The notes below the pieces were generated by a model, which did no database searches, had not been told where the DNA came from, and saw only the letters and a program-made list of their open reading frames with translations. From positions 1-64,000 of the forward strand of contig DATMML010000085.1 in the NCBI GenBank assembly GCA_035570235.1: a stretch of 64,000 bases of DNA. Reading direction: 5' to 3'. Each line of letters begins with the position of its first letter. Position 1 is the stretch's first letter. The DNA is from Vicinamibacteria bacterium. GTDB lineage: Bacteria > Acidobacteriota > Vicinamibacteria > Fen-336. Positions 1-64,000 of the stretch are shown here, piece by piece. A program made the translations under genes and the position numbers.

Positions 1-1
1 C

Positions 2-109
2 GCAAAGGCGGACGCGATCGAGGTGCGCTGGCCCAGCGGTCAGACCGACCGGCTCCAGGACGTCGTGGGCCGCCGGGTGGTGACGATCCGGGAGGGCGCG
101 AACCCCTGA
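2..109 (+). CDS. C-terminal end of an ASPIC/UnbV-domain protein (partial, 5' end outside window)
   Basis: The first 35 codons in frame from base 2 read as the tail of an ASPIC/UnbV domain: the segment VRWPSGQTDRL followed by a short VTIREG strand is the characteristic ending of CRTAC1-like secreted proteins (FG-GAP repeats plus ASPIC/UnbV). The frame ends in TGA at 107-109. The rest of the gene lies to the left of the window, so neither length nor signal peptide can be judged. In Acidobacteriota such proteins often neighbour TPR or multiheme cytochrome genes, as here. The assignment rests on one short motif. Confidence 0.6.
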   Translation, partial: AKADAIEVRWPSGQTDRLQDVVGRRVVTIREGANP

Positions 110-182
110 GCCCTCTGGGCCCCGACCGGCTTCCTCGCCCCTTCGAGCCCGCGATGCCGGCCTCGGGATGCGGGATCCGACC

Positions 183-1826
183 ATGATCCGCGTGGTGGGG
201 GTGGTCATGGCCGCCGCCGTCCTGACCGCCGCGGGGGAGAGGGGAGGAGCGTCCGCAGGCCCGCCTCCCCGCGAGGCCTCCCCCGCGTACGTGGGCAACC
301 AGGCCTGCCTGGCCTGCCACCATTCCATCCAGCAGAGCTACTCCCGCACCGCGATGGCGCGCACGAGCGGTCCCGCGCTCCCGAACCTGATCGAGGGATC
401 GTTCCGGCATGCTCCCTCGGGGGTGGAGTACCGGATCTTCAAGGAGGACGACCGCGCTCTTCTTTCCTACTCACGGTCCTACGACCCCAACCTGAGGGGG
501 ACGCAGCTCCTCAAGTACTACGTGGGCTCGAATACCCGGGGCCGCACGTTCCTCTTCCAGATCGACGGTTTCCTCTACCAGGCTCCCCTCAATTACTACG
601 CGGAGAGGAAGCTCTGGGACATGTCGCCCGGATACGAGAAGCTCACGGAGATGGAGCTCAACCACTCCGTGACGCCCAGCTGCCTCTTCTGCCACGCCAG
701 CGGCGTTCAGCCGCAAGTGCGGGGGACCGTGAATCGATTCGGCGGAGACGTGTTCCGGCAGGACGGAGTGGGTTGCGAGCGCTGCCATGGGCCCGGGGGC
801 GACCACGTGAAGGGCAAGGGCTCGATGGTCAATCCGGCCAAACTGACGGGTGAACTCCGGGACGGGGTCTGCTTGCAGTGCCATCTCGAGGGGCAGGCGG
901 AGATCCTGAAGCCGGGGAGAAGGCGGGAGGACTACCGGCCGGGGGAGAGGCTCTCCGACTACGTCACCACCTTCGTGGTCGCGGACGCGGCCCGAGGCGG
1001 GTTGGGAGCGGTGAGCCACGTGGAGTCGCTCGAAGAGAGCGTCTGCAAGGCCAAGAGCGGCGACGCCCTGTCCTGCACCACCTGTCACGATCCGCACCGG
1101 CCGCCGAATCCCGCCGAGAAGGCCGGCTACTACCGGGCCAAGTGTCTGGGCTGCCACCTGGCCATGGCGGAGCGACACCATCAGGAGCAGCCGGACTGCA
1201 CCGCGTGCCACATGCCGCGCCGGGAGAGCGCGGATGTTGGGCATACGGTGGTGACCGATCACCGGATTCTGAGAAAGGCGACCCATGAGGAGCGGGAGCC
1301 CTGGGCTCCGGGTCGGCGGCTGGTCCCCTTCGGTAACGCGCGAAGCGACCCGCGGGATCTTGGGTTGGCGTACGCCGAGGTCGCGGAGCGAGGGGATGAG
1401 TTTGCCAGGGCCGAGGCACTCCGGCTCCTGGAACAGGTCCGCCCGCGGTATCCCGCCGATCCCGCCCTGCTGACCCGGTTGGGCTATCTCTACCAGATGC
1501 GCGGGGACCTGGCGCCGGCGGCGAGCTCCTACGAGCAGGCCCTGGCCGCAGATCCCGACCGGGCGGTCGCGGCCGCGAACCTGGGGGTGATCTACGCGAC
1601 CCGCGGCCAGCTCAACTTGTCCCTCCCCCTCTGGAAGAGCGCCTTCGAGAGCAACCCCCAACTCAGCGACCTCGGCCTGAATCTGAGCCGGGCCTTGTGC
1701 GCTGCCGGCGACGCGAGTGGCGCCCGGGAGGTGCTGGAGCGCGTGATCCGACACAACCCCGACTTGGGGGCCGCCCGGCGGCTGCGCGCGGACCTCACCG
1801 CGGGCGGAAAGTGCGGTGGTCCCTGA
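183..1826 (+). CDS. Secreted multiheme cytochrome c with C-terminal TPR domain
   Basis: The 547-residue product starts with a short basic N-terminus and a hydrophobic stretch, a likely Sec signal peptide. It then has seven CxxCH heme-binding motifs, at about residues 42, 167, 198, 230, 298, 321 and 339. From about residue 395 to the end it changes into tetratricopeptide repeats (for example LLTRLGYLYQMRGDLAPAAS). It is probably periplasmic, with c-type hemes attached there; the electron partner is unknown. The TPR tail suggests docking to another protein. I use the ATG at 183 because the hydrophobic core follows it directly; an in-frame ATG at 168 adds five residues. Neither has a convincing ribosome-binding site. 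Heme count and domain order are visible; the physiological role is not. Confidence 0.8.
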   Translation: MIRVVGVVMAAAVLTAAGERGGASAGPPPREASPAYVGNQACLACHHSIQQSYSRTAMARTSGPALPNLIEGSFRHAPSGVEYRIFKEDDRALLSYSRSYDPNLRGTQLLKYYVGSNTRGRTFLFQIDGFLYQAPLNYYAERKLWDMSPGYEKLTEMELNHSVTPSCLFCHASGVQPQVRGTVNRFGGDVFRQDGVGCERCHGPGGDHVKGKGSMVNPAKLTGELRDGVCLQCHLEGQAEILKPGRRREDYRPGERLSDYVTTFVVADAARGGLGAVSHVESLEESVCKAKSGDALSCTTCHDPHRPPNPAEKAGYYRAKCLGCHLAMAERHHQEQPDCTACHMPRRESADVGHTVVTDHRILRKATHEEREPWAPGRRLVPFGNARSDPRDLGLAYAEVAERGDEFARAEALRLLEQVRPRYPADPALLTRLGYLYQMRGDLAPAASSYEQALAADPDRAVAAANLGVIYATRGQLNLSLPLWKSAFESNPQLSDLGLNLSRALCAAGDASGAREVLERVIRHNPDLGAARRLRADLTAGGKCGGP

Positions 1827-1896
1827 GTTCGGCCCGCTCGGGCGGCGGCCCGGTCCCCCGTCTCCCTCCGTCCCCCGCTGCCCCTGCTCCTGGTTC

Positions 1897-4581
1897 CTAG
1901 CCGCCGTCCCTGAGGGGCAGGCGGACGTCGCGTCGGACGTACCGGTCGGAAGGCCCCTCGAACGCCACGCGCAGCGCCCAATCGCGGCCGGCCTTCTCGA
2001 GCGTGACGCCCTCCACCGCTCCTGGTCGGCGGGGGGTGCGCAGGAAGAGGGCGTAGGTGTGCCCGCCCAGGCCCTCGAGGGAGAGGCTGAGGGCGGAGCC
2101 CTCGGCCCGTGCCCGCAAGACGCGCAGCCCCTGGCTCCGCGCTCCGGGCGCCGCTGCCTCGGCCCGCATGTAGACGTCGGTGCCTTCGTCGTAGGCAAAG
2201 ACGATCTCGGTCGTCTCCGCGCCGTCCACGACGACCTCGGCCCGCTGCACGTCCCCCGACCGGGACCGCGCGAACCGCGCCGACCGGCCGTTCACCGCGA
2301 CCGAGCGCACGGTGGCGTCGAGGGGGAACGACGGCGCCACCACCAGCCGAGGAAGGGGAGCCGGGCTCGAGCGGTCCTGGCGCCTTATCGTGATCGTCTC
2401 CCGGCCGGAGGTGCGGAGAAGCTTGAGCTCGAATCGGGACTCGCCCACGGCCAGGCTGCGCACCGTCACCCGATCCCAGTCCGCGGGGAGCTGGGGCGCG
2501 AAACGGAGGACGCGGCCGCCCCCTCCCGCCTCCAAGCCGAGCAGGCCGCGGAGGATGGGGGTCACCACCATCGCCTCCGACCAGACTTGGTGGTGGGAGG
2601 AGCGGCCGAAGGGCGTGTCGAAGTCCCCCGACAGAAGCTCGGTCACATAGCCGAGCGCGCTACGAGAGCGGAGGAGGGCGTTCGCCATCAGGGCCTGTAG
2701 GCCCACGTGCGGCCGACCGTACCCGTAGGCGGCCATGGCCGTCCAGCCCGTGAACAGGGGCCAGACCGAGCCGTAGTGGTAGGAGAGCGGATCGTAGAGC
2801 TCGCTGCGGCTGGAGAGGAGGCGCGCTCCCCAGTCGGTCGCGATGGCCCCCGCGCCGAGGTGGTCGATCTCCGACTGGCCGCGGCCGTCCTCGAGGAGGT
2901 GCCACCACAGGGGGACCGCCGGGAGGACGGTGTCTTCGTCCACGAAGCGGCCCCGGGCCAAGGCCTCCATTCTGGCCTGGCGTCGCTCGCGGTCCGGTCC
3001 CGGCTCGGCCACAGGTGGCTTGCCGGTGGGGAGCACGGTCGCGAAGCCGTAAAAGCCGCGGCCCTCCAGCCAGTACGTCCTCTCCGTAGCGGCGCGGGTG
3101 CGCTCGGCGGCGGCCCGCGCCTCCTCGGCCAGGCTCGATTGGCCCATCGCCTCCGCCATCTCGGCCAGGCTCCGCGCGGCCTCCATGAACACGCCCTGCA
3201 TGTAAATTTCCTCGTGCGGCGGATAGAGCGCTCCCCCCTCCACCCATCCGTGGCCGAAGCGGGTGTTCTCGACCAAGCCGTTGCCGTCGGTGTCGGTGCC
3301 GGCGGAGAAGCGCCAGGCTTTTAGGATCGACTCCCAGCTCGCCTTGAGGAAATCGCGGTCCCCGGTCGCGCGCCAGTAGTCGGCGTGGGCCGCCACGTAG
3401 AGCGGGGTGGCGTCCGCGCTGTTCCAGGGGTAGGGGTAGTCCGTGAACCAGGGGACCAGGGAGGCGCTCTGGGAGACCTCGTGCGGGATCTTCCCGTCCG
3501 CGCGCTGGTATGTCTTGAGGAAGGAGAGGGCGGTGCGGGTGGCCGCAAAGTCGCCGCAAGCGTCCAGGGCGAAGGCCGTCCAGAGCGCGTCCCGTCCGAA
3601 GAACCAGGCGTAACCGGGCCGTTCGCTGTCACCGGAAGTGCGGTAGCCGGCGACAAGCCCGGTTCCCAAGAGCGGGTTGGTGGCCATCCCCTTGTCCAGG
3701 CCGACCTTGGCCCAGGCGAAGGACTCGTCGAGGCGCGCGTCCGGAGTGGCGAGGGACACCGTCTGATCCTGCAGGTCCCGGTAGTGGGAGACGTTGCGGT
3801 CATAGAGCTTGGCCACCGAGCCGAGCAGACGGTCATAGTTGGCGATGGCCGCCGCTCGCCCTTCCACGCTCGCCGCCATCGCGATCGGAATGAAGCCGGA
3901 GCTCCTCCCTTCCCCCGGCGCCTCGATCACGAAGCGGGTGGGAACGTCGCGCGGCTCCTCCTGGTAGGGCATGACGGACACGTCCCGAGCCGTGGGGGAG
4001 CCGACGACGGCCGCGAAGCGCTTGCTCTCCTCCGTCAAGTAGTAGGCGTGGACCTTCCCATCCCATTCGAGGTTGGGCGTCATCAGGCCCCCCGGCCACA
4101 TGAGCCGCAGCCGGGGGCGGAAGGAGGCGGTAATGGTCATGGGCAAGGTGCTTTCCACGTCCAGAAGCATCAAGATCCCGGGCTCTTCCAGGGGAGCGAA
4201 GATCACTTGCCGGATTGTGAAGGCCGCGTGGGCGTAGGTGAGCACCGTGGCCTCGGGCCGCACGGCGATGCCGGCCATGACCTCGCCGCCGTCGATCTCT
4301 AGCGGGTAGTCCCGCAAGCGGAACGAAAGGTGAAAGTCGTCCAGCAGCTTCAGAGGGTATACCCAGGATTCAAGGGTTTGACCTTCGTGACCGAGAACCG
4401 CGGACCGCCGGCCCACGACGCTGAAAAAGCGACCCGCCTGCACGGGTTGCTCGAGCTCTAGCCCGCTCTTGATCAGGGGGAAGCGGGCGACGGAATCGGC
4501 CTCCGGACGGGCCGGGGCAGGCGCGGCAAGCGCGATCAAAGAGCCGCCGATCAGGCAGATGAGGGTGCATCCCTTCGGCAC
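1897..4581 (-). CDS. Secreted six-hairpin glycosidase (amylo-alpha-1,6-glucosidase/debranching-like)
   Basis: The 894-residue product has a hydrophobic N-terminal signal peptide, an N-terminal beta domain of about 250 residues, an (alpha/alpha)6 barrel (WFFGRDALWTAFALD, the acidic DTDGNGLVENTRFGHGWVEGG-type loop and HYGSVWPLFTGW) and a C-terminal beta region. This is the layout of bacterial glycogen-debranching-like and related six-hairpin glycosidases. The start is the GTG at 4581: AAGGAGG lies six bases upstream, while the longer frame back to 4635 has no such site. It is transcribed divergently from the TonB-dependent receptor gene and lies near a trehalase, so I infer a role in extracytoplasmic alpha-glucan or oligosaccharide breakdown. 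Substrate is not decidable from sequence; GH15- or GH63-like activity is an alternative. Confidence 0.75.
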   Translation of the reverse strand: MPKGCTLICLIGGSLIALAAPAPARPEADSVARFPLIKSGLELEQPVQAGRFFSVVGRRSAVLGHEGQTLESWVYPLKLLDDFHLSFRLRDYPLEIDGGEVMAGIAVRPEATVLTYAHAAFTIRQVIFAPLEEPGILMLLDVESTLPMTITASFRPRLRLMWPGGLMTPNLEWDGKVHAYYLTEESKRFAAVVGSPTARDVSVMPYQEEPRDVPTRFVIEAPGEGRSSGFIPIAMAASVEGRAAAIANYDRLLGSVAKLYDRNVSHYRDLQDQTVSLATPDARLDESFAWAKVGLDKGMATNPLLGTGLVAGYRTSGDSERPGYAWFFGRDALWTAFALDACGDFAATRTALSFLKTYQRADGKIPHEVSQSASLVPWFTDYPYPWNSADATPLYVAAHADYWRATGDRDFLKASWESILKAWRFSAGTDTDGNGLVENTRFGHGWVEGGALYPPHEEIYMQGVFMEAARSLAEMAEAMGQSSLAEEARAAAERTRAATERTYWLEGRGFYGFATVLPTGKPPVAEPGPDRERRQARMEALARGRFVDEDTVLPAVPLWWHLLEDGRGQSEIDHLGAGAIATDWGARLLSSRSELYDPLSYHYGSVWPLFTGWTAMAAYGYGRPHVGLQALMANALLRSRSALGYVTELLSGDFDTPFGRSSHHQVWSEAMVVTPILRGLLGLEAGGGGRVLRFAPQLPADWDRVTVRSLAVGESRFELKLLRTSGRETITIRRQDRSSPAPLPRLVVAPSFPLDATVRSVAVNGRSARFARSRSGDVQRAEVVVDGAETTEIVFAYDEGTDVYMRAEAAAPGARSQGLRVLRARAEGSALSLSLEGLGGHTYALFLRTPRRPGAVEGVTLEKAGRDWALRVAFEGPSDRYVRRDVRLPLRDGG

Positions 4582-4929
4582 GCAATACCTCCTTGTGGGC
4601 GGGGGCAGGGTAGGACGCTGGGCCGACCTCGTCAAGCGACACTTTCTTAAGGACCGTCAATAAGTGCCTGAGGGGCCTGAAAAAAGGGCTTGACGCCCCG
4701 ACGCCACCGAAGTAGCATCCGCGAACAAATTACGCTTCATTGAAGAAACTTTATGCAATCCGGCCTGGGTGCCGCCCGCGGGACGCTCAAGCACAGCTCA
4801 CCTGGTCCTGGCTCCGAGGGAGCGACTGCCTCGTGGTCCGACGAGAGCTCACGCCTTTGCCGAATCGCATCGAGATTGAACAAGTTCCTGAAAAATGGGG
4901 CCGACCGAGACCCTGAAGGGGGTTGGGTT
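4582..4929. other. Divergent regulatory gap between glycosidase and receptor genes
   Basis: This stretch of nearly 350 bases separates two divergent genes. It holds the ribosome-binding site of the leftward glycosidase gene at its left end and one good rightward sigma70-type promoter near 4690-4718. From the predicted start near 4725 the receptor mRNA would carry an untranslated leader of about 200 nt. An open frame runs through the leader from 4753 into the receptor gene but has no recognisable protein similarity and precedes the signal peptide, so I treat it as non-coding. I did not recognise a known riboswitch. Confidence 0.5.
4690..4718 (+). promoter_or_regulatory. Promoter of the TonB-dependent receptor gene
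   Basis: TTGACG (4690-4695) and TAGCAT (4713-4718) are separated by exactly 17 bases, a near-consensus sigma70 pair in otherwise GC-rich DNA. The expected start near 4725 leaves a leader of about 200 nt before the ATG at 4930. Confidence 0.6.
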
Positions 4930-7900
4930 ATGACGTTGTTCCGACGGTTTTCTGTAGTGGCCTTCCGGTCCTTGACCGGGGGAGCGCTGGCGGGCCTCGT
5001 CCTCGCCTTGACCTTCACGCCCAGGCCCGCGATGGCCCAGGCCGTCTACGGCAGCATTGCGGGCACGGTGATCGACAGCACCGGTGCCGCGGTGCCGGGC
5101 GCAGCCGTGACCGTCACGAGCGTCGAACGCAAGAGCGTGGACGCCGTGCAGACGAACGCGACCGGGAATTACGTTAAGGACCGCCTGCTGCCCGGCCGCT
5201 ACGAGGTCAAGGCCGAGCTGGCCGGTTTCAAAGCCAAGGTGGTTTCCTCGGTCAACGTCAGCATCGACACCCAGACCAAAGTGGACTTCCGTCTCGAGCT
5301 CGGCGAGGTGTCCGAGACCGTCACCGTCAACGCGGCCGAAGGCCAGCTCTTGAAGACCGATCGCGCCGACGTGGCCACGACCTTCGAGACCAAGCAGCTC
5401 ACCGAGTTGCCGGTTCTGGACCGGAACTTCACGAAGTTCGTCCTGCTCACGCCGGGGACGCAGAAGCAGGTCTGGCAGCACGCGGCCAGCGAGAACCCGC
5501 AGGGCTCGACCCAGACCATTGTCAACGGCCAGACCTTCAGCGGCACCGGCTGGCAGCTCGATGGGACCGACAATCGCGACGTCATCCTGGGCATCGTTGT
5601 CGTGAACCCGACCCTGGAGTCCATCGGCGAGACTAAGATCACCTCCCAGAACTACGACGCCGAGTTCGGTCAGGCCATCGCCGGGGTCGTCTCGGTGCAG
5701 ACCAAGTCCGGCACCAACACCTTCCACGGCAGCGCTTTCGACTTCCACCGGACCGACGGGTTGCAGGCCCGCGATCCCTTCTCGCAGTCCCAGCCCGACC
5801 CGCTGACCGGGAAGTTCATCGCCACCACCAAGACGGACCAGTTCGGAGCCTCGCTCGGGGGCCCGATCGTGAAGAACAACTTCTTCTTCTTCGCTGACTA
5901 CGAGGGCTCTCGCGACACGGTGGGCGGCTCGCAGCTCACCACGGTTCCCACTGCGGCGGCCCGCGCCGGCGATCTCTCCGCGTATGGCGTGAATATCTAT
6001 GATCCCCTGACCGGAGATCCCTCGAGCCGCCTGCAGTTCCCGGGCAACGTCATCCCGAGCGGTCGCCTGTCTCCCCAGGCCTTGGCGGTCCTCGGTCTGA
6101 TCCCGCTCCCCAACCGGCCGGGGCTGATCAACAACTATGTGGGCTCCGGCTCGGAGACCTTCAATGCCGACCACTTCGACGTCCGCTTGGACGACCGCGT
6201 CAGCGACCGGGTGAACCTGTTCGGCCGCTACAGCTACGCTACCTACACGCGCAACGGGCCCCAGGTCTTCGGCGCGGGCGGGGGCCACGAGCTGGTCTCG
6301 CTGGGCGGGGCCTCGAAGTCCCATGATCACAGCGTGGCCGCGGGGTTCGACTACACGATCAGCCCCACTACGGTGCTGGACGTGCGCTTCGGCTTCTACC
6401 AGTACTTCGTGAATGTGCTGCCCAACGACTTCGGCACGAACCCCGCGCTCTCCGCTGGCATCCCTGGCCTGAACAACGCGAGCGACCCCTTCACGAGCGG
6501 CCTGCCCTTCTTCGAGATCAACAACAACCAGGGCTTCAGCTCCCCGACCAGCATGCGGTTCGGGTCCGGTCTCGACGCGGGTCGATGCAACTGCCCGCTG
6601 GAGGAAGACGAGAAGCAGTTCCAGGTGGTCTCCAACCTCACCAAGGTATTTGGCAACCACACGATCAAGTTCGGCTTCGACATCCGGCATGCCACCAACC
6701 TGCGCGTACCGAGCGACGCCCATCGGTCCGGTCAGCTCTACTTCCAGGGCCCGGGCACGGAGGGGCCGAACGGAGGCGGCCTGGGTCTGGCCACCTTCCT
6801 ATTGGGGGACGTCTCGTCCTTCCAGCGGTATGTGAGCACCAGCACAAATGCTGAAGAGCTGCAGTGGCGCCATTTCTATTATGCGCAGGACACCTGGCGC
6901 GCCACCCCCAAGTTGACGCTGAACTACGGCGTTCGGCTCGACATCTTCAACCCCCAGACCGTCAACGCGCCCGGCAACGGCGGATGGCTCGACATCAACA
7001 CCGGCGAGATACGGGTGGGTGGGGAAGGCGGGATCGACCTCGCCGGGAACGTCAAGAACAAGCTGAACTTCGCCCCCCGCCTTGGCATCGCCTACGAGCT
7101 CGACAAGAAGACCGTCATCCGGGGCGGCTACGGCCGCAGCTACGATACCGGCGTGTTCGGGTCTATTTTCGGGCACGCCGTCACCCAGAACCTGCCCGTG
7201 CTCCAGGAGCAGCAACTGAACCCACCGAACAACTTCAACTCCGTCTTCAACCTGGGCCAGGGCCCCTCCGCCCCCGTTTTTGTCTCTCCCGGGGCGAACG
7301 GGAGGTTCGCGCTCCCGAACGGCGTCTTCGCACGGCTTCTGCCGGACACCCAGCACGTACCCCGGGTTGACGCCTGGAACATTACTTTGCAGCGGCAACT
7401 ATCGGACACGGTATCCGCAGAGATCGCCTACGTGGGGAACCACGGGGAGGGCTTCTTCGGCGACAACCCGGCCGCGGGCTTCAACAACGCGGTGCTCACC
7501 GGCTTCCCGGCCCTGAACACGAACCAGCGCCGGCCCTTCTACAATGCCTTCGGCTGGACCCAGGGTATCGACTATTTCTGCAACTGCGCGACCAACAAGT
7601 ACAACTCGCTCCAGGCCAAGATCACCAAGCGCTTCTCGGACGGCCTCTCCCTCCTCGCCCACTACACCTTCCAGAAGGCTTACAACCACAACGGGGACTT
7701 CTTCATCGATCAGGCGGTCAGCTACGGCCCCGCGGACTTCGGCCGCAACCACAACTTCGTCCTCTCCGCGATCGCGGAGCTGCCTTTCGGGAAGGGCAAG
7801 AAATGGGCGAGCGACGCCACCGGCGCCCTGGACGCGGTCATCGGCGGCTGGCAGTTCAACACCAACGTGGTGATCCAGAGCGGCATTCCCTACAACGTCA

Positions 7901-8319
7901 CCTACAACAACGCGGGCTCCGACCGAGACACCGGACCCAACTACCCGAACCTCATCGGCGATCCGAGCGGGCCGGGCACCAAGGACCAGTGGTTCAACGC
8001 CATCCCCATCGGTTCGTCGGGCAGCGCCTTCGCGCGGCCAGCCGCGGGGACCTTCGGCAACCTGGGCCGGAACGCGCTCATCGGGCCGGGCTTCTGGCAG
8101 GTGGACGCTTCCCTCTTCAAGCACTTCAAGCTCGGGGGAGATACCCGGCTGGAGTTCCGCGCGGAGGTCGTCAACCTGTTCAACCACGTGAACCTGGGCC
8201 AGCCCGACGGCAACGTGGGCGTGCCCGGCAACGACAACCCCGACGCGGGGCACATCACGTCTACGGCTGCCCAGTACCAGCCGCGCCAGGTCCAGTTCGC
8301 CATCCGGGTTCAGTTCTGA
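4930..8319 (+). CDS. Oar-like TonB-dependent outer-membrane receptor with carboxypeptidase-regulatory-like domain
   Basis: The 1129-residue product begins with a signal peptide ending near AMAQA. Then comes a CarboxypepD_reg-like beta-sandwich (about residues 35-125, GSIAGTVIDSTGAAVPGA), a plug region containing YDAEFGQAIAG and TKSGTNTFHGSAF, and a long beta-barrel ending in the aromatic strand VQFAIRVQF. No TonB-box STN domain is seen. This is the Oar-type receptor abundant in Acidobacteriota, thought to import large substrates or peptides. I chose the ATG at 4930 because the signal peptide follows directly and a G-rich stretch precedes it; the frame extends upstream to 4753 without support. 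Its position between a secreted glycosidase and a trehalase suggests glycan uptake, which is inference. Confidence 0.85.
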   Translation: MTLFRRFSVVAFRSLTGGALAGLVLALTFTPRPAMAQAVYGSIAGTVIDSTGAAVPGAAVTVTSVERKSVDAVQTNATGNYVKDRLLPGRYEVKAELAGFKAKVVSSVNVSIDTQTKVDFRLELGEVSETVTVNAAEGQLLKTDRADVATTFETKQLTELPVLDRNFTKFVLLTPGTQKQVWQHAASENPQGSTQTIVNGQTFSGTGWQLDGTDNRDVILGIVVVNPTLESIGETKITSQNYDAEFGQAIAGVVSVQTKSGTNTFHGSAFDFHRTDGLQARDPFSQSQPDPLTGKFIATTKTDQFGASLGGPIVKNNFFFFADYEGSRDTVGGSQLTTVPTAAARAGDLSAYGVNIYDPLTGDPSSRLQFPGNVIPSGRLSPQALAVLGLIPLPNRPGLINNYVGSGSETFNADHFDVRLDDRVSDRVNLFGRYSYATYTRNGPQVFGAGGGHELVSLGGASKSHDHSVAAGFDYTISPTTVLDVRFGFYQYFVNVLPNDFGTNPALSAGIPGLNNASDPFTSGLPFFEINNNQGFSSPTSMRFGSGLDAGRCNCPLEEDEKQFQVVSNLTKVFGNHTIKFGFDIRHATNLRVPSDAHRSGQLYFQGPGTEGPNGGGLGLATFLLGDVSSFQRYVSTSTNAEELQWRHFYYAQDTWRATPKLTLNYGVRLDIFNPQTVNAPGNGGWLDINTGEIRVGGEGGIDLAGNVKNKLNFAPRLGIAYELDKKTVIRGGYGRSYDTGVFGSIFGHAVTQNLPVLQEQQLNPPNNFNSVFNLGQGPSAPVFVSPGANGRFALPNGVFARLLPDTQHVPRVDAWNITLQRQLSDTVSAEIAYVGNHGEGFFGDNPAAGFNNAVLTGFPALNTNQRRPFYNAFGWTQGIDYFCNCATNKYNSLQAKITKRFSDGLSLLAHYTFQKAYNHNGDFFIDQAVSYGPADFGRNHNFVLSAIAELPFGKGKKWASDATGALDAVIGGWQFNTNVVIQSGIPYNVTYNNAGSDRDTGPNYPNLIGDPSGPGTKDQWFNAIPIGSSGSAFARPAAGTFGNLGRNALIGPGFWQVDASLFKHFKLGGDTRLEFRAEVVNLFNHVNLGQPDGNVGVPGNDNPDAGHITSTAAQYQPRQVQFAIRVQF

Positions 8320-8354
8320 TGGCCTGACGTTCGCACGGCTTTCCGTACGTCCGC

Positions 8355-8389
8355 GGAGGAGGGGCTCACACCGGGCCCCTCCTCCTTTT
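8355..8389 (+). terminator. Rho-independent terminator of the receptor gene
   Basis: An 11-bp perfect stem (GGAGGAGGGGC at 8355-8365 pairing with 8375-8385) encloses a 9-nt loop and is followed directly by TTTT. It lies between the convergent receptor and trehalase genes. Confidence 0.85.
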
Positions 8390-8411
8390 CCTTTCCGGAA
8401 AGACCGCGAGC

Positions 8412-10007
8412 TCAGGGGGCGGGAGCTGGTGTCCCGTTCAGCCCGGCCAGGAGCTCGAGCACGGCCCCGTTCGTCCAGCCGAACCCGACCTGGTTGGCGC
8501 TGTAGCCGAAGCGGATGCCGGCCGCGATGTCGGACGTGCAGCGGCGCACGTCGTATTTCTCGACGATGGTGCCGTGCTCTTGGAAGTCCTTGGCCACGAG
8601 GGCGACGAACTTGCGGGCCAGGCGGTCAGCGTCATCCTTGTAGCCGTAGCGACGGAGGCCCTCTACCGCGATCATCTGCAGGGGAGCCCAGCCAAAGGGG
8701 GCGTCCCACTGGTTCCCGGTCTCGACCGTGCTCGTGAGGAGGCCGCCGGGGGCCTCGAAGAGGGGGAGGTTCTTCAAGACCCGGACCGCCTGTTCGGGGG
8801 AGGCCAGGCCCGCCCAGAGCGGGTAGAACGTGGTCGCGAAGGGATACGTGCGTCGCCGGGCGGCCTTGAAGCTGTAGTCGAAATAAAGGCCCGCCTCAGA
8901 GTCCCAAAGGTAGCGGTCGATCGCCGTCCGGCGCGCTGCCGCCCGCGCTCGCCACTCGCTTTCCGCCCGCGCGTCCCCCAGAATCCGGCTGATCTCCGCC
9001 CCGTCTTCCTCCATCCGGAAGAGCAGCACGTTGAGGCAGACGGGGGCGTAGTGGATGATGTCCACGCTGAAGGGCCCGAAGCGGTTGGAGGGATCGAAGC
9101 CGGACTCCCGCATGGAGCGGTCCCCCTTGTAGAAGAGTTCGGTGAGGCGGTCCGCCTTGCGGTCGTAGAAGAGCGAGGGGTCGTAGTCCGGCACCGGATG
9201 CTCGCGGTAGAACTCGCGCACGCGGTCGTAATGGGTGCGCCCCTGTGCGTCGCGCTCGTCGCTCTCCGCTTCCGGGGCCGGCCCCTCCCCGAGGTCGTAG
9301 TAGCGCGAGAGGCCGAGGCCGGGAATGAGGTGGGGCTCGGTGGTCCAGAAGCGGTAGTACTTCTCGAGGGCGGGGAGGGTGGCGCGGAGCCAGGCCTGGT
9401 CGTGGGTGACCGCGAAGACGCCCAGGATCATGCGCGTAAGGAAGGGCGGCTGGGAGCGGGTGAGATAGTAGGTCCGGTTGGCGTTCAGGAGCGTGCCGTA
9501 GTTCTCGATCTCGTAGACGAAATTGTCGGTCAGGTCCCGGGCCCGTTCCCCCTCCCCGTCCCGGAGCAGTCCCACCTGGATGAAGTAGCTGTCCCAGCCG
9601 TACATCTCGTTGAAACGGCCGCCCGGCACCACGTACGGGAGGGGCAGATAGAGCAGGCCATGCTCTTTCAGCTGGCGGAGGTCGGGGGGGAGCGTGCGCA
9701 GCTCGATTCGGGACATCTCCTCCGCGGTGAGCCGGCCGCGCAGGTCACGTTCGACCCGGGCGCGGTCCTCGCGCGCGGAGACGTAGACCGGCCAGGGCTG
9801 CCCGGGGCCCCGCTTCATCTTGGGATCGGGGGCGGCCGCGGTGAGATCCCGGTTGGAGCGCGAGAGCGTGGTCCAGGCCTTCTTGATGTAGGAGCGGAGC
9901 TCGCGGAGCGTCTCCGGGGACGGGAACTCAGGAGGGGCGGCCCCGAGGACGGCGACGCTTGCAGCCAGGACCAAGAGGCCCTGACCTACCTTGCTCTTTG
10001 CTTTCAT
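8412..10007 (-). CDS. Secreted trehalase, glycoside hydrolase family 37
   Basis: The 531-residue product carries both trehalase signatures: PGGRFNEMYGWDSY at residues 128-141 and QWDAPFGWAP near residue 437. Length matches the family (about 500-580). A hydrophobic N-terminal segment after MKAKSK looks like a Sec signal peptide, so the enzyme would split trehalose into two glucose units in the periplasm, like E. coli TreA. A GGAAGG-like site precedes the ATG. It is convergent with the receptor gene and separated from it by a terminator. With the nearby secreted glycosidase it suggests import and breakdown of alpha-linked glucosides. Family assignment is secure; location is inferred from the N-terminus. 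Confidence 0.92.
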   Translation of the reverse strand: MKAKSKVGQGLLVLAASVAVLGAAPPEFPSPETLRELRSYIKKAWTTLSRSNRDLTAAAPDPKMKRGPGQPWPVYVSAREDRARVERDLRGRLTAEEMSRIELRTLPPDLRQLKEHGLLYLPLPYVVPGGRFNEMYGWDSYFIQVGLLRDGEGERARDLTDNFVYEIENYGTLLNANRTYYLTRSQPPFLTRMILGVFAVTHDQAWLRATLPALEKYYRFWTTEPHLIPGLGLSRYYDLGEGPAPEAESDERDAQGRTHYDRVREFYREHPVPDYDPSLFYDRKADRLTELFYKGDRSMRESGFDPSNRFGPFSVDIIHYAPVCLNVLLFRMEEDGAEISRILGDARAESEWRARAAARRTAIDRYLWDSEAGLYFDYSFKAARRRTYPFATTFYPLWAGLASPEQAVRVLKNLPLFEAPGGLLTSTVETGNQWDAPFGWAPLQMIAVEGLRRYGYKDDADRLARKFVALVAKDFQEHGTIVEKYDVRRCTSDIAAGIRFGYSANQVGFGWTNGAVLELLAGLNGTPAPAP

Positions 10008-10158
10008 AACCGTTAGCCTTCCCGGCGGCGCAAGGAGCCACCTGCAAAGCGCTTAGAAGAGTGCAGCGGGAGTCTACCATGGCCGTTCGATCCGACCGCC
10101 GGCGCGCCGCCTCGCCCTCGAATCGCGGATCCCTCCCGGCCAGCGCCCTCCCGACCGA

Positions 10159-12519
10159 ATGAGCCGGGGCCGGGCCTTCCTCGGGGTCTCGCTGGTCAGC
10201 GCCTGCGTCCTCATCCTCCAGCTGGCCCTCACCCGCCTGTTCTCCGCCACCATGTACTACCACTTCGCCTTCATGGCGATTTCCCTCGCCCTTCTCGGCT
10301 CCGCCGCGAGCGGGGTGGCGGTCTACCTCTTGGGGCCCCGGGCCGACGTGTTTGCCGCCGGGCGTTCCCTCTCCCTCGCCTCCCTCCTCTTCGCCTTGAG
10401 CACCGTCCTCGCTCTCCTCGTGATCCTGGCCAACCCGCTCGTGCCCGGAGAACCCGGCTCCAGCACCCTCGTTCGTCTGGCCAGCATCTACGGAGCCAGC
10501 GCGCTGCCCTTCTTCTTTGCGGGAGGAGCGGTGACCCTGGCCATCCGCAACTTCGCGGCGGAGATGAGCCGCCTCTACCTCTACGACCTGGGGGGGGCGG
10601 CCGCCGGCTGCCTCCTCTTCATCCCCGTCCTGGACAGCCTGGGGGGTGTGAACACCCTGCTCGCGATCGCGGTGGGGGGGGCGGCGACGGCGGCCATCTT
10701 CGAGAGCGGGGGCGCGGGCGGGCGCGTCTATCGGGGGATTCTGGGGCTCGCGGGGCTGGGGCTCGCGGGCCTCCTCGCCCACAACCTCGCCACCGGCCGC
10801 CTCGACGTGCGCCGGGCCAAGGGCTTGTCCGAGGCGGAGAATGTGATCTTCGCCAAATGGAACTCGTTCTCCCGCGTCACGGTGTGGGGGAGCCTGGAGG
10901 ACGCCAGCCTTCTCATCATGATCGACGCCGACGCGGGGACCCTGATCCTGAAGGACGCGGGCGAGCCCCGCCGCCACCGCTACCTGGCGGACCGGGTGGA
11001 GTCGCTGGCCTATCACCTGAAGCCGGGGGCGGAGGCCCTCATCATGGGGGCGGGGGGCGGCATCGACGTGGCCACGGCGAGGCTCTTCTGGGCCCACGCC
11101 ATCACGGCCGTGGAGGTGAACCCCATCGTGGCCCGGGACGTCATGTCCGGGGAGCCGTTCCGCAGCTACGCGGGCGACATCTACGGGCAGCCAAGGGTGA
11201 GGCTAGTGGTAGACGAGGCTCGCAGCTTCCTCCGCCGTGCGCCCGCGTCCTACGACGTCATCCAGGCCACCATGGTCGACACCTGGGCCGCCACCGCGGC
11301 GGGCGCCTTCGCCCTCACCGAGAACAACCTCTACACGGTGGAGGCCTTCAAGGACTACGCCGCGCACCTCTCCCGCGACGGCCTCTTGAGCGTCACCCGT
11401 TGGCACCTCGAGCCTCCCGACCAGCTTCTGCGGCTGGTCACGCTCACCCGGGCCATGATGAGCGAGCTCGGCCTCGAGGATCCCCCCCGCCACGTCGTGA
11501 TCGTGCGGGGCACGCCGGAGGCGGGGAGCGGGCGGGCTCCTGCGACCTTCCTCTTCAAGAAGAGCCGCTTCACAGACGGGGAGGTGCGCACGATCGAGGC
11601 CCTGGCCGCGCGCAATGACTTCCGGATCCTCTACACCCCGCTCACCCGGCCCCCCAACGACTTCACCCGCCTGCTGGAGGCGGCGGACCCCGCCGTGGTG
11701 TGGCGATCCCTGGCGAGCGACGTGGCCCCCACCCGCGACAACAGCCCTTTCTTCTTCCAGACCGTGCGCGCCTCCCACCTGGGGGAGGCCCTGCGCGCGC
11801 AGGGGGAGTGGCGCAAGACAAACCTCGGCACCTTGGTCCTCTTCGGCCTCCTCGGCCTCACCACCGCCCTCACCCTCCTCTTCATCTTGGGCCCCCTCGC
11901 CCTCGCCCGCGGCCGCCTGCGGGGCACCCCCGCCGGAGGAGAGCTCTCCCGCCTGGGCTACTTCACCTGTTTGGGGACGGGCTTCATCCTGGTCGAGGTA
12001 GCGCTCGTGCAGAAATGCATCCTCTTCCTGGGCCCCCCCGCCTACGCCCTCACCGTGGTGCTGTTCTCGCTGCTGGCCTGGAGCGCGGTCGGCAGCTGGC
12101 TGAGCGGGCGCATCCGCCCCGAGCAACTGCGTCCGCGCCTCCCTCTGATTCTGGGGGGGACGGCCCTGCTCATCGCGGCGGCGGCGCTCGGCCTATCGCC
12201 GGCTTTCTATGCCCTCGTGCATCTCGACCGCGCGCTCCGGATTGCCGTCACCGTCACCCTCTTGGCCCCCCTGGGGATTGCGATGGGTATGCCCCTGCCC
12301 GCCGGCGTCCGCATCCTGGCCCGGGAGGCGCCGGAGATCATCCCCTGGGCATGGGGCGTGAACGGAGCCGCGTCCGTCATGGGGTCGGTGGCGGCCCTGG
12401 TCGTGGCTCTCTTGGCGGGCTTCGACCAGGCGCTGCTCCTGGGAGCCGCCTTCTACCTGTTGGCCATCCCGGGGTTGGGACGGAGCGCTCCCCGCGTGGA
12501 CCCCTCGCCCGGCTCCTAG
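10159..12519 (+). CDS. Polytopic membrane protein with spermidine-synthase-like (Rossmann methyltransferase) core
   Basis: The 786-residue product has about six N-terminal membrane helices, then a soluble aminopropyl/methyltransferase-like domain with the nucleotide-binding loop MGAGGGIDVATA (residues 296-307) and the acidic strand AVEVNP, then about six more helices from residue 560. Membrane-embedded spermidine-synthase-like proteins of this layout occur in Acidobacteriota and Deltaproteobacteria; their substrate is unknown and polyamine synthesis should not be assumed. The start ATG has no evident ribosome-binding site. The TAG stop shares the tetranucleotide CTAG with the stop of the convergent lipoprotein gene. 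Confidence 0.7.
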   Translation: MSRGRAFLGVSLVSACVLILQLALTRLFSATMYYHFAFMAISLALLGSAASGVAVYLLGPRADVFAAGRSLSLASLLFALSTVLALLVILANPLVPGEPGSSTLVRLASIYGASALPFFFAGGAVTLAIRNFAAEMSRLYLYDLGGAAAGCLLFIPVLDSLGGVNTLLAIAVGGAATAAIFESGGAGGRVYRGILGLAGLGLAGLLAHNLATGRLDVRRAKGLSEAENVIFAKWNSFSRVTVWGSLEDASLLIMIDADAGTLILKDAGEPRRHRYLADRVESLAYHLKPGAEALIMGAGGGIDVATARLFWAHAITAVEVNPIVARDVMSGEPFRSYAGDIYGQPRVRLVVDEARSFLRRAPASYDVIQATMVDTWAATAAGAFALTENNLYTVEAFKDYAAHLSRDGLLSVTRWHLEPPDQLLRLVTLTRAMMSELGLEDPPRHVVIVRGTPEAGSGRAPATFLFKKSRFTDGEVRTIEALAARNDFRILYTPLTRPPNDFTRLLEAADPAVVWRSLASDVAPTRDNSPFFFQTVRASHLGEALRAQGEWRKTNLGTLVLFGLLGLTTALTLLFILGPLALARGRLRGTPAGGELSRLGYFTCLGTGFILVEVALVQKCILFLGPPAYALTVVLFSLLAWSAVGSWLSGRIRPEQLRPRLPLILGGTALLIAAAALGLSPAFYALVHLDRALRIAVTVTLLAPLGIAMGMPLPAGVRILAREAPEIIPWAWGVNGAASVMGSVAALVVALLAGFDQALLLGAAFYLLAIPGLGRSAPRVDPSPGS

Positions 12520-13085
12520 GGCCGGACCGTGTCGAGGGTGATCGAGACGCCCCTCGCGCCCGGCGCCACTTTGTTGGCGAAACCCTCGACGTCGCCCGGG
12601 GCGGCGACCGCGTCGCCGCTCCGGGAGAGGCGGGCGGTGACGTCGAAGGGCCCCGTGAAGGGAGTGCCCTCCACCATGACGTCGGCCGCGGAGATCTCGA
12701 ATGCATGAGGGAAGCGGACGTTTTCCTCCCGCCGTACGGCGACCACGCCGTTGGTTTCGTGGTTGCGGGCGATGATGTAGAGCACACCGAAAGGGGGCCC
12801 GCCCATGAGCTTCGGGGCCAGCCTCAGGGTCCCGGACACGGAGCCCGGGGGGGGCTGCCCTCCCGCGAGGGCAGGCGCGGGCGCTCCTCCGCCCAGGGGA
12901 GGATGGCCCGGAGGAAGGGCCTCGTCCGCGGGCGGAAGGGACGGCGCCGGGTCGTCGTGCGACGTGAGGGGCCGCAGACGGTCGGGTTCCGGGGTCGGGG
13001 ATGGCCGGGGGGCGGGGGAGGGGCCGCAGGCGCCGAGGCCTCCGGCCAGGCTCAGGGCCAGGACGGACACAAACAGGGGTCTCAC
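12516..13085 (-). CDS. Putative lipoprotein with a CycH/CcmI-type C-terminal Ig-like domain
   Basis: The 189-residue product starts with a hydrophobic signal ending in LGAC (Cys20), a plausible lipobox, then a Pro-rich linker of about 60 residues. From about residue 84 it resembles the C-terminal domain of the cytochrome c biogenesis factor CycH/CcmI (SGTLRLAP..., VLYIIARN, AVRRE, FPHAFEISAADVM, ARLSRSGDAVA, PGDVEGF). In c-type cytochrome maturation that domain handles apocytochrome; here it stands alone without the TPR/CcmI part. The GTG start overlaps the stop of the upstream receiver gene in a GTGA junction, implying translational coupling. A heme-protein maturation role is inference; the window does contain a multiheme cytochrome. 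Confidence 0.6.
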   Translation of the reverse strand: MRPLFVSVLALSLAGGLGACGPSPAPRPSPTPEPDRLRPLTSHDDPAPSLPPADEALPPGHPPLGGGAPAPALAGGQPPPGSVSGTLRLAPKLMGGPPFGVLYIIARNHETNGVVAVRREENVRFPHAFEISAADVMVEGTPFTGPFDVTARLSRSGDAVAAPGDVEGFANKVAPGARGVSITLDTVRP

Positions 13086-13462
13086 GTCTCGCCCCCAGGG
13101 TCGGCCGTTCCCGGACGGGCGAGCAGCTCCGGCAGCTTCTGAACGAAGGCGCTGCGAGCGAGGACGCGCGTGCAGCCCGCGGCCTGGGCCGCGCGGGCGC
13201 GTTCGCCATGCACGTGGCTGAAGAAGCCCACCACCGGGACCCCGGCAAGGCCAGGGTCGGACCGCAAGGCGGCGAGGGCCTCGGTCGCGGGCAGGCGAGG
13301 GCTGTCCAGGTCCATGAGGACCACCTGGGGCGGGGGTGAGCACGCCTCCCGGAGTTGGGCGAGCGTGCGCACGCCGTGGACCTCCAGGCCCAGGGCCCGG
13401 GCCGCCTCCTTGACCCGGCTCAGGAACATGAGGTCATCCATGAAGGCAATCACCGGCGGCAT
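13082..13462 (-). CDS. Degenerate receiver-domain protein
   Basis: The 126-residue product has the size and alternating strand/helix pattern of a stand-alone receiver: an acidic start (FMDD at residues 7-10), a phosphoacceptor-like Asp51 in VVLMDLDSP, and a helix-rich end. The conserved Thr/Ser and Lys of active receivers are not obvious (the fourth-strand region reads VVGFFSH and the fifth VLARSAF), so phosphorylation may be lost. No output domain is present. It is translationally coupled to the CycH-like lipoprotein gene. A TATACT hexamer sits only six bases before the ATG, so its mRNA is probably leaderless. Confidence 0.6.
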   Translation of the reverse strand: MPPVIAFMDDLMFLSRVKEAARALGLEVHGVRTLAQLREACSPPPQVVLMDLDSPRLPATEALAALRSDPGLAGVPVVGFFSHVHGERARAAQAAGCTRVLARSAFVQKLPELLARPGTADPGGET

Positions 13463-13468
13463 GGTCGC

Positions 13469-13474
13469 AGTATA
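13469..13474 (-). promoter_or_regulatory. -10 element of the receiver gene, leaderless arrangement
   Basis: On the minus strand TATACT is followed by six bases and then the ATG at 13462, placing the predicted transcription start on or next to the initiation codon. The -35 region is weak (TTTGGG/TTGGGG about 16-17 bases upstream). Confidence 0.5.
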
Positions 13475-13505
13475 GGGCAGGGTCGGCGCGCCCCAAAGAA
13501 CGTGC

Positions 13506-13535
13506 TTGACTTCTACAAATAAATGAGAATAATTA
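13506..13535 (+). promoter_or_regulatory. Promoter of the Fur-family regulator and rubrerythrin operon
   Basis: TTGACT at 13506-13511 is followed after 17-18 bases by the AT-rich -10 candidates ATAATT or TAATTA. The implied start (about 13541) coincides with the ATG at 13542, and no ribosome-binding site fits in between. Confidence 0.5.
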
Positions 13536-13538
13536 TCA
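13524..13538 (+). promoter_or_regulatory. Fur/PerR-type operator box
   Basis: TGAGAAT-A-ATTATCA is a 7-1-7 inverted repeat differing by one base from a perfect TGATAAT/ATTATCA Fur-family box. It overlaps the predicted -10 and ends three bases before the regulator's ATG, so binding would block transcription of the regulator and the coupled rubrerythrin gene. Confidence 0.7.
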
Positions 13539-13541
13539 GTT

Positions 13542-13979
13542 ATGGGGTTGCGCAAGTCACGTCAGCGGGAGGTGGTCCTGGCCGTGGTCCGCTCCACCAT
13601 GGACCATCCGACCGCGGACTGGGTGTACCGGCAGGCGCGGCGCACCCTCCCCCGCATCGGCCTGGGCACGGTCTACCGTAACCTGAAGACGCTGGCGGAG
13701 GAGGGAGTCATCCGGGAGATACACACCGGCGGGCACTCCGCGCACTTTGACGGCAACACCGGCCGGCACTACCACATCCGTTGCCTGGGCTGCGGGCGGG
13801 TCAACGACCTGCCCATGTCCGTGGACACGCGCCTCGAGGAGGAAGCGGGACGGGCCATGAACTACCGGATCCTGGGCCATCAGGTGGAGATCCACGGGCT
13901 CTGTCCTCTCTGTCAGGCGCCAGAACCAAAACTCAGGAATCATTCTCAGCACGCTCCTAAGGAGACCGAAAGACCATGA
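13542..13979 (+). CDS. Fur-family transcriptional regulator (PerR-like)
   Basis: The 145-residue product has the N-terminal winged helix of Fur proteins (TADWVYRQARRTLPRIGLGTVYRNLKTL) and the dimerisation domain with HYHIRCLGCGRVNDL and a second CxxC (CPLC), forming the structural zinc site. The His/Asp-rich HFDGNTGRHYH region fits the regulatory metal site. It overlaps the rubrerythrin gene by ATGA, so the two are co-translated. Rubrerythrin as partner favours a PerR-like peroxide sensor over an iron-only Fur, but the residues do not settle this. A Fur-type box covers its own promoter, indicating autoregulation. Confidence 0.88.
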   Translation: MGLRKSRQREVVLAVVRSTMDHPTADWVYRQARRTLPRIGLGTVYRNLKTLAEEGVIREIHTGGHSAHFDGNTGRHYHIRCLGCGRVNDLPMSVDTRLEEEAGRAMNYRILGHQVEIHGLCPLCQAPEPKLRNHSQHAPKETERP

Positions 13980-14401
13980 GCACGCTCAAGGGAAGCAAGA
14001 CGCACGAGAGCCTCAAGCACGCCTTTGCCGGCGAGAGCCAGGCGAACCGCCGCTACTTGTACTTCGCCCGGGCCGCGGACATCGAGGGCTACCCCGAGAT
14101 TGGAGGCCTCTTCCGCGACACCTCCGAGGCGGAGACCGGCCACGCTTTCGGCCACATGGACTTCCTGAAGACGGTGGGCGACCCGGCCACGGGGGTGTCC
14201 TTCGGAAACACCCGCCAGAACCTGCAGTCGGCCGTCGAAGGCGAAACCTACGAGTACACCCAAATGTACCCCGGCATGGCCAAGACCGCGCGCGAGGAAG
14301 GCTTCCTCGAGATCGCGGAGTGGTTCGAGACCCTGGCCAAGGCGGAGCGCAGCCACGCCGGCCGCTTCACCAAGGGCCTCGAGGGCCTGAAAGAGCTCTA
14401 G
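13976..14401 (+). CDS. rbr: Rubrerythrin, di-iron domain only
   Basis: The 141-residue product contains the ferritin-like di-iron motifs of rubrerythrin: [37 protein letters not shown] and [11 protein letters not shown]. It stops there, without the C-terminal rubredoxin FeS4 domain, as in short rubrerythrins. It would reduce hydrogen peroxide to water in the cytoplasm, taking electrons from a separate donor. AAGGAG precedes the ATG, which overlaps the regulator's stop. The GlpC-like Fe-S protein and DUF3501 genes downstream form a recurrent rubrerythrin-associated set and might supply electrons; that link is inference. Confidence 0.9.
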
Positions 14402-14550
14402 GGACATCAAGGGGGGGCGGCTCCTTGTAGCGGCCCCGCCCCCGGGGCCCGCGTGGGGGCCCGCGGCCATCCAGGGGTGACGCCCCCGCCGGCCCGTCGC
14501 CCCGGGTGGGCTGCGCTTCCCTTTGCCCATCGTCGCCAGAGAGGACGTGG

Positions 14551-15816
14551 ATGACACTCGATCCCTCCGACCCCGCCTTCTTCGACACCCGAGCGGTGGA
14601 GAGAGAACTCGCCCGCGTTACCGAGATCTGCGACGGCTGCCGACGCTGCCATCGCCTGTGTCCCTCCTTCGACCACATGCTCGAGCGGGTGGACCACCAC
14701 GAGGGCGAGGTGGCCAAGGTGACGAGCGCCGACTACCGGAAGATCGTCGACCTGTGCTGGCAGTGCAAGCTCTGCTTCAACCACTGCCCCTACACGCCCC
14801 CCCACCGCTTCGACCTCGACTTCCCCCGCCTTATGCTGCGGGCCAAGGCGGCGCGGGCCAAGGCGGAGGGGGTCACGCGGGCGGACGCCTGGCTCGGCAA
14901 CGTGGACGCGGTGGGAGCGCTCGGCTCCTTTACCGCCCCTCTCAGCAACTGGGCCAACCGCTTCCCCCCGCACCGCTTCCTCCTGGAAGCGGTGGTGGGC
15001 ATCGACCGCACCCGCAACCTTCCCCGATTCCATCACCGGACGTTCGCGCGCTGGTTCCGCGAGCGAAGGGGCGGCCGCCATGCCCAGGGGTCCAAAGTGG
15101 CGTTCTTCTATTCCTGCTCCGTAAACTACAACGAACCGCAGGTCGGGCGCGACGCGGTGGCGGTGCTGGAGAAAAACGGCTGCGCGGTCTCCTGCCCGGA
15201 GCAGGTCTGTTGTGGGATGCCGTATCTGGACGGGGGCGACATCCCCTCCGCCGTCGAAAACGCGCGGAAAAATCTGGCCGCGCTCGGACCCCTCGTCGAG
15301 GAGGGAGCCACGATCGTGGTGCCCCAGCCCACCTGCTCCTATGTGCTCAAGAAGGAGTACCCGACCCTGGTGCCGGGGGAGGCCGCCCAAAAAGTGGCGG
15401 CCGCCACCCAGGACTTGTTCGAGTACCTGGCCAACCGGCAGAAAGAGGGCAGGCTGTGCCGGGAGTTCCCGGGTCCGGGTCCCGGCCGGGTCGCCTACCA
15501 GGTCCCGTGCCACCTCCGGGCCCAGAACATGGGCTTCAAGACCCGGGATGTCTTGCAGCTCATCCCGGGCACCGAGGTGTCCCTTGTCGAAAAGTGCACG
15601 GCCATGGACGGCACCTGGGGGATGAAGAAGGAGTACTACCCGATCAGCCTGGAGTTCGCGAGGAAGGCGGTGAAGGAGATGGAGGCCTCGCAGCCCGAGA
15701 CCTTCATGACCGACTGCACCCTCTCCGCCCTCCAGATCGAGGCCGTGCGCGGGCAAAAGCCCGCGCATCCGGTGAGCTTGCTGCGGGAGGCTTACGGCCT
15801 TCCCGAGGAGCGTTGA
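14551..15816 (+). CDS. GlpC/heterodisulfide-reductase-like iron-sulfur protein with CCG domains
   Basis: The 421-residue product has two [4Fe-4S] ferredoxin clusters near the N-terminus (C27-x2-C30-x2-C33-x3-C37 and C69-x2-C72-x2-C75-x3-C79). Two cysteine-rich CCG-type segments follow (SCPEQVCCGMPYLD and QVPCHLRAQNMG). This is the plan of GlpC, HdrD and LutA-type electron-transfer proteins. A GAGAGGA site precedes the ATG at 14551. The stop overlaps the start of the DUF3501 gene (TGATG). With rubrerythrin just upstream I infer a role in electron supply to peroxide reduction; it is not glycerol-phosphate dehydrogenase in this context, as no GlpA/B genes are present. Confidence 0.8.
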   Translation: MTLDPSDPAFFDTRAVERELARVTEICDGCRRCHRLCPSFDHMLERVDHHEGEVAKVTSADYRKIVDLCWQCKLCFNHCPYTPPHRFDLDFPRLMLRAKAARAKAEGVTRADAWLGNVDAVGALGSFTAPLSNWANRFPPHRFLLEAVVGIDRTRNLPRFHHRTFARWFRERRGGRHAQGSKVAFFYSCSVNYNEPQVGRDAVAVLEKNGCAVSCPEQVCCGMPYLDGGDIPSAVENARKNLAALGPLVEEGATIVVPQPTCSYVLKKEYPTLVPGEAAQKVAAATQDLFEYLANRQKEGRLCREFPGPGPGRVAYQVPCHLRAQNMGFKTRDVLQLIPGTEVSLVEKCTAMDGTWGMKKEYYPISLEFARKAVKEMEASQPETFMTDCTLSALQIEAVRGQKPAHPVSLLREAYGLPEER

Positions 15817-16412
15817 TGGAGAAGATCCGCCCCGCGGAGATCAAGAACCTGGTGGAGTACGAGAAGGTCCGGGAAGCCGTGCGCGCGCGCATCATCGAGC
15901 TGAAGAAGAGGCGCCGGGTCTCGGTGGGGGACAGCTTGACCTTCCTCTTCGAGAACCGGGCGACCGTTCTCTTCCAGATCCAAGAGATGATCCGGACGGA
16001 GCGCATCGTCGAGGAGGGGAAGGTCCAGGACGAGATCGACGCCTATAACGCCCTCATCCCCGCGCCCGGAGAGCTGTCGGCCACCCTCTTCATCGAGATC
16101 CCCGGGCTCGTGCACATGAGCCAGGATGAGGTGCGGCGGACGGTGAACCGCTTCCAGGGTCTCGACCGGCAGGGTGTCTCCTTGAGGGTGGGGGAGCGGC
16201 TCCCCTTGCCCGCCCGCTTCGAGGAAGGGCACAGCAAGGAGGAGAAGATGGCGGCCGTCCACTACCTCCGCTTCGTGGTCCCCGGGGAGGCCCTGCGCGC
16301 CCTGGGCGATGCTGGACAGCGGGCGCGGCTGGTGGTCGATCACCCGAACTACGCGGCGGAAAGCGATCTGCCCGCGGAGACCCGGGCCGAGCTGCTCCAA
16401 GACCTGGCCTGA
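15816..16412 (+). CDS. DUF3501 family protein
   Basis: The 198-residue product matches DUF3501 in length and in its segments: IKNLVEYEKVR near the start, VSVGDSLTFLFENRATVLFQIQEM, YNALIPAPGELSATLFIEI and the C-terminal VDHPNYAAE. No enzymatic motif, membrane helix or metal-binding cluster is obvious. It overlaps the upstream Fe-S gene by one base. The order rubrerythrin, GlpC-like protein, DUF3501 recurs in bacteria, so it likely acts with them; its biochemical function is unknown. Confidence 0.8.
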   Translation: MEKIRPAEIKNLVEYEKVREAVRARIIELKKRRRVSVGDSLTFLFENRATVLFQIQEMIRTERIVEEGKVQDEIDAYNALIPAPGELSATLFIEIPGLVHMSQDEVRRTVNRFQGLDRQGVSLRVGERLPLPARFEEGHSKEEKMAAVHYLRFVVPGEALRALGDAGQRARLVVDHPNYAAESDLPAETRAELLQDLA

Positions 16413-16423
16413 GCGGCCCGTCG

Positions 16424-16429
16424 TATACT
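16424..16429 (+). promoter_or_regulatory. -10 element, near-leaderless arrangement
   Basis: TATACT ends nine bases before the ATG at 16439, so transcription should start about three bases upstream of the initiation codon. No ribosome-binding site and no clear -35 are visible. Confidence 0.45.
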
Positions 16430-16438
16430 CCAAGCTCG

Positions 16439-19174
16439 ATGCTTTCGGGCTTGGCGACCGTCCGCCCTGAGGAACGACGCGGCACCGCCGCCGCCTTCCT
16501 GACCATCTTCGGCATCCTCGCCTCGCACACCCTCCTGGAGACGGCGCGGGACGCGCTTTTCCTGGCCCGTCTTCCCGCCTCCCAGCTCCCCTGGGTGTAT
16601 CTGGTCATCGCCGCGGTCGCGGTCGGCCTCTCCCAGAGCCGGTGGGGGGGGCAGCGCCGCTCCTCCACCACCTACGGCCTCTCCCTGCTCCTCGCCGGCT
16701 GCGCAACCATGACCCTGATCTTTTGGCTCGTGGGCTCCTGGCGAAACCCCGTCGAACTCTACGTGCTGTACGTATGGACGGGGCTCGTGGGGAGCCTCAC
16801 CGTTCTCGAGTTCTGGATGGTCCTGAGCGACACCTACACCGTCTCCCAGGCCAAGCGTCTCTACAGCCTGGTGGGGACGGGCAGCCTGCTGGGGGCGGCG
16901 GCGGGGGCGGGCCTGGCGCGCCTCCTCGCGCGGAGCGTGTCGACGCCCCAGCTCGTCCTGGGTGCGGCCGCGGCCATGTTGGTGACCGCGCTGGGGCCCG
17001 CCCTCCTGCTCCGGAGGTCGGAGGCGGCTGGCCCCCCCCTGCCCCCCGGGCTCTCGACGCTTCGGCAGTCCCTGCGCGCCATGAAAGGCCATCCCTACGT
17101 GCGAGCCCTGGCTGGCCTGGTGCTGATCTCCACCGTCGCCCTCACCCTGGCCGACTACGTCTTCAAGAGCGCGGTGGCGCGCCAGATTCCTTCCGACCAG
17201 CTCGGCTCCTTCTTCGCCACCTTCTACATGATCCTGAACCTCCTGGCCCTCGCCGCCCAGCTCCTGCTCACGGGCTGGCTCTTCCGGGTGCTCGGTTTCC
17301 ACCGCGCGCTCTGGGCCCTGCCCATCCTTCTCTTCATGGGGGCGGCGGGGGTGGCGCTGGGGGGTGGGCTGGCCGCGGCCCTGCTCCTGAAGGGAGCGGA
17401 CGGCACCCTGCGGAACTCGCTCCACCGCACGGGGAGCGAGCTGCTCTTCGTGCCTCTGCCCGACTTGCTCCGCGCCCGGGCCAAGCCCTTCATCGACCTC
17501 GTCGGCCAGCGCGGGGGGCAGGCCCTGGCCTCGTTGCTCATCCTCTCCGAGGCCACCCTCCACCGCGGCGACACCGTGCTGGCCGCGGCCTCGGCCGCGC
17601 TCTGCCTGGTCTGGATTGCCTGGGCGGCCGACCTGAGGGGCCACTACCTGGACCTCTTCCGGGCCGCGCTCCGCGAAGGCTCCATCAAGCCCAGCCTGGA
17701 CCTCCCGCCCCTCGACCTGGGCTCGCTGGAGACCCTGTTCAGCGCCCTCAACAGCCAGGAGGACACCGAGGTCCTGGCCGCCCTGGACCTGCTCGCGGAG
17801 GAGGGCCGGACCCGCCTCATTCCCGCCCTCATCCTCCACCACCCCTCACGCGGGGTGGTGCTGCGCGCCCTCGATCTCTTCGCGCGGGCGGGACGGACCG
17901 ACTTTGTCCCCGTGGCCGACCGGCTCCTCGGCCACCCCGATGCCGAGGTCCGGGCCGCCGCCCTCCGCGCCCGCACCACCGTCCACAGCGAGGAGGGGGT
18001 CCTGAGGACCGCGGGGAGCGACTCGAGCCCGCTGGTCCGGGCCACGGCCCTGGCCGGCCTCGTTTCCGGGGGCTGGATCAGCGACGAGGCCCAGAGCACC
18101 CTGGACGGGCTGCTGGAGCACGGCTCGCCCGAGGAGCGAGTGGCCCTGGCCCGGGCGGTCAGCGAGCAGCCCGCGCCGGTGTTCGCGGAGATCCTGCTCC
18201 GGCTGGCCGAGGACCCCGACAAGGAGGTGCAGGTCCACGCCGCCCGGGCCATGGGAGCGGTGCGAAGCGCGGGCTTCCTTCCCGCTCTTCTGCCGCTCCT
18301 CGGCCGGCGCGAGGTCCGGAGCGCCGCCCGCACCTCGCTGGTCGCGTTCGGGCCGGAGGGGCTCGCCTTCCTCGATTCCGCCTTGGCTGACCACGCCCTT
18401 CCCCATGACGTCCGCCGACACCTGCCGCGCACGATCAGCCTCTTCCCCCCCGCCGAGGGGGCGGCCGTGCTCCAGCGCCACCTGGTGGGGGAACCGGACG
18501 GGCTGGTGCGCTTCAAGATCCTGCGCGGCCTCAACCGCACCGCCCAACACCCGGAGGTCGTGTTCGACGGGGCCATACTCCGGGAAGCCACCGAGGCCAC
18601 GGTGGCGGCCGCCTTCCGCCTCGTCGACTGGCGGCTGAGCCTGGCCCGGGGGGCCGCCGAGGACGCCCGACGGGCCACTCCCGGGCACGAGCTGCTTTCC
18701 GCTCTGCTCCGGGACAAGGAGCTGCAGGCCGGGGAACGCCTCTTCCGTCTCCTCTCCCTCCAATTCCGAAGCGAGGACTTCAAGGGGATCTACCTGGGCC
18801 TCCGCAACACCAACCCGAAGGTTCGAGCGGGGAGCCGCGAGCTGCTGGAGAACCTCGTGGCCGCCCCCCTGCGGGGGGCCCTCCTGGCCCTGGTGGACGA
18901 AGCCCCCGACCCCGAGCGCCTGGCCCGGGCGGGGCCCTACTACACCCCGCGCCCCCTTGACTACGAGGGCTTGCTCGCCCTCATCCTCGAGCAGCCCGGG
19001 GAGTCGCTCCGCTGCATCGCTGTGTACCACGTGGGGGAGCTGGGCCTGGGGTCGCTGCGCGGTCGGGTGGAAACCCTGCGTCGGGGGGAGCCCGGCTTCT
19101 TCCTCTCCCGCGTGGCCGACCACGCGCTCAGGCTCCTGTCCGGACCGGAGGGTGGCACCCTCGCCCATGCTTGA
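16439..19174 (+). CDS. Membrane transporter-like protein fused to HEAT repeats
   Basis: The 911-residue product has about 10-12 membrane helices in the first 400 residues, resembling the MFS/ATP-ADP-translocase-like (TLC) fold (LLETARDALFLARLP, then VGSLTVLEFWMVLSDTYTVSQAKRLY). A soluble half of roughly 500 residues follows, built of HEAT-type alpha repeats (for example VRAAALRA, VRATALAGLVSGG, VQVHAARAMGAVRSAGFLPALLPLL). TLC-type-plus-HEAT proteins often carry cyclic-nucleotide-binding domains in the same chain; here those are encoded by the next gene, which overlaps by 8 nt. A ligand-gated transporter is an inference; the substrate is unknown. Confidence 0.65.
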   Translation: MLSGLATVRPEERRGTAAAFLTIFGILASHTLLETARDALFLARLPASQLPWVYLVIAAVAVGLSQSRWGGQRRSSTTYGLSLLLAGCATMTLIFWLVGSWRNPVELYVLYVWTGLVGSLTVLEFWMVLSDTYTVSQAKRLYSLVGTGSLLGAAAGAGLARLLARSVSTPQLVLGAAAAMLVTALGPALLLRRSEAAGPPLPPGLSTLRQSLRAMKGHPYVRALAGLVLISTVALTLADYVFKSAVARQIPSDQLGSFFATFYMILNLLALAAQLLLTGWLFRVLGFHRALWALPILLFMGAAGVALGGGLAAALLLKGADGTLRNSLHRTGSELLFVPLPDLLRARAKPFIDLVGQRGGQALASLLILSEATLHRGDTVLAAASAALCLVWIAWAADLRGHYLDLFRAALREGSIKPSLDLPPLDLGSLETLFSALNSQEDTEVLAALDLLAEEGRTRLIPALILHHPSRGVVLRALDLFARAGRTDFVPVADRLLGHPDAEVRAAALRARTTVHSEEGVLRTAGSDSSPLVRATALAGLVSGGWISDEAQSTLDGLLEHGSPEERVALARAVSEQPAPVFAEILLRLAEDPDKEVQVHAARAMGAVRSAGFLPALLPLLGRREVRSAARTSLVAFGPEGLAFLDSALADHALPHDVRRHLPRTISLFPPAEGAAVLQRHLVGEPDGLVRFKILRGLNRTAQHPEVVFDGAILREATEATVAAAFRLVDWRLSLARGAAEDARRATPGHELLSALLRDKELQAGERLFRLLSLQFRSEDFKGIYLGLRNTNPKVRAGSRELLENLVAAPLRGALLALVDEAPDPERLARAGPYYTPRPLDYEGLLALILEQPGESLRCIAVYHVGELGLGSLRGRVETLRRGEPGFFLSRVADHALRLLSGPEGGTLAHA

Positions 19175-20111
19175 TACCCCCCACGCGGTCACGGGCCTGG
19201 AGCGGATCCTCTTCTTCAAGAGACTGCCCAACCTCGCCGACCTGCCCGCGGCCGAGCTGACGGTGATCGCGGACCATGCCGCGGAACGCTTCTTCACGAA
19301 GGGCAGCCCCATCCTCCGCGAGGGGGAGCCGGTGGGGGCGGTCCACCTTGTCGTGGAGGGCGAGGTGGAGGTCCGGCGCCGAGATAAGCCCCTGGGCCGC
19401 TTCGGTCCCGGGACCGGCTTGGGTGGCCTGGGTCTTTTCGCCCGCGACACCGAAGGCTGGGACGTCACCGCCGTCGCCGACACCTTGACCCTGGAGCTGG
19501 AGGCGGACGCCCTGCTGGAGGTGTTCGAGGACCGGTTTCCCATCCTCCTTCATGTGTTGCGGAACACCTGTCGGCAGCTCCTCGATCTCCTGGTGCGCAG
19601 GGAGGTGGATCCCCGGCGGGGGATCCCTCCCGCCCCACCCTTGCCGCCGGGGGGGCGCGACCTGGACCTGGTGGAACGCATCTTCTTCCTCCGGCAGATG
19701 CTGCCCTTCCAGAGAAGCAGCATCAACGCTCTCTTCGAGCTCTCGCGCGGCCTCACCCAGGTTCGCTTTCCGCCCGGGGTCACCCTCTGGCGGGAGGGGG
19801 AGTCCTCCCCCGGCATCTATCTGATCCTGGCCGGCAACGTGAGCGCGGTCTCGGTGGCCCGGGGCCTCCAGTTCCGGCCCGGCCCCGGCTATCCCCTGGG
19901 TTCCCTGGAGGCGGTTTCGGGGTCCCCCCGCTGGTACGACGCCGTGACCGAGACCCCCCTCGTCGCCCTGCAGGGGAATGCGGAGGCCCTCATCGACGTC
20001 TTCGAGGACAACTTCGAGATGGCCATGGACTACCTGGCCATGGTGGCCCGGGGCCTGCTCCGCATCCTGGAGGCCGAGGGGCGGGGGGGCGCCACGGAGC
20101 CCCCCATGTAG
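19167..20111 (+). CDS. Protein with two cyclic-nucleotide-binding (CRP-like) domains
   Basis: The 314-residue product consists of two cNMP-binding beta-rolls, about residues 15-135 (FTKGSPILREGEPVGAVHLVVEGEVEVRR) and 170-295 (FPPGVTLWREGESSPGIYLILAGNVSAV). There is no DNA-binding helix-turn-helix and no membrane helix. The canonical phosphate-binding Arg-Ala pair is not clearly present in either roll, so cyclic nucleotide binding is uncertain. The ATG lies inside the end of the transporter-HEAT gene (8-nt overlap), implying coupled synthesis and a direct partnership with that protein. Confidence 0.7.
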   Translation: MLDTPHAVTGLERILFFKRLPNLADLPAAELTVIADHAAERFFTKGSPILREGEPVGAVHLVVEGEVEVRRRDKPLGRFGPGTGLGGLGLFARDTEGWDVTAVADTLTLELEADALLEVFEDRFPILLHVLRNTCRQLLDLLVRREVDPRRGIPPAPPLPPGGRDLDLVERIFFLRQMLPFQRSSINALFELSRGLTQVRFPPGVTLWREGESSPGIYLILAGNVSAVSVARGLQFRPGPGYPLGSLEAVSGSPRWYDAVTETPLVALQGNAEALIDVFEDNFEMAMDYLAMVARGLLRILEAEGRGGATEPPM

Positions 20112-20252
20112 CCGCACATCGTCAGAGCCCGAGGGTCCAGATGCAAGCCGCCCGAAGGAGCTCGACTCCGAGGGCCACCCCCACTTGTCGAAGTTGCGGG
20201 TCAAGGTGGGTCTGTTCTAAGCTATCCTTCTTCGTTGTTGTGAGGAGGCCTT

Positions 20253-20576
20253 ATGAGTGATGATCGCGGTGCGGGCGCTTCGGGAATCATCCTTTCGTTC
20301 CTACTGGGGGGCCTGGCGGGTGCGGCCTTGGCCGTCCTGTTCGCCCCCCGCTCCGGCGAGGAGACCCGGGAGCTCCTAGAGGGAAAGCTCCGGGAGAGTG
20401 CCGAGCGGGGGAAGCACCTCCGGGATCGGGCGGTCAGCAAGAGCCGCGAGACCCTGGAGGACGCGGCCGAATACCTGGACAAGCAGAAAGAGAGCCTGGA
20501 GAAGCGGCGGGACCGGCTGGCGGCGGCGGTGGAGGCCGGTCGCCAGGCCTATCGCGACGAGAAGGAAAAGATGTAA
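20253..20576 (+). CDS. YtxH-domain small membrane protein
   Basis: The 107-residue product has one N-terminal membrane helix (IILSFLLGGLAGAALAVLFAP) followed by RSGEETR and a long charged, probably coiled-coil tail. This is the YtxH arrangement, general-stress-associated in Bacillus but of unknown molecular function. A strong GAGGAGG site lies a few bases before the ATG. It is followed after 44 bases by another membrane-anchored coiled-coil gene, likely in one transcript. Confidence 0.8.
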   Translation: MSDDRGAGASGIILSFLLGGLAGAALAVLFAPRSGEETRELLEGKLRESAERGKHLRDRAVSKSRETLEDAAEYLDKQKESLEKRRDRLAAAVEAGRQAYRDEKEKM

Positions 20577-20620
20577 CGACCCCGGGGGCGGAGTAGGGGC
20601 GAGCGGGAGAGGGGCGAGAG

Positions 20621-21067
20621 ATGGACTCCTGGATGGTGTTCTTCCTGGGCGTGATCGCGTTGTCATCGCTCGTCCAGGCCGTCTTCTTGATCGGGCTCGC
20701 GGTGGGGGGGCGGCGTGTGGCCCGCCGCCTGGACGACATGCAGAAGGCGATCGATCGGGAGATCCGCCCCAGCCTCGACAACCTCTCGCGCATCACCCGG
20801 AACCTCGCGGAGATCGCCGACCTGGCCACCCTGCAGGCGCGCCGGGTCGATGATGTGCTGGCGGACACCGTGGACAAGATCGAGGAAGCCTCGGACATGA
20901 TCCGCCGTGTGATCCTGCGCCCGCTGGGCCCGCTCGTGGACGTAGCCGCTTTCTTGAAGGGGCTTCGCCGGGGCGTTCAGGTCTACCGGAAGCTGCGCGG
21001 GCTCGAGTCCCAGGGCCGCGGCTCCTCCCGCCGCTACGCCGACGAGGACGAGCACCTGTTCATCTGA
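20621..21067 (+). CDS. DUF948-like membrane-anchored coiled-coil protein
   Basis: The 148-residue product has an N-terminal membrane helix (about residues 5-28) and then a charged helical region (RRLDDMQKAIDREIRPSLDNLSRITRNLAEIADL) like DUF948 proteins, which accompany YtxH proteins in many genomes. The C-terminal third contains a second weakly hydrophobic segment and a basic/acidic tail. Function is unknown; location is the inner membrane with a cytoplasmic or periplasmic rod. Confidence 0.6.
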   Translation: MDSWMVFFLGVIALSSLVQAVFLIGLAVGGRRVARRLDDMQKAIDREIRPSLDNLSRITRNLAEIADLATLQARRVDDVLADTVDKIEEASDMIRRVILRPLGPLVDVAAFLKGLRRGVQVYRKLRGLESQGRGSSRRYADEDEHLFI

Positions 21068-21103
21068 CGTTCAACGGAGACCCCTTCAGGGCCTCCGGCG
21101 ACC

Positions 21104-21607
21104 TCAGCGGGAAGGCCCGGGCCGGGTTGAGCCCTCCCGCACCCGGCGGGCAATGGTGCGCTCGAGGCGTGCGCGCTCATCGGGGGCCAGGTCGCCCGTC
21201 CCCACTCGGACCTGGGCTTCCGCGCGGTCGGTAATCACGAGCGCCCGCGCGCCCGTGTCCACCCGGGTCACGTCCCCCCAGGCGATGCTGGTCGAGCCCA
21301 GCGGGCCACCCAGGGTGATGCCGGTCTCGCCCGCCTCCAGGCGATAGGCCAGGAGGTGAAGGCCGAGGAAGAGGCCGGCCACGGCCAGAGCGGCCCCGCC
21401 CAAGCGCAGGAGCCGGTTGCGGAGGAGGACGGCCAGGAGCGCAGACGCCACGGCGGCGAGGAGGGCGGCCGCTCCCCGCGGCCACGGGTAGTCGATGCGC
21501 AGGCCGGCGTTGAACCAGGTGACGCGGGCCGGGCCGAAGGCCAGCCCGGCCCCGGCCAGGATGGCCGCGCCCAGGAGCCCGAGCGCAATTCGGCGGCGCC
21601 ACATCAC
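21104..21607 (-). CDS. Small membrane protein with a PH-like C-terminal domain, function unknown
   Basis: The 167-residue product has three probable membrane helices (residues 7-25, 45-62, 68-88). A soluble segment follows (GITLGGPLGSTSIAWGDVTRVDTGARALVITDRAEAQVRV) whose strand pattern resembles bacterial PH-like membrane proteins. It is convergent with the DUF948-like gene and divergent from the aminopeptidase gene. I do not recognise a specific family. Confidence 0.55.
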   Translation of the reverse strand: MMWRRRIALGLLGAAILAGAGLAFGPARVTWFNAGLRIDYPWPRGAAALLAAVASALLAVLLRNRLLRLGGAALAVAGLFLGLHLLAYRLEAGETGITLGGPLGSTSIAWGDVTRVDTGARALVITDRAEAQVRVGTGDLAPDERARLERTIARRVREGSTRPGPSR

Positions 21608-21802
21608 GCCGATTCTGTCATGACCGCCGCCTCCCCGTATCCCCGATCCGGGCGGGACGGGAGGGGGGCCTGCGGGCTCTTAACGACTCAGTCGATGGCG
21701 GTCGGGAACTCCCGTATGGAGACCAACGACCCACTCCCTGCGAAGAGCGGGGGTCCGTGCGCAGCCACCGCCAAGGTCGAAGGGCCGTCCCGGGGCCCAT
21801 GG

Positions 21803-21808
21803 TATAAG
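21803..21808 (+). promoter_or_regulatory. -10 element, leaderless arrangement
   Basis: TATAAG ends five bases before the GTG start at 21814, so transcription would start at or just inside the start codon. No clear -35 is visible 16-18 bases upstream. Confidence 0.4.
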
Positions 21809-21813
21809 GCCGT

Positions 21814-24441
21814 GTGCCCCTCCTGGCTCTCGCCCTCCTCCTAGCTCTCCCCCCGCCCGCTCCTCCCTCCGGCCTCCGCCTCGGCGCGAGCGTGCGCCCG
21901 TTGCGCGAGGCCGTCGACCTCCGTATCGTGCCCAGCGCCGAGCGCTTCTTGGGGACGGTGGACATCGACCTCGAGCTTCGGGAGGCGACGTCCACGCTCT
22001 GGTTGAACGGGACGGGGCTGGAGGTCAGCGCCGCCCGCCTGGAGTTCAGCCGCAAATCCCGTGTGGCTCGGGTCGTTCTCGAGGAGGACCGGCTGGGCTT
22101 CTCCTTCGAGCGCGCGGTGGGGCCGGGCAAGGTACGCCTGCACATCGAGTACCGCGGGTCGCTGAGCGCCACCGCGACCGAGGGGCTCTTCCGGCGGCGG
22201 GACGGGGACGAGTGGTATGTGTTCTCGCAGTTCGAGCCCACCGACGCCCGCCGGGCGTTCCCTTCCTTCGACGAGCCCTCCTTCAAGATCCCCTGGCGGC
22301 TGACCCTCCACGTCCGCGAGGGGGACGTGGCCGTCTCCAACATGCCCGTGGTGGGGACGGTCTCGGAGAAGGACGGCTTGAAGCGGGTGGACTTCGCAGA
22401 GACTCCACCCTTGCCCAGCTACCTCCTGGCCGTCGGGGTCGGCCCCTTCGAGATCGTGGACGCGGGGGTGGCGGGCCGGAAGCACACCCCCCTCCGCATT
22501 CTCACCGCCCGCGGCCGGACCGGCGAGGCGGCCTGGGCGGCCACGACCACGCCCCGTCTCCTCGAGCGGCTGGAAGAGTACTTCGACCTGCCCTACCCCT
22601 ACGACAAGCTGGACCAGCTCGCGGTGCCGGTGACGATGGCTTTCGGGGCCATGGAGAACGCCGGCCTGGTCACGTACGCGGAGGGGCTCCTCCTCCGCAA
22701 GCCGGAGGAGGAGAGCATTGCCTTCCGCCGGCTCTACGCCGACGTCTGCGCGCACGAGCTGGCCCACCAGTGGTTCGGCGACCTCGTCACCCTGACCTGG
22801 TGGGACGACGTGTGGCTGAACGAGAGCCTCGCCAGCTGGATGGGCACGAAGGTGATCGAGGGCTGGAAGCCGCAATGGGCAGCGAGAGCGGCCCAGGTAG
22901 TCTCGCGCCGAGAGGCCATGCAGCAGGATCGCCTGGCCGGGGCGCGGCGGATCCGCCAGCCAATCGTCACCAAGCACGACATCGTGGACGCTTTCGACTC
23001 CATCACCTACGTCAAGGGGGAGGCGGTGGTGAGGATGTTCGAGTCCTGGCTCGGGGAGGACGTGTTCCGGAAGGGGGTGCAGCGCTACCTGGGGCGGCAC
23101 GCCTGGGGCAACGCGACCACCGCGGATTTCCTGGCCGCGCTGAGCGCCAAGGCGGGCCGGGACGTGGGCCCCGCTTTCTCGACCTTCCTGGACCAGCCGG
23201 GCATCCCCCAGGTGTCGGTGGAGCTCGTCTGCGCGCCGGGGGGGGCCCCGCGCCTGCGGCTCCGCCAGGAACCCTATCGACCCCTCGGCTCCGGGGGGAT
23301 CTCCCGGCCCACGTGGCAGGTGCCGGTCTGCGCCCGCCCCGGCCCGGACGGAAAGGCGAGCCGCGCCTGCACCCTGCTCACGGAGGCGACGGGTGAGCTG
23401 GCCCTGGACGGGACGGCGTGCCCGGACCTGGTGGTGGCGAACGACGGCGAGGTCGGCTATTACCTCACCCGGTACCCGCGCGAGCTCCTGCGCCCGCTGC
23501 TCGCGAGCGGCGCGCGCGGCCTGACCGCGGCCGAGCGCGTCGGCTTCCTGGGTAGTGTCGAAGCCCTCACCCTCAGCGGCGACCTCCCCGCGGCCGAGGT
23601 CCTCTCCTTCCTGCCCGCCGCCGCCCGCGATCCCGACCGCCACGTAGTGGAGACCGCGGTCGCCGTCGCCCGAAGCGTGGGGGCGCCGCTCTGGGGGGAG
23701 GGCTCGCGGCCGCTCTTTGCCCGCTTCCTGCGCGACACCTTCGGGGAGCGCGCCCACGGCCTGGGCTGGAAAACCCGATCCGGGGATGACGAGGACACCC
23801 AGTTCCTACGGCGCACTCTTCTTTCCCTCGTCGCCCTGGAGGGGGAGGACGAGGGCCTGGGCGCGGAGGCGGTCGCGCTCGCCCCGCGCTGGCTCTCCGA
23901 GCCCAAGGCTCTGGACCGCGACATGGTGGGTGTGGTGCTCCAGGCCGCCGCCCGCCGGGGCGACCCCGCCCTCTTCGAGCAGCTCCGCGCGGCTGCCCTC
24001 GCCGCCACGGACCGGGAGCGGCGACGAGAGCTCTTGCATGCGCTGGGCGCGTTCCCCGATCCGCCACTCCTGGATAGGGCGCTGTCCCTCACCCTGGGCG
24101 AGGGCCTAGATCCCCGGGAGTCGATCGAGATCGTCTGGAGCGCGGCCCAGGGGGCAAAGACCAGGGCCGAGGCGTATGCCTTTGTGAAGGCCCACTTCCA
24201 GGCCCTGACCGCGCGACTGCCCCCCGACTTGAGCGCCCTCCTGCCCCAGGCGGGCGCCTCGCTCTGCACGGCCGCGGAGGCGACGGACCTGGAAGCGTTC
24301 TTCCGCCCGCGGGCCGGTGATTTCCCGGGTGGCCCGCGGGTTCTCGACAGCGTGGTGGAGCAGGTCCGGTTCTGCGATGCGTTCCGGAGCGCCCAGCAGG
24401 CGAGCGCGCTCTCCTTCCTGTCCGGGCATGGGGGCCGCTGA
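21814..24441 (+). CDS. Secreted M1-family zinc aminopeptidase
   Basis: The 875-residue product has the M1 hallmarks: the exopeptidase motif GAMEN at residues 278-282 and the zinc site HELAH at 314-318 with the third ligand Glu337 in WLNE. It would remove N-terminal residues from peptides. A C-terminal helical ERAP1-like region completes the usual length. The N-terminus (PLLALALLLALPPPAPPSG) looks like a signal peptide, so the enzyme is probably extracytoplasmic. The start is a GTG that sits almost on the -10 element; a GTG two bases earlier is out of frame. Confidence 0.92.
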   Translation: MPLLALALLLALPPPAPPSGLRLGASVRPLREAVDLRIVPSAERFLGTVDIDLELREATSTLWLNGTGLEVSAARLEFSRKSRVARVVLEEDRLGFSFERAVGPGKVRLHIEYRGSLSATATEGLFRRRDGDEWYVFSQFEPTDARRAFPSFDEPSFKIPWRLTLHVREGDVAVSNMPVVGTVSEKDGLKRVDFAETPPLPSYLLAVGVGPFEIVDAGVAGRKHTPLRILTARGRTGEAAWAATTTPRLLERLEEYFDLPYPYDKLDQLAVPVTMAFGAMENAGLVTYAEGLLLRKPEEESIAFRRLYADVCAHELAHQWFGDLVTLTWWDDVWLNESLASWMGTKVIEGWKPQWAARAAQVVSRREAMQQDRLAGARRIRQPIVTKHDIVDAFDSITYVKGEAVVRMFESWLGEDVFRKGVQRYLGRHAWGNATTADFLAALSAKAGRDVGPAFSTFLDQPGIPQVSVELVCAPGGAPRLRLRQEPYRPLGSGGISRPTWQVPVCARPGPDGKASRACTLLTEATGELALDGTACPDLVVANDGEVGYYLTRYPRELLRPLLASGARGLTAAERVGFLGSVEALTLSGDLPAAEVLSFLPAAARDPDRHVVETAVAVARSVGAPLWGEGSRPLFARFLRDTFGERAHGLGWKTRSGDDEDTQFLRRTLLSLVALEGEDEGLGAEAVALAPRWLSEPKALDRDMVGVVLQAAARRGDPALFEQLRAAALAATDRERRRELLHALGAFPDPPLLDRALSLTLGEGLDPRESIEIVWSAAQGAKTRAEAYAFVKAHFQALTARLPPDLSALLPQAGASLCTAAEATDLEAFFRPRAGDFPGGPRVLDSVVEQVRFCDAFRSAQQASALSFLSGHGGR

Positions 24442-24474
24442 GAGACCGCCGCGGGGGCTAGGCGCGACCCCGCC

Positions 24475-25962
24475 TCAGAGGCGACCGGACTTGTGCTCGC
24501 TGCCGTCGAAGGAGAGGAGCCGGCCGCGGCCCTCCTCCGCGGTCTCGATGTGGACGGGGCGGCGCCACAGCCGGTGAAGGTTCTTCAAGGTGTCCTTGGC
24601 CTTCTCCAGGTCCAGGGGGATGCCCTCGAAGCGGTGCTTTAGGTAGAGTTCCCCCCGGTTGCCGTAGTTCGCGTCCACCACATGGATGATGGGTTGGCCC
24701 AGGTTGGTGAGGGAGAAGAGAAGGCGTTCCTTGACCTTGCGCCAGTCCCGGCTCACGATCACGTGCTTGCCGGCCCGCGAGTCGTAGCCGTAGACGTAGA
24801 GCTTGAGCCTCTCGCAGAACTCCTCATCCAAGAAGGCGTCGATGAAAGTGACGTCGTTGTAGATCTTGCGCACCTCGAAGATCTTCTGCCGGCCCAGTCC
24901 CAGCTTGTGGTCCCAGCGGCGCCGGGCCTCCAGATCGTCGCAATCCTCGTACTCCTTGCCGAACCTCCCCTTGTTCCAGCGGTTCTCGATCTCCCGGAAG
25001 AGCTCGATCCCGATCTTGTAGGGGTTCATCCTTCCCGGGGTCATGGCCAGGGTTCCCGAGTGATGGTCGGCGAAGTCCACCACCTCGGAGTCGGTCAAGG
25101 CCCGCTGGGTCATGATCGTGCTGTGCCAGAAGCTCGCCCAGCCCTCGTTCATGATCTTGGTCATGCCCTGGGGGGCGAAGTAGTAGGCCTCATCGCGGAC
25201 GATGGCGAGGACGTCGTGCTCCCAGTTCTCGAGGGGGCCGTGCTCGAGCAGGAACTGGAGCACGTCCTGCTGGGGCTCCTCCGGGACCAGCCGCCTTTTC
25301 TTGGCCCTCTCCGCGAGCCGCACCTTCTGCTCCTCGAGGAAGGCGGGGGGATTGATGTAGGGCTCCATGTAGCCCTTGCTGCGCAGGCGGGGGACCTCCT
25401 TCGTCTCCTCCTCTTCGGCCAGGCCGGGCCGGGGCCGCTCCCGCTTCTCCTTGCGCTGGATGAAGTCCGCGTGGTAGTCGATGAGGTTCTCCAGGCTCAG
25501 GCAGGCGTCGATGAAGTCCTCCACCGGCTCCAGGCCGTGGCGGTCGATGTAGGACCGGACCCGGGTCGCGTGGTTCGCCATGTCGTCGATCATCCGGCGG
25601 TTGGTCTCGCTGAACCAGTAGTTGTTCTTGAAGAAGTCGGCGTGGCCGAAGACGTGGGCCATGACCAGCTTCTGCTCCACCGCCGCATTCGCTTTCATGA
25701 GGTAGGCGTATACGGGGTTGTTGTTGATGACCAGCTCGTAGATCTTGGAGAGGCCGTAGGAGTAGCTCTTGCTGAGCTCCTCGTACTCCATCCCGAAGCG
25801 CCAGTGGGGGTAGCGGGTGGGGAAGCCGCCGTAGCTTGCCACCTCGTTGAGCTGGTCGTAGTCCAGAACTTCGAACACGACGTCGTAGAAGTCGAGGCCG
25901 TATTCGCGGGCGTAGCCTTCGATCTCCCGCCGCCAGCGGTCGAGGTCCGCGTTCAGGTTCAT
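24475..25962 (-). CDS. spoVR: SpoVR/YcgB family protein
   Basis: The 495-residue product matches SpoVR over its whole length (GLDFYDVVFEVLDYDQLNEVASYGG, FPTRYPHWRFGMEYE, VMAHVFGHADFFKNN, NEGWASFWH). The family is needed for spore cortex formation in Bacillus but occurs widely in non-sporulating bacteria. There it is co-encoded with YhbH/YeaH and PrkA/YeaG and linked to starvation and stress. The ATG at 25962 begins the conserved sequence; the frame continues upstream without similarity. It is the last gene of the prkA-yhbH-spoVR operon. The molecular activity is unknown. Confidence 0.92.
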   Translation of the reverse strand: MNLNADLDRWRREIEGYAREYGLDFYDVVFEVLDYDQLNEVASYGGFPTRYPHWRFGMEYEELSKSYSYGLSKIYELVINNNPVYAYLMKANAAVEQKLVMAHVFGHADFFKNNYWFSETNRRMIDDMANHATRVRSYIDRHGLEPVEDFIDACLSLENLIDYHADFIQRKEKRERPRPGLAEEEETKEVPRLRSKGYMEPYINPPAFLEEQKVRLAERAKKRRLVPEEPQQDVLQFLLEHGPLENWEHDVLAIVRDEAYYFAPQGMTKIMNEGWASFWHSTIMTQRALTDSEVVDFADHHSGTLAMTPGRMNPYKIGIELFREIENRWNKGRFGKEYEDCDDLEARRRWDHKLGLGRQKIFEVRKIYNDVTFIDAFLDEEFCERLKLYVYGYDSRAGKHVIVSRDWRKVKERLLFSLTNLGQPIIHVVDANYGNRGELYLKHRFEGIPLDLEKAKDTLKNLHRLWRRPVHIETAEEGRGRLLSFDGSEHKSGRL

Positions 25963-26080
25963 TGGGGGAGCGGGGGGTCGGCATCCCCCCCGACCCCGGG
26001 GCCGCCCCCGGGGGAGAGCACGGGTGGCGCGAGGAGGCGGGCGCGCTCGCCCCCCCACCTCGCGAGTGACGGCCCGCTCC

Positions 26081-27163
26081 TCACAGCCCCTTGCCCAGGA
26101 AGCGCTTTATGGCGTCGTAGATCTCGTCCTTGTCCCGGATCTCGCTGGTGACGATCTGGGGCTCCCCGGGGAAGGCCTCCTCCAGGTCGGTCTTGAAGCG
26201 GCCCCCGCCGTAGGAGGAGCGGACCTGGCCGAAGCAGAAGAGGTTCAGCTTGGGCAGCAGGTCCCGGCGCAGGATCTCCAGGCAGAGGTCGGTGTCCCGG
26301 CTGTCGCTGTTCTCCCCGTCCGAGAAGTGGAAGAGGTACACGTTCCAGGCCTCGGGATGGAAACGGGTGTCGATGATCTGGTTGACCAGCTCGTAGGCGG
26401 TGGAGATCTTGGTGCCCCCGCTCTCCCGCAGGTGGTAGAACGTGTGGGGATCCACCTCCTTGGCGAAGGCCTCGTGGACCACGTAGACGTTGTCCAGGCT
26501 CTTGTACTGGCTGCGCAGCCAGGTGTCGATCCAGAAGGAAGCCACGCGCACGATCTCCTTCTGCTGGTCGCCCATGCTCCCGCTCACATCCATGCAGAAG
26601 ATGATGACGGCGTTGGACTCCGGCACCTCGCGCAGGTGCCAGGAGCGGTAGCGGCGGTCCTCGCGGATGGGTACGATGACGGGGTTGCCGGGGTCGTAGG
26701 TGCCCATGGCGATCTGGCGCTTCAGGGCCTCCCGGAAGGTGCGCTTGAAATGGCGCAGCGTCTCCGGTCCCACCTTGCGGATGTTGGAGTACTTCACCTT
26801 CTCGACCGGGATCACCCGCCGCCCCCGGGGCTGGATCCGGGGCAGCTCCAGCTCCTCCCCCAGGATGGAGGCCAGCTCTTCCAGATTGACCTCCACCTCG
26901 AGGATGTGCTCGCCCTGGGCGGTTCCGGGAGCGCCCTCCAAGGGATCCCCCACGTCCCCCTCCCCCTGGCCCACGCCCCCCGCTTCCCTCCAGCTGAAGC
27001 GGAAGCGCGGGATCTCGATCTGGGGGATGGGGATGGAGACCAGGTGCTTGCCCTGGCGTCCGATCAGCTCGCCCTGGGTCAGGTACTTCCGAAAATCCTT
27101 TTTGATGATCCCGCGCACGATCTGTTTGAAGCGCTTGACGTCGCGGTCGATCTTTCTGAGCAT
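26081..27163 (-). CDS. yhbH: YhbH/YeaH (DUF444) family protein with a VWA-like domain
   Basis: The 360-residue product is the DUF444/YhbH type. Its conserved N-terminus is [21 protein letters not shown], and its C-terminal half looks like a von Willebrand A domain with the metal-site motif DVSGSMG (in [18 protein letters not shown]). In E. coli YeaH works with the kinase YeaG under nitrogen starvation. The ATG at 27163 begins the conserved region. It lies between prkA and spoVR on the same strand, so it is probably co-transcribed and a functional partner or substrate of the PrkA kinase. Confidence 0.92.
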
Positions 27164-27290
27164 GGCGGTCACGACAATTCCGTCGGGGCGGGGGGCGGGG
27201 TGCCCGCGGCGCGGGGGGCGGGGGAGGGAAGAGTGAGCCCCGCGGGGGAGGCGCGGCATCCCCGGTCGGTTGCTTCCTGGGGCCGTGCCC

Positions 27291-30530
<3,240 letters not shown>

Positions 30531-30609
30531 CGTGGTCCCCCTCCTGGGGTCGCCGTGGCCGGTCAGGGCGCGGCAGCCCCGATCCTGGGAGCGGCACGCT
30601 CCCGGGTTG

Positions 30610-30639
30610 AGAGTACGGGATTTGGGGGGGGCCTGACAA
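30610..30639 (-). promoter_or_regulatory. Candidate promoter of the prkA-yhbH-spoVR operon
   Basis: On the minus strand TTGTCA (30639-30634) and TACTCT (30615-30610) are 18 bases apart, upstream of the prkA ribosome-binding site. The leader would be about 70 nt. Confidence 0.4.
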
Positions 30640-30666
30640 GGCCGATTATGGCGGGGCCCGCGCGCC

Positions 30667-30695
30667 TTGACGCGGGGCGGCCGGCGCGACACACT
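30667..30695 (+). promoter_or_regulatory. Candidate promoter of the cysteine dioxygenase-like gene
   Basis: TTGACG (30667-30672) is followed after 17 bases by the weaker hexamer CACACT (30690-30695), about 25 bases before the ATG. Confidence 0.4.
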
Positions 30696-30719
30696 GGCGG
30701 CAGGGGGAGAAGGGGGGAA

Positions 30720-31373
30720 ATGGGCCGAAAGACGATTTCCGTCGACCGCTTCGTGGAGACCCTGCGCTCGTTCCAGAACGAGCCCATCACCCGCGACCGC
30801 ATCCTCAACTATCTTCGGGAGACGGCGGTCGACCGTTCCTCCCTCGATCCCTTCGTGCACTTCCTCCCCGACGCCTATACCCGGAACCTGATCCACCGCG
30901 ACGAGCTCATGGAGGTGATGGCCGTCTGCTGGGGGCCCGGGCAGCGCACCGTCATCCACACCCACAACGGACAGCTCGGGTGGATGAGCGTGGAGCGGGG
31001 GGCTCTGGCCGTCATCAACTACAAGTGGCTCGGCTGCAACGCGTCCGACAATCAGAACGTGGTCGGCATGGACTGTCTGGCGGGGGCCACCGAGCTGGAC
31101 ATCGACCGCCGCGAGGTGCAGGAGTGCTTTCCGGGCGGGCCTGTGAACACGGTGGACAAGGTCCAGACCATCCACCAGGTGGTGGTGCAGGGCCGGGAGC
31201 CGGTGATCTCCCTTCACGTCTATAGCCAGCCCATCGACTCCTGCGTGGCCTTCGACCTGGAGAAGCGGACCTGCTACCGGCGGACCCTCTCTTTCTACAG
31301 TCGTTACGGCCAAGTCTCGGTGAAAGAGGGCGACCTCGCGCCCACCCCCCTCCGCCCATCCCCCGCCGACTAG
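30720..31373 (+). CDS. Cysteine dioxygenase-type cupin
   Basis: The 217-residue product matches type I cysteine dioxygenase. It has the iron-binding [10 protein letters not shown] segment, a third likely ligand in [13 protein letters not shown], and the family's usual length of about 200. It would oxidise cysteine, or a related thiol such as 3-mercaptopropionate, to the sulfinic acid in the cytoplasm. AGAAGGGGGG precedes the ATG. It is divergent from the prkA operon, with opposed promoters between them. Substrate specificity within the thiol dioxygenases cannot be read here. Confidence 0.8.
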
Positions 31374-31441
31374 CCCCCGACCGCCCCCGTTTGACTCCCT
31401 TCTCCGCCTGACTCATCATCCCGCGGAGCCACCCCCCTCCC

Positions 31442-34400
31442 ATGGCCCAGATCCTCGTCATCGACGACGATCCGCACGTGGCCCGCGCCCTTTTGGAAAT
31501 CCTGGGCCGGCACGGGTTCTCGGGCGAGCGGGCGGAGTCGGGGGAGCAGGGCCTAGACCGCCTTTCCCACGACCCCTTCGATCTCGTGCTCCTCGACCTC
31601 CGGCTGCCAGGCATGAACGGCTTTGAGACCTGCCTGCGCTTGCGGGAGGCCCACGGACCCTCCCTGCCCGTGGTCATGCTCACCGCCTTCGGCGACGCGG
31701 CCGCCCTGAGACAGGGCTACGAGGCGGGGGCCGACGACTTCCTGCAGAAGCCGGTGGACACCGCCGCCCTCATCCTCAAGGTTCGGGCCTTCCTCCGCAT
31801 CAAGGGCCTGCACGACGAGATGCTGCGGAACCGGGAGGAAGCCCAGGCCCGGGCTCGCGACCTGGCTCTGCTCCATGAGGTAGGCCGCGACTGGTCGCTC
31901 ATTGCCGAGCCGGAAGACTTCAACCGGATGGTGACCCAGCGCTTGGCCGCGCTCATCCACGCCCCGGTGTGCGGGATCGCCCTCTATGACCCTTCCACGC
32001 GCACCATGGGCTTGGCTCTGCCCGTCCACGGACTGGGGGATGAGGTCGCGCGCCAGCTGCGCTACGTGATGAAGCCGGAGTACCGCAGCCTCTGGAACTT
32101 CCGCAACGGGCGTCCCTACCTCAGCAACCGCGCGGCGTCCGACCCCCGGCTGATCCCGGAGATGGTCGAGCTCTCGGGCGCGGAATCGGTGGTGCTGGTG
32201 CCCATGCTCTCGGAGGGGCACGTGCTGGGGCTGCTGGTGGCCGCGAACAAGCCGGGGGGGTTCAGCGATGCCGACGCCCAGATCCTCTCCATCTTCGCGG
32301 GGCCGGCGGCTACCTTCCTGCGCAGCCGGCAGATCTTCGACCGCGAGCGGCGGCACGCCGCCCGGCTGGAGCGCCTATCCGCGCTGGCGGGGGAGATGGC
32401 GGCCATCTCCGGGCGCGCGCGCCTCATCGGCCTCACCGTGACCCGCATCCAGCAGGATCTCCCCTATGAGCGGGCGGCTTTTTACGCCCCCGAGGAGAGG
32501 GACGGCCTGCGCCTGGAGTTCGAGTCGGGCCCGGGGCTCCCCGGGCACCCCCCTCCAGACCCGGAGCTGCTGCGCTGGGCGGCGCGGGGCACCACCCCCT
32601 TGCGTCCCCATAGGAGCGCTTTCGGCTTGGAGCTGGCGGTGCCGGTGCGGGCGGGGGATCACGCCCTGGGCGTCCTCTACCTGCTGCGCTCCTCGGCCTC
32701 TCCCCTCGACGAGGAGGAGGTGAATCTCGTCTCCACCTTGGCCGGCCACCTCGCCCTGGCCTTGCGCCGGTGCGAGAGCGAAGCCGCCACCGAGAAGATG
32801 GCCCAGCAAATGGCCACCCTCTATGACCTGGGGCTGGAGACAGCCGCCCTGCGCGACCTCCGCTTCCTCTTCGTCAAGGCCACGGAGGAGGCGGGTCGGC
32901 TCATACGCGCCGACCACACCTCGGTCTTCCGGCTGAACGAGGGGGAGGGCACCCTCCGCCTCTTCGCGGCCTGGAGGCGGGAGCCGGGTGCGGACATGGA
33001 GCCCGAGCCTGTCTTTCTGCGCGGGGAGGGGATCGCGGGGCGCGTGGCCCGGGACCGGTTGCCCGTCCTTGTAAACGACACCGCCGGGCACGAGGGCTTC
33101 GTGCCCCGGAGCACCCCCGTGGCCCGGATTCTCTGCGTGCCCCTGACCCATTACGACCGCGAGCGGGAGACCCCCGCCGTGTTCGGGGTGCTGAACGCGA
33201 CCCGTCAGCCCGGCTCCCTGCCCTTCGGGGACGACGACCTGGCGTACCTGACCCGCTTCGCGGGCCAGCTCTCGATCGCGGTCGCCAACGCGATGGCCTT
33301 CGCGGCGGAGCAGGAGCGCAGCGAGCAGCTCGCCCTCGTGAACGCCCTCCTGCGCGAGATCGCGGGGAACCTCTCCCGCGACCGGATCCTGGAGACGGCG
33401 GTGCGACGCATCCACGAGGCTTTCCGCTACCCCCTGGTCTCCGTGCTCGTGCCCGAACCCGACTCCGGGCTGTTCCGGGTGGCGTCGGTGGCTTGCCGCG
33501 ACCCCCGGCCCGAGGGCTGGGCCAGCTATCCCCTGTCCCACGGGACCTGCGGGCGCGCCCTGCAGGAGAAGCGGACCATCCTCATCCCCGACGTGGCGCG
33601 GGAGCCCGGTCACGTCCCCTGGATGCCGTCCATGAAGAGCGGGCTGACCGTGCCCATCCTCTCCGGGGACGAGGTGGTGGCCCTCCTGGACCTGGAGAGC
33701 GACCTCGTCCAGGCCTTCGACCGGGGCCAGATCATCACGCTGGAAACCCTGGCCGACGGGATCGGCATCATCCTCCGCAACGCCGAGCTCTACCACACCC
33801 TCGAAGAGACCAACGCCAAACTGGTGGAGCTGAGCCGCATGAAGAGCGAGCTCCTCAACATCGTGGCCCACGACTTTAGGGCCCCCCTCTCGGGGATCCT
33901 CGGCTATGCGGAGCTCCTGGAGTGGAAGCCGGAGGCCCCCCCCGAGGACCGCGTGGAGCGGGCGCAGGCCATCATCCGCTCCGCCACCCACATGGCCAAC
34001 CTCATGGACAAGACGTTGAAGACCGCGCGCCTGGAGACGGGCCACTTCTCGTTCGACTTCGGCCTCGTGGATCTCGTGACCAAGGTGCTGGAGGTGGGGA
34101 GGCGCTTCCCGGAAGAGCCCGGCCACCCGCTGCGCGTGCAGGCCCCGGAGTTCCCGCTCCCCTGCTGGGCGGACGGGGAACGGGTGACGGAGGTGCTGGA
34201 GAACCTGGTCGCCAACGCGTTGAAGTACTCGCCGGGGGGCGGGCCCATCGGCCTCAACGTGTGCGCGGAGGGGGACACCGCCGTGATCAGCGTGTCCGAC
34301 CGGGGGATCGGGATCGCCCCCACCGACATCGCCCGACTGTTCCGGCCCTTCTCGCGCGTCCGCGACCAGTGCACCCAGGGCATCGAAGGGTTCGGGCTCG

Positions 34401-34894
34401 GCCTCTACATCTGCGAGCGGATCGTGAGGGCGCACGGCGGTCGCCTGTGGGTGGAGAGCACGCCCGGGGAGGGCTCTACGTTCTCCTTCTCCCTCCCCCT
34501 CTTCGGGGCCGCCGCCCAGACCCGGGCTCCCCTCGTGCTCGTGGCCACGGGGGACGCACGCACCCGGCGGCAGGTCCGGCGGGCCGCGGAGGAGCTCGGC
34601 TACGGCATTCACGAGGTCGCGGACGGGGTGGAGGCGGTCGAAGCCGCCATCCGCCTGGTCCCCTCCGCGATCGTGCTGGACCGCATCCTGCCCCGACTCC
34701 GGGCCGAGGAGGTGGCCGAGCGGCTGCGGGACAACGACGCCACCGTCTCCCTTCCGCTCTTTGCCCTGGCTGCCCGCGAAGACCTGGGTGCCCAGGCGGC
34801 TCTGTTCCGGGCCTGCGTGCCCAAGCCCCTGGACCCCAAGGTCCTGACCGCGGCCCTGAAGAGCCTGGGGAGCCGAGTTCCCTGGAGCGCCTGA
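31442..34894 (+). CDS. Hybrid sensor histidine kinase: receiver, multiple GAF, HisKA, HATPase, receiver
   Basis: The 1150-residue cytoplasmic protein has an N-terminal receiver (phosphoacceptor Asp52, Thr81, Lys103 in FLQKPVD). About four GAF-like sensor domains follow (roughly residues 150-300, 305-440, 460-620 and 640-780). The HisKA box has His810 in IVAHDFRAPLSG, and the ATPase has ENLVANALKYSP, SVSDRGIGIAP and GFGLGLYIC. The C-terminal receiver-like domain keeps the Asp in AIVLDRILP and the Lys in VPKPLD. There are no membrane helices, so the GAF domains probably sense soluble signals. The N-terminal receiver suggests it is itself controlled by phosphorylation. No response regulator gene is adjacent. 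Confidence 0.88.
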   Translation: MAQILVIDDDPHVARALLEILGRHGFSGERAESGEQGLDRLSHDPFDLVLLDLRLPGMNGFETCLRLREAHGPSLPVVMLTAFGDAAALRQGYEAGADDFLQKPVDTAALILKVRAFLRIKGLHDEMLRNREEAQARARDLALLHEVGRDWSLIAEPEDFNRMVTQRLAALIHAPVCGIALYDPSTRTMGLALPVHGLGDEVARQLRYVMKPEYRSLWNFRNGRPYLSNRAASDPRLIPEMVELSGAESVVLVPMLSEGHVLGLLVAANKPGGFSDADAQILSIFAGPAATFLRSRQIFDRERRHAARLERLSALAGEMAAISGRARLIGLTVTRIQQDLPYERAAFYAPEERDGLRLEFESGPGLPGHPPPDPELLRWAARGTTPLRPHRSAFGLELAVPVRAGDHALGVLYLLRSSASPLDEEEVNLVSTLAGHLALALRRCESEAATEKMAQQMATLYDLGLETAALRDLRFLFVKATEEAGRLIRADHTSVFRLNEGEGTLRLFAAWRREPGADMEPEPVFLRGEGIAGRVARDRLPVLVNDTAGHEGFVPRSTPVARILCVPLTHYDRERETPAVFGVLNATRQPGSLPFGDDDLAYLTRFAGQLSIAVANAMAFAAEQERSEQLALVNALLREIAGNLSRDRILETAVRRIHEAFRYPLVSVLVPEPDSGLFRVASVACRDPRPEGWASYPLSHGTCGRALQEKRTILIPDVAREPGHVPWMPSMKSGLTVPILSGDEVVALLDLESDLVQAFDRGQIITLETLADGIGIILRNAELYHTLEETNAKLVELSRMKSELLNIVAHDFRAPLSGILGYAELLEWKPEAPPEDRVERAQAIIRSATHMANLMDKTLKTARLETGHFSFDFGLVDLVTKVLEVGRRFPEEPGHPLRVQAPEFPLPCWADGERVTEVLENLVANALKYSPGGGPIGLNVCAEGDTAVISVSDRGIGIAPTDIARLFRPFSRVRDQCTQGIEGFGLGLYICERIVRAHGGRLWVESTPGEGSTFSFSLPLFGAAAQTRAPLVLVATGDARTRRQVRRAAEELGYGIHEVADGVEAVEAAIRLVPSAIVLDRILPRLRAEEVAERLRDNDATVSLPLFALAAREDLGAQAALFRACVPKPLDPKVLTAALKSLGSRVPWSA

Positions 34895-35255
34895 TCGAAC
34901 GCCACTCCGAGCGGCCGGTTCGCCCGGACCCGAAGCGGCCCCGCGACTCCCACGAAACGGGGCGGGAAACCCTCCGATCCCTCGCGGTCGGCGGCGGCAC
35001 GCGTGAAGGACACGTCGAGGATCTCTGCTCGGAGCGCTTGATCAAACGCGACCCCCGGCAGCCGGTTGCGACCGAGCAGAGGCTGCCCAAGGCCCTTGGA
35101 CGTGATTCGGCGTCGGTTCGCGCTTGGGGGGCATTCTGACTCGCCCACATGACGGGCGCTACGGCCAGGAGGGCCGAAGGTTAAGCACGTGGAGCGTCGA
35201 GACCCCCGCCGACGTTTGGCGGACGCCGCGGGAAGCGTGAACGGCACGTCGAGAA
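34884..35255. repeat. Degenerate direct repeats between the kinase gene and yqeC
   Basis: Two motif pairs occur here. Motif a: 34884-34920 and 35031-35067, beginning GGAGCGC and ending GCCGGTT, about 80% identical by eye. Motif b: 35001-35021 and 35235-35255, GCGTGAA...CACGTCGAG, 18 of 21 bases identical. The first copy of a spans the stop of the kinase gene; the second copy of b lies in the N-terminal codons of the yqeC frame. The 294-base gap otherwise shows no gene. This looks like a decayed local duplication. Confidence 0.4.
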
Positions 35256-36019
35256 CGCCGACTCCGACGAAGGGAATCGAATCCCTCCTTATCGCCCTCG
35301 GAGTGGGGAAGGGGGACGTGGTCGCGGTGGCGGGGGCAGGCGGCAAGACGACCCTCGTCTTTCGGCTCGCCGCGGAGGCGCGAGCGGCCGGCCTGCGGGT
35401 GCTGGTCACCACCACAACTCACATGGGCACGCTCCCCCGGGACGTCACTGGCCCGGTGGTGATGGAGGCGGACGGGGCCACGGAGGCCGCGCTCGAGGAG
35501 GCGCTGGAGCGGGAGGGCCGGGCCACGCTGCTCGGTCGCGCCCTGCGATCGGACAAGATCGAAGGCGTCCCCGCGGAGCGCGTCGACGCCCTGGCTCGCC
35601 TGGCGGAGGTGGTGCTCGTGGAGGCGGACGGGGCCCGGGGGCGCTCGTTGAAGGTTCCCGCCCCCCACGAGCCGGTCGTCCCCCGCTCCACCACCCTGCT
35701 CGTGGTCGTGGCCGCCATCGACATTCTGGGCCGACCTCTCGGCAACGAGAACGTGCATCGGTTGGAGCTCGTCCTCGCTGCCACCGGCAAAGCGGCGGGG
35801 GACCGGGTCGACGAAGAGACCCTGGCCGCCGCCCTCCGCTGCCCCGGTGGTTATCTGTCCCGGGTCCCCAAGGGCGCGCGCCCCGCCGTGTTCCTGAACA
35901 AGGCGGAGGACCAGGGGGCCGCGGGGCCGGCCGGGCGGGTCGCTCGTCTCCTCCTGCCCGCCTACGACCGCGTGGTGGCGGGGAGTGCGCGCGGCGGCCC
36001 CGCCTGGGTCTGGCCCTGA
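35189..36019 (+). CDS. yqeC: YqeC-like P-loop protein (molybdenum hydroxylase accessory)
   Basis: Up to 276 residues. Conserved similarity begins near residue 30 (IESLLIALGVGKGD) with the P-loop VAGAGGKTT and continues through TTTTHM, VLVEADGARGRSLKVP and FLNKAED. This is the YqeC family, found with selenium-dependent molybdenum hydroxylase genes. The start is uncertain: GTG at 35189 opens the frame, but GTG at 35237 lies in the repeat and the first 28 codons have no similarity. XdhC, another molybdenum-hydroxylase maturation factor, follows directly, which supports a cofactor-insertion role. The hydroxylase itself is not in the window. Confidence 0.75.
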   Translation: MERRDPRRRLADAAGSVNGTSRTPTPTKGIESLLIALGVGKGDVVAVAGAGGKTTLVFRLAAEARAAGLRVLVTTTTHMGTLPRDVTGPVVMEADGATEAALEEALEREGRATLLGRALRSDKIEGVPAERVDALARLAEVVLVEADGARGRSLKVPAPHEPVVPRSTTLLVVVAAIDILGRPLGNENVHRLELVLAATGKAAGDRVDEETLAAALRCPGGYLSRVPKGARPAVFLNKAEDQGAAGPAGRVARLLLPAYDRVVAGSARGGPAWVWP

Positions 36020-36024
36020 TCTGC

Positions 36025-36030
36025 TATTCT
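36025..36030 (+). promoter_or_regulatory. Extended -10 of xdhC, near-leaderless arrangement
   Basis: TGC-TATTCT is an extended -10. It ends 14 bases before the ATG at 36045, leaving a leader of about 8 nt without a ribosome-binding site. Confidence 0.4.
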
Positions 36031-36044
36031 CGTGCTCAGGCGCT

Positions 36045-36878
36045 ATGAGGGAAGTCTTCGAAGCCGCGCTCAGAGCGGAGCAGACGGGGGAGCCGGCAGC
36101 CCTTGTCACCGTGGTCTCGACCGAGGGCTCGACGCCGCAGAAGGCGGGGGCCAAGATGGTCGTCTACGGGGATGGACGCATCGTGGGGACCATCGGGGGC
36201 GGGTGCCTGGAGGCGGAGATGACCGGGCGCGCCCGGCAGTGCATCTCCAACCGGCGCGTGCAGATGGCGTCCTACGACCTCACCCCGGACCAGGCGGGGG
36301 AGGATGGCCTGGTCTGCGGGGGGAGGATGCAAGTGTTCATCGAGCCCATCGAGGGGACGCCCACCCTGTGTCTGTTCGGGGCGGGACACGTGGCCCAGCC
36401 CCTGGCCCGGATGGCCAAGGCGGTCGGGTTTCGGGTCGAGGTCGCCGACGACCGGTTGAAGTTCGCGAACCGCGAACGCTTCCCGGAGGCCGATCTCATC
36501 GTGGTCGAGGATTTTGTGGCTGCGGCCTCGAAGATGACTCTGGGCTCGAATTCCTATGCCGTGGTCGTGACCCGGGGTCACAAGGGGGATGCCGACGCCC
36601 TCGCGGCCACGGTGGGCAAGGGGCTGCGCTTCGTGGGCCTTTTGGGGAGCAAGCCGAAGGTGGTCCACATCTTCTCCGCGCTCGAGGAGCGGGGGGTCTC
36701 CCGCGAGGAGCTGGCCCAGGTCCACTCGCCCTTGGGCCTGGAGATCGGCGCCACCACCCCGGAGGAGATCGCGGTCAGCATCTTGGCGGAGATGATCGCC
36801 ATCCGGCGGGGCGTGGACCCGAGCCACGCGCGGTCCATGCGGATGGAGCTGCCGGGCCGCATGAGGGTCGGTAGTTAG
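36045..36878 (+). CDS. xdhC: XdhC/CoxI family molybdenum-cofactor insertion protein
   Basis: The 277-residue product has the XdhC_CoxI N-terminal domain (VTVVSTEGSTPQKAGAKMVV, GTIGGGCLEAEM) and the C-terminal Rossmann-like XdhC_C domain (LCLFGAGHVAQPLARMAKAVGF, GLLGSKPK). XdhC proteins bind the sulfurated molybdenum cofactor and insert it into xanthine dehydrogenase or related hydroxylases. It lies 25 bases after yqeC on the same strand. The start ATG begins the conserved domain; the frame extends upstream without similarity. Confidence 0.88.
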   Translation: MREVFEAALRAEQTGEPAALVTVVSTEGSTPQKAGAKMVVYGDGRIVGTIGGGCLEAEMTGRARQCISNRRVQMASYDLTPDQAGEDGLVCGGRMQVFIEPIEGTPTLCLFGAGHVAQPLARMAKAVGFRVEVADDRLKFANRERFPEADLIVVEDFVAAASKMTLGSNSYAVVVTRGHKGDADALAATVGKGLRFVGLLGSKPKVVHIFSALEERGVSREELAQVHSPLGLEIGATTPEEIAVSILAEMIAIRRGVDPSHARSMRMELPGRMRVGS

Positions 36879-36908
36879 GATCCAGTATCCCGCGTTTGCG
36901 CCAGCCAC

Positions 36909-36937
36909 TTGATGTATTCCCTTAACTGATGTAACGT
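36909..36937 (+). promoter_or_regulatory. Promoter of the secreted protein-MinD-HTH operon
   Basis: TTGATG (36909-36914) and TAACGT (36932-36937) are 17 bases apart in a locally AT-richer stretch. Transcription would start about 13 bases before the ATG at 36957, leaving room for the AAAGG site. Confidence 0.55.
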
Positions 36938-36956
36938 AAGCTTTCAAAGGCCCTGA

Positions 36957-37517
36957 ATGAAGGACCTTGGACAACTTGCGTTTCTACTGATGCTCCTGGT
37001 TCCCGTCCCGACGTGGGCGGGGAAGGCGCCGAAGCTCGCACCCCCGGATCTCCCCAGCGAGCACGTCTGTCCTTCCAAGGCCTTCTCCTTCCGCACGCCC
37101 GCCGATTGGAAGGTTGAATCCGGGGGCTCGAGCCCGGAGATCGTACAGGCCCAGGGAGACAGCGTGGTTGTGCGCTTCCTGCATCGCGGGGAGGAGGCGG
37201 GCTTCGACGGCCTCCACGTCGACTGCATGGCGGAGCGCTTGTCGGGCACCCCCCTGGACTCCGAGCCGCAGGTGGAATACGAGTACGACTTCGTGAGCGG
37301 GCGTATCCGTGGTCGGCGCGCCCTCGACTCCGCATTCCGTGTGATCTACGATTCCCCCATCCTCGGTTCCCGCGAGTGGCGGCAGCGGAACATCACGCTC
37401 GTTGGAGAGGGCGAGTCCCTCTGCGTGATCGCGTTTTGCCCGATGAAGTTGTGGAAGAAATCGCCGGCGACGCGGGCCCTCTTGGACGGCGTCCTGGCCA
37501 GCATCACCCTGCGCTAA
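36957..37517 (+). CDS. Secreted protein of unknown function
   Basis: The 186-residue product has a clear signal peptide (QLAFLLMLLVPVPTWAG) and then a mostly beta-type domain containing three cysteines outside the signal, PADWKVESGG and a C-terminal ATRALLDGVLASI helix. The FRTPADWKV-type opening resembles periplasmic PsbP/DcrB-like domains, but similarity is too thin to name. It starts an apparent operon: its TAA overlaps the ATG of the MinD-like gene by one base. Confidence 0.6.
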   Translation: MKDLGQLAFLLMLLVPVPTWAGKAPKLAPPDLPSEHVCPSKAFSFRTPADWKVESGGSSPEIVQAQGDSVVVRFLHRGEEAGFDGLHVDCMAERLSGTPLDSEPQVEYEYDFVSGRIRGRRALDSAFRVIYDSPILGSREWRQRNITLVGEGESLCVIAFCPMKLWKKSPATRALLDGVLASITLR

Positions 37518-38476
37518 TGGCCCTGAGTGTCACGCCGGTCATCCCCGCCGCCGCCCCCCGCACGAGGCGCCAGATCTGGTCGATGGGCGGGGGCAAGGGC
37601 GGCATCGGCAAGTCCCTCCTCACCGCCTCCTTGGGCTGGCAGCTGGCCCGCATGGGCAAGCGCGTGGTCCTGGTGGACGCGGACCTGGGGGGCGCCAACC
37701 TCCACACCTGCCTGGGCCTCTCCGGCCCGGAGCGGACGCTCGGGGACTTCATCCAGCGTCGGGCGGAGCGGATCGAGGATGTGCTGACGGAGACGGGGGT
37801 GCCCGGCCTGCGCCTCATCAGCGGAGCCTCCGACTTCCTGGGGGCCGCCAACATCAAGTACCAGCAGAAGGTGAGGGTCCTGAACCGCATCCGGTCCCTG
37901 GACGTGGACCTGGTGCTGCTGGACTTGGGGGCCGGGACCTCCTTCAACATCGTCGATTTCTTCCTGATCTCCGACCTCTCGCTCCTGATGGTGGTCCCCG
38001 AGCCCACCTCCATCGAGAACGGCTACCGCTTCATAAAGAGCGCCCTCTACCGCCGGCTCCGCGCCGCCGCCCCCCGGGAAGGGGTCCGCCTCATCATCGA
38101 GGCCGCGCTCGACCCCAAGAACGCGCGCGGGATAAGGACGCCCCTGGACCTCCTGGCCACGGTGGAGAAGGAGGACCCGGAGGCGGTGGGAGTGCTGAAG
38201 CGGGAGATGGCCGCCTTCCATCCCCGGTTCGTCGTGAACCAGGTCCGCGACAACGCCGACATCACCATCGGCCACCAGCTCGTCTCCGCCTGCGCCCGGC
38301 ACCTGGGGGTGCGGGCCACCTACGCCGGGTACGTGCACTACGACGACACCGTCTGGCAGAGCGTGCGGCGGCGCCGCCTCTTCATGGTGGACGCGCCTGG
38401 GGCGCGGGCGGCGGAAGAGGTGCGGCAGCTGGCCCGCGGGCTCCTTCAGGGCGAGAGCCTCGCCCTGCCCTGGTAG
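37517..38476 (+). CDS. MinD/FlhG-like P-loop ATPase
   Basis: The 319-residue product has the deviant Walker A motif of the MinD/ParA family (KGGIGKS, residues 27-33), VLVDADLGGANLHTCLG as switch I, and VLLDLGAGTSFNIVDF as Walker B. The long C-terminal half resembles FlhG/YlxH-type orphan MinDs more than septum-site MinD. No flagellar or minC/minE genes are near. The next gene, two bases after the stop, encodes a J-like/HTH protein, so the ATPase probably positions or regulates something with that partner. The start overlaps the preceding stop by one base. Confidence 0.8.
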   Translation: MALSVTPVIPAAAPRTRRQIWSMGGGKGGIGKSLLTASLGWQLARMGKRVVLVDADLGGANLHTCLGLSGPERTLGDFIQRRAERIEDVLTETGVPGLRLISGASDFLGAANIKYQQKVRVLNRIRSLDVDLVLLDLGAGTSFNIVDFFLISDLSLLMVVPEPTSIENGYRFIKSALYRRLRAAAPREGVRLIIEAALDPKNARGIRTPLDLLATVEKEDPEAVGVLKREMAAFHPRFVVNQVRDNADITIGHQLVSACARHLGVRATYAGYVHYDDTVWQSVRRRRLFMVDAPGARAAEEVRQLARGLLQGESLALPW

Positions 38477-38478
38477 CC

Positions 38479-39042
38479 GTGGAAGGCGAGACGCACTACG
38501 ACGTGCTGGGGCTCGAGCCCCGCGCCTCCCGGGAGCAGGTCGAGCGGGCCTACCGCTTCTGCCTGGAGCTCTACGGAGACGGTTCGCTGGCCACGTACTC
38601 ACTGCTGGAGGTGGGGGAGGTCGAGGCCGCGCGCACGCGCGTGCTCGAGGCCTACGAGGTCCTGGCCGATCCCATCCGCCGGCGGGAGTACGACCTGACC
38701 CGGGGATTGGCGGAGCCGGGCTCGCCCCTTCTTCCCTTCCCCCCTTCCCCCCTGGCGGGCGAGCCGGCGGTTCGGGACACGGCCGTCCCCGAGCTGTCCG
38801 ACGTCGTGACCGGCGCCGACCTCCGGCGGGTGCGCGAGGCGCGGGGGGTCAGCCTGCGCGAGATCGCGGTCGCGAGCAAGATCGGGGTTCGCTACCTGGA
38901 GTACATCGAGCAGGACCGCTACCCGTTCCTGCCCGCCCCCGTCTATCTGCGCGGGTTCCTGCAGGAGTATGCCCGTCAGGTCGGCTTGGATCCCCGCCGC
39001 ACCGCCGACGCCTATATGGCCCGGATCCCCCAGCGGGTCTGA
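38479..39042 (+). CDS. J-like domain plus RodZ-type helix-turn-helix protein
   Basis: The 187-residue product has a J-like N-terminus (HYDVLGLEPRASREQVERAYR, VLEAYEVLADPIRRREYD) lacking the catalytic HPD tripeptide: the loop reads LYGDGSLATYS. A Pro-rich linker follows. The C-terminal helix-turn-helix is like the cytoplasmic part of RodZ (LRRVREARGVSLREIAVASKIGVRYLEYIEQDRYPFLPAPVYLRGFLQEYAR). There is no membrane helix. The start is a GTG two bases after the MinD-like stop. Without HPD it should not stimulate Hsp70; I infer a scaffold or regulator working with the ATPase, possibly in cell shape or polarity. Confidence 0.72.
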   Translation: MEGETHYDVLGLEPRASREQVERAYRFCLELYGDGSLATYSLLEVGEVEAARTRVLEAYEVLADPIRRREYDLTRGLAEPGSPLLPFPPSPLAGEPAVRDTAVPELSDVVTGADLRRVREARGVSLREIAVASKIGVRYLEYIEQDRYPFLPAPVYLRGFLQEYARQVGLDPRRTADAYMARIPQRV

Positions 39043-39082
39043 GCCTTCCTCCGGCACCGGCCGAGCCCAAGGCGGCAGCTGG

Positions 39083-40348
39083 TCATCGGGCCGGGCGGAC
39101 GCTCTCCGTGGGTGCCCACCATCGTCCGATGAGGGCGTAGGCGAGAATCGCGGCGGTGAGGGAAGGCAAGGTCCCCCCGATGGGCGCCGCCCAGTAGTAG
39201 ACCAAGGCTCCAAGCGCCCAGGCCAGGAGCCCAGGCACGGCAAAGCCCCGCCCTTGGGCGTAAGGACCGGACGGATCGTAGAGAGCCCGGACGTCCACCT
39301 CCCCTCGCCCGAGAAAGAAGCGGCCGAGCAAGACGCCGCCCACCGGCACCAGGACCCCGCCCAGGACCAGCATGAAATCCACGTAGCGGTCGAGCCACAC
39401 CCGGGAGAGGAGACCGAGGGCCGCGCCCACGAGCCCGGCTATCCAGACCGAGGCCTGCTCGCCCGCCCCGGGGAGGAGGCTCTTCCAGGCGAGGGCCGAG
39501 AGGTAGACGTTGACGAAGTTGGTGGTCAGGGTGGCGAGAGCCAGGAGTATCGCTCCCGCTGCCCCCAGCCCGACCGCTGCCATCATGGCCCCGGGATCGG
39601 TCCGGCCGGCCGCGCGGGCGGCCAGGAAGCCGAGGGGCATGAACCACGCGCTGGTCACGGCTAGGCCCAGAAACACGGCTACCGCTCCCGCGCGGGGGGA
39701 AGCGGTGTAGCGGGAGTAGTCCGCGAACATCAGGATCCAGGAGACCTGGTAGCCGATCACCACGTCTAGCCCCCTTACCCACGAGAGCCCGCCAATTCCA
39801 GCGGCCCCCCCGCCGCCCGCGGGCAGCCGCAGGCAGACGACCGTCGTCATGAGGCCGAGGGCGAGCAGGAGGGGCACCGCCACCCGGTCGGCGAGGGCGA
39901 CGAGTCGGGGTCCTCCGGCCACGATGGCGGGGGCGAGGATGCCCACGCCGACGGCCCAGGCTCGCTCGGAGGACGGCCCGCCCGCGAGAGTTGCACAGGC
40001 CGAGCCCGCGATCACGTTGTTGATGGCGATCCAGGCAAAGTTGGTCACGTAGAGGAAAACGGCCACGAGGGCGGCCCCGCGGGTGCCGAGGGCGGCCCGC
40101 GCGGCCACCACCGAAGGAACCCCGAGGCGTGGCCCCACGGGGGCGAGGGCGGCCACCAGGGCCGCCCCCGCTATGCTCCCGAGGACGACCACGGCCAGGG
40201 CGGCGCCTGTGGTGAACCCCGGATAGAGGCTCGCTCCCGTGACCATCGTGGTGGCCACCAGGTTGGCCCCGGCAAAGATGAGGAAGAGATCGATCGGGGG
40301 CTGGGTGCGGCGCTCGGCGGGAACCGGCCCGAGCTCGACCGCGTTCAC
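39083..40348 (-). CDS. NCS1-family nucleobase/cytosine permease
   Basis: The 421-residue product has about 12 membrane helices and NCS1 features ([24 protein letters not shown] at the N-terminus, [41 protein letters not shown]). The family imports cytosine, purines, hydantoins or thiamine-like bases by proton or sodium symport. The GTG start overlaps the deoC stop in a GTGA junction, so it is translationally coupled to deoC-rpiB. That context suggests transport of a nucleobase or nucleoside-derived compound. Confidence 0.82.
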
Positions 40349-41199
40349 GCGGTTCCGCTTTGCGCGGCCCGGCTCTCCTGGATGATCTTGACCCCCACGC
40401 TGGCCCCGATGCGGTCCGCCCCCGCCTCCAGCATGGCCTGGGCCGCCTTCAGGTCCCGGACCCCGCCCGCCGCTTTCACCCCCATGCTCGGACCCACTAC
40501 CCGGCGCATGAGGGCCACGTCGGCGGCGGTGGCCCCGCCGGGACCGAAGCCGGTCGAGGTCTTGACGAAGTCGGCGCCGGCCACCCTCGAAAGCACGCAG
40601 GCCTTGACCTTTTCGTCGTCCGTGAGCAGCGCGGCCTCGATGATCACCTTCACGGAGGCCCCCCGCGGATGGCAGGCCGCCACTACCCTGGCCACGTCCC
40701 GCTCCACCAGGCGGTAGTCGCGCGACTTCAGAGCCCCCACGTTCATGACCATGTCCACCTCGGCCGCGCCGTCCTCCACCACCCGCCCCGCCTCGAAGGC
40801 CTTTACCTCGGGGGGCGTGGCCCCCAGGGGGAAGCCCGCCACCGTGCAGACCCGGGTCTCGCTGCCGCGCAGGAGGTCGGCGCAGAGGCGGACCCAGGTC
40901 GGGTTGATGCAGACGGTGGCGAAGGCGTGCTCCCGGGCCTCGCGGCAGAGGGTCTCGATCTGCTCGCGGGTGGCGTCGGGCTTCAAGAGCGTGTGGTCGA
41001 TGCGGCGGGCGATCTCGCGGGGATACAGGTTGACCCCCGCCTGCAGGCCGAAGCGCTCGGCTCCCTCCTGCAGAAGGTGGCCGAGAAGGTCCGGACAACA
41101 CCCGCCCGCCGCCTGGTGGCAGGCGCAGGGAGGCTCCTCCGACCGGACCTGGGCCAGGACCGCGCGCACGACCGCTTCCACCAGCCGGGCATCCGTCAC
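40345..41199 (-). CDS. deoC: Deoxyribose-phosphate aldolase with Cys-rich N-terminal extension
   Basis: The 284-residue product is DeoC from about residue 60 on. It has the Schiff-base Lys213 (FVKTSTGFG), the catalytic Asp149 (EVDMVMNVG) and Lys242 (VKAAGG). It would cleave 2-deoxyribose-5-phosphate to acetaldehyde and glyceraldehyde-3-phosphate. The N-terminal 55 residues are extra: an amphipathic helix ([16 protein letters not shown]) and a cluster Cys25-x-Cys27-His28-x5-Cys34-Cys35. Such N-terminal helices act as encapsulation signals in microcompartment enzymes; this is inference here. The GTG start overlaps the rpiB stop (GTGA). Confidence 0.9.
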
Positions 41200-41804
41200 T
41201 TCGACCGCTCCCTGGCCTCCAGGGCCTCGATCTTCTTGACCCGCCGCCGGTGCCGCTCCTCGGTGCACTCGGTGGTGAGGAACGTCTCCACGATCTCGCG
41301 CATGCGCACGGGGTCCACGAAGCGGGCGCCCAGGGTCAGAACGTTGGCATCGTTGTGCTCACGGGCATTGCGGGCGGCGGCCGCGTCCCCGCAGGGGGCG
41401 GCCCGTATTCCCGCCAGCTTGTTCGCGGCCATGGCGGAGCCAATGCCCGCTCCGTCGACCATGATGCCGAGACGGGCCTCCCCGGCCCGGATCGTCCCCC
41501 CCACGGCGGCAGCGATATCGGGATAGTCCACCGCCGGCTCCGGAGAGAACGTGCCGAGGTCGCGGAAGGCGTATCCCAGGCGGGTCAAGTGATGCTTGAC
41601 CTCCTCCTTCAGCGCAAAGCCCCCGTGATCGGAGCCCACGGCCACCGTCGTTGGGCCCGGCATCGTTGCCCCCAGCACGATGCGGACTCCCCGGGTGGCG
41701 GCCATCTCTCGAGCCCAGGGCGTCACGACCGCTCCCGCAGAGGCCAAGAGCTCGCCTCCGGGCGGCACCGCCCTCACATCGTCCGCGGTCACGACGTCCT
41801 TCAT
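41196..41804 (-). CDS. rpiB: RpiB-type sugar-phosphate isomerase with EutQ-like N-terminal extension
   Basis: The 202-residue product has a complete RpiB/LacAB domain from residue 53 ([51 protein letters not shown]). The usual catalytic Cys of the GI-x-CGTGIG loop is replaced: the loop reads [10 protein letters not shown] with Asp117. The first 46 residues (VVTADDVRA...[19 protein letters not shown]) resemble the N-terminus of the ethanolamine-microcompartment protein EutQ. RpiB interconverts ribose- and ribulose-5-phosphate; here the substrate may be another sugar phosphate. It is the first gene of the rpiB-deoC-permease operon, and GGAG precedes the ATG. Confidence 0.85.
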
Positions 41805-42072
41805 TCTTGCTCCGGGGAGGGGATGGTAGCACGCTCGGCGCCTTGGCCCGGCCGCCCTCGTGCTCGAGCGCGGCCCGTCGACAATTTATTGGATTCCCAG
41901 CATACGGCGATTTGGATCCAGCCCCCACAATGAAATGTAAGTCATTATGCCAACGTGAGTTATTCTGATATGACGACCTGGCACACGCGTTGCTCGAACA
42001 TTCAGTAAGGTGTTGTCCTAAAGGACTGTCCTCGGTCAGTCGGCGAGTCTTCCGATTTGCTCGGAGGTGAGC

Positions 42073-44952
42073 ATGAAGTTGTTCCGATGGGTGATCGCGG
42101 TGGCGGCGGTGGCCGCTATTGCCAGCCTGATCGTCCCTGCCCCCCTGGGCGCCCAGACGGTGACGGGCACCATCGACGGCCGGGTTTCCGACGAAAGCCG
42201 GGCGGCCGTTCCCGGCGCCACCGTCACGGCCAAGAACACCGCCACCGGACTCACGCGTACCGGCACGGTGAGCACGGCCGGCACCTACCGGTTGGCGTCC
42301 CTTCCCCCCGGCCGCTACGACGTCAGCGCGCAGCTGACCGGCTTCGCGACCCAGGTCATCAAGGACGTCGAGGTCCTGGTGGGAAGCGAAGCCACCGTGG
42401 ACTTCACGATGAAGGTCGCGACCGTGTCCGAGATCATCACCGTGACCACCGAGACCCCGCTGATCCAGACCACGACCTCGGATATCGGGCAGGTCATCAC
42501 CAGCAAGCTGGTCGAGAACATCCCCCTGAACGGCCGGAAGTTCCAGGATCTCTCCCTGCTCGTGCCCGGAACCCGGAGCTCCAACTACTACGATCCCACC
42601 AAGACCGAGGTGGGCGGGATCAGCTACGGGGGGGCGACCGGGCGCAACGTGATCGTCAGCGTGGACGGGGCGGACGACAACGACGGCGTGGTGCGCGGCC
42701 TGCTCCAGCAGTTCTCGAACGATGCCATCCAGGAGTACAAGGTCACGACCCAGCGCTACAGCGCGGAGTTCGGCCGCTCCACGGGCGGCATCGTGAACGT
42801 GGTCACCAAGAGCGGCACCAACGACTTTCACGGCGGGGCCTTCGTCTACGGCCGGAACGAGAGCTTGAACTCCAAGAGCTTCTTCGAGGACAAGCTGAAC
42901 CTGCCCAAGCCGCCCTTCAAGCAGTGGCAGTACGGCGCCACTCTGGGGGGGCCGATCGAGAAGGACAAGGCCCACTTCTTCCTCTCCTATGAGCGGAACC
43001 AGCGCGACGACTACGCGACCGTGAACACGAACGGTGCCCTCCCCTCCCAGGAGGGAAGCTTCCCCCAGCCCTTCCGGAACAACTTCGTTCTCGCGAAGGT
43101 GGACTTCCAGTGGAGCGACAACAACACGCTGGTCGCCCGTTACGGCCTGGAGGACAACAGCCGCACCCACGACTTCATCGGGGGCAGCACGCTCGCCTCC
43201 TCGGGCGCCCTCAACACCAACAAGACCCACTCCGGGGTCTTGAAGAACACGACCGTCCTCGGCAACAACAGGCTGAACGAGCTGGTGCTGACCTACCAGC
43301 ACTTCGAGAACAACATCACGGCCGAGGACAACAGCAAGCCCGGCATCGCGACCCCCGACTTCACGTTCGGGGCCAACCTCAATACGCCCCAGCAGACGAT
43401 CCAGCAGCGCTTCCAGGTCCGGGACGACTTCTCCTTCCGCAAGGAGAACTGGGGGGGGGACCACGCCTTCAAGGTCGGGGCCGAGCTCATGAGGTCCCAC
43501 TTCGGCGGGTTCTTCGTGCCCACCCTCTACGGGCTCTTTACCTTCGGCCACTCCCTCGGCAACGACCTCAACACCTATCTCAACTCCATCGCCGACAGCT
43601 TCAGCGGATCGGCGGGCAACAACAGCTTCGACGACAACTGGACCTACGTGGCCGGCTACGTCCAGGACGACTGGAAGCCCACCCGGAAGCTGACCTTGAA
43701 CCTGGGGCTACGGTACGAGATCCAGTTCGGCCCCTACAGCAACCGGTTCGACACCATCGGCATTCGCGCCGTGAATGCGGCCGGGTATCCGAGCCAGCGG
43801 CAGCAGGACTACAAGGACATCGGGCCGCGGGTCGGCTTCGCCTACGACATAAACGGAGACGGCAAGGCGGTGTTGCGCGGAGGCTACGGGCGGTACTACG
43901 ACGAGATCTTCCAGAACATCACCCTCTACGAGTACTGGAGCCAGATCAGCAGCCCGACCAACTTCCTCTCCTTCTCGCCCGCGCCCTTCACCCCCAACAA
44001 CTACGCCGCCAACCGAGACGCGATCCGCGGCTCCTTCATCGACCCAACCTTCAAGGGGCAGCTCACGAGGCTCACCTCACCCCAGCTCGTGCAGCCCCGG
44101 GCGGACCAGTTCAACGTGGGCTTCTCCGCCCAGCCCACCCGCCAGTTCGGCTTCGACATTGACTACGTGCACGTCACCGGCAACGACGAGATCGCCCGCT
44201 GGAGGATCAACACCCCGCAAAACGTGAACACCCTCGTATCTCCGGCCGGAGTCTTCGATCCCGCGATCGGACCCATCAACGTGGAGGGCAACCGCGGCCA
44301 CTCGAAGTTCGACGCGGTCTACGTCGCGCCCAAATTCCGCACCCCGAAGGCCTATCTGATCGCCACCTACACCTGGTCGAAGGCCTACAACCTGGCCAAC
44401 GACTTCAACAGCCTGCCCGCCGACATCACGAACGCGAATTGGGAGCTGGACTGGGGGCCGGCGCCGAACGACATCCGTCACCGCGCCACCCTCGCGGGCG
44501 TCTTCGACCTGCCGGCCAAGTTCCAGTTCTCGACGGCGCTGCAGGCCAACTCGGGCCGGCCCGTCAACGCGCTCGCGGGGCTGGCCGGGCTCCGGGCCAA
44601 CGTCCGGGCCATCGACCCCACGACCGGCCAGATGTTCTCGCGCAACGCCTTCGTGGCGGGGCCGGAGTTCATCTGCCCGAGCGGGAAGGCGAGCTGCGTT
44701 CAGGGAGGCACGGGCGGCCTCGCCTTCCTGAGCTGGGACGCTCGAGTGTCCAAGTTCATCCGGTTTGGCGGCAAGGATCAAGGCGTGGAGCTGGCCTTCG
44801 ACGTCTTCAACATCACGAACCACGCCAACTTCAACACCGCCAACCCCGGCGGCTACACCAACCGCTACCCCTCGGTCAACTTCGGGGCGGCGACGGCGAT
44901 CGTGCCCGACAGCCAGCGGGAGTCGCAGTTCTCCCTGCGGTTCCGCTTCTAG
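42073..44952 (+). CDS. Oar-like TonB-dependent outer-membrane receptor
   Basis: The 959-residue product has a signal peptide ending in PLGAQ, a CarboxypepD_reg-like domain (GTIDGRVSDESRAAVPGATVT), a plug region (IPLNGRKFQDLSLLVPG, YSAEFGRSTGGIVNVVTKSGTNDFHGG) and a beta-barrel ending in QFSLRFRF. It is a paralogue of the receptor at 4.9-8.3 kb. The ATG at 42073 has GGAGGT directly upstream; a GTG six bases earlier lies in that site. The substrate is unknown. It is divergent from the rpiB operon across an unusually AT-rich gap. Confidence 0.88.
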   Translation: MKLFRWVIAVAAVAAIASLIVPAPLGAQTVTGTIDGRVSDESRAAVPGATVTAKNTATGLTRTGTVSTAGTYRLASLPPGRYDVSAQLTGFATQVIKDVEVLVGSEATVDFTMKVATVSEIITVTTETPLIQTTTSDIGQVITSKLVENIPLNGRKFQDLSLLVPGTRSSNYYDPTKTEVGGISYGGATGRNVIVSVDGADDNDGVVRGLLQQFSNDAIQEYKVTTQRYSAEFGRSTGGIVNVVTKSGTNDFHGGAFVYGRNESLNSKSFFEDKLNLPKPPFKQWQYGATLGGPIEKDKAHFFLSYERNQRDDYATVNTNGALPSQEGSFPQPFRNNFVLAKVDFQWSDNNTLVARYGLEDNSRTHDFIGGSTLASSGALNTNKTHSGVLKNTTVLGNNRLNELVLTYQHFENNITAEDNSKPGIATPDFTFGANLNTPQQTIQQRFQVRDDFSFRKENWGGDHAFKVGAELMRSHFGGFFVPTLYGLFTFGHSLGNDLNTYLNSIADSFSGSAGNNSFDDNWTYVAGYVQDDWKPTRKLTLNLGLRYEIQFGPYSNRFDTIGIRAVNAAGYPSQRQQDYKDIGPRVGFAYDINGDGKAVLRGGYGRYYDEIFQNITLYEYWSQISSPTNFLSFSPAPFTPNNYAANRDAIRGSFIDPTFKGQLTRLTSPQLVQPRADQFNVGFSAQPTRQFGFDIDYVHVTGNDEIARWRINTPQNVNTLVSPAGVFDPAIGPINVEGNRGHSKFDAVYVAPKFRTPKAYLIATYTWSKAYNLANDFNSLPADITNANWELDWGPAPNDIRHRATLAGVFDLPAKFQFSTALQANSGRPVNALAGLAGLRANVRAIDPTTGQMFSRNAFVAGPEFICPSGKASCVQGGTGGLAFLSWDARVSKFIRFGGKDQGVELAFDVFNITNHANFNTANPGGYTNRYPSVNFGAATAIVPDSQRESQFSLRFRF

Positions 44953-44972
44953 CGACCCCGCCTCAAGCTCCA

Positions 44973-45013
44973 AAGGGGGGCGGCGCACGCGCGTGCGCCG
45001 CCCCCCTTCTCTT
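44973..45013. terminator. Bidirectional palindromic terminator
   Basis: A perfect 36-bp inverted repeat (AAGGGGGGCGGCGCACGC at 44973-44990 with its complement at 44991-45008) lies between the convergent receptor and AlkP/TPR genes. It has pyrimidine-rich bases after it on the plus strand and TTTGG after it on the minus strand. Confidence 0.75.
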
Positions 45014-45033
45014 TCCCGCCTGGGGACGCCTGC

Positions 45034-47208
45034 CTAGGGGGGGAGAGAAGCGAGGTGCTCCCGGGCGCGGGCCCGGATGAGCGGCCCCGTGTCCTTGGCC
45101 TCGACCAGGCGGCGGTATTCCGCGGCCGCCTCCTGGCGCCGCCCCTGCCGATTCAGGACCTCCGCCAAGTCGAAGCGCGCTTCGTCCTGGCTCGGCTCCA
45201 TCTCGAGGGCCCGGCGGAGGTGGCGGGCGGCCGCTTCCAGCTCTCCCCCGCTCGCCTCTAGAGCCCCGAGGCCGGTGAGGGCGGGCGCGTAGTCGGCCTG
45301 AACAGTCAGGATGCCGTTGTACTCGGCCTTGGCCTCCGCCGCGTGACCGGCCTCGGCCAGAACGCGGGCGAGGTCGAGCCGGATGGCGGGCTTGGCGGGA
45401 TCGGTCGTCACCGCCTGCCGCAGCTCCGTGATGGCCGGGTCGTAAGCCCCCCGCGCGGCCAAGACGCCCGCCTTGAGGACGCGGGCGTCGCTGAAGCGAG
45501 GATCCACGGCGAGGGTGGCCTCCGCCTCGCGCAGGGCCGCCTCCCGGTCTCCCAGCCGCAGGTAGCAGACCGCGATCCAGTGATGGGCGTAGGCGCTCGT
45601 GGGCACGAGCTCGAGGTACCTCCGGAAGGAGGCGATGCCCTCCCGGTAGCGTCCCCGGCCCATCTGCGCGCTCCCCGTCACCACGATGGCGAAGGCGTTC
45701 TGGGGGTCCCGGGCCAGGACCTCTTGCAGGATGGGCAAGGCCTCGTCGAAGCGACGCTCCCTGACCGCGCGGTTGGCCCGCCGCAGTCGGTTGAAGACCC
45801 CGATCATGTCCTTGGGCTCTTTGCGCGCGGCGTCGTGGGGCGGGGGCGCGGCCGCGGAGCCCGCCCCCAGGTAACCGAGGGCGGCGAGCTTCTCCGCCGT
45901 CTCCGCGTCCAGTCGGCCCACCTCCATGCTTCCCTCGCTGCCCCCGGTGAGACGCTCGAGGCCCTCCTCGAGGGCGCGCGCCCTTCCCGCCTCCTGCCCG
46001 TAGAGGTTGCGTTCCTCCTTGGGGTCGGAGGCGAGGTCGTAGAGCTCCGGGCGGGGGGCATCGATGAGCTTGAATCTCTCGTCGCGAATCGACCGCAGCG
46101 GCGCCCAGTTCATGTAGAAGAGGGGGAGGTAGGTCTCGGCGTAGATCGGGGGCGAGGGACCGGCGCTCCGACCCTGGATCAGGGGGAGGAGGCTCCGTCC
46201 GTGGTCGGTCTTGAGGGGGGGCATGGCGAGCAGGTCGAGGAGGGTCGGGGCGAGGTCCGTGGCCCGGACCGGCTCCTGGACCACGACCCCGGCCGGGATC
46301 CGTCCCGGGCGCCAGAGGATGAGGGGGACTCGAAGGACTCCCTCGTAGACGAACATCGAGTGGGTTTCCTCGCCGTGGTCGCCCAGGCTCTCGCCGTGGT
46401 CGCCAATGACGGCGATGAGCGTGTGGTCCTTGAGGCCCAGCTGGGAGAGCTTGTCCAGGATGGAGGCCACGACCGCGTCGTCGAAGGCAATCTCCCCGTC
46501 GTAGGGGCTGCTTGCGAACATCTCCCGGAAGGGCGGCGGCGGCTGGTAGGGCTCGTGGGGGTCGTAGAGGTGCAGCCAGGCGAAGAAGGGGGCCCCCGGG
46601 GAGGCCGCTTGTTCCTCGAGCCAGCGCGCGAGGAGGAGGGCCGTGCGGTCCCCCCGGCGCTCCGCCTCCAAGCTGATGACCTGGGCCTCGGCCCCCTCCA
46701 TGCGGTCGTCGTAGCGGTCAAAGCCGCGGGCAAGGCCATAGCGGCGGTCGAGGATGAACGAGCTCACGAAGGCCGCGGTGCGGTAGCCCTGGGATTTCAA
46801 GAGGGTGGCCAGGGTCGGGTAGCGGTCGGAGAGGGTGAAGTTGCCGTTGTTGCGGACGCCATGGGCGATCGGATAGAGGCCGGTGAAGATCGACGCGTGG
46901 GCGGGCAGGGTGATGGGGGCCGGGCTGATGGCCTGCGCGAAGCGGACTCCCTCCGCGGCCAGGCGGTCGAGATAGCGCGTGCGCGCGCCTGCGTACCCGT
47001 AGCAGCCCAGCCGGTCCGCGCGCGTCGTGTCCAGGGTCACGAGCAGGAGATTGTCCCGGCCGGGAGGTCGGGCCGGGGGCGGGCGGAGGGCGAGCCGTCC
47101 CAGGACGGCGGCGGCAGCGAGGGCCAGGGCCACGAGCCAGGGCCAGGTCCGGCGCCGCCGGGCGGCGCCGGAGTGGTGAGACCGACCCCGCTTGCGGCGC
47201 GGACTCAG
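45034..47208 (-). CDS. Membrane-anchored AlkP-superfamily (sulfatase-like) hydrolase with C-terminal TPRs
   Basis: The 724-residue product has a basic N-terminus, a membrane anchor (residues 26-46), a sulfatase-like AlkP domain (NLLLVTLDTTRADRLGCYGYAG, TLPAHASIFTG, VIGDHGESLGDHGEETH) and TPRs from about residue 455. The nucleophile position is Thr100, and the sulfatase motif C/S-x-P-x-R is absent (T-L-P-A-H), so it is more likely a phosphotransferase or phosphodiesterase than a sulfatase. The start is uncertain: CTG at 47208 overlaps the upstream stop (CTGA) with GGAG before it and keeps the basic anchor; GTG at 47133 is the alternative. It is the last of three similar genes. Confidence 0.75.
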   Translation of the reverse strand: MSPRRKRGRSHHSGAARRRRTWPWLVALALAAAAVLGRLALRPPPARPPGRDNLLLVTLDTTRADRLGCYGYAGARTRYLDRLAAEGVRFAQAISPAPITLPAHASIFTGLYPIAHGVRNNGNFTLSDRYPTLATLLKSQGYRTAAFVSSFILDRRYGLARGFDRYDDRMEGAEAQVISLEAERRGDRTALLLARWLEEQAASPGAPFFAWLHLYDPHEPYQPPPPFREMFASSPYDGEIAFDDAVVASILDKLSQLGLKDHTLIAVIGDHGESLGDHGEETHSMFVYEGVLRVPLILWRPGRIPAGVVVQEPVRATDLAPTLLDLLAMPPLKTDHGRSLLPLIQGRSAGPSPPIYAETYLPLFYMNWAPLRSIRDERFKLIDAPRPELYDLASDPKEERNLYGQEAGRARALEEGLERLTGGSEGSMEVGRLDAETAEKLAALGYLGAGSAAAPPPHDAARKEPKDMIGVFNRLRRANRAVRERRFDEALPILQEVLARDPQNAFAIVVTGSAQMGRGRYREGIASFRRYLELVPTSAYAHHWIAVCYLRLGDREAALREAEATLAVDPRFSDARVLKAGVLAARGAYDPAITELRQAVTTDPAKPAIRLDLARVLAEAGHAAEAKAEYNGILTVQADYAPALTGLGALEASGGELEAAARHLRRALEMEPSQDEARFDLAEVLNRQGRRQEAAAEYRRLVEAKDTGPLIRARAREHLASLPP

Positions 47209-49451
47209 GGCCGCGCTCCCGCGGGCGCCCGACCCGCCGAGAGCTGCGCCACGACCTCCGCCACCTGGGGCTGACGGGGGTCGAGGGCGAGAGAGGCGCG
47301 GAGGGCCTCTAGGCCGCCCCGGGTGTCTCCCGACTCGAGGCGGGCGAAGCCGAGGCTGTTCAAGGCGAGGGGGGTGCGGGGCCCCGTCTTGAGGGCCCGC
47401 TCGAGATAGGGGACGGCCTCCGCGGCGCGTCCGCTCTTGGCGAGGGCCCCCCCCAGGTCGAGGAGGGCCTCGGCCTGGCCGGGATCGATCTCCAGCGCCC
47501 TTCGGAAGAGGCCGATGGCCTCCGGGAGGCGGCCGGTCCGCACCGCGAGCACGCCCCGCTTGATGAGGGCCCCGAGGTCGGCGGGGTCCTGCTGCTGGAT
47601 CTGGTCGTAGAGGGCGGCCGCCTTCGGCAACTCGCCGCGGCCGAGGGCGATGTCGGCCAAGCCGCGCAGTGCCTCCGGCTGGTCCGGAACCCGGGCCAGG
47701 ATTTGCTCGTAGCTTCGGACGGCCTCGTCTTCCCGCCCTTGGCTGCGAAGGGTGCGCGCACGGCCGAGGAGAGGCTCGGGGGAGCGGGGGAGGATCCGGG
47801 CCGCGCGGTCCAGGGCTTGGAGCGCGTCTGCCGAGCGGTCCAGGCGCCAAAGGCACTCCCCGAGAAGCACGAGGTCTTCGCCGGTTGATCGGTTCTCCTT
47901 CTCCAGGGCCTCAAGGTCCGCCACCGCGGCCGGGAAGTCCCGGGCCTGAGCGTGCGCGATCGCCCGGTAGCGCCGGGCGAGCGTCATCTGGGGGTCCTCC
48001 TTGAGGGCGGCGGTCAGCTCGCGGACGGCCAGTTCGGGGTCGCTCCGCGCCTCGGCGATGCCGCGCTCGATCTGCCGCAGGAGGACGATGCCCTGCTTGG
48101 GATCCCGCCCGGAGGCCGTGGCCGGCGCCGAGCCCCCTCCGCCCAGGTAGCCGAGGGCGCGCAGCCTCTCCGCCGTCCCCGCCTCGGCGGGGGCGGCCGC
48201 CCTCGGGGTGGTCACGGCCAGGGCCGCTTTGAGCGAGGCCTGCAAAGCAGTCGCGGTCGCCGGCTCATCCGAAAAGCGGTTGCGCGCCTCGCTCCCGTCC
48301 ACCTCGAGCGCGTAGAGCTCCGGCCGGGGGGCGTCGATCAGCTTCCAAGTCGCGGTCCGCCATCCGCGCAGGGGCGCCCAGCCGAGCTGGAGGCGCGTGA
48401 ACTCGGATTCGAGATAGGCAGGGGCGTCCGGTAGCGGCCCGGCCATAGCCCCCTTCAGCGAGCGGCCCTCCATCGACGACGGCACCGGCTGACCCGCCAG
48501 GTCCAGGAGGGTGGGGGTCACGTCGATCCCCCGCGCCACCGTGGTGGCCACCCGCCCGCGGGGCACACCCGGCCCGGCCATGATCCAGGGCACGCGGACG
48601 GTGGAATCGTAGACAAAGACCCCGTGCGTCTCCTCACCATGCTCGCCCAGGCTCTCCCCGTGATCCGAGGTCACCAGCACCAGCGTGCTCGCGGCGAGGC
48701 CTTTTTCTTCCAGCCCCCGGAGGAGCCGGCCCAGCTGTCCATCCACAAAGGCGATCTCGCCGTCGTAGGGGCGCTCAGCGAAGCGGGTGGCGAGCTCGCC
48801 GGGCGGCTCGTAGGGGGCGTGGGGGTCGAAGTAGTGCACCCAGAGAAGCCAGGGCGGAGCCCGGTCGGCACCGGCGCCGGCCAGCCAGCGCAGCGCCGCC
48901 TCCGTGGTCGCGTCCGCCCTCCGCTCCACGTAGGCCGCCCGCCGGGGGTCGTCGCCGTAGGGCAGGCGGTCGTCGTAGGTGTCGAAGCCGCGGCCGAGGC
49001 CAAAGCGGCGGTCGAGGGGGAAGCCGGAGACGAAGGCCGCGGTCCGGTACCCGGCCCCGTGGAGGAGGCTGGCCAGGGTGGGGATGCCCTCGGGGAGCAC
49101 GAAGCCCCCGTTGTCCCGGATGCCGTGCCGGAGGGGAGTCAACCCGGTGAGGATCGAGGCGTGGGAGGGGGTCGTGAGCGGCACATGGGCGACCGCGACC
49201 GCGAAGCGCGTCCCCCGCCCGGCCAGGCCGTCCAGGACGGGCGTCTCCGCTCCCTTGTCGCCGTAGCAGCCCAGGTGGTCGGCGCGGAGGGTGTCGATGG
49301 TGACGAGGAGGACGTGCGGCGGGAGGCGGCCACGGCGCCAGAGGACGGCCACGACCAAGGCGAGGAGGAGCATCGAGAGCGCCGCCGCCGTCAGCCGCCG
49401 CCCCGACCAGGTGGCGCCGCGGGAAAAAGCCGCGGGAGGCTGCCGGGCCAT
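47205..49451 (-). CDS. Membrane-anchored AlkP-superfamily (sulfatase-like) hydrolase with C-terminal TPRs
   Basis: The 748-residue paralogue of the following gene has a membrane anchor (residues 20-38), an AlkP domain (VLLVTIDTLRADHLGCYGDKG, SDHGESLGEHGEETHGVF) and TPRs from about residue 480. Thr93 in TTPSHASILTG sits at the nucleophile position, without the sulfatase Cys/Ser-x-Pro-x-Arg signature. The catalytic part faces the periplasm if the anchor is uncleaved. The ATG immediately follows the stop of the upstream gene, so the three genes form one tight operon. Substrate is unknown; an envelope glycan or lipid phosphate is a guess. Confidence 0.8.
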   Translation of the reverse strand: MARQPPAAFSRGATWSGRRLTAAALSMLLLALVVAVLWRRGRLPPHVLLVTIDTLRADHLGCYGDKGAETPVLDGLAGRGTRFAVAVAHVPLTTPSHASILTGLTPLRHGIRDNGGFVLPEGIPTLASLLHGAGYRTAAFVSGFPLDRRFGLGRGFDTYDDRLPYGDDPRRAAYVERRADATTEAALRWLAGAGADRAPPWLLWVHYFDPHAPYEPPGELATRFAERPYDGEIAFVDGQLGRLLRGLEEKGLAASTLVLVTSDHGESLGEHGEETHGVFVYDSTVRVPWIMAGPGVPRGRVATTVARGIDVTPTLLDLAGQPVPSSMEGRSLKGAMAGPLPDAPAYLESEFTRLQLGWAPLRGWRTATWKLIDAPRPELYALEVDGSEARNRFSDEPATATALQASLKAALAVTTPRAAAPAEAGTAERLRALGYLGGGGSAPATASGRDPKQGIVLLRQIERGIAEARSDPELAVRELTAALKEDPQMTLARRYRAIAHAQARDFPAAVADLEALEKENRSTGEDLVLLGECLWRLDRSADALQALDRAARILPRSPEPLLGRARTLRSQGREDEAVRSYEQILARVPDQPEALRGLADIALGRGELPKAAALYDQIQQQDPADLGALIKRGVLAVRTGRLPEAIGLFRRALEIDPGQAEALLDLGGALAKSGRAAEAVPYLERALKTGPRTPLALNSLGFARLESGDTRGGLEALRASLALDPRQPQVAEVVAQLSAGRAPAGARP

Positions 49452-51749
49452 TCAGCGGCCCCGGACCAGCCCGGCCAGCAGGCGGCTGATGTCCGGCTGG
49501 TTCTTGTCCATGGCCAGAGAGCGCCCGAAGAGCTGGGCGGCCTCGGCCGTCTGGCCGAGCTCGAGCTGGGCATAGCCGAGGCCGTTCAGCAGCTCGGGCG
49601 TGGCCGGGCCCTCCTCGAGGGCGGCTCGATAGTGGATGGCCGCTTCCCCCCAATGACGCTGCCGAGCGTGGGCGGCGCCGAGGAGGATGCTCCGCTCCCT
49701 CGAGGGCGGGGCGGGAAGGAGGGTGGTGAGCGCGCGGTCCTCACGGCCCTGGGCGAGCTGGGCCCGCGCCAGGTCGATCATGATGGGGGCGCCGTCGGGG
49801 GCGAGACGCAGGGCGTGCTGGAGCGACGCTTCCGCCCCCGCCGCGTCGCCTGCGGCCAGACGGGCCTCGCCGAGGAGGGCGGCCAGACGCGGCGAACCGG
49901 GCGCCATCTGGGCCGCCCGGCTCAGCGGGGGAACGGCCTCTTGGGGGTGGCGGCCAGCGGACAGCAGGTCGAGGAGGCGGGAGAGCGCCGGGATGGAGAG
50001 GGGGTCGGCGGCCAACGCGGCCCTGAGCTCGCGCTCGGCCAGGTCGGCCTGGCCATCAGAGGCGGCCAGGATGGCCCGGGCCACGGGGACCGCGGCCGCG
50101 CTACGGGGCGCGGGCCTGAATCCGGCCAGGAGGCGTCGGGCCTCCTCTTTGAGGCCCGAGGAGACCGCCAGGTCCACGGTCTCGATCAGGACGTCACCGT
50201 GGTCGGCGGAGAGGCCGAGGGCCCGCGCGTAGAGCGCGAACGCGGCCTGGGTGCGACCCTGCTCCCGCACCGCCTTGGCCAGCCAGAGCAGGGCGGCCAC
50301 GTTCTGGGGCTGGGCCTCCACCACCGCGCGCAGCTCGCGCTCCGCCCCCGCGTAGTTCCCCCGGCGGTAGAGGACCTCGCCCAGATTCTGGCCGGCGAGG
50401 GAGGTGGTGGCGGCGCCGATGTAGCCGAGGGCTAGAAGTCGCTCGCGTTCGTCGGGATCGGCGGCGGCCGCGGCCGCGGGCGGCTCGGGACGGCGAGCCG
50501 GCTCCAGCGACGGGACCTTGACCACGGCGCGCGCCGCCGCCTCGTCGGGGAGGAGGGCGGTCACCACCCGGCCGGGCATTTCCAGGCTGACAGGCAGGCC
50601 CGCCGCGTGGAGAACGGTGGGTGCCAGGTCCAGGGGGGTGACCGAGCCCACCGCCGCCCCCAAGGCCTCCCCTTTTCCCGCCAGGACCCGGGCCTCCACC
50701 GCGGCCACGATCCCGTAGGGTCGGTGCCAGGCCGTGGCCGGCCCCGCCAGGTCCGCGGGATCCTCGGCGATGGCCGCGTCCGGCGGGTAGAACCCGTGGT
50801 CCGAGCAAACCAGAATCCACGTGTCGGGGGCGCTTCGCGCGGCCAGGCGCGAGAGCAGCTCGTCCGCGTCCCGGTAGGCGCGCTCGATGGCGAGGGGGCC
50901 CAGGCGGGGGTCGCGGACGAAGAGGTGCGAGATGCTGTCGATCTCCTCCAGGTACACGAGGAGGAGGTCGGGCTGGCCCGCGGCCAGGATAGCTTCCGCC
51001 AGCCGGGAGTGGGTGCGCGTGCTGGCCACGATCACGGCCAGGTGGGCGAAGGGGTCTCGGTAGAAGCGCGCGCCGGGCGTGGCCAGGGCCGTCCGCGCCG
51101 ACTCGTACTGGGCGGCCGTGAGCGGCACGTAGGCGGTGAGCGCCTCCTGCGTGATGTCGCTCGCCCGCACCAGGGCCGCAGCGAGAATCCGCGCCTCCGA
51201 GGCGGGAGCGAACGCCCGGGGGTCGGGGGCGGCGTCCGCACGGATGAGCTGGGGCGCCACGCGATCGGAAGCGATGGTGCCGTTGACGGCCTCCGCGGGC
51301 CAGGTGGCCCACCAGCCCACGACTCCCACCCGGCGCCCCGCGGCCGAGAAGATGTTCCAAAGGGCCTGGACGCGGCGGGCCGCGGAGGTGATCGGGGCCT
51401 GTCCCCCCGCGGGCAGGTCCACCATGAAGTCGAGGACGCGGTGGTCCTCGGGCCGCCGCCCGGTGGCGATCGTGGTCCAGACGATGGGTGAGACGAGGGG
51501 CGGGGTGGAGAGCAGGATGCCGGTCCGGCCGGCGGCCTTGAGGCGCGCGAGGGTCGGGAGCTTACCGGCGGCAAGGAGGGGATCGATAACCAGCCAGTCG
51601 GCGGCGTCGAGGCCCAGGAGGATGATGGGGCGCGCCCGCATGGTCGGGTCGGAGGCGGGGAGGAGGAGGGGAGGCAGGCCGACGAAGCCCGCCGCCACGA
51701 GCACTAGAACGAGCCATGGCGAGCGCCGGAGGCGTGGGCTCCCGATCAT
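49452..51749 (-). CDS. Type I phosphodiesterase-like AlkP-superfamily protein with C-terminal TPRs
   Basis: The 765-residue product has an N-terminal anchor or signal (WLVLVLVAAGFVGLPPLLL), a type I phosphodiesterase/nucleotide-pyrophosphatase-like domain (IILLGLDAADWLVIDPLL, ATGRRPEDHRVLDF, VYLEEIDSISH, LVCSDHGFYPPD) and TPRs in the last 300 residues. The nucleophile-aligned position is Ser87. The shared tail motif LLALGYIGAAT before the TPRs matches LAALGYLGAGS and LRALGYLGGGG in the next two proteins, showing common ancestry of all three. The first gene of the operon, with a promoter placed almost on its ATG. Confidence 0.8.
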   Translation of the reverse strand: MIGSPRLRRSPWLVLVLVAAGFVGLPPLLLPASDPTMRARPIILLGLDAADWLVIDPLLAAGKLPTLARLKAAGRTGILLSTPPLVSPIVWTTIATGRRPEDHRVLDFMVDLPAGGQAPITSAARRVQALWNIFSAAGRRVGVVGWWATWPAEAVNGTIASDRVAPQLIRADAAPDPRAFAPASEARILAAALVRASDITQEALTAYVPLTAAQYESARTALATPGARFYRDPFAHLAVIVASTRTHSRLAEAILAAGQPDLLLVYLEEIDSISHLFVRDPRLGPLAIERAYRDADELLSRLAARSAPDTWILVCSDHGFYPPDAAIAEDPADLAGPATAWHRPYGIVAAVEARVLAGKGEALGAAVGSVTPLDLAPTVLHAAGLPVSLEMPGRVVTALLPDEAAARAVVKVPSLEPARRPEPPAAAAAADPDERERLLALGYIGAATTSLAGQNLGEVLYRRGNYAGAERELRAVVEAQPQNVAALLWLAKAVREQGRTQAAFALYARALGLSADHGDVLIETVDLAVSSGLKEEARRLLAGFRPAPRSAAAVPVARAILAASDGQADLAERELRAALAADPLSIPALSRLLDLLSAGRHPQEAVPPLSRAAQMAPGSPRLAALLGEARLAAGDAAGAEASLQHALRLAPDGAPIMIDLARAQLAQGREDRALTTLLPAPPSRERSILLGAAHARQRHWGEAAIHYRAALEEGPATPELLNGLGYAQLELGQTAEAAQLFGRSLAMDKNQPDISRLLAGLVRGR

Positions 51750-51758
51750 TCCTCAGGG

Positions 51759-51788
51759 ATGATAGCGACAGGTCCCGCGAGGGTCCAA
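51759..51788 (-). promoter_or_regulatory. Promoter of the AlkP/TPR operon, near-leaderless arrangement
   Basis: On the minus strand TTGGAC (51788-51783) and TATCAT (51764-51759) are 18 bases apart. The -10 ends nine bases before the ATG at 51749, giving a leader of about 3 nt. The GAGG just before the ATG is too close to serve as a normal ribosome-binding site. Confidence 0.5.
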
Positions 51789-51842
51789 CCCGCCGGGTTG
51801 GGGTGGGCTCGTCGGGCCCGAGCGGTATCGGCGCGCCTGGTC

Positions 51843-51848
51843 TATCAT
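51843..51848 (+). promoter_or_regulatory. -10 element of the AGCS symporter gene, near-leaderless arrangement
   Basis: TATCAT ends 11 bases before the ATG at 51860, leaving a leader of about 5 nt with no ribosome-binding site. It is divergent from the similarly arranged promoter of the AlkP/TPR operon. Confidence 0.4.
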
Positions 51849-51859
51849 TCCTCCCCACT

Positions 51860-53206
51860 ATGCCCGGCCCCGGGGGCGCTGCGGCCGCCCTGACCGCCGC
51901 CGTCCTTTGGACGAGCGACCTCGTCTGGGGCTGGTGGACGATGGCCCTGCTGCTGGGCACGGGACTCTTTCTCAGCGTCCGTTACCGCTTCGTCCAGGTG
52001 ACGCGCTTCCGGGAAGCCCTGGGCGCCCTCGTCTCCCCGGCGGACGCGGGGGCGGGGGGGGCGCTCTCCCCGTTCCAGGCCTTCATGACCGCGCTCGCCG
52101 CCTCCATCGGCACCGGGAATATCGCGGGGGTGGCCACCGCGGTCGTCTCCGGAGGCCCGGGGGCGGTCTTCTGGATCTGGTGCTACGGATTCTTTGCCAC
52201 CACCATCAAGTTCACGGAGGCGGTGCTCGGCATCCGCTTCCGACACCTCTCCGAGGGGCGGCTTTCCGCCGGCCCCATGCACTACCTCCGGGACGGACTG
52301 AACCTCCCCCGCCTGGCCTGGATCTACGCCCTCATCGCGAGCATAGCCGCCCTCACCACCACCCCCTTCAGCCAGCCGAACTCGATCGCGGTCGTGATGA
52401 AGAGCCAGTTCCAGGTCCCCACCCTGGTCTCGGGGGTGGGGGTCGCGATCCTGACCTGGCTGGTCATCATCGGCGGCGTCAAGTCCATCGGCCGGGCCGC
52501 GGAACGGCTGGCTCCCCTGAAGGTGATTCTCTATCTGGCCGGGGGCCTGATCGTCATCGTCGGCCACGCGGGGCGCCTGCCGGAGGTGCTGGCCCTCATC
52601 TTTAGGGAGGCCTTCTCGCTGCGCGCCGCGGGGGGGAGCGTGGCTGGGCTCGGCATCATGGTGGCCATGCGCTACGGCCTGGCCCGCGGCATCTACGCCA
52701 ACGAGGCCGGGTACGGCACCGCCGCCGTGGCTTACGGCACCGCCAAGAGCCAGCAGCCGGTCCGGCAGGGGCTGAACGCGGTCATGGAGGTCTTCATCGT
52801 CTCCGGCGTCACCTCCACGATCAGCGCCCTGACCATCCTGGTCAGCGGGGTCTGGCGATCGGGGCTCACCAGCACGGCGGTGGTGGCGGAGGCCTTCAAC
52901 ACCACCTTGCCCGTGGCGGGGGGCTGGGTGGTGGCCTTCTGCGCTCTCCTCTTCGGCTACACCACACTCATCGGCTGGGCCTACTACGGCGAACAGTTCC
53001 TGGAATACGCCTTCGGCCCGTTCCTGACCGTGCCCTACCGATGGCTCTATTGCGCCCTGATCGTGCTCGGGGCCACCATCAAGGTGGAGACGGTCTGGGC
53101 CTGGGGCGACCTCATGAACGGCCTGCAGATCTTTCCCAACTTGGTGGGCGTCCTGGGCCTCTCGGGTATCGCGGCCGCTACCCTGCGCAGGGAGGGGAAG
53201 GGCTGA
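51860..53206 (+). CDS. AGCS-family sodium:alanine/glycine symporter
   Basis: The 448-residue product has about 11 membrane helices and the AGCS motifs SPFQAFMTALAASIGTGNIAGVATA and GLARGIYANEAGYGTAAVAYG. The family imports alanine or glycine, in some cases other small amino acids, with sodium. The stop overlaps the lysA start (TGATG), so the symporter is co-expressed with lysine biosynthesis. That pairing raises the possibility of a lysine- or diaminopimelate-related substrate, which is inference. Confidence 0.9.
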   Translation: MPGPGGAAAALTAAVLWTSDLVWGWWTMALLLGTGLFLSVRYRFVQVTRFREALGALVSPADAGAGGALSPFQAFMTALAASIGTGNIAGVATAVVSGGPGAVFWIWCYGFFATTIKFTEAVLGIRFRHLSEGRLSAGPMHYLRDGLNLPRLAWIYALIASIAALTTTPFSQPNSIAVVMKSQFQVPTLVSGVGVAILTWLVIIGGVKSIGRAAERLAPLKVILYLAGGLIVIVGHAGRLPEVLALIFREAFSLRAAGGSVAGLGIMVAMRYGLARGIYANEAGYGTAAVAYGTAKSQQPVRQGLNAVMEVFIVSGVTSTISALTILVSGVWRSGLTSTAVVAEAFNTTLPVAGGWVVAFCALLFGYTTLIGWAYYGEQFLEYAFGPFLTVPYRWLYCALIVLGATIKVETVWAWGDLMNGLQIFPNLVGVLGLSGIAAATLRREGKG

Positions 53207-54444
53207 TGTCCGGCTTCGCGCGAACTGATTCCACCCTCCTCTGCGACGGGGTCTCCCTTCTGGACGCGGCCACCCGCTTCGGGACCCCCCTTTACGTCTA
53301 CAGCCAGGCCGCCATCGTCGATGCCTACTGGGACTACGACCGGGCCTTCACCAAGGTCCCCCACCGCATCCACTACGCGCTCAAAGCCAACAGCAACCTG
53401 GCCCTGCTGCGCATCCTGGCCGGCCTGGGCGCGGGGGCGGACATCGTCTCCGGCCTGGAGATGGAGGCGGCTCTACGGGCCGGCTTCCCTCCCGAGCGCA
53501 TCGTGTTCGCGGGAGTGGGGAAGACGGAGGCGGAGCTCGTCCTGGGGGTCGAGCGCGGCATCCGCGATTTCAACGTCGAGAGCGAGGAGGAGATCTCGCG
53601 CCTGGCGGAAGTGGCGAAAGGGCGGCAGCGCACGGCCCGCGTTTCCCTGCGCGTGAACCCCGACATCGACCCCCGGTCGCACCCCTACATCTCCACCGGG
53701 CTGCGCGAGAACAAGTTCGGGGTCGACATCGCCAAGGCCCCCGCCATCCTGCGGCGGGCCCGGGAGCGGCCGGGGATCGCGGTGGTGGGCCTCCAGTGCC
53801 ACATCGGCTCCCAGATCACGGACCTGGAACCGCTGGCGGAGGCGGCGCGCGAGGTGGCCGCCCTCTCGCGAGAGCTGCTGGGGGAGGGTTTCCCGCTGGA
53901 GACGGTGGACCTGGGCGGCGGGCTGGGGGTGGACTACGAGGGGGGCGGGGCGCCCGGGGCCGCGGCCCTGGCCGCGCGCGTCCTGCCCGAGCTGGCCGGC
54001 CTGCCCCTGACCCTCCTCCTGGAGCCCGGGCGGTCGCTGGTGGCGGGCGCGGGCGCTCTCCTGACCCGCGTGCTCTACCTCAAGGAAAACCGCGGAAAGC
54101 GGTTCGTGATCGTGGACGCGGGGATGAACGACCTCCTGCGGCCGGCCCTCTACGGGGCCCACCACCGCATCGAGCCCGTGGTCTCCCGGGGGGGAGCCCC
54201 GCAGACGGTGGACGTGGTGGGGCCCGTCTGCGAGACGGGCGACTTCCTGGCCCGGGATCGCCCGCTTCCACCGCTGGAGGTGGGGGATCTCCTGGCTGTG
54301 CGCGATGCGGGGGCCTACGGCTTCTGCATGTCCTCGAACTACAACCTGAGGCCCCGCGCCGCCGAGGTCTTGGTTGCGGAGGGGGGCCTGCGCCTCATCC
54401 GCCGCCGGGAGACTTTCGAGGACCTGATCCGGACCGAGACCTGA
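53206..54444 (+). CDS. lysA: Diaminopimelate decarboxylase
   Basis: The 412-residue product is LysA. The PLP-binding Lys60 lies in HYALKANSN, the glycine-rich phosphate loop is DLGGGLGVDYEG, and the active-site Cys contributed by the partner subunit is in GPVCETGDFLARDR. It converts meso-diaminopimelate to L-lysine in the cytoplasm, the last step of lysine synthesis. GGAGGGGAAGGG precedes the ATG. It faces the beta-lactamase-like/NlpC operon tail to tail with three bases between stops. Confidence 0.95.
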   Translation: MSGFARTDSTLLCDGVSLLDAATRFGTPLYVYSQAAIVDAYWDYDRAFTKVPHRIHYALKANSNLALLRILAGLGAGADIVSGLEMEAALRAGFPPERIVFAGVGKTEAELVLGVERGIRDFNVESEEEISRLAEVAKGRQRTARVSLRVNPDIDPRSHPYISTGLRENKFGVDIAKAPAILRRARERPGIAVVGLQCHIGSQITDLEPLAEAAREVAALSRELLGEGFPLETVDLGGGLGVDYEGGGAPGAAALAARVLPELAGLPLTLLLEPGRSLVAGAGALLTRVLYLKENRGKRFVIVDAGMNDLLRPALYGAHHRIEPVVSRGGAPQTVDVVGPVCETGDFLARDRPLPPLEVGDLLAVRDAGAYGFCMSSNYNLRPRAAEVLVAEGGLRLIRRRETFEDLIRTET

Positions 54445-54447
54445 CCG

Positions 54448-55356
54448 TCACTTCTCGCTGATGATCCGCCCGTACTCGCTGGCCTGGGCCAGCCGGGAGA
54501 AGGTCTCGTAGAGGGCGGCCGAGATCTCCCGAATCGCCGCCTCCCCCTCCTTGTCCCGCCGCAGATAGGTGGTCATGACCGCGGCGGCGTAGGGTCGTCC
54601 GGGCAGGTCCACCACCGCCGTCACGCAGCGGACGCCCTCGAGCTCTCCTGGCTTGTCCAGAATCGAGAGGTCCTCCGGCAAAGGGACCCGGAACGCTGAG
54701 GCCTTGGGGGTGGCGGCCACCTTGAGCGCGTCCTTCCCGCGCGCGGAGGCGAGGCCGGCCCCCTTGTAGAGGGTCTCCATCAGGGCCCGGAGCTCGGTGG
54801 GGGTGGAGACGTTCTCGTCGCCGCGGCGCGCCGCCGGGAGGTCCATCATCCGCCGGCGCAGCCGGGTGACGGGGAGACCGAGCCCGTCCAGGCGGCGGTT
54901 GACGGCGTCCATCCCCAGCCGCGCGATCAGCAGGTTGGTGGCCTCGTTGTCCGACCAGCCCATCATCAGCACGGCCAGGTCCCGCCAGGTGAGGGCCACC
55001 CGGTCCCCCAGCTCCATGAGCACGCCCCCGCCGCGAACGCGGGGGAGGGGGGGGTGCATGACCTCCGCGAGGTCGATCTTCCCCTCCTCGGCCTCCAGGA
55101 AGAGCTCGTAGAGGACCGCGACCTTGATCGAGGAGGCGGTGGGGAAGACCTCGTGTCCCCGCAGCTCGAAGGTGGCCCCCGTCTTCAGATCCCGGACGGA
55201 GACTCCGAGCACGCCGTCGAGGCCGCGGTCCACGGCCTCGATGCGGGCCTTGAGCTTCTCCCAGAGCACGGCTTCCTTGGGGGAGAGGTCGGCCGCGGCC
55301 GCGGGAGCGGTCAGGAGGAGGGCCAGGGCCAAGGCGCGCGTCAGTCCCTTTTCCAT
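54448..55356 (-). CDS. Class A beta-lactamase-like serine hydrolase, general-base Glu not evident
   Basis: The 302-residue product has a signal peptide (residues 1-22) and the active-serine plan: Ser75-x-x-Lys78, SDN at 135-137 and a KPG in place of KTG at 235-237. The omega-loop Glu of class A enzymes (ExxxN before the TTP-like ENVSTP segment) is not evident; the loop reads MMDLPAARRGDENVSTP. It may acylate beta-lactams slowly, or act as a peptidase or penicillin-binding protein. The ATG overlaps the solute-binding gene by 16 nt. Neighbours are a peptide-type solute-binding protein and a murein endopeptidase. Confidence 0.75.
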   Translation of the reverse strand: MEKGLTRALALALLLTAPAAAADLSPKEAVLWEKLKARIEAVDRGLDGVLGVSVRDLKTGATFELRGHEVFPTASSIKVAVLYELFLEAEEGKIDLAEVMHPPLPRVRGGGVLMELGDRVALTWRDLAVLMMGWSDNEATNLLIARLGMDAVNRRLDGLGLPVTRLRRRMMDLPAARRGDENVSTPTELRALMETLYKGAGLASARGKDALKVAATPKASAFRVPLPEDLSILDKPGELEGVRCVTAVVDLPGRPYAAAVMTTYLRRDKEGEAAIREISAALYETFSRLAQASEYGRIISEK

Positions 55357-56795
55357 GTTTTGTCGAACCTCAGGATTCCGGTGGGCCCTACCGTGAGCCC
55401 CCGCACCACCCGGCGGTAGGCGGTGAAGACGGAGACGTGGTAGAGCGGGACCCAGGGCATGTCGCGCTGAAACAGCTCCTGGGCCTCGTGGTAGACGGAA
55501 AGGCGCGCCTCGGGATCGCCTCCCATGCGCCCCCGCTTGAGGAGCGCGTCCATGTCCGGGCTGCGATACCGGCTCCGGTTCGTGGTGCCGATGGCCTCGG
55601 AGGCGAGGAGGGCGGAGAGGAAGTCGTTGGGGTCGGCGGTGTCGGCCTGCCAGCCGAGGATGGCCAGGTCGTAGTCCCCCCGGCTCCCGCGCTCCACGTA
55701 CTCCGACCAGGTGGGGACCTCGCGTAACCGAGCCCGGATGCCCACCTGGAGCAGGTCCTCCCGGATCTCGGCGGCCAAGCGCAGGGGGGCGGGCATGTAG
55801 GGACGGGGGGAATTGACCGCCATGAGCGTGGTCTCGAAGCCGGCCGGGAAGCCCGCTTCGGCCAGGAGGCGGCGGGCGGCGGGCCGGTCCAGGATCAGCT
55901 CCTTGGTGCGCGTGCCGTAGCCGAAGAGCGAGGGGGGGAGCGGGTTCTGGGCGGGCTCCCCGTGGCCGCCCAGGAGGCGGTTGACGAGGGCGCGGCGGTC
56001 CACGGCGCGGGCCAAGGCCTGCCGGACCCGCCGGTCGCCGAAGGGGGGGTGCTCGTTGTTGATGGACAGGAAGGCGAGGTTGAGGCCCGTCTGCGAGTCG
56101 AGGGTGATCTCCGGGTGGCGGTGCAGGGTCGCCAGGCGGTCCTGGCCCAAAGCGGACGTGACGTCCACGTCCCCCGCCAGAAGCGCGGCCGCCAAGTCCT
56201 CCTCGTCGGCCAGCCGCCGGAAGACCAGGCGCTTCAAGCGGGGGGCGCCCCCCCAGTAGTCGGCGTTGGCCAGGAGCTCCAAGAGCCCGGGTCGCACCGC
56301 GCCCAGGCGGTAGGGGCCGGTCCCCACGGGCGCGTCGTCTCCCGCCGCCAGCTGGCGCGGGCTCTGCAGCGAGAAGAAGGGCTGGGAGAGGGTGGCCAGG
56401 AGGGCCGCGCTCGGGCGGTCGAGCGTGATCGAGACCACGTACGGCCCCACCCGCTCCGCCCGCCCCGGGAAGCCCCGCTTCAAACGGAGGTTCTCCAGGT
56501 TCGCCACCACCGCGTCGGCGTCGAGAAGCGTTCCATCGTGGAAGCGCACGCCCTTCCGCAGCGTGAATGTCCAAGCGCGGCGGTCCAGGCTGGCCCAGGT
56601 GGTGGCGAGAGCGGGCTCGGGCCGGCTCCCTCCGGGGTGCAGACGGACGAGCGTCTCGCACACGTTCACGACCACCGCCGCGGAGACGAAGTCGCTGGCG
56701 CGGTGGGGGGCCAGGCTCGGGGGGTCGGCGAGGATCCCGATGACGAGGGTGTCGACGGGCGTGGCCAGGAAGGCGAGGGCGAGGAGGGCGCTCAC
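55341..56795 (-). CDS. ABC-transporter solute-binding protein, family 5 (peptide/nickel type)
   Basis: The 484-residue product matches SBP_bac_5 proteins (LVIGILADPPSLAPHRASDF, FTLRKGVRFHDGTLLDADAVVANLE, GTGPYRLG, LSINNEHPPFGDRRVRQALARAVDR, WQADTADPNDF). These bind oligopeptides, murein peptides, nickel chelates or sugars in the periplasm. No permease or ATPase gene is adjacent, so it works with a distant transporter or a shared one. GTG at 56795 gives a short hydrophobic signal without a basic N-terminus; an ATG at 56873 would add residues that look non-coding and overlap the NlpC gene. The start is therefore uncertain. Confidence 0.82.
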   Translation of the reverse strand: MSALLALAFLATPVDTLVIGILADPPSLAPHRASDFVSAAVVVNVCETLVRLHPGGSRPEPALATTWASLDRRAWTFTLRKGVRFHDGTLLDADAVVANLENLRLKRGFPGRAERVGPYVVSITLDRPSAALLATLSQPFFSLQSPRQLAAGDDAPVGTGPYRLGAVRPGLLELLANADYWGGAPRLKRLVFRRLADEEDLAAALLAGDVDVTSALGQDRLATLHRHPEITLDSQTGLNLAFLSINNEHPPFGDRRVRQALARAVDRRALVNRLLGGHGEPAQNPLPPSLFGYGTRTKELILDRPAARRLLAEAGFPAGFETTLMAVNSPRPYMPAPLRLAAEIREDLLQVGIRARLREVPTWSEYVERGSRGDYDLAILGWQADTADPNDFLSALLASEAIGTTNRSRYRSPDMDALLKRGRMGGDPEARLSVYHEAQELFQRDMPWVPLYHVSVFTAYRRVVRGLTVGPTGILRFDKTWKRD

Positions 56796-56820
56796 AGGCC
56801 CGGGCGGGTCGGGCGCGCTC

Positions 56821-57714
56821 TCATCGAGGCCGCCGGGCCCCGCGGTAGAGGGCGCTCCAATGGGGATCGTCAAGAGCGTCCTCCCGCACGGTGGGCGTCG
56901 TGTGGGTGGTGGCGTTGATGAACCGACCTCCGCCCACGTAGAGGCCCACGTGGGTGACCTTGGCCTTGCCGAAGAAGAGAAGGTCGCCGGGGCGAAGGTG
57001 CTTCCTTGGGACCACCTGGGCCCGGGGATCCTCGAACTGCAAATCGGCGTCGCGGGGGAGGGTCACGCCGTGAGCATGGTAAACGAGGCTCACCAAGCCC
57101 GAGCAGTCCAGGCCCCAGGGGGTCATCCCGCCCCAGAGGTAGGGCAGGCCCAGCAGCCGCCGGGCGGTGGCCACGAGCTCGGCCGGGGAGCCGCGCGGGG
57201 TGGGCGCACCGGCCTCCCGCAGGCGGATGTCGCCGGCCTGGATGAAGCCGCCCTCTCCGTTCGGGAGGCGCAAGCGGTGCCAGCCATCCTTCTCGGGGGT
57301 GGGGGCAACCTCGAGGCGAGCGCCCAGGGGGGCCTGCGACATGGGGCGGGCGGAGGTAACGCTCGGCTCCCGGTAGATGTTGGCGACGAGGCTCACGACC
57401 TCCCCCAGCGTGCCCCGCGTGCCATAGCGGGGCACCGCGGGGCCCGGGTACGAGAGCAGGGCGGCCTGCCGGATCCAGCCCGGGTAGTGGTCGGGCGTTT
57501 CGATGCGGGCGAAGTCGGCCTCCGTCGCGGACACGGCCACCACCTGACCGATCACGGCCTGGCTGACCACGTCGGTCGCGGGGTCCGGATGCGAGTACAT
57601 GTTCTCGACGGGGAGAAGGACCACCGCTTCACGCCGGTCAGCGGCTGGCGCCCACCCCGCGACAAGGAGGCCGAGAACGGCCCCTCCCATCACCGGCACC
57701 CGGCTTCCTGGCAT
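56821..57714 (-). CDS. Secreted SH3-NlpC/P60 murein endopeptidase
   Basis: The 297-residue product has a signal peptide, two SH3b-like domains (about residues 30-90 and 105-165) and an NlpC/P60 domain. Catalytic Cys204 lies in GLDCSGLVSLVYHAHG and His255 in THVGLYVGGGRF. This is the YkfC-like arrangement that cuts gamma-D-glutamyl-diaminopimelate (or lysine) bonds in free murein peptides. It leads an operon with a peptide-type binding protein and a beta-lactamase-like protein, opposite lysA. A murein-peptide recycling or DAP-scavenging role is inferred. Confidence 0.88.
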   Translation of the reverse strand: MPGSRVPVMGGAVLGLLVAGWAPAADRREAVVLLPVENMYSHPDPATDVVSQAVIGQVVAVSATEADFARIETPDHYPGWIRQAALLSYPGPAVPRYGTRGTLGEVVSLVANIYREPSVTSARPMSQAPLGARLEVAPTPEKDGWHRLRLPNGEGGFIQAGDIRLREAGAPTPRGSPAELVATARRLLGLPYLWGGMTPWGLDCSGLVSLVYHAHGVTLPRDADLQFEDPRAQVVPRKHLRPGDLLFFGKAKVTHVGLYVGGGRFINATTHTTPTVREDALDDPHWSALYRGARRPR

Positions 57715-57725
57715 GGCCGGGCCGA

Positions 57726-57754
57726 ATCATTGAACAGGCGCGGGGGCCGGTCAA
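57726..57754 (-). promoter_or_regulatory. Promoter of the NlpC/P60 operon, near-leaderless arrangement
   Basis: On the minus strand TTGACC (57754-57749) and AATGAT (57731-57726) are separated by 17 bases. The -10 ends 11 bases before the ATG at 57714, giving a leader of about 5 nt without a ribosome-binding site. Confidence 0.55.
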
Positions 57755-57764
57755 CCGGCCGCCG

Positions 57765-58190
57765 CTAGCGGGGAGACTCAACTTCCTTCAGGGGCACGTC
57801 CCAATGTGCATCGAGGATCTCGAAGCGCCGCTGCTCTTCCTTCTTGTAGGCCTCCTGGTCGGGAAAGAGCCGGCGGGCCAGGGCCTCCTCTTCGCTGGGG
57901 GCGCCTAGGGCCGCCCAGTTGGCGAAGGTGATGACGACCAGGAATGTCCAGTCGCTCCGTCCGTCCCCGTGGAAGGTGGGCCGGTAGAGCTCCACCGCCC
58001 GGAGGCGCCCCCCCTCCTTCGTCTGGGCCAGGAGGAGGGGGTAGTGGTTCTTCAGGAAGAGCCGCTCGAACTCGTTTTGGAACCCCCAACGCACCTTGTA
58101 GAAGTAAGCCACGCGCGTGGGCTTTTCCTGGGCGAACGTGGGAGAGGACAGGGCCGCGGCCAGAACGGCTAGGACCAGTATTCGCTTCAT
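57765..58190 (-). CDS. Small secreted protein of unknown function
   Basis: The 141-residue product has a signal peptide ending in TFAQE and a single domain of about 115 residues, rich in aromatic residues (VAYFYKVRWGFQNEFERLFLKNHYPLL, WTFLVVITFANWAAL). The strand-helix pattern might be a dimeric alpha/beta barrel (NIPSNAP- or EthD-like), but I cannot confirm this. GAGGTG lies six bases before the ATG at 58190; an in-frame GTG at 58199 overlaps that site and is less likely. It follows the efflux operon on the same strand. Confidence 0.65.
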   Translation of the reverse strand: MKRILVLAVLAAALSSPTFAQEKPTRVAYFYKVRWGFQNEFERLFLKNHYPLLLAQTKEGGRLRAVELYRPTFHGDGRSDWTFLVVITFANWAALGAPSEEEALARRLFPDQEAYKKEEQRRFEILDAHWDVPLKEVESPR

Positions 58191-58224
58191 TTTGGGCACC
58201 TCGGAAGGTGCCCATTGTAGACCC

Positions 58225-59445
58225 CTATTCGTAGCGGAGGGCGTCGATGGGATCGAGGGTGGCTGCCTTACGCGCGGGGTAGTAGCCGAAGAAGATCCCC
58301 ACCGCGGCCGCGAAGGCGAAAGCGATCACGACGGAGGAGGAGGTGATGAGGGTGGGCCAGCCCAGGACCTGGGTCAGGCCCTGCGAGACGCCCACCCCGA
58401 GCACGATGCCCACGATCCCCCCCAGGGCGGAGAGGCTCACCGCCTCGGTCAGGAACTGACGCAGGATGTCCCGGGTGCGGGCTCCGACCGCCATGCGCAA
58501 GCCGATCTCCTTTGTCCGCTCCGTCACCGAGACGAGCATGATGTTCATGATCCCGATTCCGCCCACGAGCAGGCTCACGGAGGCCACGCTCATGAGCAGG
58601 CCGGTCATGGTCTGGGCCAGCTGCACGCGGGTCTGGGCCATCTCCTCCACCGTGCGCACGGTGAAGTCGTCCTCGTCCGGGTTGCTGATCCGGTGGCGCT
58701 GGCGGAGGAGGCGGGTGATCTCCCGGGCCGCCTCCTCCACCGTGTCCGGGCGGGTCGCCGAGACCATGACCTGGTGGATGTAGGTGATGCCGAGGAGCTT
58801 CTTCTGGATGGTGGTGTAGGGGGCCACGATGATGTCGTCCTGGTCCTGCCCCCATTGCCCCTGGCCCTTGGGGGTGAGCACGCCCACTACCCGGAAGGGC
58901 AGGCTCTTGATGCGGATGATCTGGCCCACCGGATCCTGGCCGAGGAAGAGGTTCTGGGCCACGGTGTCCCCCAGCAAGCAGACCTTCTCCGCAACGAGGA
59001 CGTCCCGGGGGGTGATGTTGTCCCCGCTGGCAAGGGGCCAGTTCCGGACCGACAGGTAATCCTCGTTGCCGCCCTCGATGGAAGTGGCCCAGTTCTCGTT
59101 GGCGGCGATGACCTGGGAGCGGCCCCGCACCACCGGGGTGAGCCGTCCCACCGCCGCGACCTGATCCTTGATGGCCTGGGAATCCTCCAGGGTCAGGGTC
59201 TGGACGGAGCCGATACCTCCCCGGACGCTGCCCATGCGGGCAAAGCTCCCCGCCGAGACGTAGACCACGTTGGTACCCGTGCTCTGGATCTGGGCGTCGA
59301 TGGCGGCCCGGGCCCCCGAGCTGAGCGCGATCATGGCGATGACGGAGGCCACCCCGATGATCACCCCCAGGGCGGTGAGGGCGGAGCGGATCTTGTTCCG
59401 GCGCAGAGCCTTGAAGGCGATGCGGGCGATGTTGAGGATCTCCAT
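58225..59445 (-). CDS. MacB/FtsX-type ABC transporter permease
   Basis: The 406-residue product has an N-terminal helix (about residues 22-42), a periplasmic MacB-PCD domain of about 230 residues, and three C-terminal helices in an FtsX domain (MSVASVSLLVGGIGIMNIMLVSVTERTKEIGLRMAVGA). It is the permease of a tripartite mechanotransmission pump. It lies after the ATPase gene (3 bases apart), the MacA-like adaptor and the TolC-like channel, all on one strand. The exported substrate (peptide, macrolide, siderophore) is not readable. Confidence 0.92.
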   Translation of the reverse strand: MEILNIARIAFKALRRNKIRSALTALGVIIGVASVIAMIALSSGARAAIDAQIQSTGTNVVYVSAGSFARMGSVRGGIGSVQTLTLEDSQAIKDQVAAVGRLTPVVRGRSQVIAANENWATSIEGGNEDYLSVRNWPLASGDNITPRDVLVAEKVCLLGDTVAQNLFLGQDPVGQIIRIKSLPFRVVGVLTPKGQGQWGQDQDDIIVAPYTTIQKKLLGITYIHQVMVSATRPDTVEEAAREITRLLRQRHRISNPDEDDFTVRTVEEMAQTRVQLAQTMTGLLMSVASVSLLVGGIGIMNIMLVSVTERTKEIGLRMAVGARTRDILRQFLTEAVSLSALGGIVGIVLGVGVSQGLTQVLGWPTLITSSSVVIAFAFAAAVGIFFGYYPARKAATLDPIDALRYE

Positions 59446-59448
59446 CGG

Positions 59449-60209
<761 letters not shown>

Positions 60210-60213
<4 letters not shown>

Positions 60214-61523
60214 CGCGTGCGCGGCTGGGGCCGACCGGGAGCAAACGGGTTGTTGGCGGGAGAAGCGCTGGGCCGCGGTGCCGGCCGGCCGCCGGTCTCA
60301 TCGAGGCCCGTGATGACGCGCGCCCCTTCGTCAAGCCCCGACACCACCTCTACGAACCGGCCGTCCGAGATACCGAGGCGGACGGGCACGGGCTTGGGGC
60401 GGCCGTCATCCCCCAACGTGAAGACCAGGCCGGGCCGGCCATCGCTCCCCGGGGGCGGGGCGTCGGTGCGCGCGGGAGAAGGACGCCCGTTCCGGGCGGG
60501 AGCGGCCGGGCTCGCCGCGGTCCCGGAGGACGCCTTCCGGGCCCCCTTGTCCTCCGCGAACCCGTCCGGCCGGAAGCGCAGGGCGGGGGAGGGAAAGCGC
60601 AGGGCGCTCTCGCGGTCCTGGATGATCACGGAGACGGTAGCGGTCATGCCGGGCATGAGCCGCAGGTCCTTGTTGTCCACGGTGATCATGGTGTTGTAGG
60701 TCACGACGTTCTGGTTCGTGATCGGCTGCAGGCGGACCTGGTCCACCTTGCCCGCGAAAGCCTGGTCAGGGTAGGCGTCGACGTGGAAGGAAACCGCCTC
60801 TCCCGCGCGGACGCGCCCGATGTCCGCCTCGTCGACGGAAGCGTTCACCTGCATCTGGGTCAGGTCGTTGGCGATCACGAAGAGCACGGGGGCCTGGAAG
60901 GAGGCGGCCACCGTCTGGCCTACATCCACGTTGCGGGCCAGGACCACCCCCGCGATGGGGGCCTGGATCACGGAGTGGGCGAGGTCCAGATCGGCCTGGT
61001 TCAGGGACGCCTGGGCCTGGGTCACCGCGGCCTCGCTCTCCCCGACCGAGGCCACCGCCCCGTCGTAAGCGGCCTTGGCGCTTTCCAGGTCGCTCTCGGG
61101 TATCAAGTTCGTCGCCGCCAGCTGGCGGGAGCGCTCGTACTTCTGCTTGTTGTCGGCCACGGTGGCACGGTTGCGCTCGACGGTGGCCCGGGCAGACACG
61201 AGGTTGGCCTTCATCTGCTCGACCCGAGCCTGGAAGAGGGCAGGATCCAGGCGGGCGATCACCTGATCCTTCTTCACCACCGAGTTGAAATCCGCGCCCA
61301 GGCTCGAGATGGTGCCGGATACCTGGGAGCCCACCTGAACCGTGATCACCGCCTGCAGGAGCCCGGTGGCGCCGACCACGTCGGAGATGTCGCCGCGGTC
61401 CACCACCGCCGTCGCGTAGCGCGGCCCGCTGCCTCGGCTCCGGAAGCCGAGCAGGACCAGGCCGAGGACAACGATGCCGGCCCCCCCCACGAGAAGGATG
61501 CGCGCGCGTTTTCCCATACTCAT
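60210..61523 (-). CDS. MacA/HlyD-type periplasmic adaptor
   Basis: The 437-residue product has an N-terminal membrane anchor (residues 9-27), a barrel-sandwich lipoyl-like half (VQVGSQVSGTISSL), a coiled-coil hairpin (about residues 95-185), the second lipoyl half (IQAPIAGVVLARNVDVGQTV) and beta-barrel and membrane-proximal domains. A Pro/Ala-rich insert of about 50 residues and a Pro-rich tail are extra to the family. It bridges the MacB pump to the TolC-like channel. Two ATGs are possible (61523, 61517); neither has a strong ribosome-binding site. Confidence 0.92.
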
Positions 61524-61623
61524 CAGGATAGACCGGATCGGGCGAGGAGTGTTAAAGCGGGGACGGCGTCAAAGAATGCAAACCACCGCCCCCCTTGGGC
61601 AAAACGCCCGGGCTGCCTTCCGT

Positions 61624-63297
61624 TCAGGGCCCGGTACTCGCGGTTGTGGTCGTGCCGGTCGTGGAGGTGGGGGTGGTGGTCCTGCTGGTGGAGGTGGTTC
61701 CGGTGGAACTCGTCGTCACCGCTTGCGGCGCCAAGGGATTGCCCGTGCCGGTGCTGACGGTGGCCACGCCCCCGCTCCCGCTCACGCCCGCTTCCTGGAC
61801 GCGCTGGAGCTCGACAACGCTCTTGCTGTAGTCCGCGATGGCCTGGATCTCCGCCACCCGGGCGTCCGCTAGGTCGCGCTGGGCCTGGGTTACGAGGAAG
61901 TTTGTGGACATGCCGGCCGCGAATTTCTTCTCCTCCGCGTCCAGACGCTGCTCTTGGAGAACGCGGGCGGCCCGGGTTGTCGCGATCCGCTTGGAGTTCG
62001 TCTCCACCGCGCGCGCGGCGACGCGCACCTGCTGGGCGACTTGCAGTTCCAGAAGCTGGAAGCTGATCAGGGCCTGGTCTTTGAAAAGGCGGGCCTGGGC
62101 GGATTGGGCCGCGGCCGCCCGATTCATGAGCGGATAGGTCAGGTTGAGGCGGACCGTCCAGGTGGGGTTCGCGATCCCCAAGGCGTCGCCGGCGGCGTCC
62201 CCGTACCCGCCCGGAACGGTGCTGACGATGGGGCCCCCCAGGCTCTGACGCTTCAGGCCTGTCCCTCCCACCCCCGTCGAGCCGTAGCTCGCGACGAGGT
62301 CCACCTGGGGCAGCACCTGGCTTCGCGCAAAGTCCACCGAGATGTCTGCCTTTTCAAGGTTTTTCCGGGCCACCACCACGTCCGTCCGCTTTTCCAGGGC
62401 GTTCTGGATGGCCGTCCCCACGTCCACCCGCACGGGCTCGGCGTTGGGCCTGTCCTTGGGGACGATCCTAAGGTCCCAGGTGGCGGGATCGTTCTTGGGG
62501 AAGATCAAGCGCTTCAAGGCGTCCTCGGTGTCGAGGATTGCGGCTTCGGCCCGGATCACGCCCTCCTCGCGGCTGGCCACTTCCGCCTGTGCCGACACCA
62601 CGTCCAGGGGGGCCAGGGTCCCCACCCGCACCTTGATCTCGTTCTCGTTCAGCAGCTTCTTGGCCAGGTCGAGGCTCTTCTGCTGGGCGTCCAAGTTGTC
62701 GATGGCGGCGATGAGGTCGTAATAGCCTTGCTTCGTGCTGGCCACGGTGTTGATCACGGTCTGGCGGAACTGGACGTCAGAGATCTCGCGGCTCTTCTTG
62801 GCCACCCGGATGCCCTCCCGCGCGGAGTCGAGCTTGAAGTTGCGGAGCAGTGGCTGGGTGAGGTTCAGGCTGAAGAAAGAAGTAAAGGTAGGGTTGAAAG
62901 TCGTGAAGACGCTGTTGGTGTCGCTCTTGTTGCTGTTGAAGGTGAGGTTGAAGGTGCCTCCGGTGGGGAGGTACTGGTTGACCCCGAAGTTCCATATCTG
63001 GGTGTCGGTGCTGACCTTAGTCCCGCCCGAGAACGCGCTGGTGGCGGGCGACTCCTGCGACCCCGTGCTCAGGGTTGCGGAGAGGAAAGGATCGTAGGCG
63101 CCCAAGGCCTGCCGGACCCCCTCCGCGCCGACGGTTGGGTTGAAGCGATCGACTGCGATGTCCAAGTTGTTGTCGAGAGCGCGTTTGACCGCGTCGTCCA
63201 AGCTCAACTCCAGGACCGGACGCTCCTCGGCTAGGCCGGGACGGGGGAGGATGAGGGCCACGGCTACCGCCACCAAAACGCGAGTTCGTCGTCTCAT
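61624..63297 (-). CDS. TolC-family outer-membrane channel protein
   Basis: The 557-residue product has a signal peptide (residues 1-24) and two outer-membrane-efflux-protein repeats with long coiled-coil helices and porin strands (LELSLDDAVKRALDNNLDIAV, TLAPLDVVSAQAEVASREEGVIRAEAAIL, GMSTNFLVTQAQRDLADARVAEIQA). The last 45 residues are a Ser/Thr-rich low-complexity tail. GGAGGT lies about 10 bases before the ATG at 63297. It heads the TolC-MacA-MacB set, with 100 bases before the adaptor gene. Confidence 0.9.
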   Translation of the reverse strand: MRRRTRVLVAVAVALILPRPGLAEERPVLELSLDDAVKRALDNNLDIAVDRFNPTVGAEGVRQALGAYDPFLSATLSTGSQESPATSAFSGGTKVSTDTQIWNFGVNQYLPTGGTFNLTFNSNKSDTNSVFTTFNPTFTSFFSLNLTQPLLRNFKLDSAREGIRVAKKSREISDVQFRQTVINTVASTKQGYYDLIAAIDNLDAQQKSLDLAKKLLNENEIKVRVGTLAPLDVVSAQAEVASREEGVIRAEAAILDTEDALKRLIFPKNDPATWDLRIVPKDRPNAEPVRVDVGTAIQNALEKRTDVVVARKNLEKADISVDFARSQVLPQVDLVASYGSTGVGGTGLKRQSLGGPIVSTVPGGYGDAAGDALGIANPTWTVRLNLTYPLMNRAAAAQSAQARLFKDQALISFQLLELQVAQQVRVAARAVETNSKRIATTRAARVLQEQRLDAEEKKFAAGMSTNFLVTQAQRDLADARVAEIQAIADYSKSVVELQRVQEAGVSGSGGVATVSTGTGNPLAPQAVTTSSTGTTSTSRTTTPTSTTGTTTTASTGP

Positions 63298-63350
63298 TTG
63301 TGCTGTGACCTCCATTGACTGCCGGAACCCGAGGCGGTGCCGGAGACGCG

Positions 63351-63356
63351 ATTATA
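63351..63356 (-). promoter_or_regulatory. -10 element of the tolC-macAB operon
   Basis: A consensus TATAAT on the minus strand, about 54 bases before the ATG at 63297, in GC-rich surroundings. The predicted leader is about 46 nt and includes the GGAGGT site. A matching -35 is not clear. Confidence 0.45.
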
Positions 63357-63576
63357 CCCGCGGGTGCGCGCAAGGGTCTCCCCTGCGTTCCCGCGACCGA
63401 CACCACCAGTGTGAGACGCTTGGCGGACGGGAAAAGATCCCCTCTTTTCGCCCGCGGGGTCCCTGGGCCCCGGGGTTTACCCGTGGTCCGAGAACCGGAG
63501 ACGGGGGAGCGGCGAGCACCCGCGGGCTGGCCGTAACGGAGAGCTCGTACCGATCTAGGAGAAAGACCCGCCGGAA

Positions 63577-63604
63577 CCCCAGAGGCCTGCGAAGGCCTCC
63601 GGGG
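63577..63604 (-). terminator. Hairpin terminator of the right-edge receptor gene
   Basis: A 12-bp stem with one mismatch (CCCCGGAGGCCT with AGGCCTCTGGGG) and a TCGC loop lies about 30 bases after the receptor's stop. It is followed by TTCC and, slightly later, TCTTTCTCC rather than a perfect T run. Confidence 0.6.
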
Positions 63605-63631
63605 CTCCCTCGGGTTGAGCCGGAGCGTTGG

Positions 63632-64000
63632 TTAGAAGCTGTACTTAAGGCTGAACTGGATCTGGTAGACGTCCGTCAGGAACGCGGTCGTCTGGAAAGT
63701 CTGGTTCATGAGCGCGCCGTTGATGACCCTCATCCTGTAGGTGGCCCTGCCCTGGGCGTCGACGCCCGGGTTGGTGAGGGGCTGCGAGTTCACCAGGCGC
63801 TGACCCACTCCCCAGCTGTGGTTCAGCAGGTTCGAGAAGTTGAGGAAGTCCGCCCGGAACTGCAGGCCGTGGCGCTTCCCTCCGAGGTCCTTGAAGATGT
63901 CCTGAGCCACGCTGAAGTCGAGGTGGAACACCATGGGCAGGCGCACCCCGTTGCGCTCCGCGTACTGGCCCCGGTGCTTGCTCAAGTAGGGGTCCTGCGC
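63632..64000 (-). CDS. C-terminal end of an Oar-like TonB-dependent receptor (partial, 5' end outside window)
   Basis: The last 122 codons of a leftward gene cut by the window edge. The segments HLDFSVAQDIFKDLGGKRHGLQFRADFLNFSNLLNHSWG and the terminal aromatic strand QIQFSLKYSF are typical of the end of the beta-barrel in Oar-like receptors, as in the two complete paralogues here. Domains upstream of this point lie outside the window. A hairpin terminator follows the stop. Confidence 0.7.
   Translation of the reverse strand, partial: AQDPYLSKHRGQYAERNGVRLPMVFHLDFSVAQDIFKDLGGKRHGLQFRADFLNFSNLLNHSWGVGQRLVNSQPLTNPGVDAQGRATYRMRVINGALMNQTFQTTAFLTDVYQIQFSLKYSF

Follow-up and report, generated by a model that had tools for sequence, protein, structure and literature searches.

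A recurrent gene pair encoding a MinD/FlhG-fold ATPase and a soluble J-like/RodZ-type helix–turn–helix protein in Acidobacteriota and other bacterial phyla

In the genome of a Vicinamibacteria bacterium, a gene for an ATPase with the MinD/FlhG fold is followed almost without a gap by a gene for a cytosolic protein combining a J-like domain with a RodZ-type helix–turn–helix (HTH) domain, and this arrangement recurs across several bacterial phyla, in places as natural fusions of the two proteins. It appears to be a cellular control system of bacteria that has so far been missed. With moderate confidence, we propose that it forms a two-protein, ATP-switched module, in which the J-like domain of the second protein (hereafter, the adaptor) would dock on the ATPase while its RodZ-like HTH would bind a target. 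Literature searches, with most subscription papers outside their reach, found no publication on this pair.

The window, that is, the whole analysed stretch of 64,000 nucleotides, belongs to a genome of 5.72 Mb in 138 contigs with a completeness of 99.57% (G000), and, among named genomes, Acidobacteria/Vicinamibacteria MAGs contain the closest relatives of the ATPase. Three genes of the forward strand, encoding an apparently secreted protein, the ATPase and the adaptor, overlap or nearly abut (Table 1). The stop codon of the first overlaps the ATG of the ATPase gene by one base, and the TAG stop of the latter (38474–38476) is separated by two bases (38477–38478) from the GTG start of the adaptor gene. 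The flanks of the trio carry XdhC-like and deoC-like genes, named by eye. In all 12 genomes of the same family that have the pair, the gene of the secreted protein lies directly upstream of the ATPase gene and the adaptor gene immediately follows the latter. The secreted protein does not precede the second copy in genome G012 (L060), and no match to it was found in the fetched loci of other phyla.

Table 1. Coordinates of the three genes and of the main features of the encoded proteins in the window.
Feature	Position	Strand	Basis and remarks
Secreted protein, 186 aa	36957..37517	+	N-terminus signal-peptide-like (by eye); no Pfam/NCBIfam match
MinD/FlhG-fold P-loop ATPase, 319 aa	37517..38476	+	Pfam, structure matches, model
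Deviant Walker A GGGKGGIGKS; signature Lys27, catalytic Lys32	37586..37615	+	Both Lys in 80/80 aligned relatives
Helix 163–184 after PEPTS motif	38003..38068	+	E167, N168, Y170, R171, F172 and R179 invariant (alignment, model)
Helical insert of ~51 residues (residues ~185–235), absent from FlhG	38069..38221	+	Motif spacing, profile alignment gap
Cytosolic adaptor with J-like and HTH_25 domains, 187 aa; starts with GTG	38479..39042	+	Pfam, model, hydropathy
J-like domain without HPD (residues 5–75)	38491..38703	+	DnaJ match 63/63; J-domain fold match, Z 11.5
SLATYSL in place of the HPD loop	38584..38604	+	A38 and Y40 invariant, 63/63
RodZ-type HTH_25 (residues 112–180)	38812..39018	+	Pfam, model; aromatic Y156 and F160 at the MreB-contact positions of RodZ

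The ATPase matches the Pfam families CbiA (4.2e-11), ParA (1.4e-10) and AAA_31 (2.1e-8), all over their cut-offs, while in NCBIfam it falls among MinD/ParA proteins but under the cut-offs for MinD itself. It carries the deviant-Walker signature KGGxGK[ST] of the ParA/MinD group together with the signature lysine, and the switch aspartates, like both Walker A lysines, are invariant in all 80 ATPases encoded by separate genes. The nearest solved structures are those of FleN/FlhG (5.5e-25 by sequence), and FleN is also the top fold match of the predicted structure (pLDDT 87; Z 32.6, rmsd 1.7, 244 aligned residues). The coordinates, the Pfam matches and the FleN structure agree with the preliminary description of a MinD/FlhG-like ATPase two bases ahead of the next gene. 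Presumably, the protein dimerises in an ATP-dependent manner.

Two regions distinguish this ATPase from FlhG. The helix behind the PEPTS motif, the position of which we take to be equivalent to that of the MinE- and MinC-binding helix of MinD, is followed by an insert that is folded into helices in the model and corresponds to a gap in the profile alignment to FlhG. The distance from PEP to NQVR is 76–80 residues in all 80 pair ATPases versus 28 in three FlhG proteins; a cruder pattern count in the set used for the tree, comprising 58 pair rows, gave a spacing of 79–81 in 43 of the 48 measurable ones. At the other end of the chain, the 80 pair ATPases extend 24–40 residues beyond position 289, and the profile alignment to FlhG stops at FlhG position 276 of 294. 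The amphipathic, membrane-targeting C-terminal tail of FlhG (..FFW..) was not seen in the 14 C-termini of pair ATPases that were inspected.

The adaptor matches the Pfam families DnaJ (PF00226, 1.6e-8) and HTH_25 (PF13413, 4e-21), both over the cut-off, and both matches were obtained for each of the 63 adaptors that were picked from the loci described below by length and completeness and aligned. An AlphaFold2 model (pLDDT 89, pTM 0.50) has a J fold at residues 1–78 and the fold of the RodZ cytoplasmic domain at residues 108–187; the linker between the two domains varies from 39 to 172 residues among the 63 proteins. The HPD motif occurs in none of these adaptors, nor was it flagged in any of the 77 loci with an adaptor gene. 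In the adaptor of G000, the highest mean hydropathy over 19 residues is 0.74, which means that the protein has no membrane helix, and the corresponding value for the most hydrophobic of the 63 adaptors is 1.47. The Pfam matches, the model and the hydropathy thus bear out the earlier view of the partner as a protein that combines a J-like fold without HPD and a RodZ-type HTH and lacks a membrane helix.

The top fold match of the HTH domain is RodZ from the MreB–RodZ complex (2wus, Z 12.2). Two aromatic residues of RodZ are critical for MreB binding according to the accessible part of PMC4047632, namely F60 and Y64 in Escherichia coli and Y66 and F70 in CT009. Their equivalents in the adaptor were assigned via the alignment to CT009 and the four-residue spacing; position 156 is aromatic in all 63 adaptors and position 160 in 62 of them. 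These aromatics may have a structural role shared by every HTH_25 domain. The adaptor is not the only HTH_25-like protein of the genome to which the window belongs (G000:C73 is another).

To assess how widely the pair is distributed, a collection of named genomes was scanned with the ATPase alignment and the best-scoring 80 loci were kept, which biases the set towards the paired subfamily. These loci span Acidobacteriota, Nitrospirota, Myxococcota, Bdellovibrionota, desulfobacteria and SAR324, and the adaptor gene lies downstream on the same strand in 77 of them. Among the exceptions, L082 ends at a contig end, while L110 and L136 are without an adaptor gene; in three of the 77 loci (L091, L123 and L140) the J part alone was found, since the frame reaches the end of the locus. 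The 80 loci were fetched independently, and for 77 of them to share this gene order is well beyond chance. The preliminary description, which had suggested surveying the pair across Acidobacteriota, called the ATPase an orphan; this term proved to be wrong, because the ATPase subfamily has a partner of its own, and the finding is more general than was thought, the pair being retained across several phyla.

Of the 40 nearest genomes, 21 contain the ATPase at E <= 1e-15. Sampling of individual phyla revealed two clearly separate score groups: as counted from the matches listed, 58 of 78 Bdellovibrionota genomes scored above 125 bits, 54 of 77 Myxococcota genomes above 165 bits and 33 of 118 Desulfobacterota genomes above 175 bits, while the lower group, at 115 bits or less, covers little beyond positions 11–180 of the profile and includes FlhG. 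The J/HTH partner was confirmed in 13 genomes of Desulfobacterota, and it is present in one single-contig genome of 1.09 Mb (G600). Some relatives belong to genera of which strains are in culture, namely Myxococcus, Corallococcus and Anaeromyxobacter. Two further sets of chosen loci, many of them divergent, contained the adaptor gene in 21 of 40 and 2 of 15 cases, with only 152 bases left downstream in one of the 15 (L313). The wider ATPase group is therefore not uniformly paired, some members carrying other tails or standing alone.

Several observations concern this wider group. No J/HTH gene was found next to the related ATPases of loci L227–L230, L272–L274, L280–L283 and L293–L302, some of which adjoin HD-type or polysaccharide-export-like genes (by eye). 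The related ATPase of L219 (G307) seems, also by eye, to end in an FHA domain, so that a different partner module is attached to an ATPase of this kind. Several related ATPases are encoded in the 9.7-Mb SAR324 genome G331 (L085, L228–L230), the sole carrier of MinC among the 50 pair genomes analysed. A plasmid-borne partition system was considered and rejected: a tblastn search of a plasmid collection with the adaptor returned five weak matches to the HTH only, none covering 80% of the query.

Strong evidence that both proteins work together comes from fusions. Across all loci read, 24 proteins contain the ATPase, the J-like domain and the HTH in one polypeptide, always in this order, two of these loci (L321 and L325) having been scored as fused by hand after the automatic label "J only". 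Many of the sampled Acidobacteriota carry such a single protein; a Myxococcota fusion (L279) is also among the 24, as is a fusion from the family to which the window belongs (L052). In genome G004 of this family, ATPase and partner form one frame of 485 aa. Moreover, loci L150–L153 (Acidobacteriota), L223 and L224 encode an ATPase with an intact Walker A and a C-terminal J-like domain, with no HTH in the frame. In both kinds of fused protein, the ATPase has the J-like domain as its direct neighbour.

Of the 24 fused proteins, 22 (L207–L213, L215, L216, L218, L220, L052, L319–L322 and L325–L330) have R, T or V in place of the catalytic lysine of Walker A, versus none of 79 separate ATPases, where one automatically flagged case was a misread intact motif. 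On the tree, the branches with good support require the fused-and-replaced label to have changed three times or more, yet they provide only two independent fusion/lysine pairs (median p 0.5), so that no significance can be claimed for the association. Our reading is that the nucleotide cycle mainly controls association with the adaptor and is relaxed once both are one chain, and the loss of the lysine in fusions fits a cycle with this job. Alternatively, the fused proteins could be no more than paralogues that have diverged, and genomes G181 and G197 do also carry an ATPase–J protein with the lysine intact.

The neighbours of the pair are housekeeping genes and vary between phyla, so that the gene context points to no single process; none of them is flagellar. 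In all 27 Bdellovibrionota loci with sufficient room, RluD comes next after the pair, followed by PgeF in 26, and RluD follows in 16 of 19 Myxococcota; in the same set of loci, it is not next to the pair in Acidobacteriota (0/2), Nitrospirota (0/4) and desulfobacteria (0/3). For example, the gene order in the Bdellovibrio-like genome G406 is CdsA, RseP, a TsaD/TsaB-family gene, ATPase, J/HTH, RluD and PgeF (-like genes). The distance matrices of ATPase and adaptor correlate at 0.89 and those of ATPase and neighbouring RluD at 0.92, so that this measure of co-evolution does not set the pair apart from RluD. In Myxococcota loci L096, L097, L105, L125, L134, L139 and L141, the genes immediately before the pair include an HNH-endonuclease-like one (present in a total of 12 loci) and a SelA-like one (in a total of 13), both named by eye. 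MreB is encoded in 47 of the 50 pair genomes and was not found in the other three, which may be incomplete.

We propose the following mechanism. The ATPase, representing a separate subfamily of the MinD/FlhG fold, would dimerise on ATP; instead of a C-terminal membrane tail it has a conserved helical insert located just after the region equivalent to the partner-binding helix of MinD. The HPD-less J-like domain of the adaptor would dock on the ATPase, and the variable linker would connect it to the RodZ-type HTH, which would bind the target. Binding and hydrolysis of ATP would make and break the docking and in this way govern the place or time of HTH action. The output would be spatial, and a role in positioning or cell shape, as put forward in the preliminary description, is a candidate function. 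As target, the MreB cytoskeleton or another protein of envelope growth seems most probable, DNA being less likely; the RodZ fold, the two retained contact aromatics and the frequency of MreB in the pair genomes are only suggestive of MreB itself.

Other explanations place the ATPase or the HTH in different processes. It is possible, although we regard it as unlikely, that the pair is a transcriptional switch, in which the HTH protein regulates genes by binding DNA and the ATPase acts on it as an antiactivator, in the manner of FleN on FleQ, with no cargo being positioned. Among solved structures, those of FleN are indeed closest to the ATPase, complexes with FleQ included, and the HTH matches the Xre-type family HTH_31 over the cut-off and resembles DNA-bound HigA (Z 8.3). 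However, this domain is of the RodZ type first, by both profile and fold, the adaptor is no AAA+ regulator, and the ATPase departs from FlhG in its insert and C-terminus. An improbable variant on DNA is a ParAB-like system, with the ATPase tracking on the nucleoid and the HTH protein marking a DNA site: the operon logic is the same, an ATPase and then an HTH protein, and neither protein has a membrane anchor, but the ATPase is MinD/FlhG-like rather than ParA-like in fold and sequence, and the HTH belongs to the type with which RodZ binds MreB. Recruitment of DnaK by the J domain to the ATPase or to a client of the HTH would suit the J fold and the DnaJ matches of all 63 adaptors; we consider it very improbable, since an HPD is missing from every one of them and a different invariant motif (A38, Y40) stands in its place. 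A role as an Hsp70 co-chaperone was rejected on the lack of HPD.

Least credible of all is the control of flagellar number or placement by the pair as a second FlhG. In its favour, the ATPase has the FlhG fold and, as reported in the part of PMC7226244 that was accessible, the DnaJ protein SflA represses flagellation in Vibrio lacking FlhF and FlhG. However, flagellin, found in 29 of the 50 pair genomes, is absent from G000 and from 21 of the 50. Furthermore, members with flagella have an FlhG-like protein in addition to the pair ATPase, both kinds being encoded in genomes such as G327, G328, G333 and G334, and FlhG groups apart on the trees: the seven FlhG-like rows make up one side of a branch with a support of 97, one of them adjoining an SRP54-type (FlhF-like) gene and the others being called FlhG from sequence alone, while in a second tree three FlhG proteins grouped with a support of 100. 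The identity of the ATPase as a flagellar FlhG was rejected because of the insert, the missing tail, the position on the tree and the lack of flagellin in G000. Neither of the outcomes named in the preliminary description as evidence against a distinct system, a pair that is not conserved or an ATPase clustering with FlhG beside flagellar genes, was observed, and its assertion that the pair is unlike flagellar FlhG or MinCDE holds in view of the insert, the tail, the tree and the pair's own J/HTH partner.

According to the sections available of two papers (PMC10241942, PMC9178275), many MinD/ParA ATPases are called orphans with no partner known. Gene order and natural fusions now provide one whole subfamily of the MinD/ParA type with a dedicated partner, in a case of switch–adaptor fusion that is accompanied by loss of the catalytic lysine, and the J domain appears to have been taken out of Hsp70 service for a different purpose. 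Should the RodZ-like half bind MreB, the module would connect the two families of bacterial organisers in a new way. A bolder and rather doubtful proposal would see in it an ancient cell-organisation system of Acidobacteriota, Nitrospirota and "deltaproteobacteria", in which a non-membrane MinD-like ATPase controls a soluble RodZ-like MreB adaptor via a J-like docking module, and in the fused descendants of which the nucleotide cycle became dispensable, the catalytic lysine being lost several times.

The proposed ATPase–adaptor module resembles several known systems in part. With MinD of MinCDE, the pair ATPase shares the fold (Z about 28) and the ATPase motifs, but it has no membrane tail and its partner is the J/HTH protein. 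MinC (MinC_C) is absent from G000 and from 49 of the 50 pair genomes, which says little, since MinC is rare in these phyla anyway (9 of 118 Desulfobacterota genomes). None of these nine genomes is among the 13 Desulfobacterota in which the pair was seen; an overlap of zero would often arise by chance alone, and the idea that the pair and MinC exclude each other was dropped. FlhG/FleN and the pair ATPase have in common the fold, the deviant Walker A, and the PEPTS and NQVR motifs; the latter differs in its 51-residue insert, the lack of a C-terminal membrane tail, a different operon, its own partner and its occurrence without flagella. SflA of Vibrio, as described in the accessible text of PMC7226244, is likewise a J-domain protein and is functionally linked to FlhF/FlhG; unlike the adaptor, it is a membrane protein with a periplasmic TPR-like domain encoded outside the flagellar gene cluster, and no HTH is named for it there.

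Like ParAB, McdAB and PomXYZ, the pair consists of an ATPase and a dedicated, unrelated partner, but it is set apart by the J-like and RodZ-like HTH domains of this partner and by the natural ATPase–partner fusions. Partners in ParA/MinD systems are said to activate their ATPases via a positively charged N-terminal peptide (PMC10241942 and PMC7993993, in the excerpts available). Such a peptide was not seen in the adaptor, which begins almost directly with the J-like domain, so that activation of the ATPase, if any, probably works differently. The J fold is common to the adaptor and to Hsp40 co-chaperones, from which it differs in the missing HPD. Finally, the adaptor resembles RodZ in the HTH_25 domain, its fold and the aromatics at the MreB-contact positions; a classical RodZ was rejected for lack of a membrane helix, and, compared with RodZ, the adaptor also has no periplasmic domain, a J-like domain and an ATPase partner being added instead.
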